From NCBI GenBank assembly GCA_951802425.1, contig OX637799.1, positions 868,001 through 932,000 of the forward strand: DNA of 64,000 nt, in the 5' to 3' direction. How positions within the stretch are numbered: the first letter of the stretch is position 1; each line of letters starts with the position of its first letter. This DNA comes from Clavaria fumosa (taxonomy: Eukaryota > Basidiomycota > Agaricomycetes > Agaricales > Clavariaceae). The position numbers were made by a program, and so were the translations under genes. Positions 1 through 64,000 of the stretch are shown piece by piece. A model generated the notes under the pieces. It did no database searches. It was not told the origin of the DNA and worked only from the letters and a program-made list of their open reading frames with translations.

Positions 1-2
1 GA

Positions 3-470
3 GAACGTGTCTTCGCTTCGCATCAAAACGACATTGTCGCTCCGGATCACTCTACCCCTCAATCCAAATATTCTTCCGCAGCCACTGGCCCTACCGCAAT
101 GGAAATCGACGATGACCCCGACGGATTACGCGTACTTCCCCTTCCCTCCAGCCCCAATTCCCATTCCAGCCGGGCGCTGCCAGGTGCGGGCCTCTCGTTT
201 ACGAGGCCCATCCAGGTTTCACCAATCCCCGCCTCGAATGGGGTGTCCTCCCTGTCATTGTATAGGCGGCGCGAACCGACGATGCCTCCGAAAGAGGACC
301 ATCTCTGCACAGACCTCATCCGCGACCGTCATTGGCTTACGTGGGCAATGGCGCAGCCGAAATCCTGCAAGCGACCTCGCAAGGTGCAGGCTTTGAGGCG
401 AACGTCAACCTCTGACGAAACCTCATTCGTGTTCACCCTGGAAGACTGGCTTCGTGCACACCGTGCTTGA
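3..470 (+). CDS. 3' end of an unidentified gene (start outside window)
   Basis: One frame is open from base 3 to a stop at 468-470 (about 155 codons), which suggests the C-terminal exon of a gene that starts left of the window. The reading is rich in Ser, Pro and Arg with an acidic patch (MEIDDDPDG, from base 99) and no recognisable domain. A second frame over bases 270-411 also reads like protein and ends at 411, so an intron or frameshift near 270 would change the C terminus. AG acceptor-like sequence precedes base 91. Family not recognised. Confidence 0.35.
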   Translation, partial: ERVFASHQNDIVAPDHSTPQSKYSSAATGPTAMEIDDDPDGLRVLPLPSSPNSHSSRALPGAGLSFTRPIQVSPIPASNGVSSLSLYRRREPTMPPKEDHLCTDLIRDRHWLTWAMAQPKSCKRPRKVQALRRTSTSDETSFVFTLEDWLRAHRA

Positions 471-3469
471 CCGTATTTACTTGAAGAGGATTAAGGGGAC
501 TTCAGATTGCTATAAAACCAGAACGACACAGTGAGGAACTCCCCTTGTGGAAGGAATAGAATATCATAATCAGTTGCCAAGCCGTACAGGCGTCAGCTTT
601 GAAACGTCCTCGTTCTCTGGACTGGAGTCTTGCCCGTAGGTGCAAATCAGCAAGAATCAAGAATGCTCCATTCCATGCACAGCTGACCGACGAACACTTA
701 CGAATGTCATCATCATAGAATTAAATAATGCTGGTACAAATGTCCCAAGGATGACGAGAAGCCTTCTGCTAGTTCTACAAATATTGTAGGACAATGCTAT
801 ACCAGACGTTAAGCCCACTCTGGGTGCGCGTTTTGAACTGCATGGGAAGCTGGTTTCACAATGGGCTTCCCTTCAGGCTAGGGCGGATGCTGATGTAAGA
901 CCCGACTGGAAATTTTGTTTCTCCTGCTCTGGCGATGTTCGAGGCCGTGCGTTGAGCCTGTGGCAAGGTCGCCTTAGGCAAGGTATGTAATGGAAACGAA
1001 TATCACGTACAATGCCAGGAATGAGTTGACGTATACTGGAAAGGGGATTTTAGCACCGAATGGTGAGTGCGAATGATATGCTCTTACGCCTTGTCAGAAC
1101 CAGGCCAAGGGAAAAAGAAGTGTAGCTGTGCGGTATTACGACGTACTGGCGATTTCGCGTGTCAGTTCGTTCCGGTTCTCCCGTTCCATTTGCTATGGAC
1201 TTACAGAGATCAGCGCAGAGAAGGCGCACAATCTAGAAGAGCCAAGGTGACCGGCAATTTCTCGTACGGCATGAACGATCAACGTACGTCGTGAGCACGC
1301 CTGAAAACACTGTGTATACGGCGACGGTCACGAGCCTGGAGTTCAAACTTCGCAGATTAAGCACGCCATCAGAGGGAGTGATGTACTTTATATATCAGCG
1401 GGGAGCAGAGACTCACTGAGGGAATGCATATCCTGCGCTTCGAGTGCAAAAAAGCATGGCTGCCGAAATGGCCAAATCGATAACACCAGCTGTTGCGAAG
1501 CAGAGGATGATTGCCCACTATACATTAGGCAGTTAGATTGGAGCATCGGGGTGCGAAGGGTGGAAAAGCCATTACTGATATCGATTGAACATTGGCAAGA
1601 GAATCCAATCGATACCTGTTATAATGAGATTACGCCCGAGAAGAATAGTTTAACAACATACACTTCAACCGCTAACACTGGTGACAGAGAGTGAGAAGCA
1701 TATCACAGCACAGGCTCAGGGAAAATACTAACTCAGACCGGAGACTATAGGTCATTTGCGGTCAGTGTAGATGCAACTTCAAAAGATTGGGGAAACATAC
1801 CCAGGCCTAAGAGGATAAGTCCAATCTTTGTAAATCAAGTTCATAAGGTGTAGAAGGGGTCAAAAAATTCGAAGACAGACTGCGACATAGCCAAAGTAAA
1901 ACCGGAGCATGCCACTAACTTTGATCGATGACCAACCCGTCAACTTGATTACGGATGAGTCAAGGCAAACCGTGACTCACTGATCCAGACTCTCCAGGCA
2001 TACAGGCTTCAAATGGACTTGAGTCAATTTGGTTGAGGATGAAAATTTTATGGTACCTTTGTACCGACAGCGAAATGAGGACCTAAGAACCGAGAGTTAG
2101 GATAGAGCCGAGATGTCATTTGAAGAACTTACGTTGAGCAAAACTTGAAGCTATTTGGAACATTCAGGCAAGATACCGCAAGACACAGAGGAACGCACTC
2201 TCAAACTCCTGAATATGTGCGGTGCAGCCTTAGTATCAGAATGGGGGCGCGTCGACAATATCTTTCGTACCATGCAATTTCAAACGGCAAGACCAGTCTG
2301 TCGTCCACGAGATAATGATATACAGTATCTGGATTGAGCGAAGGTTATGTCTCGTGAAATGGTTAAATGCTTAGAATCAGCTTACGTATGGATAGCAAAA
2401 AATGGAACGTGTCCATCGCCCTACCAATATAATACTTATTATGAGCTAGGCAGGTTGCAGACTGACACGGGGCACCGACCACAGAAGACTTGTCTGTAGG
2501 CGGATCAATAGATACCCGAACGGAACAGAAAGTTTACTGACTGTTATTTTGAAGACTCTAGGGTCCTTTGGAAACGATATATGATACACAACAACTACAT
2601 TGCCGCCCAAAATCAGCTTCCAGACCAGAAAAGATGCGCCGGTTAGGAGGACGAACGTTGAATAAGAGTCATTCCATAGAATCTGCGTGACAAGGATAAA
2701 AGCTTTACATAGTAGAAACGAACGGGGAAACGAACACGGCAGATGCTGTCAGTCCAAGAAACAGGGCTCCGAAAGTTCCGTCCACGGAAAACACGATAGT
2801 CGGGCTCATGGTCAATTCTCCGGTCAACAGTGAAGACCAATGCAGGTACGGGTATCGAAAGGGCAGCTACAAGGTTCCCCAGCTAGGGGGGATGGTATAT
2901 GGGAACTAGAACTGAGATCAGCCACGGGTGCGGACACCACAACGACCACTGCAATGATGGAGACATGATTGTCTTTGATGGTGTAACCAACGCGAAGCAA
3001 TGTACCAAATAAACGCTCAGACATGGAGGATTGCAAGACTCTGCAAAGTTTCTTCGTTCATTCGTCAAGGCATCTGGTCAAGCGCAAAGATGATACGGGT
3101 AAGTGAGTGGCGCATTGAATGGACGTAAATTTCAGCCACGAGCACTTTGCTCCCACAAGTTGATCATAATTTTCTCTGATTCGGTAAATTGGCCCCTATA
3201 TCATAAACGAGCAACAAAATCTCCATCCATAACATCTGACAGACTCGTCTCTATGGGCGACACACATCCGTTCGTCTGACAATTGTATGACATGATTTCT
3301 CAGTGCCACATATGTGGGGTGCCCGCCAATTTCAGTGCAGAATCTATATCATTCACATTTTGTTGAAATAGACATGTTCAGGTAGTGTACCACGTTTGAC
3401 TCCTTGAAGAAATCCGTTCTTACTGTACAGCCAGCTCGCTTACTGTAAATTACAAAAGCCAACTCTAAC
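471..3469. other. 3-kb gene-free stretch
   Basis: No frame on either strand is longer than about 75 codons, and none shows a family motif or a plausible chain of exons. No LTR, terminal inverted repeat or tandem repeat is visible. Base composition is moderate, unlike the CpG-free transposon island further right. It is either true intergenic DNA or long-decayed sequence. Confidence 0.6.
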
Positions 3470-4662
3470 TCAACCCAAGAAATCCTGCAGAAATTTAGCG
3501 GCCCGATCAAACGCGCCAGCGTGGAGTAAATCGGCTTTAGGGTAGGAGTCAAATGAGTGCTCCTCTCCTTCCACAATCTCCAGTCGCGCCTGCACACCGG
3601 CGCGCCGAAGTAGGCCGTATATATGCTCCGAATCAAGCATTGGGACTACCGTATCCAGAGACCCGTGCATAAGGAACGTCGGTGGCCAATCGGCCGTCAC
3701 ACCAAGCTGCGGGAAGAGCCCGTGGTGGCGCGCAGGAACGGCGGTGCGTAAGAGCGCCTCTTTGTCCGTGACGGCGGTGTCACCGAGATGCGCCCGTAGC
3801 GTCGCGCTGATACTTGGATCATGTTCTCCAAGCCAATAATCCAGATAAATGCCCATCTGAAGATACAACCGTGAAAGAAGCATGCGAGGATTGGTGGGGT
3901 AACCTGGTATTGGGGCCGAGGGAGGAGCATAGGAAAGTGGAGAGTCCGAAGTCGCGGGAAGGCTCACGGAGGAAGGGTATCTGTAGGATTCAAAAAGTGC
4001 TGGGTCAAGCAGCTCACGGCCTTGAAAGAAGGGTTCTGTCTTCGCAACTAAATATTGGGGAGTCTGTAGAGGAGCATATGAATCACAGCCCTGTCATAGT
4101 CATGGAAGTAATGGCCCCGTGGAGGAAATGACGAACCAACGCATCTCCGAGTGGGGCGTATAGGCAAAAGAGAGCTTTCGGCTTGGGGACGGCGTGCATC
4201 GCAGCAAGGTATGCACATAGACCGCCGGAGCTTGTGCCTGCGACTGCGACTTTCCCCGGGTCAATACGGAACGTAAACGAATCGCAAGACTGATCCAGTA
4301 GTTCATTCAAGTCTGCGTCCAGGAAGGTAAAGAGGTCAAGGATGTCGCGGAGGATGTCGTGACCGGTAGAAGGTGGCATCAACCGATGGTCGGCCGATAT
4401 GAACGCATAACCCAGCCCAGTGACTCGCTCTTATGAGACTGGATTAGCGGAATGGATAAATACAGTTCTTAGTTGTGGGAGACTAACCTTGCAACCAGCA
4501 CGGGAGGAAAGCTTCCCTGTTGCCCACGGCCATACCACCCCCATGGAAGTAAACGACAGCTGGGACCTGTGAGCACGTTCGCGAGACCTCTTTGGGTGGA
4601 TAAACGTCGAGTTTGATGTCGATGCCCTCGACTGCCTTGTAAACAAAAGTGAGACAGTGCAT
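3470..4662 (-). CDS. alpha/beta hydrolase (HSL-type esterase), copy A
   Basis: Predicted 353-aa hydrolase of the alpha/beta-hydrolase fold-3 (hormone-sensitive lipase-like) family, expected to cleave carboxylic esters; substrate unknown. Exons 4662-4488, 4429-4137 and 4063-3470 give one open frame. Intron 1 (58 nt) begins GTTAGT and intron 2 (73 nt) begins GTTCGT. Visible motifs are the oxyanion-hole HGGG, the nucleophile elbow GTSSGG, an acid motif HGSLDTVVP and a C-terminal EEHSFD carrying the His. No signal peptide is evident, so it is probably cytosolic. It is the promoter-distal member of three tandem minus-strand paralogues. Its C terminus is shorter (ends FLG) than those of B and C because the duplicated block stops here. 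Confidence 0.8.
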
Positions 4663-5155
4663 TCCTTAGCAAGGTAAGGTCTCAGGCCTCAGGCGCCGGG
4701 GCGGGAGCGTCATTCATATAAATGCCGAAACCGTTCCCGAACCCTGCGTACACGGGCGTTTTCCGACTCCAAGAAGACTTGAATGCATGCCAATCAGTGC
4801 AGCCAATGTCTCTAGTAACGAAGTGTGCATGATACGTCCTAAGCAAGACATGTGTTCTTTTACAGTATGACTGGGGAGCCTACCAATCGTGGGTGGTTCC
4901 GTATTTACGCCGCTTGTCCGGGAAGTACAAGCACAGAGCCAGAACGATAAGTAAACCAAGGGTGGGGGCAAAGCGAAAGTAATAGGAGCATGGTTGAACG
5001 AGTTAACGACTCAAGTCACGCAAAAGCAGCAATCATTGGCGACACCGTCGCAGACATTCCACATGTACTAGTAGACGACACACGCAAAGACACGACAACT
5101 ATTCAACGATACGCAGACGGCTCTGCCGACTGGTGGCATTCAGCTCAGGAATCCC

Positions 5156-6387
5156 CTAGCCAGAAAGGTCTTGGTGGGTAACGAGACGGCATCGGGGATC
5201 CAAGCAATCCTGCAGAAATTGAGCGGCCCGATCAAACGTGCCAGCGTGAAGAGAGTCAGCCTTAGGGCCATAGTCGAAGGAGTGTTCCTCTCCTTCGACA
5301 ACCTCCAGTCGCGCCTGTACACCAGCGCGCCGCAGTAGGTCGCACATATGCTTCGAATCATGGATTGGAATCACCGTATCCAGAGACCCGTGCACGACGA
5401 GCGTCGGTGGCCAATCGGCCGTCACACCGAGCTGCGGGAAGAGCCCGTGGTGGCGCGCAGGAACGGCGGTGCGTAAGAGCGCCTCTTTGTCCGTGACGGC
5501 TGTCTCACCGAGATGCGCCCGTAGCGTCGCGCTGATACTTGGATCATGTTCTCCAAGCCAATAATCCAAATAAATGCCCATCTGAAGATACAGCCGTGTA
5601 AGAAGCATGCGAGGATTGGTGGGGTAACCTGGTATTGGGGCCGAGGGAGGTGCATAGGAAAGTGGGGAGTCCGAAGTCGCGGGAAGGCTCACGGAGGAAG
5701 GGTATATGTAGGATTCAAAAAGTGCTGGGTCAAGCAGCTCACGGCCTTGAAAGAAGGGTTCTGTCTTCGCAACTAAATATTGGGGAGTCTGTAGAGGAGC
5801 ATATGAATCACAGCCCCATTATAGCCATGGAAATAATAGTCCCGTGGAGGAAACGACGAACCGGCGCATCTCCGAGTGGGACGTATAGGCAAAAGATAGC
5901 TTTCGGCTTGGGGACGGCGTGCATCGCGGCAAGATATGCACATAGACCGCCGGAGCTTGTGCCTGCGACTGCGACTTTCCCCGGGTCAATACGGAATGTA
6001 AACGAGCCGCAGGACTGATCCAGTAGTTCATTCAAGTCTGCGTCCAGGAAGGTAAAGAGGTCAAGGATGTCGCGGAGGATGTCGTGACCGGTGGAAGGTG
6101 GTATCAACCGATGGTCGGCCGAGATGAACGCATAACCCAGCCCAGTGACTCGCTCTTATGAGACTGGATTAGCGAAATAGATCAATACAGTTCTTAGTTG
6201 TGGGAGACTAACCTTGCAACCAGCACGGGAGGTAAGCTTCCCTGTTGCCGACGACCATACCACCCCCATGGAAGTAAACGACAGCTGGGACCTGTGAGCA
6301 CGCTTGCGAGACCTCTTTGGGTGGATAGACGTCGAGTTTGATGTCGATGCCTTCGACTGCCTTGTAAACAAAAGTGAGACGGTGCAT
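5156..6387 (-). CDS. alpha/beta hydrolase (HSL-type esterase), copy B
   Basis: Predicted 366 aa from exons 6387-6213, 6154-5862 and 5788-5156. Intron positions, phases and lengths (58 and 73 nt) are the same as in copy A. HGGG, GTSSGG, HGSLDTVIP and EEHSFD are all intact, so Ser-Asp-His catalysis should be preserved. Exon 3 is almost identical to copy A over about 150 codons, then extends to a C terminus ending HQDLSG that is shared with copy C. The near-identity of A and B points to a more recent duplication than the one that produced C. Confidence 0.8.
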
Positions 6388-6920
6388 TCCTTAGCAAGGT
6401 AAGGTCCTTAAGGCGCCGGACGGGAGCGCCATTCATATAAATGCCGAAACCGTTCCCTAAACCTGCGTATATCTCCAAGGGCGTGGACTTGAATGCATGC
6501 CAATCAGTGCAGCCAATGTCTGTAGTAACGAAGTGTGGTGTGTTGTGTTACATACTGGTCCATACCTCTCTATACCGACAACTTAGCCGAGCTGTGGCGG
6601 CGGCGCCGCCACGGCGCCGACGGTTTTGCTGATACGCCCTTCGTGGGTGGTTCCGTATTTATGCCGCTTTTCTAGGAAGTACAAGTACAGAGCCAGAACG
6701 ATAAGTACACCAAGGGTGGGGGCAAAGCGAAAGTAATAGGAGCATGGTTGAACGAGTTAACGACTCAAGTCACGCAAAAAGCAACAATCATTGGCGACAC
6801 CGTCGCAGACATTCCACACATGTACTAGTAGACGACACAGTCGCACACGCAAAGACACGACAACTATTCAACGATACGCAGACGGCTCTGCCGACTGGTG
6901 GCATCCAGCTCAGGAATCCC

Positions 6921-8133
6921 CTAGCCAGAAAGGTCTTGGTGGGTAACGAGACGGCATCGCGGATCCAAGCAATCCTGCAGAAATTGAGCGGCCCGATCAA
7001 ACGTGCCAGCGTAGAGAGTGTCAGCCTTAGGGCCATAGTCGAAGGAGTGTTCCTCTCCTTCAACAACCTCCAGTCGCGCCTGCACACCAGCGCGCCGCAG
7101 CAGGTCGCACATACGCTTCGAATCATGGATCGGAATCACCGTATCCAGAGACCCGTGCACGAGGAGCGTCGGCGGCCAATCGGCCGTCACGCCAAGCTGC
7201 GGGAAGAGCCCGTGGTGGCGCGCAGGAACGACGGTGCGTAAGAGCGCCTCTTTGTCCGTGACGGCGGTGTCACCGAGATGCGCCCGTAGCGTCGCGCTGA
7301 TACTCGGCTCGTGCTCTCCAAGCCAGTAGTCTAAATAAACGCCCAACTGGAGATAGATCCGCGAAAGGAGCATGCGGGGATTGGTGGGATAACCCGGTAT
7401 CGGAGCTGAAGGAGGGGCGTAGGACAGTGGGGAAGCCGAAGTCACTGGCAGCTTTGCTGAGGCGGGGTGCAGATAAGGCTCGAAAGACTCTGGGTCAAGC
7501 AGGTCGCGACCCATAAAGAAAGGCTTGGTTTTGGCAGTCAAATAGTGATCAGTCTGTGGGCTCGTCGGCGGCAATTCCTATTGTAGCAGAGAAACGACGG
7601 ACCAACCAGTCTCCAAACCCGGCGTACATACCCAGGAGAGCTTTCGGTTTGGGAACGGCATGCATAGCTGCAATGTATGCACATAGGCCGCCGGAGCTTG
7701 TCCCGGAAACAGCCACATTCTCTGGATCAATGTGAAATGCAACGGGACTGTGAGACTGATCCAGAAGAGTATTCAGGTCGTCGCCAAGGAAGGTAAATAG
7801 GTCAAGGATGTCGCGTAGGATGTCATGACCAGTTGAAGACGGAATCAGCTGATGATCTGCTGAGATGAATGCATAACCCATCTCAGTGACTCGATCTGAT
7901 AAGAATAGTTCAGCGAAAGAACCGTGTTTTCGAGTTAAGGGCGGCTGACCGAGTAGCCAGCGCGGAAGCCAGGCTTCCCTGCTACCAACAGCCATACCAC
8001 CGCCATGGAAGTAAACGACAGCTGGGACTTTGGGGCGTAGCCACGAGACACGTTTGGGCGGATAAAGGTCGAGTTTGATCTCGACGCCCTCGATTTGTTT
8101 GTAAACGAATGTATGGTGAAACGGGGGGTCCAT
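6921..8133 (-). CDS. alpha/beta hydrolase (HSL-type esterase), copy C
   Basis: Predicted 369 aa from exons 8133-7950, 7895-7603 and 7553-6921. Introns are at the same sites as in A and B but shorter (54 nt beginning GTCAGC; 49 nt beginning GTCCGT). Because intron 1 is a multiple of three with no stop, the unspliced frame also reads through it; comparison with A and B shows it should be removed. HGGG, GTSSGG, HGSLDTVIP and EEHSFD are present. It is the most diverged copy and the first in the direction of transcription, so probably the founder of the array. Confidence 0.8.
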
Positions 8134-9223
8134 CCTTGATGCAAGGTGAAGTTACGACAAGCACAAATGAAGCAAGTTTCTCTTACCGGACAGTAGAGGT
8201 TCTACATTGTGCCGGGATAGGTTTGAAAATGAGAGGAAGGGTTAGTTGGGATAGTTGAGATGTCGCAAACATATTGAAACGTGGTTCACTGGAAGTTCGC
8301 TTTCTCGCTTCAGCAATTCAAATAAAGGCCATGTCACATGACGATTTACTGCCATTTGTGGGCTAGCAACAGGAACAGCAGCGCGCGCGGTGAGCCGTGC
8401 CAAGACAAGGTACAGTACCGCCAGTCTAAGCCCACCGCACACTGGCGCCAACATTGCACTATTTCATTTCATAACCTAAAGAAAGAAGACAAAAAAGAGG
8501 AACATCCCAGGAGCCCTTCATGTGTACAACCCAAAATGGAAACGAGGAGAAAAAGTGCATCAGAGGAACGAATATGGACGGGAAGAAGGAGCGATTCTGG
8601 TCCTGCTAGGTCAAGAAGAGAGCGTTTGTCGGGCACCTCTACGATTAGGGTAGGCGAAGGTAAAAGCGGAGGGAGGTGCGCGAGTTGGTATAGGCAGGAG
8701 AGAAAGGATTACTGAAGGAATACATCTCGTACATCCTCAGATGGTAGTTGAGGTGGCATGACTGGGATCCAGGAGTAAAGAGAGGCAGTAAGGAGATCGT
8801 ACGGAATCAGCAAAAAATGAGAGGAATGGTAAGGACAGAGAGGTGAGAAACGTGGCTTGGTGGATCAAAAGAAAATAAAGTACGGAAAAATAGTGTTCTT
8901 GGGATGAAAATGAGGACTTCAAGGGTACCAGGACAGGACGTGAGGTCGGAGGTGAATGAGACGATAGGAAAGGTGGCCAAGAGGGTCTCTTTTAAAGTTG
9001 TAATCGCAGAAGAGCATAACGGTAAAGCCAAGATTATACGCTGTCAATGGTAACAAGGCTGGGCGGGAAAGGGAGGGCTTGGAGAGGAAGTTTTGGAGGG
9101 GGGGCCGCCCAGACACGATTTGCGACAGCGAATGGCAGCGGGACCCGAGGCAAGGAAATCCAACAAAGGACGCTGAAACGACCAAGCGAAAAAGCAAAAT
9201 CCCAGAGACAGGGATGAAGCATT
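8134..9223. other. intergenic region, purine-rich
   Basis: No supportable gene. From about 8470 the + strand is strongly purine-rich (aaagaaagaagacaaaaaag and similar), as in the pyrimidine-rich promoter and leader tracts of fungal genes on the other strand. It holds the promoter of esterase copy C and the 3' flank of the 9224 gene. Confidence 0.5.
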
Positions 9224-10585
9224 TCATTGTGGTTGTGGCGCCGTCTGCACTGTAACGCCTTTGGAAGAGCCTACGCTTTGCAAGTCCATCCCTTGCTCCG
9301 CCAATACACTCATCATATCTTTGACTGGGCTTTCGACGTCGTCCTCGGGAGTTTGGAAATCAGGCTTCCTGAGTGCTTGCCGGAACGCATCAGCCATGAT
9401 TTCGGCGTCAGCTCCCGAAAATGGGCCTGTGTCTCTTGCGGATCCGCTGCGCGAGATAGTTGATACTCCGTCCCCTTCGACAGTTGTCACGTGGTGTCCT
9501 ACGCTCGAACTTAGCTGCTTCGACACCGCCCTAGTAGCAATCAACGGCGATGACTGCGCGTTCTCGTTGTTATCTATCATAGGCGATGTAGAGCCAACGG
9601 AGTTGCGATTCTGCGTTCTTCGCGATTTGCGGCAGCGGAAAAGCAGGAAGAAGGAGAACATAAAGAAGGTGGCGAGCGCGATGAAAGCAAGGATGGCTAT
9701 CAATGCTATTGCCCAATGTGGGAATGTAGATGAGGTGGAGGGTGCTTGTAGCCCAGAAGCAGTTGGCCGTAACCGTGAGAGCGAGGCTTGTTCAGAAGCG
9801 GAGGCAGAGGCAGCTGAGGCAGCTGAGGCAGAGGATGAGGATAAAACGAAATCGGCGTAAGTGGTTTCTTTCAAACGAGACATAAGTAATGTATCCACAA
9901 TAGAAATGTATCCGCCACTCACGGACAGCGGTGAATGTCGTCTGGGTGATCTCGGAACCATCTAGGGTTTTATCGCTCCGAGTGATGATCCAATAGAAAA
10001 GGTAGGTGATATTTTGACCGTTCCATTGGCTACCCCGCTCTCCGAACCAAGTATCATTTACACGAGCTGTTACAACGCCTGCCTCCGAGGTGGGGTTGGT
10101 GGCATTATAGAAGCTGACTACCATTTGACGGTCGTCGGCACGAAATAGGAACACATTGACCTTGTTAGTTTGTGTCAATTCTGGCCGTCGAGGATTCCCT
10201 GAAAGAATGGGATGTCTGATAAGCGAATATTCTGGTGTAAAATGCAATCACTCACAGACAAATGCCGCCCAATCGTGCTGGGGTATAACGGTAGAAGAAG
10301 TAGGCAAACATGAAATGACATCGTTTCCCGAGTTCATACATTGCAACTTCGCCGGACCTGAACGGTAGAATTAAACGCAATGTTCAGAGGGGAAAATAAA
10401 TCAGACGCACCAACTGAGTCGGGGTCAAACAGCTGTCTTGACTGGAGCATTCTTGAAGTGCTGGCGACAGGTTGTATATCACCATCGTTTGGAAGCGGTC
10501 TACGCTTCGGGCGCGTTGGGGGAGGTGCCAGAGGAGGAGGGGTCTGTAAGGGCCAGGGCGAGTTGTAAGAAGGATGTGGAGACAT
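9224..10585 (-). CDS. single-pass membrane protein, function unknown
   Basis: Hand-built model of 398 aa: exons 10585-10411, 10357-10256, 10198-9923 and 9867-9224, with introns of 53, 57 and 55 nt, all in phase. The N-terminal half looks extracellular, with N-glycosylation sequons (NAT, NDT, NIT) and a pair of Cys. It is followed by an Ala/Ser-rich stalk, one strong hydrophobic helix (IALIAILAFIALATFFMFSF) and a basic stop-transfer FRCRKSRRTQ. The cytoplasmic tail of about 140 aa is Ser-rich. The order resembles fungal type I surface or sensor proteins, but I recognise no named family. No signal peptide is obvious at this ATG. The frame is open for another 200 nt upstream without an ATG, so an extra 5' exon is possible. 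Confidence 0.65.
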
Positions 10586-13076
10586 TGTCTTCAAAGGGAG
10601 GGGAAGAGAGTTAGGATGTGAGGCAGCGGGGATGTCGATAAGGATTTGACGGGCGATGAAGCTGAATGGGATTTGTAAAAATAGGGAAGAGGCAAAAGCA
10701 ACATCCAGGAAATGAGGTGCGCCGGTAGACGACTGATCAGCGGCTGGACGAGTGATGCTCAGGAACAGTTCAAAGGCTGAGCAATTTGAGACTGTGGATC
10801 ATGCGCTTTGAAAGAGAAACGGCGACAACGACGAGGAGGAAAGGGAATAAAACACGAAGAACGCTGTGTCCGCTTGTCGTGGGCGCAAGGGAATCGTGAC
10901 CTTGTCACAAAAGTTGTCACATGGGCCATATACCCCCTGGCACTCTAAATATTTATTATTTCATTATTCCCTTCAAGCTTACACACATTGTACCTACACA
11001 GGCGGTGTCCAAAGACCGAGTTGACCTTTTACCATCAAATGTGTGCACCAGTGCATTTTGTTATTTTATCAAAAGAAATCCGTGGTTGTTTGATGCGCTG
11101 ATGTAAAAATGGTGAGTTGTTTCGTTGCTTAGGGTGTCCAGGGGTCTCAACTCTTCCATACATTGTGCAATGTGCTCGCTGTGTGGGAGGTTCCGGGGGG
11201 TGGGTGTGTAGTGTGTGGTGTGTGGTGTATGGTGTGCGGACGGAGTGAAGGCTCCACTAACCTATCATCATCCCCATCCGTATAATGCACCCTTCTTCTT
11301 TCTGAAGTGGCAAACTCTGAGATCTCAATGTTTTAGTCCTCCCGCTCCGTATTAGCAGCCGCCCGCTCGCTTCACACGCTGGCAACCATTGTTTGATTCT
11401 TCCGAGAGCAACCACACATTACATTACGGCGTTTTCAGTAAAAACTCTCTCACGTCCTCGCCATTTCACGATCATGTGTACCCCAAATCTTCCTTCCTCC
11501 CGCTCTAGCACCGTGGCCTTGGTGTCGAACAAGTCTGGAGCTCAAAAGCGCTTCGTCTGCGTGTGTCGAATGACGTATGAGAAGATCTGACCCCAAAGCT
11601 GTGGGGTTAGCGCCTCTGGTTTGATGGGTGTCGTATGATGGGTAGTTGGATTACCGCACACTCCTTTGGCAACGCGGGTACGGTCGCAGGGTAGTTCAGT
11701 CCAGGGTCAAGGATACGCTTGCCGTTTGCCACCGGTGTGAGACAGGTTGGCGACCAGGGGTACAATAACATAAGAGGGAGCTCTTCGTTCCACACATCAT
11801 TCAGCCTTGCATATTCGTGAGCGCTGGTGAAGCAGAGAACACGCGCCCATCGCACAGGAAATGAAATTGATTGGTTCTCCCGCGGGTCAAAGCAAGTACG
11901 TATACGAAATTAACCTTGACCGTCACGAGTGTGCCTCACTTAGCCGGATGGAGCAAAGTCGAAGCAGAAGCCGTGGTTAGCCCCGCAGCTGCAGGCTTAG
12001 CTCCGCGGCGACCAACAGCGGGCTACGGCTACACCTCCAACATTCCCAACCCAACCGGAACTCTGCCCTTCTCCTCCATCTGTCGTAAATCGTCCCTGGG
12101 CGCCGACAAGTGACAGTGACGTCAAGGGGCCCATTCTTCGGGCTTAGACCGGCCCCTTTAAATTATTTCAATGATTATCATCACCCAAATCCAGCATAGC
12201 AGTGGCATGTTGAATGGTGTGTTGCACACGAGCAAAAGCGCTTGATACTGTCATTGACCGGGTGGCCATAGAGAGGGGGGGCGAGAGTGGCGTATGGGCG
12301 TTCCGTCGGCAACGGTCATCAACAAGGCACCTCCGCGTGGTAGCCGAAAGCTGTGTCCTCAGGTTGCCCAATTGCGAACCGAGCGCTCAACCTAAGGCAG
12401 TCGGATTCTGAAAGCCCGATTCAACTCTCCAATATTAGTCATTCACTCCCTGGAGCAAGCGTGAAGTGAAGCGCGTGAGGCATTGTCCAAGATATTGACC
12501 AGGCACAGGTCGCATGGGGTAGGCTGGTGACCGCGCCACTGATTCCTTCCGCAGTATCAGCCCCCCCGACGTTGATCTATGAGGATTTACAAATATACTT
12601 CATGTACGGGTGCTGACCGACAAGTGTCCTCAGCTGTTTTCGCTGAAGGTATCAAGAGATCAAGAAAACTGGTCTTATCATAAAATTCAATACTGTATTT
12701 GTACTCGACTCCTTTACTCCTGGTAGTCATCGCACCACAGATAAGCATGCTCAGGCCCCGTTTTGTAATTGCTGTGAGTTCTTCACAGCCAAATGTGCAA
12801 CGCCTATCGAGGACCTCGTCTACCATGATTTTTGTTTCCTTTGTAATTTGATGTGATCGCTTCCAAGGCGCGCCGCCATCACTTGCACCACAGCCACATT
12901 TTGATAGCTTGACCGGCGAAATGCATGCATGTACCTTGACCATTAAGAGTGCTCTGCCAAAGTAACAAAATTTCGGGCATTCAGTTTGCGAATAATAATA
13001 ATAATGACGTCCATGCCGCACCCAGAAAAGATGTAGCACGTGTGGCCTGTGGTAGGGGGAGTACCACCTATTAACG
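10586..13076. other. 2.5-kb region without a supportable gene
   Basis: Only short frames without motifs. A GT-rich simple run (gtgtgtagtgtgtggtgtgt and on) lies at about 11200-11240. Bases 12587-13076 sit 3' of the polymerase gene and may be its trailer. Confidence 0.5.
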
Positions 13077-14871
13077 TCAGCCTTTTCCTTTTGTCGGTGA
13101 GCTTCGGCGGCTAGCTTTGCGCCTCGCCATGACGAACGAGAAGTTCCTTTTGGTCGGCTCCACGTAATCCATACCCAACTGCGCAAAAATTTCCTCCTCA
13201 GTTGTGGCATTGATCAGCTCCCAGTGTCCTCCGTGGGGAGTGCCAGGGTCCTCATCTTCTTGCCACCTCCACAGCCCAAACTCATCCAGTTGCCACCCCA
13301 AGGCCATAGCGCGATAGCTCATGTCTACACCGAACTCCTTATCACCCGTCAGTGCAATCATCGCTGCTCCGCGCGATTTCGCGGGCAGAAGACTGTGCAC
13401 ACACAACGGAAGATGTTAAACAAACTAGCAAAAAAATCGAGACCGTTTAGAACGCACTGGATGTCCGCGATTGCAAAAGTTTCGACGTTGGTAGGCGTCC
13501 TTCGTTGAGGAAGCAGCCGTACGATGCCTTGCCACTTGTAGCCTCCTCTCCGGATGGTATCGACAATGAAATTTTGCTTTATGAGTGGTTGTACCACGTG
13601 GGAGCGCAGGCGCGACATTTTATCGACAATATAGATTGGGGTCCTGCCTCGTGTTGGCAGCTTAAATCGCTGCAGAGGCGAAGGAGCTGGAGGAAATAAG
13701 GGAACTTCCGGGTGAAAGAGAACGATGTCGATGCTTGAGGATGTATCATTCCCGCGTCGGCTGAGCCAGACGAAAGGAACTAGTTAAAGATGTATGAAAC
13801 GATATTCAAGTTACGTACTAGCCTCCAGCCAAGGTTGCGTCATATTCGGGAAGACATTTCTTGATAAATTCCTGAAAGAGCAGGTCAGGAGTGGATCTAG
13901 GCGAACGGAGACGGCTGAAAATATACAATTATGGCTTTTGAGTCCTGACGAGTCACAGGCTGCGCGAGAGACTTGTGATATTTGAACTTAATTTTTTGTG
14001 ATTTTGTCAACATGGCCTGATATTTTGGAAGTTCTAAGTCAAGGATGCTCTTGCAGCCTGCAGACACTAAAGCGTTAGCTTTGGTAGGGCTGTCAGCGGC
14101 GTCAGGACCAATTCTGATGAGTAAAGGTACTGGTGTGAACCCACCCTATCCCCGGAATGTCCCGCAAACCGACGGGTGCACGAGGTGGACGAATCTTGGG
14201 AGCCTTGGCCTTGGGAGCCTTGGCCTTGGGGGCTGGTGGAGGCGGGTCCGGAGGAGTTCTGACACCCTTGCGTGAATTGATTGTTGGAGGTTAGTCATGA
14301 CATAGCGAGGCGTCACGAACACGTACGAACTGTTCGTCCAAGTATAAAGATATTCGACTCGCGATACCGGCCCCAATCCCTTTTAACTAGGAGCAACAAA
14401 GGGTGTGAAATCGGTATCGGGGAAAAAGCAGTTGCAGCACTGACGCCTTTGAGTTGCTTCATGGATTGTATTGGTTCCCCGATCTGCTGAATCGTGTCGA
14501 TTGCGGTTTGAAAAGCCCGTATCTTGTATTGATTTCGAACGAAAGAAGGCTGCTGCTGCTCGGCTTCGCGGTCTAGGCGGGACCCTGAGCAACAAAAAAA
14601 AAGACGGACAGAAAGAGCAGCATAACGCGTACGAGAAGCCAGCATTTCTACGATGCCCCGGTTTACTCCTTGTTCGTTACTGTCTGAGACATACATCCTG
14701 AGATGGCCATGGTTTGAGAGTGTCCTCTGAATCAGACGAAGGCTTGAAACCGTCCGAGCCAGCATTTGCTGGGCGTGGATGCGCACTAACCAGCTCACCA
14801 GGTACCATATCGTCCGCCACGGTCAGGTCAGGGCCGCTTTGCGCGTGACTCCCAGAGCATTCGACGTGCAC
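13077..14871 (-). CDS. family X DNA polymerase (Pol beta/lambda/Pol4-like), altered active site
   Basis: Family X polymerases fill short gaps in base-excision repair and end joining. Exons defined with confidence are 13392-13077 (thumb), 13760-13458 (palm), 13871-13819 and 14113-13927. Further exons lie upstream to about 14871, where the start is uncertain. Domains in order: an 8-kDa-type region (FVRNQYKIRAFQTAIDTI), a helix-hairpin-helix (KGIGAGIASRI), a Pro/Lys linker with repeated AKAPK, a second GIGP hairpin, then palm GGYRRGNDTSSSIDIV, FAIADIHLLP and thumb ALTGDKEF. Aligned with Pol beta, the palm DMD motif reads SID, so the first catalytic Asp is Ser; the second Asp and the third (ADI) remain. 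The position matching lyase Lys72 is Arg. It is probably catalytically weak, or a structural or decaying copy. Confidence 0.75.
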
Positions 14872-15063
14872 GCCAGAACAGATATATATAACCTTGTAGT
14901 TGAATCTGAATCTCGGAATGTGGTGGGGCGCCGTTCTCGCTTCATTTATACGCTGAAATCGTCATCTCTGCAACCGCCCATGAGTGCCAGCCTAAGCTTA
15001 TTATTCCTTCCGCGCAGCGCAATTGTGGCTCTCCCTCGGAATCGCGCGTTTCACCCTGCATCC
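14872..15063. promoter_or_regulatory. shared divergent promoter region (polymerase / QNG1)
   Basis: About 190 bp separate the likely starts of two head-to-head genes. A TATA-like run (gatatatataacc) lies at 14880-14892. The spacing suggests a shared promoter; no factor site is claimed. Confidence 0.35.
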
Positions 15064-16570
15064 ATGACTCGACTACTGTCGCAGCTTGTCCTCGACGAGA
15101 AGAAAGATCATCCGGACGTTGCAGACGTTGCAGATGACATTAATCCGGTCAAAAGTACATCAGAGTATGCATATAGGGTGTGTTTGATTTCTTGTGCCAA
15201 CTTGCGACGCGTGTTATGTGCGATGTCTAACAATAGCCCTCACCTGCAGAGGACAAATGTAGTCCAGATCAACGATGAAGGCGTTCGCAGCGCTGCACCA
15301 TTCGTAATTCCAAATTTCTCCACTGTTCTTTTTGCCTCTGCGTCGCACTAATTCAACGTTACCCAAAGATTCATCGCAGGATCATCTCTGACTCATACAC
15401 GCCTCGGACTTGGCGAACCCATCCTTTACACATCTGTCCACCAGAACCTTTTGATCTTGACCATCCTCTCACGAAAACATGTCTGGATTGGATCTTTTTG
15501 ATTTCTTCTCTGAATTTCAGCTTCTGGTCGGAGCGAGAAGGCCTGCCTGACCAGTATGGCGTTGAATGGCGTCTAGGGTGGAATTCTTGCGACAAGGTGG
15601 TCCACACCGGATATTGGAGTCTCGTCGCTGCTCTTAACCGAGGTGATTGACTTGTTCTGCCGCGTCTATCGCACACTCACGTGGTGACCGTTCCAGCTTT
15701 AGAGGAAGATATTCCAATCGTTGATCCGAACTTCTATTCGTCCGAAGTATTATGCCCTGACTCTCTGATTGAGCACATCTTTAGGCCGGAGAGCCGTTGC
15801 AGTGAGACGATACCCCTTCTCTTAGAGCGCATACCCATTATGCGAGAGGTTGGGTTCATTTTATGCGCTGTACGAGAACCCTATAATTGCAAGAACCGCT
15901 TCACAATCTCTTTGATCAGAATTTCGGGGGTTCCTTTCACGGATTTATTCGAGCCTTTCACGAAAAACACAACGGGGAGGGTTCAGCTCTACAGCTGGTG
16001 CGAATGGTGACCGAAACGTTTCCTTCCTTTCGGGACGAAACGTGCTTTGAAGGTCGGAGAGGTTAGTCTCTGCCCGTCACACTCTACCACTCTTCGGTTC
16101 ATCAACACGAGCTGACCGACGACTGCACAGTCTACCTATGGAAGCGCGCACAAATCCTCGTCGCCGAGCTTTGGGCCGCCTTCTACCCACCGGCACCCCT
16201 GTGTCACCCGCTATTCCCTTCCAGCACCATCGAGGACCTCACCATGTTCGCGGACTACCGTGTCCCACAGATCTTGCATCACCTTCGCATCCTCACCTAC
16301 CCGCCTTCCCTCATGCAGAAGCTACGTGAGGGCCTCAACATAGACGCTGAAGGAAGGGAAGAACTCAGTATCAGAGCAGCCAGTATCGTCGCTGTGGAGA
16401 GAGTCAGAGAGGAGATCGCGAAACTGGGCGGTGTGGGCATCCCCAGCGTACTTATCGATTTTTATTTGTGGGATTTGGCAAAGCGCATAGAGAGTGGAGA
16501 TGAGAAGATAGAAGGCATTGAGACTGCAGAACTTGTCCCTGCGCACCGGACGCGGTGCACATGGTATTAG
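15064..16570 (+). CDS. QNG1: queuosine salvage protein (queuosine 5'-phosphate N-glycosylase)
   Basis: Releases queuine base from queuosine-5'-phosphate so that it can be put into the wobble position of GUN-anticodon tRNAs; eukaryotes cannot make queuine and rely on uptake and salvage. Exons 15064-15177, 15250-15303, 15369-15642, 15697-15869, 15920-16061 and 16131-16570 give 398 aa in one frame (introns 50-72 nt). Family landmarks, in order: VVQINDEGVRSAA, CLDWIFLISSLNFSFW, HTGYWSLVAALNRA, NFGGSFHGFIRAFH, TFPSFRDE, MFADYRVPQILHHL, and a C terminus SVLIDFYLWDLAKR...HRTRCTWY. All are typical of the DUF2419/C9orf64 family and the length is usual. An in-frame ATG at 14980 would add 28 residues; I chose 15064 by comparison with family length. 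Confidence 0.88.
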
Positions 16571-17124
16571 AGTCATAGATTTGAACCGTAGCAGCACCAG
16601 CTAAAGTTAGATAGACTGGCCAAAGCAATCGCGGGACTTGGATGTGCACTCCTTACTATGAGTCCTAACCACGAATAGGATATAAAATCACCAACAGCAG
16701 GCACTTCTCGTACCAATATAAAGCGAGGATCTTGTGGCGGTCGAGCAAGGACCAGGTTTACAAGCCTCAATGCGACTCAGATCCCTCAACGAAGGTATCT
16801 TAAGAAAAGCCTGATTCTTCATTTGCTGCAGCTATGGAACTCGCCAGACGGCTGAAAAGTCTAGCGAACACTGAGTAACCAGTACAGCGTTGCCATAACC
16901 AGTGCTTGCCTACCAGAGATATCCGTCCGTAAGAAATCACTCCTTTTTGGGGGGGCAAACGCTGGAGCCACCATAGAGTGGATATTGAGCGCCGAGCGCC
17001 AGACAGGTAGTGGTCGGGTGGCTGCGTCGCGCATTCTTCCAAGTGACGCGCTACTGTACCATCAAAGCCACTTGGCACCACTCGAGCATAGACTTGAATT
17101 TGTGCACGTAGCTCTCATGCAAAA
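16571..17124. other. intergenic region between two plus-strand genes
   Basis: No coding exon chain is seen on either strand. It holds the 3' flank of QNG1 and the promoter of the SNF5-family gene. Confidence 0.5.
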
Positions 17125-18923
17125 ATGGCGGACGACACACCGACAGGCTCTTCCGCTTTTCAAGCTGCGTTCGGGAACATGACGGACTCACAGTTGAGAG
17201 ATACGTTGTCGCAAATCTCCAATGCCGCCAACAGGCACGAGCCCCAAGCAGGAAACTCGAAGGGTCAGTCAGCCAAACTGCCCAAAGGGTGGAAACCCTG
17301 ATGTGTACCACCGCGCTGACATTGGCACGCCAGTTTATATGAAAAATCTGCTTACGTGGTCGACGTCGACGACCCCGCCGCCCAACACGAAGTCTTCTAC
17401 GCAGAGTACGCGTCAACGGCGTGCCAACCGCTCTGTCGCAGCAGCGGCCACGCCTCAACCTCTGCCAATCTATGTTGCCCCTGTGTATATGCAGCCCCGT
17501 CTGCCTGCTTTGCCAGTTCTGCCCCTCAACCCGCCTCGGGCCCCAATTCAGCCGGTGCCCCAGGCCTTGCATTCGACCTATGCATCTCGCCTACGCACTG
17601 GAGCCACTCTTCTCATGCAGCCCATCATACAAGCTAGTTCGACAACTGCCACCCGCGCTTCGCGACGAGGAGCGGTCGTCAACTATGCGGATCCTGGCTC
17701 AGGGGACGATATCCTAGATGCGGGTGCGTTAGACTCAGACGACTCAGACTTTCAAGCAAGCGGCGGGACTCGAACAGCCTTGCGGCAAGCGAGAGCCAGC
17801 AGAATGAACACAGGGATTAATATATTCCAAGCAGGGTCCGGGAAGGAATCAACCCCACAGCCCCCATCGGTCTATGCGAAAGCTGAAAAAGCCGAATTAG
17901 ATCAGAGCTATCTAGGGCAGGTGCCTCCATCAAAGTATATAAAACCAAAGCTGTTCGTTCCTACAACCCACGAGTACCCGTGCGTCCAAATCCACTCCAT
18001 TATGCCTCGCTTGAAGTTGTTCCTTTTAGGACTCCAGATGCCCTGGAATTCCAGGCTCAAAAGCCCGCTATCTTAGTCCCCATACGTGTTGAATTCGAAA
18101 CAGAGACGCACAGAATCCGTGACTGTTTCGTTTGGAATTTACACGAGACTCTCATCAAACCTGAAACTTTCGCACGTATATTTTGCCACGATCTAGACCT
18201 CCCCGCCCATCCTTGGGTAGACACAGTGGCGAACCAAATTAAAGCGCAACTCGAAGAGCACGAGGGCATTGCATCGATGGATTTGACCGTGGACGGGTAT
18301 CGACCAGCAGACGTTGACGTGCCAGTGAACGAGTGGGAGGAGGTTCCTGAGTGTCGTGTCATACTGAGTGTCAGTCTCACTGCCGCTGACCCGGCGTTTG
18401 CAATCACGTTCCTAATCTGTGCCATTAGATCGACGTCCAAATAGCCACACATCATCTTCTCGACCACATCGAGTGGGATCTGCTTTCGCCCCTCACCCCA
18501 GAAGTCTTCTCCCAGAAGCTGTGTGCCGAGCTCGGGCTGTCGGGCGAGGCGCTCCCACTCATCTCGCACGCGATCCATGAGGAGCTCATCAAGCACAAGA
18601 AAGATGCGATTGAGTGGGGTGTCATTGGCGGCGATATGCAGCCGACATCATACGACTTTGCGTCCGCGGCCGACCGGCCGCGAGACAGGTCTGGCTTGAC
18701 GCTTGTCAAGGATAAGACGGGCTTGGGGCTTGGATGGGGCAGGGCGCCTAAAGATGGGAGAGGTCCGAAACCCCTAAAGGGCGTATGGAGAGACTGGACA
18801 GAGGCGGAGGAGTTTAGGACTAGGTTTGAGGTCTTGAGTCAAGAGGAAGTGGAGAGGAGAGAGATCGAGAAGGAGCGAGCCAGCAGGTCGGAATTTCTCA
18901 AACTGTCTGGATTCGTTTCCTGA
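17125..18923 (+). CDS. SFH1: SNF5/SMARCB1-family chromatin remodelling subunit (Sfh1-like)
   Basis: Core subunit of SWI/SNF- or RSC-type ATP-dependent remodellers, acting in the nucleus. Exons 17125-17263, 17334-17979, 18030-18369 and 18429-18923 give 539 aa (introns 70, 50 and 59 nt, all in phase). The N-terminal half is Pro/Gln/Ala-rich and contains the conserved HSTYASRLRTGATLLMQP, followed by an acidic stretch. The paired SNF5 repeats follow: LVPIRVEFETETHRIRDCFVWNL...FARIFCHDL and DVQIATHHLLDHIEWDLL...FSQKLCAELGL, each with the family's Leu/Asp pattern. The C terminus (GVWRDWTEAEEFRTR then a charged helix) fits Sfh1/SNF5. Whether it serves SWI/SNF or RSC cannot be told from this sequence. 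Confidence 0.88.
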
Positions 18924-19243
18924 CCTAGTTGCTGTTTCACCAGACGGTTGCGGAGAGAAACCTCCAAATTCCAAAGCTCAACGAGGACACGAAGGAGATG
19001 ACAGGGATCGGGCATATCCTTTTCAACCTTTTGCCATATGCCATACAGTCGACTGCCGAGCAGATGAAGCTTCCTCGAATTGCATCGCTGCCGACGGTAG
19101 CAATCCAAGCACAACCTTTTAACCATAGCATTGCAAATGATTATTGGAACCATATTCGTGCAAGTCCATGAGGAACATTTATAGGCAACTATCCAGTAGG
19201 AGGACATGGAAAACTCATCACGCGCGGAGTGATGCTACAGATG

Positions 19244-20921
19244 TTAGAAGCGAATGAGATGTGCCACTTCCATGAGGGAAGTCCGATTGGATTCTGGCGC
19301 CTCCGTTGCTACTAACGTCCACGGGGCGAACACCGAAAGCTCATCATCAGGCACGTCTGCACAATCCGGTAACCAGTCGTCTGTCGTTAAGCGGATGGGC
19401 ACAGTATGTCGCAGTTGTTTGAATGGATCACGGCGAGCCGGCGAGTGCACGGAGAGGACAACAGCATCCTTGACCGACAGCCCGCAAGCTTTGAACCCGC
19501 CAATTTGAACGGCGTCATCAATGATGATGTCCCCCTGGAAGGAGATCCAATCCGGCCCATCGCCCTGATGCATGCAGATGAGGCAACAACAGTCAGGATA
19601 CCGACAACACCCACCGCGAGTTGGAATGAGCCTTCACCAATGGTGTCGGCGCGCCACATACCAGTTCTCTCGGTTTCCCTCGTAGTGTTCCTATCCGAAT
19701 TTACCTTATGTTTAGACGAAGACGTATAAGCGCAATGATCGGGGTCCCTTACACTCACCCCGTGTCAACGGCTATTTGCCTAACTACTTGAATAGAGGTA
19801 TAACGCTTCCGAGGCAGAGTAGCGTTGGAGCTGGGAGCGTATGGCAAGAAGGAAGCGAGAGAGAGAGCAGAGGAATGGAAGATAAGATGAAATGGGATCG
19901 GCTCTCTAGCACAGAAGACTCTCGATGCGGGGAGGTAAAGCTGTGACACAAAGACTAAGCTGACCTGTAAAGCGAAGTCTCTAGATTCTGAGATTCTTAC
20001 CTTTGTGAAGATACACTGTGCTGCTGGGGACTTGGCAGCAATCTTGGATTCGAACAAGCTCCATTCTGGAGTTTCCAAAACACCGAAGTGATCGGGATCC
20101 AGAGACAACGACATGCGGAGGGGCAAGGGGTCAGGTGGTCTTGTACGAGGATGATATCTGAAAGTGGTATGAACAATTCTGCCATATTTCTAATCAGCCT
20201 TGTTGGAAATTTAGGTGCCAGTGTCAAGAACACGTACGTCGTCTTGAGCGGCTTCCTAAAAACGTTGATTCTTGAAGTGTTGTTGACCTTAGTTATTACA
20301 GCTGAGACCGAGTACTCGGACCTAGCTCGGAATCCGGGAATAGAAGCCAGCTTTGCATCAAAAGTAGGAGGTAAAGGCTTCGCGCGACTCAATCAGGACA
20401 TGTCAAGCTCGGCCGAGGAACGTACTCACATAAATGTGCCCGTCAGTTTGAAAAGTTGTTCGAAGCATGAGGTTGAAGGGCAGAGAGGGTGGACAGGGTA
20501 TGAAACTCTCTTGAGACCACAATATCTTGCGTTCAGATAGTAGCCTGTAGGTGTGTGCTCCGCCCTCCGCGATTTCTTCTATATGCAACCAGCCATCAAC
20601 CTGGTACGGTTGTTCAGTAAGTATACAGCCCCACTCTGCCGACAAAACAGGTTATGTTACCTTGAGCTCCACAGAATTAATCGCCTTAAATTTCGCGACA
20701 TTGACGGTTCCTTCGACGGAGGCACCACAGCCGTACTGCGGCATGCTTGCTGCCTCGTCCTGGTCGAAAAGACAAAGCGTGAGATCCTTTCTTTTGGATT
20801 GCTTCACCCAAATTCCGATTGGCTGAAAGGCAAAGGACTGGTCTAACGCCATGCATCGCTCGACTGAGTGGGGCGACGGAAGGAAAGAGGGCCCTTGAAC
20901 CAGGGTGCCTCGGCAAACCAA
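19244..20921 (-). CDS. arrestin-like (N-type) domain protein
   Basis: Fungal alpha-arrestins link ubiquitin ligases to membrane transporters for endocytosis. The reading joins at least seven short exons: YGCGASVEGTVNVAKFKAINSVELK, then GWLHIEEIAEGG, PCPPSLPFNLMLRTTFQTDGHIY, PLPPTFDAKLASIPGFRARSEYSVSAVITK, TFRYHPRTRPPDPLPLRMSL, LYLPASRVFCAREPIPFHL and, last, DWISFQGDIIIDD...GLSVKDAVVLSV. This LPF...DG.xYPLPP followed by a YSV core is characteristic of the basidiomycete arrestin-like family. Clear introns include 62 nt (GTAACA..CCAG), 52 nt after HIY, and one of only 36 nt (GTAAGA..ACAG, near 19965-20000). The first exon and start codon are not resolved and may lie upstream of 20921. PY motifs were not found. 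Confidence 0.65.
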
Positions 20922-21476
20922 CGAGGGCTATCGAAGCAAGCTTAACGGAATTCGATATGAGCCAAATTTCATGATGCCCGCAGATGCGGAATTTGCCTCT
21001 GTGCGAAGTCCGGAGAGAATTCGAATATGGCAGCCATGGCGGACTTAAATGGTCTCTGCGCAAACCTTGTAAGTCCTTCGGTGAAGTAACCAGCTCACTC
21101 AGCTGGTTATTCCGTTTCATTAGGACAAATGCTCGGGGGAGCAGGTCGCTCGTGATCGAGAGTCACGTGAGTAGACGCGTATCAGCACACACGGGATGAC
21201 AATAGTTCATGCAGGTCGAAGGGAGGAATAATGTTGAGGCGTTTCCTCACTGAACCTCCAGGCCATGCCGCGACACGCCGTCGTCCGTCTCGGATAGCGT
21301 GCGACGACGGGCATCATAATGCAGAGCTATTCACATGAATAGAGATACAACTGCTAGTGGTGGATTCGCTATGCCGCCGGAACAGCCCGCCGCTGGGGCA
21401 ATGAGAAGTACGACGAATCGGCTACTCTAAGACCCCCTCCGATTTAAGCCGTCTGGCATGAAGCCACTGAAACTTG
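20922..21476. other. intergenic region, possibly holding a first exon
   Basis: Between two minus-strand genes. It may contain the unresolved first exon of the arrestin-like gene. Short inverted repeats (cgccgtcgtc / gacgacgg) lie near 21276-21310. No other feature is supported. Confidence 0.4.
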
Positions 21477-24029
21477 TCACAGTCGAGCAGTCTGGTGTCT
21501 TCTGAGTGCAGAACTCGTTGTCGTCCCGTTGTCGCGTTCTAGTTTTGGGAGAGATGCAAACCGAGGAGACTCCATGCCCCACCATCGGATGACATACTCC
21601 TTCTCTTCCTGCCCAACCTTTTCAGATATCTCTTGGAACAGATGTTCAATCAATTCCGTCCTCTGATCTGGGGCTGGGTGGTTCACAATGACATCGCGGA
21701 TCTCGCGCAGCACGCTTGGTAATAACGCCAGCGGAAGCGAAGATACCGCTGACACCAACATTAGATGCAACCGGTGGAGATGGTCGCTCGCAGAGGCGTC
21801 CCGTTCCTTGGACAGACCATGGATGGCTTTAACAAGAGCGTCAATGCAAAATTGTGCGAGTATGTATGGGGGTTCCTCTGCAGCTTTGTTGGCACCGCCA
21901 AGCGTCGCCAGCCGTGGACTTGCTGCACTCCGAGTGAGCGCAGCAAATGCCATGCAAAGCTGCGGGGCAATTAGACCACCTTCTTTCGAGTTCTTTTTTG
22001 GTTGTTGTGAGTAATTGTTTACCATTGGGATTAGCTCCCTCAGCGAACTAGTGACGTACTGCAATCAAACATTCAACATAGAAGGGAACCAGTTTGTCAG
22101 CCAAGCATCCCTTTTCTATGGGGTGCGCCCGAAGGGGGGTCGTGCGATGACTAGCGCCTGGTAATGATGCAACCAGACGCGCCGCGTGAGCCGCGAAAAT
22201 TGCGAGTACAACCGAGTGGGCGGACTCGTATGTCTCGCGGTGACTTGAGTCCGAGAGACGTCTATCCCAAAAAACGCTCAATGAATCCCATGCGACAGAA
22301 AATAGAGATTATCGCACGGGAGACACATGGGAAGCACCACATGCTCGAGACACTCTTCGTTGAGGACGGGTACGAGCTGCTCGATGCACGCCAACGTGTA
22401 CGCACATTTGGATTCTGCGACTCGCGGGTGTTTTTGTTGTGACATCTCTAGATCTGTGATCATCACGGTTCAAACGGTGAATGGTAGGTCAGCCAGGGGA
22501 GAGATACCCGACACAAGCCTCTTGACGAGCGCCTCAGCTTCTTCACCTCGGTCGTCCAGAGCGCTGAAATCGAGCGCCATGTAGAACACCCGCTTAAGCT
22601 GCGGGAACGAGGGTGTAGATGTCGTCGTCACGCCACCAAACTGCGTGATGATGAAGGCGCAGTGGGACAGTATGCGCAAAACCTGCAGGGCGAGCGTCTG
22701 AGAGTGCAAAGGGGCTGATGAAGATGTGGTTGTTTTCGGTTTGACGTATGCGAGTGCTGATAGACTCTCGTCCGTTATCAATACGACAGAGAACAAGAAT
22801 GTTTTGAAAATAGACCATATCGTGGTTAACAGTTCACGCGCCTCAGGAGCTATCTTGCCCAGGTTAGGACAGCAAATTAGAGGCACAAGGACGACCCAGA
22901 ACGCACCAATTTCACTCTCAGGCGCACCTGCTAACGGACTCGAGCTCCAATCCGCTTCCATGCGCGCAGCCGTACTCTCAAAAAATCTGAGAGTTTCTGA
23001 AATCACTGAAAGACCCTGCTCGGGCCTCTCTTCGACCAGTAATGCCAATGATCGGGCAGTCAGCTTAGACAGGGGGGCCATTGAAGCCATGAGCGGGGAT
23101 GAGGAAATAGTGCGGAGGGTTTGTTCTAAGGTACTATACAGCTGTGCTTTAGTGGGTTGAAGGAATCGACTTATTTTGTCGACAAACCGCCGGGCGTTTG
23201 ATGCTTCGAGTGAAGATGACAATGTGGCGAGAAATTTGCCTTCGTCGAAGGTCTTGGAGAACGTGGAAATGAGGAGTTGAATGAGTGCCTGCAAGAGGAT
23301 AAGGATTACCGTGTCGACATGGTCATGAATGATGCTCACCTCTAATGGAAGCGCACAGAACTTTTCAGACAGGACGAGTGGTAGAGACTGAGATGCTCGT
23401 ATCAAGGCCAAGGACAGCGCATCGACTGAACAGATGTACAGGCACGAATGAGTGAAAACATATCGGATTAGTGGCAGGCACGTACCCTCTCCATTCTCTG
23501 TTTCAGGCAAAAACTCCTTCACCCAACCATCAGATGTCCGTACATATAGGTCCATGGTCTCCGCTACCGCAAGAACGACTGTGTCTTGTACGCGCCGTCT
23601 CCAAGAGACGCCGCGGAGTGGAAAACTCGCATTGATGTCCTCTAATCCTACAAGCAGTCCACCTGAAGCAGCCAGCCGCAAAATGGCATGGCCTCCCTTG
23701 AGCCCCAGAACCACTCCTTTGCTCCAGTCCCCCAATCTCGCCCGCAACCCTTTCTTGAGAAGGCCACCACGGCTGTCCTTGAGCAACTGAAAACGTTGAT
23801 GCACGGCATAACGAAGTGCAACGGCGAGGAGTTCTAGTTTCGCATTCGAGTATGGAACGAAGAGAGGGCTTGCGATGAGAGCTGCTACAAGTGGAGTTGG
23901 GGACGGAGAGAGACGAGCCAGGTGGTGCGAGATAGTCGCCTGGAGGTGGGACAGAGGAATAGCGTTGGCTGGCCCCTGTTCGCGCAGAAAACTGAGGAGG
24001 TTAGTGTAGCCTGGATCTGGCGACGCCAT
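21477..24029 (-). CDS. PEX8: probable peroxin 8-like protein (helical repeat protein)
   Basis: Pex8 is a peroxisomal matrix-side peripheral membrane protein that helps assemble the import docking and RING complexes. Exon 1 runs 24029-23486, then a 60-nt intron (23485-23426) and a long exon to about 22510. Further exons encode SDLEMSQQKHPRVAESKCAYTL, then the YESAHSVVLAIF region, and a last exon that starts after an intron and encodes EGGLIAPQLCMAFAALTRSA...KVGQEEKEYVIRWW. The protein is about 800 aa, Leu-rich, all-helical, with no membrane segment. The FE/YE-x-AHSVVLA motif and the C-terminal R..L...LF..I...EKE.V.RWW pattern fit fungal Pex8 as I remember it. No C-terminal SKL-type signal is visible (ends QTARL). 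It could instead be another HEAT-like protein. Confidence 0.5.
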
Positions 24030-24961
24030 GTCCGTCTCCTCCAGATACGCGGGACTGTCCCAATATGAAATAATCACATGACCAGAGTCGCAAATGTCCT
24101 TCCGTTCGATCAACGGCGTTGAGGCGTTGAGGCGCCTTACGAAACCGCATGTCCTCAGACAGTCGCTGTTACGTTTTTGCAATACCTGTTCCTCTCTCAC
24201 ACAGCCGAGAGCCTAATACCAATAAGCATCCGACCTTAGGCAAAACATTCGCGGAGTGCATCGTGCAATACAATACTGTGACTGTGAGATGGCCGTGTGA
24301 CTGAGTCGAACGAGGATTGCAAAATCGCCGACATCGTACTTTACGGTGTTTTGTGCTAGTTTCGGACATGTCTGGCTCTGGCAAAGCTTCTCATTGCATC
24401 CTAGGGTGCTTTTATAGGCATGTTTTTTGATTGATATCCACCAAATGGAGTTGGGTCTTGGAATTTCATGGCTTGCTAATATCAATAACTTGCTCTGGCG
24501 TACAGCGATGGCGGGAGAAAAGAGAAGATTCTAAGGTTACAGTACTTACCGCCAAGCCAAGTCCGGGATCTGCCAACGGATCATAGAATCTCTGGAAACA
24601 AAGCAAGCAACAACCAATTTCACATTTTTTTGAATGCTTCCACAGCCCGTGTGAGTTTAGCTTTAGCGAACACCATCCAGACCACAAGGTAAAAGCAGAC
24701 ACCACGCTAGTATGAGGTTTAGTAAAAAGGCCTGGCCTCATGGAAGAAAAAAGAGGGGGTAAAAAAGAGAAAAAAAATTGATTGAATGAGTCCGGTTCTT
24801 TCCGGTTCCGATCCGTCTTTTCCACATGCCAGTGTTGGAAGGACGATTATTAGTTCATACCACAGTGCCCACACCTACCAATCCCCACGGCGTCCAGCAC
24901 CGTTATCGACGACGACGACGAAAGCCGCCATCAGGATTCCCCGCGCTTGCGGGGCAGAGAT
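24030..24961. other. divergent intergenic region
   Basis: Lies between the starts of the Pex8-like gene (minus) and the mitochondrial carrier (plus). A GAC run (atcgacgacgacgacgaa) at about 24906-24923 lies in a frame that leads into the carrier start, so an additional 5' exon of the carrier cannot be excluded. Nothing else is seen. Confidence 0.45.
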
Positions 24962-26158
24962 ATGCAGTCGCGCAAACCGAAATGGTCTGCAAGCAGCATG
25001 ATCGGTCGGTTCAGTTTTCCTCACTGACCTCCAATATCACTCTAACATAGCCTAGCTGGTGCCGGTGGCGGCCTCGTCGCGAGCATCGCGACGTGTCCAC
25101 TTGATGTCATCAAGACGAAACTGCAGGCACAGCGTGCGATTCAGGGTCACGAGGGATATGAGGGTGTCCTTGGTAAGGAGTCGACCATTCGACGCCATTC
25201 TCATTCCGGCCGCTCCTCCAACTGCGTGCTCCAGGGACCATAAGGACTGTCTGGCGGTACGACGGCATACGCGGCTTTTATCGCGGTCTTGGTCCAACCA
25301 TCTTAGGCTACCTCCCAACCTGGGCCATCTACTTCGCAGTGTATGACTCGATCAAGAGAGTCTTTGGCGAGGCTCCGCTGGGCGCTAGCAAGAGCAATGG
25401 TCGCAAGATTTACCCCGCTGCTCAAGTCAAAGGCTATCAACCAGTTATGCGCGAGCATCCTTGGTCGCTCCATATTTTGTCTGCTATGGCCGCTGGCGCG
25501 GCCAGTACGTTTTGTACAACGCCGCTTTGGGTCATCAAAACTCGGTTTATGGTACGCCTTTTGGCATATGATTGTTTTTTGCTGACGAACCCACCCTGTC
25601 TTAGACACAGTCTCGCGATGAGATTAGATATAGACACACTTTGGACGCCGCTCAACGAATATGGTTTGCAGAGGGTCCCCGAGCCTTTTATCGCGGCCTC
25701 ATGCCTAGCCTCCTTGGAATTACACATGTCGCTATACAATTTCCGCTGTATGAGCAGCTGAAACGATGGGCAGGTGCGCCTTTCTCCCTCCGACAGCGCG
25801 TTTTGGAAATCAATATCTCTCAGAGGGTGATTCTGAGGAACCATTGCCAAGCAGTACTATTCTGCTTTGCTCTGCTGTCGCCAAGATGTCGGCCTCTGTT
25901 GCAACATATCCGCACGAAGTAATTCGCACACGTTTGCAGACGCAGCGGCGTCCCCTTGCCGATGATATTTCTCCCGATGGCATGGTAAAGACGCATCCCC
26001 GTGGAGGCGTTATCTACACCACTCGCAAGATTATACGAAAAGAGGGCTGGACTGGGTTATACAGAGGTTTATCGATTAATCTTATTCGCACTGTGCCTAA
26101 CAGTGCAGTAACGATGCTAACCTACGAGTTGTTGATGAGACATCTCTCAACCTTTTGA
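24962..26158 (+). CDS. mitochondrial carrier, NAD+-type (Yia6/Ndt1-like)
   Basis: Solute carrier of the mitochondrial inner membrane. Exons 24962-25004, 25056-25172, 25235-25551, 25605-25773 and 25824-26158 give 326 aa in frame. The three signature repeats are present: CPLDVIKTKLQAQ, TPLWVIKTRFMTQ and YPHEVIRTRLQTQ, each followed by a G-rich matrix helix (GFYRGLGPTILGYLPTWAIYF, AFYRGLMPSLLGITHVAIQF, GLYRGLSINLIRTVPNSAV). The Trp in repeat 2 (PLW) and the YPHEVIRTR of repeat 3 are typical of the NAD+/pyrimidine-nucleotide/folate branch; Yia6/Ndt1 is the best match by eye, but FAD/folate carriers are close. The start is the first ATG in the exon 1 frame and gives a short N terminus. Confidence 0.8.
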
Positions 26159-26256
26159 TATCCTGCTACCACTCACTACTCAAGATGTATCTTCCATTGC
26201 AATGATCATCACAATCGCTCGTGTGCGAGAACGCAGCGATTCATATGCCGGGCGAT

Positions 26257-26850
26257 TCAGCCAAGATCCTTCCGCCTACCCTTGATCTTTGACTGGGGCG
26301 TCTGTGTCTTGGGCAGCGACGTCCGAGGGCTCGCACTCGTATCCATGAGACTCTGCATGATCACGTCCAAATCGTCCGAGCTGGGTGTGACCCGGATTGT
26401 GAAGTCAGGAGTCCGCAAGTTCAGCTCAAACTCCTCGTTCTTTACAACCTTCTCGACCTCGGCGCGAAGGTTGTCCAATATCCTCTGGTGTAGCTCTATA
26501 ATCCAAAATAGCAGAATAAGCCCGGAGGGCCTCGTGCTCTTTAACGCACACGGCCCTCAGAACGCTCGACTTGGACGAAACCACGGCACACCTGTCTCCT
26601 CCGTCTGCGAGTTAGCGGGGGGTAGAATCGGCGTCCCGCATTTGCGCCGTTCCATCTCCTCATTTTTCTGTCTGGTCGGGTCGGACGGCTCGTTTGCCCA
26701 GTGAGCATTCCATCGCGTCAGAAATGTCTCATCTGTCAGCACCGGGTCCGCCTCCTCGCTAAGGTGCGGCGCGGCAATCGAGGATGCGGGAGATGTGCCG
26801 CGGAGAACCGGGGGAGCGTAGGGTGGCGAGGCGCCGTGACGGGCAGGCAT
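26257..26850 (-). CDS. conserved-looking small protein of unknown function
   Basis: Two exons, first from the ATG at 26850, joined by an intron of about 100 nt (GTGTGCCG...GATTATAG) that keeps the frame: ...NSQTEET then ELHQRILDNLRAEVEKV. The product is about 160 aa. The N terminus is Pro/Ser-rich, the middle carries TFLTRWNAHWANEP, and a charged amphipathic helix precedes a basic C terminus (KIKGRRKDLG) that could be a nuclear signal. I do not recognise the family. It is convergent with the mitochondrial carrier, with a 98-bp gap. Confidence 0.5.
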
Positions 26851-27221
26851 GGGGTACCGTATTGTAATTTGTAAATTCACTCAAGGCTGGGCAACTGGTT
26901 GGGAGATCACGCGATCACGTGCCGTACTGGGTGTTAGGGTTAAGGCACAGCCACCCATTGGTCAAAGGTGAGGAGGTCCTCTGCCATTGTTCTGACTGAA
27001 TTTACAATAGGAACAGCCATGTCGCATAAGGTTTACTCACTCGTTTGCGGACCTGAACCGACGGACATTCACTACAGGTGCTCAGAGATCTTGTAAAACT
27101 GCAATTAAAAACTGCAATTAAAAACAAAGCAACAACTACAAAACAAGAAAGCAACAGAAAACAAAGAAAACAGTCATGATCCCATTGCCTGATGTTTCCA
27201 CCTGTGTGGAAGTACGCATGA

Positions 27222-27710
27222 TTAAATCGAGGGTTGTAAGACATTTGCCAAATTGCGCTGCCTTTTTGCTGCGTTCTGGAAAGACCTAATCATAACTGCG
27301 TCCTTCTCATGCGTTTGCAGGATCGTGGTAAGTGCCTTGCTCTTCTGCATCCTAGAGGCGTTGAGCAAGATGTCTGTACGCGCCTCTCTCGGAAGGACGC
27401 TGTACATATCGTTGATGACATCGTCAATCACGCTGGCCAAAAGCCCACGAATATAACTGAGGTCGTGTCCAGGCTCGAAGGTTTCTCTGAACCAATTATA
27501 GCTGTGTGCAAATCAGTATCTGCCTGAAAATGCGCCAAGTAGGCGCTCACGTACTTTGGATCATGATACTCATCATTGCTGGGACTTTGCCTGCCTTCAG
27601 CAGGCACCTCGATAGGCTACAACGTTGACAAGTCAATATCTAAATCGTTACCCAGAGTAAGGCCGGACCTTAAGCTCTCGGGGACCGTTGGGAATTTGAA
27701 CGAGTGGCAT
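27222..27710 (-). CDS. small acidic protein of unknown function
   Basis: A chain of short exons reads MPLVQIPNGPRELK, PIEVPAEGRQSPSNDEYHDPK, YNWFRETFEPGHDLSYIRGLLASVIDDVINDMY, then a helical C terminus ending LANVLQPSI. Introns begin GTCCGG (53 nt) and GTACGT. The coherent WFRETFEPGHDLSYIRG block in good context suggests a real gene of about 130-150 aa. Family not recognised. The 3' end could change if a further intron lies near 27300-27320. Confidence 0.5.
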
Positions 27711-28016
27711 GAAGCTCGCCGTAGCGACGACGCCGTTGGCGCGTATTGTATAGGGCGTGGGAATTGCCCCTTGCGTGTGTCACGAGCTCACAAACTGTTG
27801 TGCGCGACTTCCTTTTGGGGCGCAACACCACATCCCTGCAATCATTCTCAGAATCTCACATGTCGCGAGATTTCTTTTCACGAGTCTCTGTTTTCCTGGA
27901 CGCTCCGTTGGGAGCTTCAGCCAAAAGGCAGGCATCGTGCGCCATAATGGAAACCTTCAATGTGAAGATGTAGCGCAAGGAGAAATTTATAGAGATCACA
28001 GACCAGATCACCAGCG

Positions 28017-30097
28017 TCAAGGTAAGGTGGAGTGTAAAGCTCCTCCTTGAGAGGAACAAGGCAATCGTTTCACTCGTCTGCCCACTCTCTTCCAAACCCA
28101 TCGGCCTCCATACCAAGCAGAGACGACGAAGACGAACATCCCAACGATGCCAGCACCGATGATCCCGGAGTTCTTGTTCGCCTTGCGCCACGTCCTCCAC
28201 CACCTGCCCCCAAGGCCGCCCCCATTTTTTGCGTCCGCGGCCCGTTGACACGGCTTGCATGTCATGCCGATCAGCCCCATGAGCGTGATGATTGAAACGC
28301 TTTCCCAACATTTCGTTTTAGTTGTGTTAGTCGTTTGTGGAGGATGGGCCACCCCGCGCAAAAATAAGCGCGAGTCAAGTGGCTCATGGTCAAACAAGAC
28401 GCACCTAAAAGCCATGAGGATGCTTAGAAGCGTGAGGATCAGGCTGAGCCCTGACGTCACGTTTTTTTCAACGCGTCGGTTGCGACCCGTCTTCTCGCCG
28501 ACGCCGCGCACGACAGGCTCACCCGTCTCTTGCGTCGCCGCTGGTGTAAATGCAGCTATCGCATTAATCTCGAACGCCTGGCGAACGGGTACCTCTGAAA
28601 TAGGCGACACTGGAGATTCAACCGCACCATCAATCGGGCGGCTTTTCCTTTCTGACGGCGAGAAACATCGCTGTTCTTCCACAGGAGGCCTTACGTTCTC
28701 GAGACGACGCGGCGTCGGGGGGCGCTCGAATAGGGCCAAAGAGCGGTTGGCGAAGCCGGTGTAGGAATACAGCATCAAGATAGAGTCTATCGAGTCAACC
28801 AAGGTCATTGCGGCGGTGAATAGCAGCTATTAGGTGGTGAAATTCGGTGGCGGGGGCTTGAGTTGTAGTATCTTGCGGATAGGACAAGCGGAAAACTCAC
28901 TGGTAGTAAGAGTACATGAGATGAAGGGATAGGCTTTCCGTCCGATCCTTTCTTCGCTATCGCAGAGACAGCGAGAAGAGCGATTGAGGAAGCCGTATCA
29001 AACCCTACACACCAAAGTTGATATCATTCATGTCATTCACCAGTAAGGGTTGTTTGCTTGGCATTACCCAATCCGAAGAGAAATCCGACGGGATACATCT
29101 ACAGCGCTACGTGTTGAGGCTTTGTAGAAAACGACAGACATGCAATGAAGGAAGTAACCTTCCACGGTCGATCGATGAGGGTCATTATGGGTCCCAGCAT
29201 TCTCACTAGAACCGTATTGTGATGTTGCTCTTCTACACTCTCCATTTGTCCTTGTTGCCCTAGTGGCTTGTGCTACAAATAAGCGAAGGTATCAATCAAA
29301 GGGTTCTTCGTGCAACGAACAAAATGCACCTGACGGCGCTGCGTGATGATTTTCCACAGCAATACCGAGTTCGCCACTCCCACGATGAACAAGAAAGAGC
29401 CGCTCACCGCCGCGCCTGATTTTGAAATTGGAAGAGGGACAGAAGTAGGTGACTGGAGATGCACCTATGATCGATCCGACGCTTCCTACACGACCCAATT
29501 TACCGTAGAGATCACTGCTGATGGCTATGGCAATATTCTGTGGCATGTAACTTATAAGGTCCAACAATGTTATGGTTAAACGATGAATTCGCCTGATACT
29601 GACCACTATTATCACAATTGTGCTGTGACCAAGAGAAAAGTATAGCCCGCAAGTGACAGGAAATTGCCCGAGGGCAATCAATCCTCGCGTGGCATTATCG
29701 ATGGCGCTCCAGAACACTAAATGTCAGGTCCCCCCGACACTTCGGAGGGGTGAAATCATATACCTGATATGATCGGCGTCAAGGGCTAATCAAGCATCAC
29801 GGTGAGGCGATCATCCTCGTTAGCTGTACCAGCAGAGCAATCTTGTAGACCCACCGTGTCTCAGTCCAATCGTCTGAACGGATTGGATCGTGATGATGTC
29901 AGGAAGAATGGACAGGGTGGCAGACGAACCCAAGCAAGGAGAGCCAAGCTCAGCAGTGGTCGCGTGCTGACATGCCTGCCAAACAGTACTCCAGCGAGTA
30001 TCCAACACGCTGCATTAGCCAAGAGCTCTGCACTGAGAAGAAGGAGGGCTCTGCCGAGTAATGTTAAACGAGGATATTCCCAAAAAGTTAGGCGCAT
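28017..30097 (-). CDS. high-affinity nickel transporter (NiCoT family)
   Basis: Plasma-membrane permease for Ni2+/Co2+ (in fungi mainly supplying urease). Exon fragments in order: GRALLLLSAELLANAACWI, LFGRHVSTRPLLSLALLAW, TIGLRHA-like start, SAIDNATRGLIALGQFPVTCGLYFSLGHSTIVI, IAIAISSDLYGKLGRVGSVGSIIGA, VSGSFLFIVGVANSV, DRPWK, MYPVGFLFGLG, FDTASSIALLAVSAIAKK, and MTLVDSIDSILMLYSYTGF. The GLGHSTIV, LFGLGFDT and TLVDS(x)DS motifs are family hallmarks. The last cytoplasmic loop is long, followed by the final helices (LSLILTLLSI; IITLMGLIG; GIIGAGIVGMFVFVVSAWYGG). The gene has many small introns, including one splitting LFGLG from FDT. Start taken at 30097; an upstream ATG is possible. Confidence 0.8.
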
Positions 30098-30391
30098 GTC
30101 GTTCGGACTCGAACAACGGATAGGCAGACACAGAAAGCGTCACCAGTGATGCGCTCGGTTGCAATTTCTCGTGTGAGACCATTCACTCAATTCGATGCAA
30201 CCTATACAAGAACGAGATCGTGACTGACACTTGCAAAGTTGACGTATCACGTGGTGTAGGGCGATAACCCATAAGTTGCATAAGCGCTCAGCGCTCAGCG
30301 CGCAGTCGTTGCTGTGGCAGGGTCAACTAGCATTGAAATATTGAAAGCTTGACATTTGAACGCCCGTCTCGCTACCCAGCTCCTTCTTGTC

Positions 30392-31854
30392 ATGGAGAGT
30401 GTCTACAGGCAAGTCACCGCGTTAGTCCTACTGTTGTCGGTTCGTGCTCACCGTCCCTGCAGCGCTGGCCAACTCTTAGAACGTCGCATACCGCTGACAC
30501 GGAGCGCGATACCATACGCACTGCCGCATTGGCTAGCGTATTTCTTCTTGTACTTCTCAATGGCGCATCTCGTACAGCAGCCAGGCACCCAAACCATGCG
30601 ATTGCTCCTCTTGCCGCTCCTTATCGTGGTCATTTCCTCGTTCCATTTCCGCTTCTGTTTGCCAGAACCGTTAGATCTTGCCAATTGGGGTGTAGGTAGG
30701 TGCAATGTTCAACCGGCGCACCGCGCGGAGACTGACAGTTCATGGTCTCCTCAGCGGCTGCTTCCATTATCAGCATCGGCAAGGCCCTCCGCTTTGCGAT
30801 GCTTCCCGGAGTCGTATCAAAGCGCAGCCAGTCTAACCCGAAAGCGGACTCTAAGCCGCTAAAGTCTAATAAGAGCCTAAATAGAGTCCTGTCAGACAGT
30901 CACCTCGCCAATGGACATGCCAACGGACATGCCAACGGACATGTCAATGGACACGCCAACGGAGACGCCAACGGAGACGCCAACGGAGACACCAACGGGT
31001 TGGTGCCAACGATCCCCGTCGCAGCTGCTGCTTCCGGGCGGAAGTCATCCTGCCTGACTATGCAAACCATTTTCGATACGCTCAATTTGATATTTGACAT
31101 GCGAGGCATCGATTTCGATTGGTGTCCACCGTCGTATGTCGCGCGTGAGACAAGGCCTGTCGAGCGCGACCCCTTCTTACGTGCCACCTTCTCCTCGCTC
31201 CTGCGCAATTACCTTATCTTCGATTTCGTCGAGCAATGCCTCAAGGCTTTCCCCGATATCGGCACTCCGGCAGGCGGGTCCATTTTCTACTCCCATCTGC
31301 CGCCTCTGCAACGCTACGCTGTGTCGACTCTCATCCATTTTTTTACGGGATGGGGGCTCTTGTTGGGTTTCTACTTCACCTATGACTTGTTCGCCCTTAT
31401 CGGCGTCGGTGCGCTAGGTCAAAGGGTGACTTCCTGGCCTCCTATCTTTGACAACCCTTGGATTGCGGATTCCTTGCACACCTTCTGGGGCCGGCGGTGG
31501 CATCAAACGCTCCGCCACATCTTTCACATTTACGGAGGCTATCCAGGCTCCAGGCTGGGGGGCAACTTCGGCAGGGTCCTCGGGACGTTCCTCGCATCCG
31601 GAATGTACCACGAAGTCGGGATGTGGTTCTTGGGGAGGGGCTTTGACTGGACAGTCGTTTTGCTTTTCTTACTGCAGGGTCCCCTCTTGCTCTTGGAGCG
31701 GCTGTACAGCCGCTCTACCAAAAGAAGGGTACATGGATGGCCTGGTATCCTTTGGGTTTACTTTTGCATTGGCGTCTTGGGTCAATCGCTCAGTGAGTTT
31801 GCCGCTGTTTTCTTTGTTCCTGCCAGAAACCTGAATATCACATGGTTTGTGTAG
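30392..31854 (+). CDS. wax-synthase-like membrane acyltransferase (MBOAT-type)
   Basis: Predicted 467 aa from exons 30392-30695 and 30755-31854; the 59-nt intron (GTAGGT..CTCAG) keeps the frame NWGV-AAASIISIGKALRF. Several hydrophobic helices flank a conserved FWGRRWHQTLRHIF box and a later GMYHEVGMWFLGRG with the candidate catalytic His, as in the wax synthase/Tri7-like family that esterifies alcohols with acyl-CoA. The N-terminal part (ALPHWLAYFFLYFSMAHLV) is also typical. Between helices 3 and 4 sits a hydrophilic insert with eight 4-residue repeats (see 30901-31000). Substrate unknown. Confidence 0.72.
30901..31000 (+). repeat. 12-bp coding minisatellite (NGH/NGD repeat)
   Basis: Eight units of about 12 bp (aatggacatgcc, aacggacatgcc ... 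aacggagacacc) encode (A/V/T)NG(H/D). The first units carry His and the later ones Asp, so the array splits into two sub-blocks. It lies in the hydrophilic loop of the wax-synthase-like protein and keeps the frame. Confidence 0.9.
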
Positions 31855-32196
31855 CTGATTCGTGGAATCGACGGGGGCTCGTAGGGAATCTACTGCTTCC
31901 TTCCGCCTTAAGTCCATCGCGAACGCTGCTGGCCCCAACCCTGAAGCGGGCGGCAAGTTGGGTGCTTACCCCAGGAGCTGTTTAACCCTGACCAAGACCA
32001 TCTACTTCAGAGGGTATCTGTCTCATCTCGCTTAAAGTACTCTCATTTGATTTTAAGCATATTAGAGGGAAATAATTACACTTCCTGATCTTGCCTGTGC
32101 CTGTATACATTCTGCATGTAAACATACATTAGAGGGCTTGAATAGAATTGCATGGGGTTGTCCAAACTGTCAGTGCATGAACGAGGTGAACGCTGA
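31855..32196. other. 3' intergenic region between convergent genes
   Basis: AT-rich near 32030-32160; trailers of the two convergent genes. No additional feature seen. Confidence 0.5.
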
Positions 32197-33777
32197 TCAA
32201 ACACCGTCCCCTGCGACCCAGCTTGGACCAAACAAAAACCTGACCGTGCCTTCCTTCTGCCCAATGACGGCAGCCTCGTTGTCGGCAGCCTCGCCACCGG
32301 TGCCAAACAGGGGCGATGCACCTTCGGGGTCAATCCCTACTGCACCCCCAAGGGGCAGACGCGGGCGGGGCGGATGCTCCGTCTCGCGCATGGCAATCTT
32401 CAGCCGCATTAATTGGTCTGGTTTGTACCGCCGCGCCACCGCGTGCGCGTGGCGAGCGGACGCAGAAGAAGCGTGGTGCTGCTGGCTCCGCGTCGTCGTT
32501 GCTGCAGGATGGTGCGGCGAGGGCGATTGGGGCGTGCTTGGCGACGTGTTGGCGGACGGGTTCTGCGCGAGGAGGATGAGCAGGTCAATGATGGCGTGTG
32601 CGATCTCTGCAAATTTGGGAGCCGGAGAAAGGAAACGTGAGGTTCGTGTCGCACACCAGGGGTCATCGAGAGCCGCGCGCACCTTCCAGATCCTGCACTT
32701 GGGCTCCGAATTGGGTCTCCCACGGCCCTTTCTTCTTGAGTGTGGCGGCGATCTCTATTGCGGACGCGGTGTTTGGCGGGGGCGTCGGCGTCTGGGGCGA
32801 CTGCTCGAATGACGAAAGCAGGGAGGCCGTGTACAAGGCGCCGAGCGCCACGGTGTGAGGTGGGTACTGTAACGGGACTAGGGTCCGGTGGCTTGAAAGA
32901 GACGTGTATCAGGCTCATGTTGGAAGGGAAGGAGTGTAAGATATGCGCCGCACCAGTCCACGGTCAGTCGCCAGGCAAACTTGGTCAGCTCCTTCGACGC
33001 TATTAAAAATCCTCAGTATTGCGACAAAAAGTACTCGAAGGAGACGACGCAGACCGTTGAGCGCCCTAGAAATTTTTATGACGTACGGAAAAGGCACACG
33101 GGACGTAAAATTGAAACAGATCATCTCGAGTATCAAGCGTTCAATGGCCAATAGTTTGGCCCTATCAAGTTGGTGCGTCTAGGACGTGAGGGTCAGATGC
33201 TAGTGACAGGAGAGACGGAGGGGGCACCCACCGCGGTATCGACATAATTTTCGAGCTCATTATGGTTCTTCGACTTGAGGGCTCGCTCTGGGAAGCGGAG
33301 GGCGTAGGACGCGAGAAGGAGGTCTTGCGGCTTTTTGAGCGTGTCGTGCATCTTGGTAGCAACATAGAGAGCGGCTAGAACGACGTCCTAAACAGACGAC
33401 CATCGGTTAAATCAAGGACCGTGTGTGTGAACAAAGGAGAACGGACGGCATACATGATAGTTGAAATCTTTCCGAGGGAAGAACAAATGGAACCTGTGGT
33501 ACAGAGTCTGGGCCGTCGCGATTGTCCGCTTAGGGCTGTTGCAAAGAGACGATGACCATTCAGCTCACAAAAGCCAGCTAGAACCGACTCACAAGCCGAG
33601 CCTGGAGCCGATGGCCTCCGCCTCGCCGCACGCATAGAGCTTGATTTTTTGTTCCTGACTGACAGAGAGCTTGCCGCGCTGCTTGTCAGACAAGTACTCG
33701 ACTTCAGCGGGGGAGAAGTACGGGTGGTGGTGTTTTGAGCAGGAAGCAGGAAGATGAGCTGTTGATGTAGTGACCAT
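32197..33777 (-). CDS. cyclin of the CTD-kinase type (cyclin K / Ctk2-like)
   Basis: Regulatory partner of a transcriptional CDK acting on the RNA polymerase II C-terminal domain. Exons in order: HPYFSPAEVEYLSDKQRGKLSVSQEQKI..GEAEAIGSRLG (from 33777), PKRTIATAQTLYHRFHLFFPRKDFNYH, DVVLAALYVATKMHDTLKKPQDLLLASY, and then LLAIERLILEMICFNFTSRVPFPYVIKISRAL. The first cyclin box is clear; the second is represented by LGALYTASLL...FEQSP near 32800. The C terminus is a low-complexity region (HHPAATTTRSQQHHASSA) before ...MRLKIAMRETE. MHDTLKKPRDLL-type sequence is characteristic of Ctk2/cyclin K. Exon borders in the middle are approximate. Confidence 0.7.
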
Positions 33778-34057
33778 TGATTAACAGGTCTCGCAAACGC
33801 CAGCCAGCCAATGGATTTCCAGTTAAGTGCTGAACGCTCAACGTTGAACGGTGAACGGCAACCTCAACTCTTTATTGTACTGCGATTCCATTTTCGGATG
33901 TCTGCTCATTTGTGCACGACATCAGTTACTTCACGATTCTGGTCTGGCAATCTCTCCTCAACACTTGGATTGCAGACAGTCAATATTATCAGATAACTCG
34001 AGACGATTGTCTATGTGTAGCATCAACCGAAAGAAGCCAATCCATGTTCTGATGCAG

Positions 34058-35714
34058 CTAGGCGAAGTACATAAGGTCATTCTTCTTCTTGCTCTGAACT
34101 GAATGTGGGCCAGCATCAGAACCCAGCTCGGAGAAGAAAGATAGCAACAACCAACCTTCAGCGATGCCGCTCAAGAAATGCTCGTGCCCCAACTTGGTCG
34201 CTCCATCTCTCAACGCAATCATGCCCGCCTCGACGCAAACCGCCCTAAGCTGCGCCCCGTTGAACTCGTCCGTGCTGCGCGCCAGCTCCTCGAAATTGAC
34301 ATCCGAAGAGGTTGCCATCTTGCGCGAGTGGATCTGCAAAATCCTCGCCCGCGCCGTCTCATTGGGCAGCGGAAACTCGATCTTGCGGTCCAGACGCCCA
34401 GAGCGGAGGAGTGCGGGGTCTAGAATGTCGATCCTGTTTGTGGCAGCGATAACCTAAGCAAAAATAAAAATTGTCAGAGTTACATGAGAGGTGTTGTTGC
34501 AGGGAAGGGGAAGATACCTTGATGCGCTCGTCGCTGCTGAATCCATCTAGCTGATTAAGAAGCTCCAACATAGTTCTCTGCACTTCGCGGTCACCGCTCT
34601 TTTCCGAATCGAAACGTTTAGTTCCAATAGCATCCAACTCGTCAATGAAGATGATCGCAGGGGCCTTCTCTTTCGCGAGTTCGAAGGCATCGCGGACCAA
34701 TTTAGCGCCGTCACCGATGAACATTTGGACTAATGAGGGACCAGCAAGTTTGAGATAGCACGCCTTTGTTTGTGCAGCACAAGCACGTGCGAGAAGCGTC
34801 TTCCCTGTGCCTGTTACCAGAGTCACATGAAGCAGACAGAACATGCAGTGAGGGTGGTTCATACCAGGGGGGCCGTACATTAGGCAGCCTTTAGGCGGCG
34901 TGATGCCCAAAGTCTTGAACTTGTCAGCTTGTTCCATCGGCAACACGATGGCTTCCACGAGTTCTTCTATTTGCTTCTCTAGACCGCCAATATCGGTATA
35001 GGTTTCCGTTGGACGTTCGTCTACTTCCATTGCCTTCACGCGTGAGTCATACTCCGCTGGGAGATTGTCGAGAACAAGATATGAATCCTTGTTGACGCCC
35101 ACAAGGTCGCCAGGCTTCAGTTTCTCGGGAGGGACTAGACCGATGAGGGGGAGGAAGACAGTTTGACGGGTGGATGTTTTAATGACGGCGCATTTTCCTT
35201 TACGCATAGAATCTAAGTCCTGGGAGGCGCCTTCCTGTTCAACTTCCGAGTCGACACTAAGGATCTGAATGATGTCGTGAGGGGGAGTTTGGCCACATGA
35301 GTAAAATTGGGGCGCGCCTCCACGACGTTGCCTACGAGGTATGGCAAGACCTTATTCTGCTTGATCCGCTCGCCGTTGTCACGAATCTTCTCCTTCATAA
35401 CGCTCTGTTCGTGCTGGAGACGAAGCGTCTCCGACCGCATAACCTGCGCGTAACATGGGACTCAGAAGCCGCGATTTCGAACGAGACAAAAAATAACATA
35501 CTTTGATATCATTCTCTATGAGCCGTATCCTGGTAAGGATGTCGTCGGTGAGCAATTCCCGAACTTCAGGGATGTCCTCCCAGGTCTCCGGTGGTGGGTC
35601 AGGTGTGGTGTCCATTGCTGCGTCATCACCTCGAGGCCTTGGCAGCGAAGTAAGCAAAGACTCTTCTGGTTTCGGGTCCGGGGGTGGGTTTCCAGACGGG
35701 GACGCGGAGGACAT
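34058..35714 (-). CDS. RPT5: 26S proteasome AAA-ATPase subunit Rpt5 (6A/PSMC3)
   Basis: One of six ATPases that unfold substrates at the base of the 19S particle. The start is the ATG at 35714 ([12 protein letters not shown]). Order: acidic N terminus, coiled coil ([22 protein letters not shown]), OB fold ([36 protein letters not shown]), Walker A GPPGTGKT (split by an intron), Walker [12 protein letters not shown], an arginine-finger region, a C-terminal helical domain and the HbYX-like end LMYFA, which docks in the 20S alpha ring. At least five introns; the one at 35265-35317 (53 nt) starts with GC, not GT. Head-to-head with EAF6, 112 bp apart. Confidence 0.92.
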
Positions 35715-35826
35715 GGCGATAAACGCGAATGCTTTGCGTAGAAGGCAACGCGCGTTCGAAGGGAAACAACTTAACAAGCGCAAGCACGTTACACAGCCAC
35801 GGCTGCGGCTCAGGTCTTCCACGCCT

Positions 35827-36491
35827 ATGCAGGAGCCAAACGCAGATGATAAAGGGCGCTACGAGGCACACAAGAAGGAGTTAGTCCAAGCTTTACTCAA
35901 GAAACGTGCAATAGACAAGCAATTAGTGCGACTTTTTTTCTTAAAATGTTTCGATTTCTGTGTATCTAACCACGCTCAGGCGCAAATTGAAGCCCAGATC
36001 TACGCTGATGAGGGGACATATTTGAGGGAAACGTTCGTTGGCAATATAATACAAGGCTTTGACGGGTATCTGAAGAACCAGACCACTGGGAGGAGAAGGC
36101 ACGAAATCAGTGAAGCTGACAGAATATTCTCAAAGAGCAGCCTGACATACCAAAAAGTCACCGAATTCATCTGCATTACGCTCCTTCTTTTCCTGACGAC
36201 CGTTTTTGCATCGCTCTGCAGTCCATCGACTTCGTTGGTGAGGCTGAGGAGTCAAGTGCGACCGCCGATGATGCCACGAAACCGTCAACCTCAGGCCTGA
36301 CCACCGTCATTGTACCCGCCGCAACAAAAAAGCAGGAGCAGAGCGCCGCTCAGACTAAGAGAGAGCGGGACAGAGAGTACCAGCGCAAAAAACGCGCCAA
36401 CAGCAGTCGACGCAGTGTAGGGAGCGATGAGGAAGTTGTTAGCACCTCACGACGACCCATGAAGAGGATGAGGATGGCGGAAGAGGATTGA
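35827..36491 (+). CDS. EAF6: chromatin modification protein Eaf6 (NuA4 subunit)
   Basis: Small subunit of the NuA4-type (and related) histone acetyltransferase complexes. Exons 35827-35925, 35980-36156 and 36222-36491 give 181 aa in frame (introns 54 and 65 nt). The family core is evident: YEAHKKELVQALLKKRAIDK, LAQIEAQIYADEGTYL, GNIIQGFDGYLKNQ, then RIFSKSSLTYQK. The C-terminal tail is basic (REYQRKKR, RRPMKRMRM) and longer than in yeast. The frame is open upstream of the ATG on the + strand, but that part is antisense to RPT5 exon 1 and is not taken as coding. Confidence 0.85.
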
Positions 36492-36839
36492 ATGGCTTCC
36501 TGGCTCTCTGAGCCCTGCTTTTGATGTACGCCATCTGTGGCAGCATAAATACAGTCCGTCAAATGTAGCATAAGAGAAACCGAACTAGGAAACATTACTA
36601 ATGACTGGAATCTGATCAGTGACTCATTTCAGTTGTTTCGTGCAAGGACATCTTGTAGAGTCTTGTATTAGCAGCAATAGAGTAGGTATTAGTCTGAATA
36701 GAGTAAGATCCCACCAGACCCTGGTAGCAGCATGTATGAATTGGTTCTCATTACCATTTTCCAGTGTTGTATGTATTCCTCTGATTTAGAACACCTAGAA
36801 TGATATATGGCCAATTGTAATCACAAGGTAGCCACTCTA

Positions 36840-37880
36840 CTTGTCCCATACATTAGCACCTCTGTTCACTGGCTGATTGCATGGTACATTGACTGCTCTA
36901 ATTGTCCCATACATTGGCATCTCTGATTGACTGGCTGGCTGCTTTCAGCAACAGCTGGGGATTCACGCAAGTGAGTTGAGACGTTAATCATATTGTAGTA
37001 ATGCAAGAGGTACAGACCTGGGGATTCACGTGAGTGAGTTGAGACGTGAATCCCCAACGAGTACATAGTACGTGTTATAAAGGAGGAGGGCGGCACCATA
37101 GACAGGGAAGCATCGCAGGATCCGCAAGGTGGGATCCGCGTTGCAGGAGTGTAAATGACAAACAGTAGCTACAAGAAATAGAAAAGGCGGGAGCCAAAAC
37201 GGCAGGCGTCAGAGAGGGTGTGAGCCGTACCAAGAAGGGGCGGGGGGCCTATTCGCACCCCCCCATGATACATTAAGTCTTCTAATTATGCCATGCATTG
37301 ACCCCTCTGATTCAATGGCTAATACATGGCCATCTCTAGTTGTATGATACATTGACCACTCTAGTCAAATAGCCAATATATTGACTGCTCTAATTGTCCC
37401 ATACATTGGCATCTCTGGTTGACTGACTCATTGTATGATACATTAAGTCTTCTAATCATACCATGCATTGACTCCTCTGATTCAATGGCTAATACATGAC
37501 CACCTCTAGTTGTATGATATATTGACCACTCTAGTCAAATAGCCAATATATTAACTGCTCTAATTGTCCCATACATGAACACCTCTGATTCACTGGCTGA
37601 TTGCATGATACATTGACTGCTCTAATTGTCCCATACATTGGCATCTCTGGTTGACTGACTCATTGTATGACACATTAAGTCTTCTAATCATACCATGCAT
37701 TGACTCTTCTGATTCAATGGCTAATAGATGGCCACCTCTAGTTGTATGATATATTGACCACTCTAGTATTTGACAAATAGCCAATATATTGACTGCTCTG
37801 ATTGTCCCATACATGAACACCTCTGATTCACTGGCTGATTGCATGATACATTGACTGCTCGAATTGTTCCATACATTGGC
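36840..37880. repeat. degenerate repeat array, higher-order period about 232 bp
   Basis: Blocks such as gctctaattgtcccatacat, atgatacattgactgctc and accactctagtcaaatagcc recur many times. The run from ttgactgctctaattgtccc at about 37381 repeats at about 37613, a 232-bp period. Lower-order units share attg/catac words. No CpG. Confidence 0.8.
36955..37265. other. CpG-containing island inside the AT-rich array
   Basis: Two copies of a 28-bp run starting ggggattcacg (near 36957 and 37020), the second with an inverted partner (acgtgaatcccc, 37045), form a possible hairpin. It is followed by TATA-like ttataaagg and about 180 bp of GC-rich, CpG-bearing DNA ending in a C run at 37258-37264. Its composition differs from both sides, suggesting a separate, younger insertion. 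Confidence 0.5.
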
Positions 37881-38870
37881 ACATTCAGCCAGTCAGCCAG
37901 AATAGGAATGCCAGTCAAACATTGGCAAACAAAATATGCTAAAAACAAAGACCACAACTTGAAATTGAGCAGCCCTTTGCCTGGTCCCTCAGGCACAGGT
38001 TACCAATCAGGCATAGCTGCTTTTGGTAAGCTGCTATGACCATGGGAAAATTTTTGTACAGCTTGCAAAATATGACTTTTTATACACCAAAAAATCAGCA
38101 GAAATCAGGGGATTCCAAATCTGGACACCCCACATTTGTATCTGCCTTGGTTCAGTGTCAATTTGCAAAATACACAGAAAATAATCATTTTCCCACAATT
38201 CTGCAGTACCCTAGCTTGAAAATTGATAGCTAGAAGATACACACACTACCTGTGGACATATGGGGAGGGTGTGGATTAGTTTAACAACCCACCCACCATC
38301 TCTGTCACCTCCCTGGAATCTGTTACTAGGAATTAGGGTGTTATTGGCCTGGGAGCATGGCTATTTGTTATATTGCAAATAGCCATGCTCCCAGGCCAAT
38401 AACACCCTAATTCCTAGTAACAGATTCCAGGGAGGTGACAGAGATGGTGGGTGGGTTGTTAAACTAATCCACACCCTCCCCATATGTCCACAGGTAGTGT
38501 GTGTATCTTCTAGCTATCAATTTTCAAGCTAGGGTACTGCAGAATTGTGGGAAAATGATTATTTTCTGTGTATTTTGCAAATTGACACTGAACCAAGGCA
38601 GATACAAATGTGGGGTGTCCAGATTTGGAATCCCCTGATTTCTGCTGATTTTTTGGTGTATAAAAAGTCATATTTTGCAAGCTGTACAAAAAATTTCCCA
38701 TGGTCATAGCAGCTTACCAAAAGCAGCTATGCCTGATTGGTAACCTGTGCCTGAGGGACCAGGCACAGGGCTGCTCAATTTCAATTTCAAGTTTTTGTTT
38801 TTGTTTTTAGCATATTTTGTTTGCCAATGTTTGACTGGCATTCCTATTCTGGCTGACTGGCTGAGTGTGC
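37879..38870. repeat. near-perfect 1-kb palindrome (foldback)
   Basis: Arms of about 490 bp (37879-38367 and 38376-38870) are reverse complements with few differences; the spacer is 8 bp (ttatattg, 38368-38375). The same 65-codon frame therefore appears on both strands (38036-38233 plus, 38510-38707 minus), differing at one residue; it is not taken as a gene. The main arm difference is a short insertion near 38790-38815 (repeated gtttttt units). Confidence 0.93.
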
Positions 38871-39080
38871 AGGGCAGGCCTGAAAAGGGACATGTATTGT
38901 AATATATTGCATGGCTATTGTCCACTTTGGGACAAGCACATCACAGCTGTCACAGCAGCTGTATTGTCATGTCTTGCAATACACTTACAGTCATCTCTTG
39001 CAATAGCTATTGATTGTAATTACAATACTCTATTGCAAGGAATTCATATCATTAACTGAAATAAGTGCACAATGGTTGAG

Positions 39081-39625
39081 AATCTTAATATATCAAATAT
39101 CAGAGCCTAACAATATATTGGAGATGATGATATGAGGGGTTTCAATATATCAAATATCAGAACCTAACAATATATTGGAGATAATATGAGAGGTTTCAAT
39201 ATATCAGATATCAGAACCTAACAATATATTGGAGATGATGATATGAGAGATTTCAATATATCAGATTTCAATATATTGGAGATGATATGAGGGGTTTCAA
39301 TATATCAAATATCAGAACCTAACAATATATTGGAGATGATGATATGAGAGATTTCAATATTTCAAATATCAGAACCCAACAATATATTGGAGATGATATG
39401 AGAGGTTTCAATATATCAGATATCAATATATTGGAGATGGTATGAGGGGTTTCAATATACCAGATTCAGAACCTAACAATATATTGGAGATGATGATATG
39501 AGAGATTTCAATATATCAAATATCAGAACCCAACAATATATTGGAGATGATATGAGAGGTTTCAATATATCAGATATCAGAACCTAACAATATATTGGGG
39601 ATGATATGAGAGATTTCCATATATT
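39081..39625. repeat. minisatellite, unit about 55-60 bp
   Basis: About nine copies of a unit built on aacaatatattggagatgat, atgagaggtttcaatatatc and agatatcagaacc, with deleted variants lacking the cagaacctaa part. No CpG. Lies at the right end of the nested insertion. Confidence 0.88.
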
Positions 39626-39715
39626 GATTTCCTCCCCTCTAATCAGACCAATCCATACAACATCCATAACTTCTGATAAGAGTGATTCAATACATAAAAA
39701 TACCTACATGGCCTG

Positions 39716-40040
39716 AAGATCCTTAGTTCTGGATGAAGCTATAAATTATATTCAATAGATACCTGAATAGAGTAAGACTACTCTATCAGTAAAGTAATGA
39801 AGAGGAAAACAGTAAGTCCTCACTCCTTAGTTCTGGATGAAGCTAAGGAGTGTGGGCAACCATAGTATGGCCTATATCACCTTATGGTAGCTATAGTAAT
39901 GTTGTGAAACATAAGTATGAGACATAAATAAAACAGTAAGTCATGAAACCTCTCCTGGAGTTCATACCCCTGTGTATCAGCCCTCTAGGCCTCTTGCTCT
40001 TCGTCTTAGCCATCTAGGCTTGTTATACATCTCCTTAACA
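39716..40040 (-). repeat. copia 3' LTR, main part (rest at 36666-36711)
   Basis: About 318 bp of the 3' LTR plus a 7-bp copy of aagatcc. The missing 46 bp lie 3 kb to the left at 36666-36711, with aagatcc at both broken ends (36705-36711 and 39716-39722). Confidence 0.88.
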
Positions 40041-40049
40041 CTCCCCCTT

Positions 40050-43000
40050 GAGCCTAATGGCCTCCCAATACACTAATCCCCAATAAACTGCATAGACCTT
40101 CAAATTTCAAGCAAGGGAGAGCCTTCATGAAGATATCAGCAATGTTCTCATGGGTCCCAACTTGAATAATCATTATATCTCAATCCTGTACCTTCTCCCG
40201 AATATAATGGTACTGGATATCAATGTGTTTGGTCCTTGGATGGAATACAGTGTTGTCCTTTGCAAGGGAGATAACCCCATTGTTGTCACAGAAGATTGGT
40301 GATGGAAATAGGATGGGAGTGATGATTTCAGTGATTAAGAGTCAAAGCCAGATTGCCTCCTTCACTGCATGTGTTCCAGTGATGTATTCTGCTTCAGTAG
40401 TTGATAGAGCAATGAGAGGTTGTCATTTGGATGACCAGGATATCACTCCTCCATGGAATCGAAAGGCATACCCTGAAATTGAGTGCCTATCCATCTGGGA
40501 TGCAAAATCTGAGTCAGTGAACCCTTCTAGCCCTTCGTCTGAGCTCCCCAATGTCAACCATGCATCCTTTACTCCCTTCATATACCTCATAACTCACTTC
40601 AATGCCTCCCAATGTGCTCGGCCTGGATTTGACATGAACTGGGCAAGGATTCGAATGATATACCCAATCTGGGGACCTGTTGCCTCATAGTAGTACATCA
40701 GCTTCCCCACACCATGAGCATAGGGGAATGTCATGACCCATACAGGATGGGAGAGTGACATTACATGTGCTATATAAGGACCAACTGGCATACTCAATCT
40801 GGATTGAGTATTGCGGTCTTTTGGCTGAGTGGTCTTAAGCACCAGTAGTTGGCCTGGTGTGGCTGTCCTCACAGGGACATTCTCCATGTCCTTGAAGTCT
40901 TCAGGCATTGATGTGCACCTAGAATCATCCCAGGTTCTGTGGGGATAGAGAAGGTGGTGGCATCATCAAGGTGGAATTCCTTGAGTACTGTGTCAATGTA
41001 AGCTTTCTGAGGCAATGAAATGATTCTGGCTGTCCTGTCTCACTTCACTTCGACCCCTAAGAGCCAATGAAGCTCCCCCAGGTCAGAAATCTCATATTGC
41101 TGTCACAGGTCATTCTTCAGCTTCTCAATTGTCCTGAGAGACTTTGCAGCAAGTATCATGTCATCAGTAGATACAGTCACAATGATAGGATTGTTTCCAT
41201 GCCTGTAGAAGACACTATGGTCTGTGTGGGATCGTAGGAGGTCGAGTTTGGTGAAAGTGTTGCATAATTTGATGTACCACTGTCATCCTGCTTGCTTGAT
41301 CCCATATAGTCCCTTTAACAATCTGCAAACCTTCCCCTCATCTCCTAGTTTCAAATAACCATGCAGTGGCTTGATATAGATTGTCTCATTCAGCCTGGCA
41401 TTCAGGTAAGCTCCCTTCACATCTATTTGATGTAATTCCCAGTCCTGTCAAGCTGCATGGCTTAGGACAAGCCTCTGGGATGACATCTTGATGCTTGGGG
41501 CAAATGTCTTGTAGTAATCAATTCCATACACTTGGGAATAGCCCTTCCCAATGAATCATGCCTTGTAGGATGAGATTTGACCCGAAGTGTCACATTTCCA
41601 TGTCAAGATGAAACCTGAATTGATGATATTGGCATCAGGGGGTGCATGGACCAGCTCCCATGTCTTCAACTGCTCTAATTGCTCAATTTCTGTCTTCATC
41701 GCCTGAGTCCACTGTTCAGACTCTCCTCCAGCAAGGGCTTCTTCAACTGTCTTTGGATCATCATTGCTACCCAAGGCAAGTGCGAATTCTGGTTCAGTCT
41801 CTGTCACCATATATGCTGACATACCAGAATTCATCCCTGCATAGTCTCCAGGGGCTTTCCTAGGTCTCAGGCCATGTCCTGTCCCAGGGACTATTGGGTT
41901 GAGGCCATCAGGTAGTCTGGTAGGTGTAGGCTGAGTATTGTTTGGAATAGTGGGTTCCTGAGGTTCATCTTCAGTGTGTCTCACCTTGCCAGGTGTGCTT
42001 GGGATGATATCTGCAGAGGGAATATCTGGAACTGTGGAAGGAGCAGTTGGAACAGTTGGAAAACTGGAATTGTGAGTCTCTGCTGCTCCCCCTCATTCCA
42101 AGTCACCTCCTGTTGCTCCCCCTTGTCCCAAGTCACTTCTGTGGTCATCAATTGAACTGGTTCAAACCTGACATTCCTTTAAACAGATACTCTTCACTTC
42201 TCTGGCCAATACACACAGAATCCCTTCCTCTCGGCATCATATCCAACAAACCTGAGCTTAACTGCCTTCGCTTCCCTGCTTCGATCCAGACCCATATATT
42301 GCAGCCCCACTCATGGAGGTTTGCTAGATTAGGCTTTCCAAAGCCCATTGCTTCAAATGGAGTCCTACCACCAAGGGCACAAGTAGGGGACCTGTTCTTC
42401 AGCCATATGGCATGGCGGACAGCTTCTACCCACAAGATTCAAGGTAATTCAGCTGCTATTAGCATAGCATGAGCATGTTTAAGAATAGTGTGGTTCAGGC
42501 ATTCAGAAATGCCATTCTGCTGAGGTGTATCATGGATGGTGATCATCCTCTTGGTTCCCTTTGCCTTCAGGTGAGTGTTAAATGGTCCATTGATGAATTC
42601 TCCACCTCCATCACAGTGAAACTCTTTCACAGACACCCCAAACTGCGTCTCCAGCCAGGCCTCGAAATTCTTGTATGCCTGGAAGGTCTGATCCTTTGTC
42701 TTTAGTGCTTCAACCTCGCTCCATGCCTTTGCCTCATCTGTAAACGTCACAAAATAGCTCTCCCCTGTTGTCCATCCTTTACCATCGTCTCCACAGCCTT
42801 TGATGAGATATGACCCATTTTCCTATGCAATTCATCAACAGACATCTTCACAGTTGCAATATTTGCAGTAGCACCAGCAGAAGAGGTCCCTGTGAGCTTG
42901 TACAACCTGTTTACTTCAGGGATCCTGGTGATGACTTGGTGAATAGGTGAGGTTGTTGAGATTTTGCACCATGGGCCTTCAAACTGAACTGTAAATCCAG

Positions 43001-43835
43001 CTTTAATGATGCGGCTCATCAAAATTAGAGTGAAGGCGACATCAGGAGCATATAGAACATCATGGAGGGTGACTTTGGTGATTTTTGAACTGTTGGGTAA
43101 CTCAATAGCAACATTTCCTATCCCAAGAGCTTGGAAGGTGTGTCCATCTGCTGCATTTATTGCCTGAGAGATTGTTCTGAAGGAACTAAACTTGTTCCTA
43201 TCTGCACAGAAGTGGCTGGAGGCTCCAGAGTCGATAATTGTGCCTTGTTGAATTGCTGGGACTGAGTATAGTGCAGTTGCTACATCTTCAAATGTTGATG
43301 TGCAGGTTACTGTGAATGCAAACCCTTTGTCTGAGGAGTCTGGGATTGAATCAGTGATGTTTGCTGATGGTCCCTGCCTAGAAGCCTTCGATCCTTTGTT
43401 CTGGTGAGGTCCCTGACCTTCAGCACCTCCTCCAGGTTGCCAACAGTCCTCCTTTGTATGTCCTATCTTATGGCAGTTCCAGCATTCAACATTTGACTTG
43501 GAAATTGATTTGGGCTTCCATTTCCCCTTCTGTCCTCTCTGAGGCTTCGAGAATAATGCACTGTCACCCTTGGCAGCTTGCTGACAAATGATGTGGTGTT
43601 CATACTCCTCAAGAAGGTATTGTTTGAGGTCATTGGAGTCTAGACTCATCTTGGTAGCCTTTGCCATGACCATGAGGGATGAAAGGAGTGGTTGAAATGA
43701 TTCTGGAAGTGATCCGACCATCATAGCAGTGAAATCTTCATCTTTAATTGCTGCTCCCATGCTTGCTAATCCCCCACGACACCTCCACATCTCAGAAAGG
43801 TGGGTTTTGATGTCCTCACCCTCTGAGCACTTCAT
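40050..43835 (-). pseudogene. copia gag 3' part and pol (PR-IN-RT-RH), decayed
   Basis: Reads in order: gag C terminus with zinc knuckle CWNCHKIGHTKEDC, protease IDSGASSHFC, pre-integrase HRKMGHIS, integrase FTDEAKAW..FHCDGGGEF..PQQNGISE, linker with GHGLRPRK, RT (TWKCDTSGQISSYKA, IDVKGAYLNARL, KGLYGIKQAG, IVTVSTDDMI), then RNase H remnants. In-frame TGAs lie at 42436-42438, 41556-41558, 41448-41450, 41283-41285, 41103-41105 and 41040-41042, each where Arg is expected. Near 42750 about 60-80 codons, including the HHCC finger and first catalytic Asp of integrase, are missing with a frameshift (KDGQQG directly followed by SYFVTFTDE). Confidence 0.85.
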
Positions 43836-43850
43836 TTCCTGAAGCTGTCG

Positions 43851-44276
43851 TCACATATCGACCTGATAGAGAAGAGTCTTCCCTTCACACTCATTGGCAA
43901 CAGCTTCCCACATGTCCTTTGCAGAGGTGAGTCGTCCTATGCTCTGAGCAAGGCTGAGGGAACTAGAATTGATGATGATATGATGAGCCAGGTACTCCTT
44001 CATGTCGAATTCCTCAATCTGTTTCTCCCTAGCTTTGATTTGGTCTTCTGTGGCAGGTGTCTTGCCATCTCCAGAAACCACTATGCCACCCACAACAGCA
44101 TATGGGTTTGGCCTATTCACCCTGCCTTTGACATGGCCCATCAGACCTTGGGATCCCATTGCAATCAAGATCTTGGTCTTGTAGTCAACCCAATTGGAGC
44201 CATCATTGGCTAACTTGGGAATAGAGATGGGATTTGAACTGGGGAGGGCAGAGTTGGTTAAGGTGCTGGGTCTCAT
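43851..44276 (-). pseudogene. copia gag, 5' part (truncated by TGA)
   Basis: Gag of the UBN2 type: LANDGSNWVDYKTKILIAMGS then the helical core (MKEYLAHHIIINSSSLSLAQSIGRLTSAKDMWEAVANECEG). The frame stops at TGA 43851-43853 and continues in the same frame (RQLQEMKCSEGEDIKTHLSEM), so a single CGA-to-TGA change would explain the break. Confidence 0.85.
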
Positions 44277-44280
44277 GATC

Positions 44281-44647
44281 TATTAGCAGCAATAGAGTAG
44301 GTATTAGTCTGAATAGAGTAAGATCCTTAGTTCTGGATGAAGCTATAAGTTATATTTAATAGATACCTGAATAGAGTAAGACTAGCAACTCTATCAGTAA
44401 AGTAATGAAGAGGAAAACAGTAAGTACTCACTCCTTAGTTCTGGACGAAGCTAAGGAGTGTGGGCAACTATAGTATGGCCTATATCACCTTATGGTAGCT
44501 ATAGTAATGTTGTGAAACATAAGTATGAGACATAAATAAACAGTAAGTCATGAAACCTCTCCTGGAGTTCATACCCCTGTGTATCAGCCCTCTAGGCCTC
44601 TTGCTCTTTGTCTTAGCCATCTAGGCTCGTTATACATCTCCTTAACA
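44281..44647 (-). repeat. copia 5' LTR (intact)
   Basis: 367 bp. Termini on the minus strand are TGTTAAGG...CTGCTAATA. It matches 36666-36711 (first 46 bp on the + strand) and 39723-40040 (the rest). Gag begins at once (ATG at 44276-44274), leaving no room for a conventional downstream primer site. Confidence 0.9.
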
Positions 44648-44829
44648 TCTTGTCTGTCAGTAAGTCTCAGTTAAATCATTCCACCCCTTCTATTGTTAAT
44701 GTTGATAGCAGGGCAAAGAAATGCAAGATGACCAAGACAGTCTTGCTTGATTTCGTCAAAAGGTGCTGTTTCGTTATCAGTGGGTGCTATGCTTGCATAT
44801 CCATTGCTATTAGCTGATCGCAGTATTGA

Positions 44830-45678
44830 ATGTGTTTAGCAAAAGCAATCACCATAATGAACAACCCCACAACATGCAACCCTTCTTACCTGCTTACATT
44901 TCAACTCTCTCCCTCCCTTTCCTGGGAACATCAGGCCCTGCACAAGAAATCGAAACCGAAAAATGTGTCCTCTGCACAAATCACAACGCAGCACTCCACG
45001 ACAGAATTACAAGGAGCATTGATGTTGACCTTAATTAATTTTCCACAGAAACAAATTGGGAAGACCATGAGCAACTGCCATACTACAGGTGTCCTTCCTG
45101 CGAAGGCTGGTGTGAGTGAACAGGAAAAGAGAGAGAACACCATATATGTCCAGCCTTTCCTAGGACATGATGATAAGGAGGAGAAGGCAGCCATGTTGGA
45201 GCCTGGCTCGAAAGTCGGTGTGATGGGCAAAGATGGATTGGTTGAGTCGAACCCACAGGACTTACATTGGGATGAATTTATGAAGATGAAGATCCTCATC
45301 AGGAGAGTTCTTAACATCGTCACCATGGCTACCCACCCCAGGTCCAGCTCTGCAATTGCAGCTCCAGACAACCCTGATCCAACTCATACAATATCCATTC
45401 CTCTTACAATCAACTTTGGCATTGAAGAAGGCCAGAAAAATGCTTTGGTACACCTTCGGCCTGGATTCATTCATCCTGAAGAGCTACTTTGTCATCAAGT
45501 TCTGGCTGTCACTAATGTAGAAGCAGTTCAGCCAAAGGATGGAACAATGCAGGATGCCACCAGTATATCTACTGCGATGGGAGCTGGAGTTGGATTAAAT
45601 ATTCTGGTCCTTACAGTCAGCAGGAAAACGACAGTGGAACTGGCTAAGGAGGTTGAGAATGGTTTTTGCTTGGCCTGA
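44830..45678 (+). CDS. tandem tRNA-binding (CsaA/EMAP-like) domain ORF, possibly decayed
   Basis: Open frame of 282 codons with two diverged copies of the CsaA-type OB fold. Copy 1 shows KNVSSAQITTQHSTTEL, LINFPQKQIGKTMSNC and LEPGSKVG. Copy 2 shows WDEFMKMKILIRRVLNIVT, LTINFGIEEGQKNALVHLRPGF, HPEELLCHQVLAVTNVEAV and VELAKEVENGFCLA. CsaA proteins bind RNA or act as chaperones. Key positions have drifted (for example the usual IRVG is IRRV), and the sequence is CpG-free like the surrounding transposons, so it may be a pseudogene that still reads open. It starts 180 bp from the copia element. ATGs at 44830 and 44866 are both possible. Confidence 0.5.
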   Translation: MCLAKAITIMNNPTTCNPSYLLTFQLSPSLSWEHQALHKKSKPKNVSSAQITTQHSTTELQGALMLTLINFPQKQIGKTMSNCHTTGVLPAKAGVSEQEKRENTIYVQPFLGHDDKEEKAAMLEPGSKVGVMGKDGLVESNPQDLHWDEFMKMKILIRRVLNIVTMATHPRSSSAIAAPDNPDPTHTISIPLTINFGIEEGQKNALVHLRPGFIHPEELLCHQVLAVTNVEAVQPKDGTMQDATSISTAMGAGVGLNILVLTVSRKTTVELAKEVENGFCLA

Positions 45679-45829
45679 CTTTAGATGGCCTCATTTATAT
45701 TAGCATTAGCAATGGTTGACATTGTCAGCTGAGATAGATGTTGTCATGCTATTTTAGATGAAATCATTTATGTGATTTCAAGTTTTGCTGCTGTGCTCTG
45801 GCTTTTTCTGCTAGCAACAGTGTGGGCTG

Positions 45830-46434
45830 TTGGGAAGTTTATGTTATGGGGTAAACCACTCAATCCCCTACTCTACCCCATCACCCTCCCTCCTCAGCAC
45901 CCTCTACCCCTCTACCAAGGACTTTCCTTGTGCCCTCAGGGAATACCCCTTCACCCACCTGGCCTCCACCCACCTGGATCTAGTCTATGGCTTCATGGAA
46001 TCAGAGGTGGATGCAACAGGTAAACCAGAATTTGCTATTCCACAGATGCATTTTGTGAAGGCAGCTCTGGTGGTTGAGCAGCAAGGAGAGTGGAAAGTTT
46101 TCTTACTTGAGGAAGTTGTGGATGTTAAGAAGGATGGTAAATTTCAGAAGTATTTCAACAATGACTCTGCCATTCCACTCTCCCATTCATTTCTGGCATT
46201 CACCCAGCATGTCCAATACTGGAAAACAAAAAAGCTAGCCTTCATTGCTGATTACCAAGGTATTCTTGCTGTTCTGACTGCCACTCCGAATTACTACTAA
46301 CTCATTATTGAAGGTGGCAACAACCTCCTCAGCAACCCACACTATGGACCCAATAGCAGGTTATTATCACCATCTGGTCAGATGATTTATGACTTTCACC
46401 CAAAAATCAGTGCAAAACAGGTGATGGGTGATTT
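45830..46434 (+). pseudogene. alpha-type protein kinase fragment
   Basis: A frame to 46300 reads YPFTHLASTHLDLVYGFMESEVD, FAIPQMHFVKAALVVEQQGEWKVFLLEEVVD, GKFQKYFNNDSAIPLSHS and FLAFTQHVQYWKTKKLAFIADYQG. This is the core of a fungal alpha-kinase domain (VFLLEE and GKFxKYxNN are typical). The N-terminal ATP lobe is missing, a stop follows PNYY, and recognisable sequence (NPHYG...) continues to about 46434. The expected LLTDxQI segment is degraded. It is a relic, not an active gene. Confidence 0.7.
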
Positions 46435-46469
46435 CTAATCACCATCAAAATCAAGGGATATTCACTAGA

Positions 46470-46960
46470 TAAGATTGAGTTATATAATACACCCTCAATT
46501 TGGGTGATATTAAACTGGAGGATATTAGGTTGTGCAAAACACTCTTGAAATCAAGGGATATTCAACATGATGAGATTGAGTTATATAATACACCCCCCAA
46601 TATGGGTGATATTCAACTAGAAGATATTGGGTTGTACAAAACACTCTTTACATCAAGGGATATTCAACATGATGAGATTGAGTTATATAATACACCCCCC
46701 AATTTGGGTGATATTAAGCTGGAGGATATTGAGTGATACAATACACCCCATTAAATTGAAGGATATTGAGTGATGTAATACACATCTCAATTTGAGTGAT
46801 ATTGAACTGAAAAATATTGAGTGATACAATACACCCATTTAATTTGAGTGATATTGAACTGAAGGATACTGAGTGATACAATGCACCCCTTAATTTAAGT
46901 GATATTAAACTGGAAGATATTGAGTGATACACCTCTCAATTTGAGTGACATTAAGCCACA
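46470..46960. repeat. minisatellite, gatatt/acaccc type
   Basis: Repeats of gatattgagtgatacaatac, tttgagtgatattgaactga and gagattgagttatataatac; period about 100 bp in the left part and about 60 bp in the right. No CpG. Translates in several frames, but no gene is inferred. Confidence 0.85.
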
Positions 46961-46984
46961 AAATCTTATTGTCTAGATGGGGAC

Positions 46985-47075
46985 TGTAGTGTAATGGATA
47001 ACACAGCAGTTGTGGGTTGAGTCCAATTCCATGAGTACTTAGGTTCAACTCCCACTGAGTGCATAATTTACAGGC
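46985..47075 (+). other. tRNA-like sequence with A-box and B-box
   Basis: tgtagtgtaatggataacac resembles a tRNA A-box/D-arm, and ggttcaactccc about 50 bp later fits the B-box (GGTTCRANTCC). The T and acceptor stems pair poorly, so this is a decayed tRNA or a tRNA-derived SINE head, not a functional tRNA gene. Confidence 0.35.
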
Positions 47076-47559
47076 TAAAAAAATGCTTGGAGATATAGTT
47101 AAAATCACTGAAAGTATGTAGAGGCCACCTAAAATATCAAATTAAAATGTGCTTGATAGCAGTGACATTCACCTGGAGAGCAGCAGGTGAATTTGGTCAT
47201 ATATGTGCCAAAAATAACCCATTTCATTTACCTGATTATCAACCAATACAGTTTCAGGATATCATCAATAAATTAATTTTGTGCAATTTCTTGTGGTGAA
47301 AGATAGTGAAAGGCACCTAAGATCATGGCTAAGATGACCCAAAAACTAACATAAAATTCACCTATTAGATTTTCAGGCCATTGTGGTGAATGGAGGAAGC
47401 AAGAAAGAAAATGGACAAACAGCAAATGACTATGTGGATTAGACTTGAGTAATATGAGAATGATGAGAATGGGTGATATAGATGGTTAGTGTCATTGGCT
47501 GAAGCAGTAAAGCACATTCTTAGCTGACATGAACCCTAAGGTGTAAAGCTTGGCCAAAA

Positions 47560-48590
47560 CTCTTATCTTGGAAAGATCAATGAATATTGGCCAGTCTTAA
47601 TACCATGTCCAATCATAGTTTCAGTTTCTTGATTTTGCCAAGATGATTTGAACAGTTTGATCATGCTGGGTCACCTTGGCCAACATGAATCTTGGCCAAA
47701 CTAATATGACATTGAAGAAATATCTTGGCCAACATCCATTGCAGGCATACAGTCATGGGTATTGGCCAGTCTTAATATAACAGCATTTCTGGACTGTTGG
47801 CCAGGATCATATATTCATTACCTTACCTTGGCCAGGACTATATCTTCAGTTGTTCTTCTTGGCCAGGATGATATTCAAGACTTAGCCAAAGACAATTATG
47901 AGCCTACATCTATTGGTATTGGCCAGTCTAAATATTAAAGTATTGCTCTAATGTTGGCCAAGACTATGTTCTCATTGTCTGAGCTGGGCCAAGATGACAT
48001 TAATGATGCATTTTGGCTGACACTAATTGCAAGCATGCATTCATGTATGTTGGCCAGTCATAATATTACAGCATGTCTGGTATGTCAGCCAGGACTCAGT
48101 CTCTCACTTGGCCAAGATGACATTAAATTTGAATCTTGGCCGAAACCAATTATATACATGCATTCATTGGTATTGGCAAGTCTGACTATTACTGTATACT
48201 GTAGCTCTGATGTTGGCCAGGACTATATCTTCATTGTCTCATCTTGACCAGGATGATGTCTTGGCCAAAACTAATTGCAAGCATACATTTATTGGTATTG
48301 GCCAGTCTTAATATTATGGCATGTCTTTTTTTTTATGCAGCTTTTCTGTCTGGGCTTGGCCAAGAAGACATTAATGACAAATCTTGGCCAAAAGGAATTA
48401 CAAGCATCCATTTAGTGGTATTGGCCAGTCTTAATATTACAGCATGTCCTGCATGTTGGCCAGGACCACATTTGTGTTGCCTGGGCTTGGCCAAGATGAC
48501 ATTAATGACAAATCTTGGCTGAAAGAATTACAAGCATCCATTTACTGGTATTGGCCAGTCTTAATATCATGGCATATCTGGCAAGAATGA
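47560..48590. repeat. large minisatellite built on TTGGCCA motifs
   Basis: About eight units of 123-161 bp, each with ggtattggccagtcttaata, a cagcatgtctg block and one or more ttggccaa palindromes (HaeIII-type GGCC core). Units are near 47593, 47757, 47918, 48046, 48170, 48292, 48417 and 48546. Right-hand units are the most alike, so expansion seems to have been rightward. Confidence 0.88.
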
Positions 48591-48599
48591 TGAAGCCAG

Positions 48600-49430
48600 T
48601 TATATAATCAGGACAAACAAAGGTGGGGGCAATTCAACTCAAGGACAACTGTGAAACTTGAATCAAGGAACCAGGAATGCTGATGGCAATTGAGAGTGAG
48701 GAGAGACTCCTCACTGTTGATGGCCATAGGGACTGGTTTATGGGATCAAAACTGCTAAGTAATACAAAAACCAGTCTGAAACCAGGAACTATGTATTATG
48801 TCAAACACAAGATTTGATGCTTGGGCCCTCAGACCCAGATTCCATCCCCTCCAAGCAGAAGAGGCTCCTCAGCCTGGATAGGCTCTCCCTCAATATCTGG
48901 GAGAGCCACTGTAGCCAGTGCAGGGGCTGGTGGAGGAGATGATGGCCGAGGGGAGTTCCACCCTGAGTAAGAGGTGGGGGACTCCCATTGAGTAGGAGGG
49001 GTGATGTACCATTCTAGAGGAAGAGGGTCAGCAACTATAAAGAATGAGAAATGGAAGAAAAGACAATACTATGGGGGTCCTTGAGAAGGTCACAGATGAG
49101 GTTCCAGGATGGATAACTTGAGGCCATGCCAACACAAAATGGCCAGAATGTCCACAAGCATAGCATCATTGAGAAATGGTAAGAATAAGGAGGTCATCAG
49201 TGCCACACTGTACTGCCCAGCAGAAGGCAATACAGGAGAGTATGAGGGGGGCGACTTGTTGAAAGACATCAGAGCAGGGGAGGAAGTTGAGTTTGTGTGG
49301 GCCCCAGCACATCTTGTTATAGAGGGGGAAGAGCAGTACAAAGGCCCCTTATATAGACAGGAGACAAATGAGGGCTGGGATCATATCAGACCATCAAAGG
49401 GATAAGGGGAAGGAACTGCATGGCAACTGT
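48600..49430. other. CpG-poor spacer with decayed coding-like runs
   Basis: A + frame at 49109-49405 (98 codons, ...STSIASLRNGKNKEVISATLYCPAEG...) and Pro/Ser-like runs near 48830-49020 look like remains of a transposon or gene, but no family is recognised. No LTR ends seen. Confidence 0.35.
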
Positions 49431-49489
49431 GGGAGAAGCACATGGAGATAAGCAACTCCATGTTGTGGATAGTGGAGTAGCACAAGGAG

Positions 49490-49625
49490 CTGTGGGAGGT
49501 GCAGGGTGATAACCTGCAGTGGCACTGTGGCAGGCAGCTGCAGACTGAGCATGAGTACTGCAGCAGGCAGCTGCGGACTGAGTGTGGGTACTGCAGCAGG
49601 CAGCTGTGGATTGAGCAGGGATCAT
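49490..49625. repeat. short tandem repeat, unit about 36 bp
   Basis: Units of the form gactgagtgtgggtactgcagcaggcagctgtg, about four copies, rich in PstI-like ctgcag sites. Flanked by decayed transposon DNA. Confidence 0.75.
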
Positions 49626-49739
49626 GTGGAGATACACTGCAGTCAAAGAGCAGTATCCCTGGGCTGCAGATGAGGAGCTGCGCTGTGCGGTCCACAGTCC
49701 CCTTCGGGTATATAAGGGATGCAATGACATGAGAAGTAC

Positions 49740-50273
49740 CTTAGCATTGTTCACTTGTCTTCTATCACCTTATTGTACTTCAGTGAAACACACTGGCATT
49801 CCCCACTTCATCTGAGAGATACCCTATCTCTGCCTGGCCTGAAGTAGCTTTAACACCAACCTCTGGAAGACTCCACCCTTCCTTATGTCAAAGGAAGGAA
49901 CAAATCACCTGGCTCACACACTATCTGACTGAGTTCAGTCATTCCATCTGCATTGATATCCTCAGATGGGATCACCCAAACCAACCAGCCCTCAAATATG
50001 CCTTTGCTTGCGGAGTTTCTAATCTCTGCCAATGAGTAATTGAGACTGACAAGACTGAGTACCAAGCATGAGCTACATTACTCTGATCCTTCTTAGGACC
50101 TGGGAGACCAAGTGACCACATCCTCTCACAATTTGATCCTACAGATCAAACCACTTTTGAACCTCTTATTCCTCCTTTAGGGACTTGGATAGTCCCTGCA
50201 CCAGATAACCTCACAGAAAGTTCATCCAAGCCTTCAGCACCACTTCCCGTAACACAAATAACTGTCCTCTATC
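49740..50273. other. CpG-poor transposon debris
   Basis: No intact frame. A + reading near 50095-50280 (GPGRPSDHILSQFDPTDQTT...) is Pro/Thr-rich and may be gag-like debris. Not assignable. Confidence 0.3.
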
Positions 50274-50480
50274 CTACACTGTGTCCATGGGTAGCCCATG
50301 CTTAGAGAAGATGTGAGTGATGAAATGCTGGGCTAGCTCTTTCATGGTGTCAGTAGTGTTGGTAGAGATGAAGATTGCTTGTTTCATGAATCGGCAGATG
50401 ACAATGGAGGGTGCAGAGAGGGGGAGGGCTTCAATATGGTCCATCAAAATCAAAGACCAAGGTTGCTTGCCTATGGGCAA
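50274..50480 (-). pseudogene. Ty3/gypsy integrase fragment
   Basis: GKQPWSLILMDHIEALPLS, then FMKQAIFISTNTTDTMKELAQHFITHIFSKHGLPMDTV, corresponds to the start of the integrase core (catalytic Asp in MDHI) of a chromoviral gypsy element. It is a separate copy from the element at 51009 onward, whose integrase is at 61.5-62.1 kb. Flanks are decayed. Confidence 0.75.
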
Positions 50481-50744
50481 GGGCTTGAGCAGTCCATAAG
50501 GTTTGTGTCAGATGTAGGTGCAATATTCTTCAATTCTATTAGGTGCTTGGGATCTGGGAAACTATTAGGTGCAGGATGCCAAAAAAGGCAATATCCACTC
50601 CAAAAATGGGTTGGAATTAGGTGCCTGAACCATTTTCAATTAGGTGCCAGCACCACAAAACCACCAATAGGTCAATTCCACATATCTTATAGGGTCAATA
50701 TCCCACTATCAGACTGGGTCTCACACAACTTAAGGGTAAGGTCA
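50481..50744. other. debris with repeated attaggtgc words
   Basis: The word attaggtgc (or ttaggtgc) occurs four times between 50537 and 50650. No gene seen. Confidence 0.4.
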
Positions 50745-51000
50745 TGATGACAATACTAAGATAAGGGGAAAAGAGTACAAAAAAGGAAAAGTGGAGATAC
50801 TTATAGCGAATGCTTTGGCACTTGCTGGCATTCCCATGCTTGGACCCTCAGATCATGTGATGCACCCAGGCCTCAGGTCATGTGATCTTATGATTATGTA
50901 ATCCCACCCCCAGCCACAGGTCATGTGACCTTCTGACAACCCTCCCCAGTTTCTCCACAACTCCTCTTTGGGATGGCTTATGTAAGCAATCCTAACATCA
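50745..51000 (-). repeat. candidate 3' LTR of the outer chromovirus
   Basis: Plus-strand ends tgatgacaat...cctaacatca have short inverted similarity (TGATG...CATCA), and the right end abuts a polypurine tract. It contains two tcaggtcatgtgatctt/acaggtcatgtgacc-type copies. The partner LTR is outside the window, so the left border is tentative. Confidence 0.4.
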
Positions 51001-51008
51001 CCCCCCTC

Positions 51009-51593
51009 TTAAGGCTGGGCATCCTGACCAGCTAGCTTGGCTTTGTTGGGGTGGGTGAGGAAGAAGTCCCAGAGCAGCAACATTACATTAGTGAGGTTCC
51101 TACAGGGCTCCCAAGTGTTTTCCTCCACCAGGTATCCCAACCATTTCACCAAGTACTTCACCCCACACCCCACCTTCTTGACATCAAGGATTTCCTCCAC
51201 ATCATACTCCAGGTGGTCATCAGCAATTGTAGGGGGTGGAGGGGGAGGCAGGTTCTGAGAAGGGAAGGAAGGGGGATGGTATGGCATCAACAACAGTTCA
51301 TTGAAGACTTGGTGGATGCACCAGGCCCAGGGGAGCTTGAGGTGGTACCCAGCAGGTCCCACCTTCTCCTTGACTGCAAAGGGGCCTGCACGCTTGTTGT
51401 CAAGCTTTTTAGAGGGTTGGTCCGTCTTTAAGTTCCTAGTGTCTGGCCAGACCAGATCTCCTTTGGAGTACTCCCGACTTGGGCACTTCCCCTTATCATA
51501 GCTCTTTTTCATTGCTGCTGCCACTTTCTCCATTGCCTCTTTGGCTGCTCTTTGGGATTCCATGAGCTTAGCCAGCCACTCATCTGCTGCCGG
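51009..51593 (-). pseudogene. integrase C terminus and chromodomain (3' end of outer pol)
   Basis: AAAMKKSYDKGKCPSREYSKGDLVW..RAGPFAVKEKVGPAGYHLKLP is the GPF/Y module of integrase. EYDVEEILDVKKVGCGVKYLVKWLGYLVEENTWEP is a chromodomain, which directs such elements to modified chromatin. The upstream half of the same reading continues at 61486 on the other side of the nested element. Confidence 0.85.
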
Positions 51594-52511
51594 TGTAGTG
51601 GGTATTACGGTTCTTGCTGCAACTGCTTGATTACAGTCAAGTCCTTCAGGGGTTCCTGTAAGGCGTTAGAGATTCACCAAACACCCTTGAGGATGTGGAG
51701 TATGAATTCAAAATGTGTGAGAAATAGAAATATACAGTGTCCGGGATATTCTGCTATGTGTCCGATAAAATCCGATAAGGATGGTGCGATAAGACGAAGG
51801 GCCGGCAACGACGGAGGCCAGCGGATCGAAGGTTGCGACGACGGGTGAGCTTAGGTGAGGTTTCTAACAGAGAGAAGGGGTTCAGAAAGCTGTATTTCAG
51901 AGAGGTCCGGAGTGTACTTAAGTACAGTTCTGTAAGTACAGCAAATTGGAATGTACGGAAATGTCCGGAAAACACATGGAACAGCGCCATGTCGCGTGAA
52001 GGGTTACATGAAGGAGTTATATCACAAGGGAAATGAGTAGCTCGGAGGAATGAAATGTCCGATAACTAGCAAATGTCCGGACCGCTCATAAACTGAAGGA
52101 AAGTGGGGCTGGTACAGCAAAGGGGTACTAAGAACAATGGACAAGGTACTGCAAAGGGTTTGAAACGTTTAAACGATTGAATGGTTGAAAGGGATCAAAA
52201 TATGAAATTTACAGCATGGTATATGAAATAAAGGAATGGGAATGGAATAGTGTGTATGTCGAGCGCTGACCGTGCTGGAGAGGTGAAATAGAGAGGCGTG
52301 GGCGGTGTGTGAGAGCGGTGGGCTGTGATCGTCACGGGGGATTGAAGACCGAAGTGTCCGATATCGGACATGTATCGGATACTATCGGTCGTTATCGGAC
52401 GGTGTCGGATCGTTATCGGTTCGTATCGCACGTAATTTCTTTGGATCGCAAAACATCCGGATAGTCGGTATCTGTCATGTTTCCGTGTTTAGATCGCATA
52501 TGGTCCTTACA
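51594..52511 (-). repeat. 3' LTR of the intact gypsy element
   Basis: 918 bp, plus strand tgtagtgggtattacgg...atggtccttaca. Contains several tatcggac/ccgata repeats (52350-52430). Its inner edge is only 157 bp from the ATG of the antisense gene, so it may supply that gene's promoter. Confidence 0.93.
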
Positions 52512-52668
52512 TTCTCCCGGGGGCTGAAAATGCAACCGCCCTCGGTTGCAACCAAACAAGGCCAAATAACGGTTTGTTGATCGTGAAGTACGCGTCGTGT
52601 GGGTGCACATAGGTCCCAACACACCCTTGTGTTTTCTCCAGCGACAGCAACACGTCAACTCTCCGACA

Positions 52669-54219
52669 ATGGAAAACTTCGATTCTTCAATCTTTCGAAA
52701 CGCAGTCCAGGCGATGACCGAGGCGCAGGCCATGGCGCCGGGCGAGGAGTTGCCGGATCGGGGGCAGGATGGAGAGTGCGCGGAGTGGGTGGGGACGTAT
52801 GCGGGTGACGCGGTGCGTGAACGAGAATCTTTCGTACTTTTTTGTATCGCACTGACAACGTTTTTAGGACGATTTTCTTGCCGGATATGTGGCAGCGATC
52901 GACGACGACGTGGAGGTGGACGAGGGACTCGTCCGGGTCGCGCGAAGGCTCAAGAAGTGGCGGAAGCTCCGCGGGGACGAGTGGTCCGCTGAGCGGACGA
53001 GAAGGCGGGAGGAGGTCGAGGCCGAGAAACAGCGCACGAGCGAGGAGAGGGCGGCTACTGAGCGGGCCGCAGCAGAGGCGGAGGCGGAGGAGAGGCGGGC
53101 GGAGGCGGCGAGGGCTGCCGAGAAGAGGGCGCGCCTTGCCCGGGCGCGCTTAATTGTCGTAAGTGACAGCGACGACGAGGGCGAGGCGGCGGCGGCGGCA
53201 ACAACGACGACGACGGGAGCGGCGGAGTCCGGTGCAGCGGCGGTAACAACGACGACGATATCACCGGACGCCGGAGAGCTGCGTGTGGACGAGGTGGCGG
53301 CAGGGGAGGATCCGGACGGTCATCGGACCGTGTGGGGAACCGACGGGGTGACGCCCGTCGGTGTTATCGAGGCGGCGGCGGTGAGTGCGGTGGCCGGGGG
53401 AGGCGAGCAGTCGGTGGAGGAGCCGATGTTCGTGCACCGGGACGGTGCGCGGATGATGGCGACTCCGGTGTGGGTGAAGATCGCGAGGCGGAAGGCAGCG
53501 GAGCGAGGGCGAGGGAGGAGAGGCGGGGCGAAGAGCGACATAGAGTCCCGGGCTGCGCGGCAGCCTGGAGATAAGGTGAGTGGTTAATTAAGATATGTGA
53601 GGCTTTTTCGACGTCTGATATAATGATTAGGAGCACGTTCCGGGGTGCAAGGAGTGCACCCGGAAGTGGCGGGCGTGCTACGGAGTGGAGGGGATAGCGT
53701 GCCGGTGGTGCCGGACGTATAAGGTATCGTGCAGTCTGTCGGCTGTGCGAGGTAAGTGGTATTCTTTTTATTTTTCATGATGAGACAAATGATAGGTGTG
53801 TTTCAGGAGCGAAAACAGAGAGAGCGGCGGTGTCCGGAACGGAAGGTATGTCGAGAAGGTATCGGGTCCGCATTTGCTAACGTATCGGAACAGGTCCGAA
53901 GGCGGCGGGAGCGAGCGGAAGTAAGAGGCCGAGGCGAGGTGCGACGCGGGTACCGGTTCGCGAGGAGACGACGCCGGAGGAGGAGGACGAGATTGAGGAG
54001 GATACCAGTGTGGAGCTGGTGGAGGAGCCGCCGGCAAAGAAGAAGAAGGCGGAGGCGGGACCAAGTCGGAAGGGTAAGGAGCGGGAGGTGGCGCGAGGGG
54101 TGTCCGGGAGGGAGGCGCTCGATAGGGCGCTGGAGATGATGGAGAGGGGGGCGGACCAGGTGAAGGCCGGAGCGGAGCTGCTCCGGATGCTCCTCCTTGG
54201 CGAGTCGTCCTCTAAGTAA
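52669..54219 (+). CDS. antisense accessory gene: Zn(II)2Cys6-like nuclear protein
   Basis: Complete five-exon gene on the strand opposite gag-pol, between pol and the 3' LTR. Exons 52669-52812, 52868-53575, 53631-53751, 53807-53845 and 53894-54219 splice to 445 aa; introns are 55, 55, 55 and 48 nt with GTGCGT, GTGAGT, GTAAGT and GTATGT donors. Residues about 70-130 are a long charged coiled-coil (RRREEVEAEKQRTSEERAAT), followed by an acidic, Ala/Thr-rich stretch (VVSDSDDEGE). Exon 3 encodes Cys-x2-Cys-x6-Cys-x7-Cys-x2-Cys-x6-Cys, the spacing of fungal binuclear zinc clusters. The C terminus has basic NLS-like SKRPRR and PAKKKK and an amphipathic Leu-rich helix. A putative DNA-binding regulator; captured host gene or element-specific accessory gene. 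Confidence 0.8.
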
Positions 54220-54361
54220 ATATTTTGTTTTTGTTTTTATATATGTTTTTCTTTTTCTATTTGGTATGGTATGTCGTGTGGGATAAGTGAGGAATGTGAG
54301 AATGTGAGAAAATGGTTGAAAGAACGTCGGGTATAAAGTTTGGACTTGTCCGAAATTTCGA

Positions 54362-54388
54362 TTTTTTTTTTTTTTTTTTTTTTTTTTT
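54362..54388 (+). repeat. poly-T tract (27 T)
   Basis: Uninterrupted run between the stop of the antisense gene (54219) and the pol stop (54447). On the pol strand it is an A27 run. Confidence 0.95.
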
Positions 54389-54446
54389 GAAGGTGTGAAT
54401 CAATGTGAAGTATAGAAAAATGAAGGATATGATGGAGAAAAAATAC

Positions 54447-57400
54447 TTAATGGCGAGGCCGAAGGTTCCGGGTTGCTCCGGAGCGTTGCGGACGAGTTTC
54501 TGCAGTGTCGTCGTCGGTGGTTTCATTATCGGATTCATCGGATAGGTCAGCCGCTTGGTTTTGCTCATCTTCTCTGTCGATAGAGTTGGGTGACGCCTCG
54601 TGTATTTGATAGGGAGAGATGTCCTCGTTTATCTCCGTCGTTTGGTCGATGATAGAAGTGACCGGAATCGATGTTTGCGACCTCGGATAGTAGGGAATGA
54701 TGCGGAAAGCTGCGTAGTGGATTTTGGAAACGGCGCCGTCGAGTTCCGAGAGAATATAGGCGCCATATTGTGTTCGGCGAACGACGATCATCGGTCCGAA
54801 GAATCGCGGTTTTGTTTTTCGATTTAATTCCATTTCAACGGCCGAATTGCGGATCAATACCAACGATCCGGGTTGGAAGTCGTAGTCGATAATAGACTTC
54901 CGGTGTGCGTCGATGAACTGCTTGACGGATTGTTTGCGGGCAGCGAGCACTTTATCGGCGATTGTTGCTAGATCTTCTTCTCGTTTTTGCAGTTGGCGGG
55001 CACGAAGGGCTATCAGTTCCGGAGTGGTCATCGGGGCGTCGGCGGTCGGAATTAAATATGTTGCTTCGGATATGTCGAAGGGGAAAAGCGGTTCGACGCC
55101 ATGTGCGATGTAAAATGGGGAGTGGCCGGTGGACCGTTGGATCGTGGTTCGTTCTGCCCAAATGACTGAGGGTAAAACGTCCGGCCATTTCGATTCGTCT
55201 CCATCTGCTGCTTTGATTAACGACTCACGGACCGATCGATGGGCACGTTCGATGACGCCGTTAGCGCGGGAGTTGTATCCGGATATACGGATGTGATGGA
55301 TTCCGTACCGTTTCTTAAGGAAATCGAGGGCTTTGATAAATGGGGCTCCGTTATCCATGATAATCTCTTCTACTGCTCCCCATCGGCATAGTATATCTTC
55401 GAATATGAAGGTTCCGAGAAGTCGGGCGGTCTCGTTTCGTAGCGGTCTTGCTTCCGGATATGCGGATAACGAGCATCGGGCGTGGACGAGAAGTCGGAAA
55501 CCGCGGGCTCTTGGTAGGAACATAGTATCAATGTGCGCTCGACGGAAAAGACCGGCCGGTGTAGCGACCGTCGGTGGAATGAAGATCTTCCGGATTTGCC
55601 GAGTTTGGCATTGGTGACAAGTTTTGACAAACCATTTTACGTCTTGATCCAGCACCGGCCACCAGAACCGATTTAGAATACGTGTCCGGATAACGTAAAC
55701 GCCTTTGTGGCCGAGTGAATCGTGTGCCTCTGTGATAATTGCGAGACGTTTGTGGTCCGGAGGTACTACTTGGTGGTATCCGTTAGGTCGGCGACGCCAT
55801 AATTTGTCATCTAGGATGAAGAACTCGGATGCGGAGCGGACCAGTCGTCGGAACTGGTTTGCGTCAATGCCGGAGGGACGGATCGGGTTTCGAAGGAAAG
55901 ATTCAATTTTGCGAATCTGTTCTTCTCTTTTGTTTGCTGCATCGGATCGGGGTATAAGGACGGCGGAAGATTCGTTCGGGGTCGGTGATTCCTCGGGTGG
56001 TACCGTCGAATTGAGTAGCGTCGATCCTGTGTAAACTTTGAAGCGAGTATGGGTGATGCCGGCGAGTCGTGTCTCGGATGTGTAGGAAGCGTCCGGTGCT
56101 CGATTCATGTGTTCCATGGCGAATACGTAGCTCCGATCGATCCATTCTTCGTGATCTTCAGACTCGGTATCTTCTTCACCATCTGCGGCACGTCGGCGTG
56201 ATAGTCCGTCGGCTCCGGTGTGCTTATCTGCGGGAATATGAACAAGATCGAAATCGAAGAGTAGTATACCGGCAATCCATCGATTCATGGCAGCGTTGGG
56301 TTGAATGTCCGGATTGTTTAGCATACCCTTAATGAACTTCGCGTCCATTTCGACAGTAAATTTCGGAAGGCCTATAAGGTAAATCCGGTACGACCGAAGT
56401 GCGCGGAAGAGTCCGTATAATTCGATTTTTGCTTGTGAGTATCGGGCCTCGCGTTCGTTCCAGGTAATGGAGCCAAAGCGGGAGGGATATCGTATTCCAT
56501 CTTCTCCAATTTGGAAGAGTGCGAAACCAACGGCGATATTTGATGAGTCGACGGCGAGGATTACGGGTTGTCCGGAGCGGTAGTCGATTGGTCGGATGGC
56601 GGATGAGTTCAGAATCGCGTGTTTGAGTCGGTCCATCGAGTTTTGTTCTTCTTTTTCGAATCTGAATGGCACGTCCTTGCGAGTTAGACTGACAAGAGGT
56701 CGGGCAAGTACGGCGTAGTTTTTAATGAATATCCGGAGTAGTCCGCAAACCCCTAAAAATGATCGGACATCGGTCAGGGTTTTGCAAGGAGGCCAGTCCC
56801 GGATACGCTGAACGTTGGAGGCATCCGGAACTCGTCCTTCGTATGTGCACGTATGTCCGGTAACGACTGCTTCGGGAACGCAAATTGTCGTTTTCTTGCC
56901 GTTAAAGGTTCCTCCGACTTTCTTGATTCGTTGGAGCACCCGGTTGACGTTATTTAAATGCTCCCAAACAAATCGTCGTATTTGCGGATTCTCAGGGATC
57001 GTCTCGTAGGTGCCGTCCGGAAGCTCGTATCGGGTTTCCGGGCCCTTGATCGCTACATCGTCTACGAATGGGATGGTTACGTGCGGAATTTCATCTTGTA
57101 GAACATGCGTGACGTCTCCATGCATAATCTGCGTCGCGTTGGTGTATCCCATGGGGACGCAGGTGAGCCGTTTTGCTCCGAGAGGGGTTTGAAACGTGGT
57201 GAGGTCTCGGCTTCGTTCGTCCAGAGACCGCTGATCGAAGGAGACGAAAAGGTCGAGTGATCCGTAACATCCGCGTCCGGCGAATGATTCCGCAAAAACC
57301 TCCATTATCGGGGGGACCGCGGAATCGCCGATAGTGATTTTGTTAAGCGGCTGGAGGTTGTGCACGAGTCGGAGAGACTTTCCGTCTTTCTTTAACACGC

Positions 57401-58184
57401 AAAACCACTGGGACCGATAAGAAGAGTTGGATTCTTCATAAACGCCGGCTGCGATCTTTTCCCGGATTACTTTGAGAACTTCGTCGTAAATACCGGGGGG
57501 AATCGGTATATTTTTGAAGATCCAAGGGATATGTTCGACTGTCGGGATAATAATCGGATCGAAGTATTTTGCGTCGAATCGTCCTTTTTCGGTCTCTTTC
57601 CAAGCGAAGGCGTCTTCCTGGGCTTTAATAAGATGGTGAACGAGTTTTTCTTCCTCCGGCCATAAGAATCCGGTGGGGTTGGCGTTGTGCGTGTCTTTCC
57701 GGTTTTGAGTGTATCGAAGACCGGGGGTGAAATCGGGGGGATGGGTCGGAAGAGTTGGCATATCGGCTAGGGGGTCCGGGTGTCGGCGTCGGACAATCCG
57801 GAATTCTTTGGGTACTGTCGCTTTGATCGGATTGACGCGATTCGCGACTTTCTTATATTTCTTTCCCAAGTAAACTGGAAGAACGGCGTCCGTAGACAGG
57901 GAATTTATTTCGGGGGTTTTGTTGTACAAGGGGGTTGCAACATTTGGACGCGACGGTTCACGTCCGATAGCGATTGGGGAATCAGCGGAATCGAGAGAAA
58001 CGTCCGAGATACTGATACAGGGGAAGGGGTCGAGAGAGACTGGGTTTATAAGGGAAAACGATAAGGGAACGTGAACGGAAGTAGGAAAAATGGCTGGAGT
58101 CTCGTATCTGGGTATAGCTTCCGTGTCCGCATTGATCGGAGGTAAGTCCGTTGGTTTGCGGACATTCGAGGCTCCAGCTCTCAA
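54447..58184 (-). CDS. pol (RT, RNase H, integrase) of the intact gypsy element
   Basis: 1,245 uninterrupted codons. RT: WFCVLKKDGKSLRLVHNLQPLNK, SLDLFVSFDQ, TPLGAKRLTCVPMGYTNA, and catalytic FVDDVAIKG. RNase H: VILAVDSSNIAVGFALFQ and MDAKFIKGML. Integrase: zinc finger HDSLGHKGVY...CHQCQ, then DDE (HIDTMFLP; IMDNGAPF; NGVIERAHRS). A Ser/Thr- and acid-rich tail follows, with no chromodomain. The N-terminal 150 residues carry no protease. It should be expressed as a gag-pol fusion by frameshift. Confidence 0.9.
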   Translation of the reverse strand: MRAGASNVRKPTDLPPINADTEAIPRYETPAIFPTSVHVPLSFSLINPVSLDPFPCISISDVSLDSADSPIAIGREPSRPNVATPLYNKTPEINSLSTDAVLPVYLGKKYKKVANRVNPIKATVPKEFRIVRRRHPDPLADMPTLPTHPPDFTPGLRYTQNRKDTHNANPTGFLWPEEEKLVHHLIKAQEDAFAWKETEKGRFDAKYFDPIIIPTVEHIPWIFKNIPIPPGIYDEVLKVIREKIAAGVYEESNSSYRSQWFCVLKKDGKSLRLVHNLQPLNKITIGDSAVPPIMEVFAESFAGRGCYGSLDLFVSFDQRSLDERSRDLTTFQTPLGAKRLTCVPMGYTNATQIMHGDVTHVLQDEIPHVTIPFVDDVAIKGPETRYELPDGTYETIPENPQIRRFVWEHLNNVNRVLQRIKKVGGTFNGKKTTICVPEAVVTGHTCTYEGRVPDASNVQRIRDWPPCKTLTDVRSFLGVCGLLRIFIKNYAVLARPLVSLTRKDVPFRFEKEEQNSMDRLKHAILNSSAIRPIDYRSGQPVILAVDSSNIAVGFALFQIGEDGIRYPSRFGSITWNEREARYSQAKIELYGLFRALRSYRIYLIGLPKFTVEMDAKFIKGMLNNPDIQPNAAMNRWIAGILLFDFDLVHIPADKHTGADGLSRRRAADGEEDTESEDHEEWIDRSYVFAMEHMNRAPDASYTSETRLAGITHTRFKVYTGSTLLNSTVPPEESPTPNESSAVLIPRSDAANKREEQIRKIESFLRNPIRPSGIDANQFRRLVRSASEFFILDDKLWRRRPNGYHQVVPPDHKRLAIITEAHDSLGHKGVYVIRTRILNRFWWPVLDQDVKWFVKTCHQCQTRQIRKIFIPPTVATPAGLFRRAHIDTMFLPRARGFRLLVHARCSLSAYPEARPLRNETARLLGTFIFEDILCRWGAVEEIIMDNGAPFIKALDFLKKRYGIHHIRISGYNSRANGVIERAHRSVRESLIKAADGDESKWPDVLPSVIWAERTTIQRSTGHSPFYIAHGVEPLFPFDISEATYLIPTADAPMTTPELIALRARQLQKREEDLATIADKVLAARKQSVKQFIDAHRKSIIDYDFQPGSLVLIRNSAVEMELNRKTKPRFFGPMIVVRRTQYGAYILSELDGAVSKIHYAAFRIIPYYPRSQTSIPVTSIIDQTTEINEDISPYQIHEASPNSIDREDEQNQAADLSDESDNETTDDDTAETRPQRSGATRNLRPRH

Positions 58185-58192
58185 AAATCCGG
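58178..58192 (-). promoter_or_regulatory. probable -1 frameshift site between gag and pol
   Basis: At the gag stop the minus strand reads GGATTTTTGAGA. In gag frame this is GAT TTT TGA; slipping back one base on the T run gives TTT TTG AGA, which is the pol frame. The last gag codon and the stop lie within the slip run, so translation of pol most simply needs a -1 shift here. Confidence 0.5.
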
Positions 58193-60178
58193 ATGCGGTT
58201 TCTTGTTCTTCAAGGATTTGCGGATCGGGATTCGCTCCTTCGTTGGCACTATGATTCTTTCTCCGGTGTTTGGATCGTTGAGAATAAGGTCCTGGGCCCC
58301 GTGGGGATGGTCAATCGTTTGGGAACCGGTTAACATGAAAAACGGTCGTCCGACAAGAACCTCGCAGGGCAACGTGTCTGCTACTTGCATTTGAACATGG
58401 AATGTGCACGGACCGATCTGTAGGGGGAAATTCTTGATGAGTCCGAGGGTCGGAGCGATGGTGCCATGAGAGGATTCCATGTGAATAACATTCTCGGAGT
58501 GTAGTGGGTTGCCGAGTTTCTCCCAAACGTCTCTTCGCATTGCCACGATTGAGCTGCCTTGGTCGAGCAGGCACTCCGCGGCGATCCGGTTGTCCAATAT
58601 CCCTTCTACGATGCGGAGCGGAGCAGCGTCGACGGCGACAACAAGATCGGAGGTGTCCGGGACCGTAATGTTTGTATAGAGCGTATCCTGTACGACGGAC
58701 GCGGTGACCGGAACGCGACGAGCGGTAACCACATCCTTCATCTTTTTGCGGATGTCTCCGGAAATGGCGAGTAGTTCGCGAGGTGTGACGCGGACTGGCA
58801 TGTCGAGTGCGCGATCGAATACTTGTTGAACGGTTACCGGATTTTCGATCGGAGCTTGGTAATGGTACTGGACGTCGGGTCGTTCGATTTTCTCCGGCTT
58901 TGATGGACGAGTGACCTGAGGCGGCGTAATAACAACGGCGGGTGGGGGCGGTAACCTAGATGGCTGAGGATCGGTATTCCTGGGTGTGGGTGCTTTCCTT
59001 TTGCCCTTGTCTACTTTCTTCGCGACATCGTTTGCAAAGGTGCGGACCATGTTTTCCAACACGGTATTCTCGTCATCTTCCTCGTCCGAATCGTCTTCCA
59101 TGTCCGGGGGGTGAGCGGATCGTCCGATCGGCTGTGCTTCAAATACCGCGGTTGTCGCCGGTTGCGTGTTCTGGGATTGGTATGTAGCGTAGTACTTGTC
59201 GAAGCGCTCGGATAGGTTGTTCCCTGAGATAGTGCCTGGCAAATATCGTCCGGAGGGGAGACAAATCCTGCCTTCTGTGTTCCGTATACATTTGCCGGAC
59301 TTAATGTATTCGAGGGCCTTCGGACAGGCACTAACAAAATGACCTATTTCCGAACAGAAATTACACGTCCGGCCTGCGGGAGAGTTCGTTGTCCGGGGAG
59401 CGGAGTGTCTTGCCGGTTCGAGAGATTGGGCTGTCAAAATCGATTCCAGGCGAGCCATTGTGGAAGCGAATGTTGCCCATGCTGCGGACATATCAAATTC
59501 TTCCTTCTTGACTACCGGTTTCGTTTCTCTCCCGGGGGCTGAAGATGCGAGACGGACGGGTCCGGAAAGTTGATCGGTTGTCGCAGAGTGGGGGGACGTC
59601 GAGGAGAGAAGAAATTCAGCTGCACCATGTACTTCATTCATGGGGTAAGGATCCTCCGGATGGTGGTTTGGTAGTATGATAGCGAGTCGGCTTTCGATCC
59701 GACGCCTTGTATGATCCCCAAATCCGAGGATGTAAAGTCGGTTCCTGTCATTTGTGGACATACGCTGTGATGTGATCAAGTGCGAGGTGATCCGGAGAAA
59801 GTCCCGATAGTATTCTCCGTGTTCTGCGCGCGTGTAAACTCCCTTTTGGGCCGAGTCCGATATGAAACGGTCCAGGTCGGCGACGGAAAATAAGCGACCT
59901 CCATCAGATCCTGGATAAAGTCGTCGGACGGCCGCTTTGAAGGTATCCCACGTCCATACCGGGTCCGGGTCAGGTGAAAGAGTCTCCCAGAGGAGACACG
60001 TATCGGTGTCGAGATAGTGCTTGGCGTACCGAATTAAATCGGGTTCTGGAACGTCCGGGTTGACGCCGGTGAGCACGATGTCGATGTCCTCGAAGTACCG
60101 GTTGAGGTGTGTCGGTACTCCGTCAAAGGCAGGGGCCCCGTGGGCGCCACGGAGCGGATATCTCGGTTGGTTGGCCAT
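58181..60178 (-). CDS. gag and aspartic protease of the intact gypsy element
   Basis: 665 aa from the ATG at 60178. N-terminal capsid-like helical region (FKAAVRRLYPGSDGG, GEYYRDFLRI, YILGFGDHTRRRIESRL). Zinc knuckle CNFCSEIGHFVSAC (CX2CX4HX4C) in the middle, then an acidic and Lys-rich linker. A retropepsin-like region has LLDQGSSIVAM (catalytic Asp in DQGS rather than the usual D[ST]G) and VLVGRPFFML. Protease is thus in the gag frame, not in pol. Ends TGA at 58183-58181, overlapping pol. Confidence 0.88.
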   Translation of the reverse strand: MANQPRYPLRGAHGAPAFDGVPTHLNRYFEDIDIVLTGVNPDVPEPDLIRYAKHYLDTDTCLLWETLSPDPDPVWTWDTFKAAVRRLYPGSDGGRLFSVADLDRFISDSAQKGVYTRAEHGEYYRDFLRITSHLITSQRMSTNDRNRLYILGFGDHTRRRIESRLAIILPNHHPEDPYPMNEVHGAAEFLLSSTSPHSATTDQLSGPVRLASSAPGRETKPVVKKEEFDMSAAWATFASTMARLESILTAQSLEPARHSAPRTTNSPAGRTCNFCSEIGHFVSACPKALEYIKSGKCIRNTEGRICLPSGRYLPGTISGNNLSERFDKYYATYQSQNTQPATTAVFEAQPIGRSAHPPDMEDDSDEEDDENTVLENMVRTFANDVAKKVDKGKRKAPTPRNTDPQPSRLPPPPAVVITPPQVTRPSKPEKIERPDVQYHYQAPIENPVTVQQVFDRALDMPVRVTPRELLAISGDIRKKMKDVVTARRVPVTASVVQDTLYTNITVPDTSDLVVAVDAAPLRIVEGILDNRIAAECLLDQGSSIVAMRRDVWEKLGNPLHSENVIHMESSHGTIAPTLGLIKNFPLQIGPCTFHVQMQVADTLPCEVLVGRPFFMLTGSQTIDHPHGAQDLILNDPNTGERIIVPTKERIPIRKSLKNKKPHPDF

Positions 60179-60544
60179 TTGTATTGGTGCGTGGGGCGGT
60201 GAGTGAACTTCGTCTGGTGAATTCTGAGGTGTTTCGGGCGGGAAATGAAGGATGTCTGGTTCAAGGGGAAGTGGTGTAAGCGGTGAGTGTGGTTGTTCGA
60301 AGGTCTGTGGTAGTGAGGGATCCGGAGTGGTGAAACTCGTGTGGGAGTAGACAATGGATGAGATACTGGGAATGTCCGATGGAAGAAGGTGGGAAGTTTC
60401 AATTACTTCTCCGGGGGGTTCGGAGGGCGGTGGTTCTGTGATCGGATTCGGGTTTCGACTTCTCAGGCGTTCGGAGCGTCGAGGCTGAGGAGCGGATGAG
60501 CCTCTGGGAATCCTTGAGGGTGGTAGTGAAGACGTCTTGTTGAA

Positions 60545-60563
60545 CCCCTCGCGGTGGGCTCCA
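60545..60563 (-). other. tRNA primer-binding site
   Basis: Four bases inside the 5' LTR the minus strand reads TGGAGCCCACCGCGAGG, complementary to a tRNA 3' end finishing ...GGGCTCCA. The primer tRNA's identity was not determined. Confidence 0.65.
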
Positions 60564-60567
60564 GAAT

Positions 60568-61485
60568 TGTAGTGGGTATTACGGTTCTTGCTGCAACTGC
60601 TTGATTACAGTCAAGTCCTTCAGGGGTTCCTGTAAGGCGTTAGAGATTCACCAAACACCCTTGAGGATGTGGAGTATGAATTCAAAATGTGTGAGAAATA
60701 GAAATATACGGTGTCCGGGATATTCTGCTATGTGTCCGATAAAATCCGATAAGGATGGTGCGATAAGACGAAGGGCCGGCAACGACGGAGGCCAGCGGAT
60801 CGAAGGTTGCGACGACGGGTGAGCTTAGGTGAGGTTTCTAACAGAGAGAAGGGGTTCAGAAAGCTGTATTTCAGAGAGGTCCGGAGTGTACTTAAGTACA
60901 GTTCTGTAAGTACAGCAAATTGGAATGTACGGAAATGTCCGGAAAACACATGGAACAGCGCCATGTCGCGTGAAGGGTTACATGAAGGAGTTATATCACA
61001 AGGGAAATGAGTAGCTCGGAGGAATGAAATGTCCGATAACTAGCAAATGTCCGGACCGCTCATAAACTGAAGGAAAGTGGGGCTGGTACAGCAAAGGGGT
61101 ACTAAGAACAATGGACAAGGTACTGCAAAGGGTTTGAAACGTTTAAACGATTGAATGGTTGAAAGGGATCAAAATATGAAATTTACAGCATGGTATATGA
61201 AATAAAGGAATGGGAATGGAATAGTGTGTATGTCGAGCGCTGACCGTGCTGGAGAGGTGAAATAGAGAGGCGTGGGCGGTGTGTGAGAGCGGTGGGCTGT
61301 GATCGTCACGGGGGATTGAAGACCGAAGTGTCCGATATCGGACATGTATCGGATACTATCGGTCGTTATCGGACGGTGTCGGATCGTTATCGGTTCGTAT
61401 CGCACGTAATTTCTTTGGATCGCAAAACATCCGGATAGTCGGTATCTGTCATGTTTCCGTGTTTAGATCGCATATGGTCCTTACA
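60568..61485 (-). repeat. 5' LTR of the intact gypsy element
   Basis: Same 918-bp sequence as 51594-52511, the visible change being one substitution. Drives gag-pol transcription leftward. Confidence 0.93.
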
Positions 61486-64000
61486 CCGGGTTCACCCCTG
61501 TGGGTGGGTGGAGTCCCCCATTCCATGGGTGCCAGCTGTAGTTGAGGAAGAAGGGTGTCTGCCCTGTTGCTGAGTGCTTGCAGTTGTTAAGGGCAAATTC
61601 TGCTGTCAACAACCACTCAGCCCAGTCATCCTGGAGGTGATCCATGTAGGCCTGGAGATAGATCTCCATCTCCTGGTTCGCCCGTTCCATCTGTCCATCA
61701 GTCTGCAGATGAAAGGCTGTACTTGGATTTGCTTTTACCTGAATCATGGAGTAGAACTCCTTCATGAAGCGGGACACAAACTGGGAGCCTCAGTCACTCA
61801 CAACCTTGTGAGGGACTCCATGGTCATGAAACACTCAATCTCGGAGGAGGCACACCACTCCAAGTCCTGTGAGGTCAAGCCCAATCACTTCAAGCAGTGT
61901 CCATTTTGTGAACTTGTCGATGATGACAAGGATGGCATTATGTCCATGGGGAGAGGGGGAGAGGACCAACTATGTCCCATGAGATCACTGACCAGGGACC
62001 ATCGGGAACTGGGTGGGGGTGGAGTGGGGCAGCATGCTTGGTATGGTCAGGCATCATCTGCTGGCATGTCTCACACCCCTGGGCATACCAATCCGCATCT
62101 TTCACCATGTCTGGCCACCAATAACCCTTCACTAGTGCTGCTCTCAACTTCCAGGGCCCAGGGTGTCCAGCAGCAGGGAGGTCATGCTCAAATTTGAGGA
62201 CAGCCTCACGAGCTCCTAGGGGGACCCAAGTGACTATCCCCTTTTGCCAGAGTCCAGCACGATCTCACGTCCACCCATCATCAGGCTCCTCCAGCTTCTG
62301 TATGTGTACCGTGCTATTTTTCTGGAGTAGTGTCTCCATTTCCAATGTGAATGACACACGAACTTCCATTTCTGGAAAAACCTGCACTGGTGCATCCTCC
62401 TCCACCATCTCTCCATAGTCTGGTCTCCAGGAGAGTGCATCCGCCTTTGTGTTTGACTTGCCAGTGTGATATTTTATCTCAAAGTCAAAGCACTGGAGCT
62501 CCCCAACCCAATGGACCTGTCTTGGTTTCAACTTCTGGGGCTTCCAGAAGTACTGGAGGTTTGCATGGTCTGTCCAGATCTCAATCATCTCATCTGCTCC
62601 AATGAGGTATGCCTGCCACTTGTGAAGTGCCTGAATCACAGCTAAGAACTCCTTGTCATACACATTGTAGTTCTTCTCAGCTGCAGTGAGGGCCTTGGAG
62701 ATGTAATCCATGACTCTCCAGGTCTCATCCATCTGCTGCTGTGAAAGGACTCCACTGGTCACCAAGTTACTCACATCTGTCTCTACCTTCCATCTCCCTT
62801 TATTTTGTGGCAGAGCCAAGACTGGGGCTGATACAAGTGCCAGGCAAAGATCTTGGAAGGCTGCTTCCTCCTCCTCCTCCCATTTCCATGGGACCTTCCC
62901 AGTCAGCTGGAATAGCAGTTTAGCATGAGCAGAGAGGTTCAGGATGTGCTGACGGAGGTAGTTTAGCATCCCATTGAACCTCCAGACCTCTTTCACATTC
63001 CTTGGTTGTGGCCAGTTATGGATTGCCACGCCTTTAGCTGGGTCATGCTCCAAACAGTTGTGGGAGATCTTCATCCCAAGGAACAGGATCTCATCCTTCT
63101 CAAACTCACACTTGCTGAGTCTGAGACACAGCCCATTCTCCCTGAACTTCCACAGGACCTGATCCATCCAGTACCAATGTGTTGCCAAATCCTCTGCAAA
63201 CACAAACACATCATCCACATAAGCCCAGACATGTCCTCCTGCAATCTCCTCCCTCAACACATGATTCATGAAGTGCTGGAAGGTGGCAGGTGCATTCTGC
63301 AGTCCAAACCACATGACAGCTGGTTTGAAGAGTCCACAGGGTGTCAGGAAGGCACAGCGGTGCTGGTGCTCAGGCCAGACCTGCATAGATGGGAAACCTC
63401 CCTTTGCATCAATCTTAGAGTAGATTGACGCTCCTTTAAGCACACCCACTGTGTCTCAGATGGGGGAGGGGGTACTTGTCCTTGATCAGGTGCGCATTCA
63501 GCCTCGAGTAGTTGATAATCAGCTGCAGCTTGTCCTTCTCATGTTTGAAGAAGAAGGGGCTGGCATACGGGGATTTTGAGGGCCAGATTTGTCCAGAAGC
63601 AAGCTGCTCATCCACCCAACAGTTCATCTCCACCATCTCCTCCCTTGTCAGTGAGTATAGCTTGGAGGAGAGGTGCTCAGGGTCCTTTTTGAACTCAATC
63701 TTAATATTGAAGTCCAGTTGGGAGTGGGGAAGTTCATCCCACTCTGCTTCACTAAAAACTGAAGGGTAGCAGCTGGGCTAGAGTTGGGAAAATGGGTGTC
63801 CGGAATACTCATGGATGCAAGGGTACTCATTTTCAGTGGTGCAGGGGGTAGCAGGGACAGAGAACATGGTGGGGGGCAGTGGGTAAGGCTCAGCTCTGCC
63901 TTCTTCCAGTTGATGTCAGGGTTGTGTCACTTGAGCCAGTCATGCCCAAGGATGACCATGTGAGACTGGGTCTTTCCCAGCAGAAAGTGGATCTGCTCCT
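61486..64000 (-). pseudogene. outer chromovirus pol (PR end, RT, RNase H, integrase), decayed
   Basis: From right to left: MVILGHDWLK (end of protease, then TGA 63927-63929), an RT start YASPFFFKHEKDKLQLIINYSRLNAHLIKDKYPLPHL, a one-base frameshift near 63440-63460, ASIYSKIDAKGGF, YVDDVFVFAEDL, RNase H (TDVSNLVTSGVLSQ), TDHANLQYF, stop at 62265, integrase zinc finger region (GYWWPDMVKDADWYAQGCETCQ), core SWDIVGPLPLS, VSD-TGA-GSQFVSRFMKEF (TGA at 61790-61792) and AFHLQTDGQMERANQ. The reading resumes at 51593. Confidence 0.85.

Follow-up and report, generated by a model that had tools for sequence, protein, structure and literature searches.

In plant LTR retrotransposons of the aORF-3R class (Grande gene23, RIRE2 and Retand TRP28), an additional gene lies antisense between pol and the 3' LTR in most copies, according to the available sections of two accounts (PMC7264820, PMC11963269). 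From the same partial texts, the GENE23 protein of Grande is nuclear and its gene has its own promoter (PMC7264820), and the TRP28 domain of Retand is predicted to bind DNA (PMC11963269). Among fungi, the Boty-like elements of Botrytis cinerea and Sclerotinia sclerotiorum are described, in the excerpts at hand, as carrying an antisense gene, brtn (PMC7264820, PMC8365987, PMC4227169). In HTLV-1, spliced antisense transcripts that start in the 3' LTR encode HBZ, which is summarised in the accessible parts of the literature as inhibiting Tax-dependent transcription (PMC1459196) and acting on LTR-driven transcription (PMC1459196, PMC6950816). What antisense accessory genes do in LTR elements is stated to be unknown in the portion of PMC7264820 available.

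The gene described here fits the aORF-3R class, as it lies between pol and the 3' LTR of a Ty3/gypsy element, runs antisense to it and is found in most copies of its family. It is contained in the window, by which we mean the whole 64,000-nucleotide stretch of Clavaria fumosa DNA analysed, located on contig C6. An agaricomycete host is also indicated by five over-cut-off matches in this genome to DUF6533, a family characteristic of mushroom-type basidiomycetes, and by the shortness of the introns. The features used below are as follows, in window positions.

51594 to 61485, minus strand (the sense strand of the element): Ty3/gypsy LTR retrotransposon, recognised by its exact LTR pair, CCGG flanks and pol Pfam domains
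51594 to 52511, minus strand: 3' LTR of 918 bp, with the same sequence as the 5' LTR
52358 to 52420, plus strand: CGG half-site array, [T/G]TCGG every 10-11 bp, within the LTR in its presumed U3 part
52512 to 52668, plus strand: leader from the 3' LTR to the antisense ATG, the presumed antisense 5' leader or promoter
52669 to 52812, plus strand: exon 1, of constant length in 26/26 young and 21/21 diverged copies
52813 to 52867, plus strand: intron 1, GT-AG, 55 bp (54-60 among young copies)
52868 to 53575, plus strand: exon 2, holding the charged Glu/Arg/Ala-rich helix region
53576 to 53630, plus strand: intron 2, GT-AG, 55 bp
53631 to 53751, plus strand: exon 3, carrying the six-cysteine motif
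53752 to 53806, plus strand: intron 3, GT-AG, 55 bp
53807 to 53845, plus strand: exon 4 of the spliced gene model
53846 to 53893, plus strand: intron 4, GT-AG, 48 bp, a length shared by the window, 26/26 young and 21/21 diverged copies
53894 to 54219, plus strand: exon 5, with basic NLS-like runs and a conserved helix-like C-terminal end, to the TAA
54220 to 54446, no strand assigned: spacer from the antisense stop to the pol stop, with a T-run on the plus strand (an A-run in element sense) of varying length
54447 to 58310, minus strand: pol open reading frame, 1287 aa stop to stop, with reverse transcriptase (RT), RNase H and integrase
58181 to 60604, minus strand: gag frame, 807 aa stop to stop, overlapping pol in another frame
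60568 to 61485, minus strand: 5' LTR, 918 bp

The host element of about 9.9 kb is a Ty3/gypsy retrotransposon, with two LTRs, a 4-bp target duplication (CCGG on either outer side) and the order RT, RNase H, integrase in pol. The corresponding Pfam matches fall at pol positions 307-487 (RVT_1; 27.9 bits, just below the cut-off of 29.6), 552-680 (RNase H) and 850-906 (Integrase_H2C2), and no chromodomain is among the Pfam matches listed for the element. Because its two LTRs are identical over 918 bp, the element moved recently, which bears out the young age proposed in the initial annotation. A TGG-starting stretch, TGGAGCCCACCGCGAGGGG, follows the 5' LTR in element sense at about 60540-60567 and resembles a tRNA primer site. 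The element itself seems nested in an older gypsy element (51009-51665 and 61481-61789), whose integrase-like and chromodomain-like frames, read by eye, flank the insertion on both sides in equal orientation. At the junction of pol and the antisense gene, the plus-strand T-run at 54362-54388, which in element sense is an A-run just past pol, was visibly different in length in both other copies read there (L109, L110). Elsewhere in the window, the region comprising 47548-48578 and 46492-46937 holds two tandem repeat arrays, one of roughly 120-175 bp units with a TTGGCCAGTCTTAATATTACAG-like core and one of 51-bp units that lie partly in an open frame.

Joining the five exons between 52669 and 54219 on the plus strand yields 1338 nt, that is 445 aa and a TAA, with four GT-AG introns removed; this model confirms the earlier proposal of a complete multi-exon gene on the opposite strand between pol and the 3' LTR. 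To see how the family carries it, we turned to the genome (48.76 Mb, 17 contigs), in which 36 pol copies of the young family were scored among 2878 candidates. All 36 are full length, 32 with no internal stop and four with one TGA, and in every one of them the antisense gene adjoins pol, whole or in part, so the suggested check on its presence in other full-length copies turned out positive. The gene match is at the expected place in 34 copies, three of which have it in pieces (one of them, C1:1411563, with an internal deletion); of the remaining two, one has the 3' part of the gene as far as fetched and the other is internally deleted. Among 40 other places listed for the young family, 27 copies were read base by base, with L041-L045, L052, L055 and L058 set aside as duplicates of the places L001-L008. 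The antisense coding sequence is intact in 25 of these 27 copies, broken in one and cut short in one, and the four introns are all kept in 27/27, in agreement with the claim that they survive retrotransposition. The likely reason is that they would read as CT..AC in the sense genomic RNA and thus escape removal. Length changes in the exons of 26 young copies amount to 0, -15 and -36, with a single -34 that marks the broken copy, whereas those of intron 1 are -1, +1, +2, +4 and +5; changes in multiples of three in exons and other changes in intron 1 are how coding and intron sequence, respectively, behave.

A protein search of the genome returned many further matches, at 58-85% identity in the part listed out of at least 175; 95 of 363 candidates were scored and 21 diverged copies of 72-80% DNA identity were fetched. 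All 21 have the four GT-AG introns at the window positions, and the exon lengths are in phase in 18, with an out-of-frame exon indel in L071, L072 and L086. Among the 21 copies, the length difference is a multiple of three in 20 for exon 2 and in 19 for exon 5; for the introns it is mostly -1, -2 or -4. We calculated dN/dS on 19 of the 22 sequences, namely those in frame including the window (L071, L072 and L086 being left out), and obtained 0.21-0.31 for the antisense frame of the window against the 18 copies and a median of 0.285 over all 171 pairs (5th to 95th percentile, 0.23-0.46). Distances of the window to the 18 copies at the three codon positions are 0.135, 0.140 and 0.318. By comparison, four other frames give 0.98-1.90, with medians of 1.75, 1.31, 1.61 and 1.46. 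Constraint on the antisense frame is strongest at the N-terminus (0.146), the C-terminus (0.177), the charged helix (0.21) and the cysteine region (0.22), and looser in the middle (0.41). Several other frames in the region are long too, as might be expected if the gene were no more than open frames and GT-AG pairs that fall together by chance in GC-rich DNA, but this explanation is refuted by comparison, given splice sites kept in 21/21 diverged copies, exon phases kept in 18/21 and constraint on the spliced frame itself.

Coding on the element-sense strand was considered separately and rejected. The mirrored reverse frame has a dN/dS of 0.30-0.39 (median 0.34) but contains stops (two in the window copy; median of six among the rest); because of these stops, and since it has its third positions in common with the antisense gene frame, we do not take it as coding.

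The retained introns, the retained cysteines (see below), the low dN/dS and the contrast between exon and intron indels mark a selected, predicted-spliced protein gene, and on these alignments the antisense gene is kept by purifying selection as such, a point that the initial annotation had proposed to test. This constraint bears on whether the antisense RNA rather than a protein is what matters, pairing with the sense RNA and feeding silencing or copy-number control. Lying over the element's 3' end, the gene would be placed suitably for such a role, and the available part of PMC7264820 considers control by antisense RNA as an alternative; we nevertheless consider it improbable, for RNA effects could coexist with a protein but fail to explain constraint at the protein level, with exon indels nearly all in multiples of three, introns free to vary and cysteines invariant.

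The suspicion that the frame might prove broken or absent in other copies applies to part of the old, diverged set but hardly to the young one described above. With a stop in the last six codons counted as natural, 9 of the 21 diverged copies have no premature stop or frameshift and 12 have one; in five of these 12 the lesion is a TGA at one shared codon just behind the cysteine motif, which is a C-to-T change since the window has CGA there. The start ATG is replaced by AAG in 4/21 (L069, L074, L077 and L078). In the aligned related copies the gene start is preceded by an A-run of variable length, which looks as though it had grown into the start codon. In all seven diverged copies tested, pol adjoins the gene in the same arrangement at 79-87% identity, and an LTR is present in both diverged copies with enough flank. 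For five of the diverged copies pol gave a dN/dS of 0.14-0.295, with at least one stop in each, and in four of the five it is somewhat more tightly constrained than the antisense gene beside it.

Metagenome searches, each scoring 7996 candidates, gave nine proteins that match the antisense gene in part, two of them at 54-55% identity, so the gene family is wider than this genome. Four matches to exon 2 run on into intron 2 and five matches to exon 5 begin at or near its start; since their ends fall at these places, they look like unspliced genomic reads, and none of the nine proteins gave evidence of splicing. Such relatives also speak to the idea that the gene is a passenger, a recently captured host zinc-cluster gene carried without function. 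The presence of introns would suit a capture of genomic DNA in the reverse orientation, and such a source could lie among the genome's 27 over-cut-off matches to the zinc-cluster family PF00172, which include repeats. We reject this reading as very improbable, because the gene, whole or in part, accompanies pol in 36/36 scored young copies and has pol next to it in 7/7 diverged copies tested, purifying selection on it is not far from that on pol, and its metagenome relatives reach down to 54-55% identity.

Exon 3 encodes the motif CKECTRKWRACYGVEGIACRWCRTYKVSC, which follows C-x2-C-x6-C-x7-C-x2-C-x6-C exactly, as the initial annotation had claimed. The general Zn2Cys6 rule is C-x2-C-x6-C-x(5-12)-C-x2-C-x(6-8)-C, and the motif satisfies it. 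The six motif cysteines are present in 19/19 in-frame sequences, whereas the window protein has a single additional cysteine, which just one further copy shares. The designation of the gene as Zn2Cys6-type is upheld by this spacing and by PF00172 matches in 6/6 short domain sequences, but not by the scores, which are all below cut-off. The best domain match has an E-value of 0.011, and the window domain sequence scores 10.2 bits (E 0.89) against a cut-off of 21. Among full proteins, 3/5 match PF00172 (best E 0.1), and the full window protein gives no match at E up to 10, so that the suggested HMM check brought matches below cut-off only. The profile zinc_ribbon_6 also matches 4/6 domain sequences (best E 0.034), and a PHD family scores slightly above PF00172 on the window copy. 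In an hhalign comparison with five of this genome's zinc clusters, the domain reaches an E-value of 0.0024 with all six cysteines aligned, at a probability of only 12%. No Fungal_trans or similar regulatory domain is in the Pfam matches listed for the window protein and the full proteins. Modelled by AlphaFold from its single sequence, exon 3 alone gives a structure of low confidence (pLDDT 62). Sequence searches of solved structures gave no relative and one weak unrelated match each, a homology search with residues 270-400 gave no match, and an IMG/VR scan with two short peptide patterns gave 38 pattern matches and no relative. We regard the protein as zinc-cluster-like, not as a proven member of PF00172.

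Outside exon 3, the protein has basic NLS-like runs and acidic stretches. The coiled coil assigned to it in the initial annotation holds poorly, as residues ~84-146 consist of 52% E/R/K/D/Q and 27% Ala with only 10% L/I/V/M/F, a composition that would be more like that of a charged single helix than of a heptad coiled coil.

Zinc-cluster frames also occur in other repeats of this genome. A second repeat has a zinc-cluster open reading frame at L025, L026 and L034 (C2:3789244, C4:3929990 and C6:2745260) and also at C9:587156; the frame is 340 aa long in L026 and L034, PF00172 is over cut-off at the first three places and not at C9:587156, and in L025 and L026 the frame adjoins, on the same strand, a DDE-transposase-like frame read by eye. 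This repeat may be a DNA transposon that possibly carries a zinc-cluster gene too. In addition, ten sub-threshold PF00172-like matches of identical score, in a 42-aa frame, lie within ~300 kb of contig ends (e.g., C1:186740, C5:135872, C7:42716, C13:1879801 and C14:51033) and resemble a subtelomeric repeat family.

The LTR next to the gene contains an array of CGG half-sites near its start in element sense, 250-310 bp ahead of the antisense ATG, which opens with an everted CCG-N4-CGG at 52358-52367. Six CGG follow one another at 10-11 bp, compared with a maximum of four in 2000 dinucleotide shuffles of the LTR, a post hoc test as the array was noticed after the gene. Across the window, runs of more than three CGG occur only in the six tiles covering an LTR, among 207 tiles of 918 bp. 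We then compared 19 LTR pieces, from the window and 18 of the 21 diverged copies (not L069, L086 and L087), each comprising the inner ~270 bp. The array is traceable in 19/19, with three to six strict TCGG each; if C-to-T and G-to-A changes are read through, each has five or six half-sites, in most cases spaced by 10-11 bp; wider gaps, of 19-29 bp, occur in L095 and L099-L101. Eleven pieces have the everted site intact, and in the other eight its half-sites are altered only by C-to-T or G-to-A changes at its CGs. Per-base conservation of the array is no higher than that of the surrounding LTR in these 19 pieces, and for this reason we do not claim conservation as evidence. The aligned stretch measures 60, 70, 79, 80 or 90 bases, that is in steps of about a helical turn; neither the phase nor these steps need selection, because slippage of tandem units gives both.

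Between the LTR and the gene, the leader is 88-90% identical to that of the window over its first 148 bp in five diverged copies and over 126 bp in one. Its first half, with a mean pairwise identity of 0.94 in 19 sequences, is the best conserved stretch in the 430 bp ahead of the gene, and its second half (0.85) is not, the LTR segments being at 0.83-0.89. This pattern would fit a promoter or another cis role.

By analogy with HTLV-1 HBZ, the array suggests that the antisense protein regulates its own LTR. We therefore hypothesise that the antisense gene is the element's own accessory gene for a nuclear zinc-cluster protein acting on CGG half-sites of the LTRs, a reading to which we assign a probability of roughly 55%. 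The gene would be transcribed away from the 3' LTR and then spliced; the protein, presumably with zinc bound by its cysteines, would probably dimerise, be taken into the nucleus by its basic runs and bind the CGG half-sites located in U3 of the LTRs. There it could tune transcription of the element, in whichever direction, and perhaps that of its own gene, as HBZ does on the HTLV-1 LTR. Several of the same features could also belong to a nuclear accessory protein with another job, such as nuclear import, packaging or the choice of integration sites, whose zinc motif binds nucleic acid non-specifically, with the CGG array serving as an enhancer for a host zinc-cluster factor. The NLS-like runs, the acidic stretches and the sub-cut-off PF00172 match are compatible with such a protein, the plant antisense protein GENE23 of Grande is itself nuclear and of unknown role in the available part of PMC7264820, and the 27 genomic PF00172 matches over cut-off could include a host reader of the array. 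As the exact Zn2Cys6 spacing is invariant in 19/19 sequences and a matching half-site array lies in the adjacent LTR, we consider this alternative rather unlikely and favour regulation of the LTR by the element's own protein. A broader version of the favoured reading can be offered only tentatively, as possible rather than expected: a built-in feedback circuit, in which an antisense, intron-bearing zinc-cluster regulator is coupled to a helically phased CGG array in its own U3, which arose independently of HBZ and extends over a whole lineage of gypsy elements of mushroom-type fungi.

In comparison with known systems, the layout is shared with the plant aORF-3R elements, for which no zinc cluster is mentioned in the available sections of PMC7264820 and PMC11963269 and the word intron appears in neither paper; the present gene has introns and a zinc-cluster-like product. 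Retand has TRP28, while no match to TRP28/PF04195 is listed for the antisense protein here. The view that this combination was not known is overstated in so far as an antisense gene had already been described in a fungal gypsy element, Boty with its brtn (PMC7264820, in the part available), and in plants. The likeness to Boty, a fungal gypsy element with an antisense gene, is one of published description; its hosts are ascomycetes, unlike the present host, and its gag-pol has a chromodomain according to the accessible text of PMC4227169, while none is listed for the element here. In the titles and abstract beginnings of the open-access literature we found no zinc-cluster antisense gene in a gypsy element and no report of a multi-intron zinc-cluster antisense gene or of a matched LTR array. 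What is new at this locus is the CGG half-site array with its CCG-N4-CGG site in the LTR beside the antisense gene. The fungal Zn2Cys6 factors Gal4 and Leu3 (PF00172) have the same six-cysteine spacing as the antisense protein, which differs from them in its sub-cut-off PF00172 match, in a motif placed near the C-terminus after a charged helix, in having no Fungal_trans domain listed and in being encoded antisense within a retrotransposon.

The gene thus offers a readable biochemical prediction, a zinc cluster, and an adjacent candidate target, the CGG array, and many near-identical copies with open pol (32/36 scored) are at hand; together these make the role of antisense accessory genes testable. 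It also illustrates that an antisense gene is able to retain several introns across rounds of reverse transcription. HBZ is alike in being antisense, spliced and on the 3' LTR side, an analogy of layout that claims no homology and that follows the available sections of the HTLV-1 papers cited above. As a bZIP protein encoded by an animal retrovirus, HBZ differs from the present gene product, which is zinc-cluster-like and belongs to a fungal gypsy element. If the proposed regulation is true, the gene would be a fungal counterpart of HBZ, arrived at via another DNA-binding fold.
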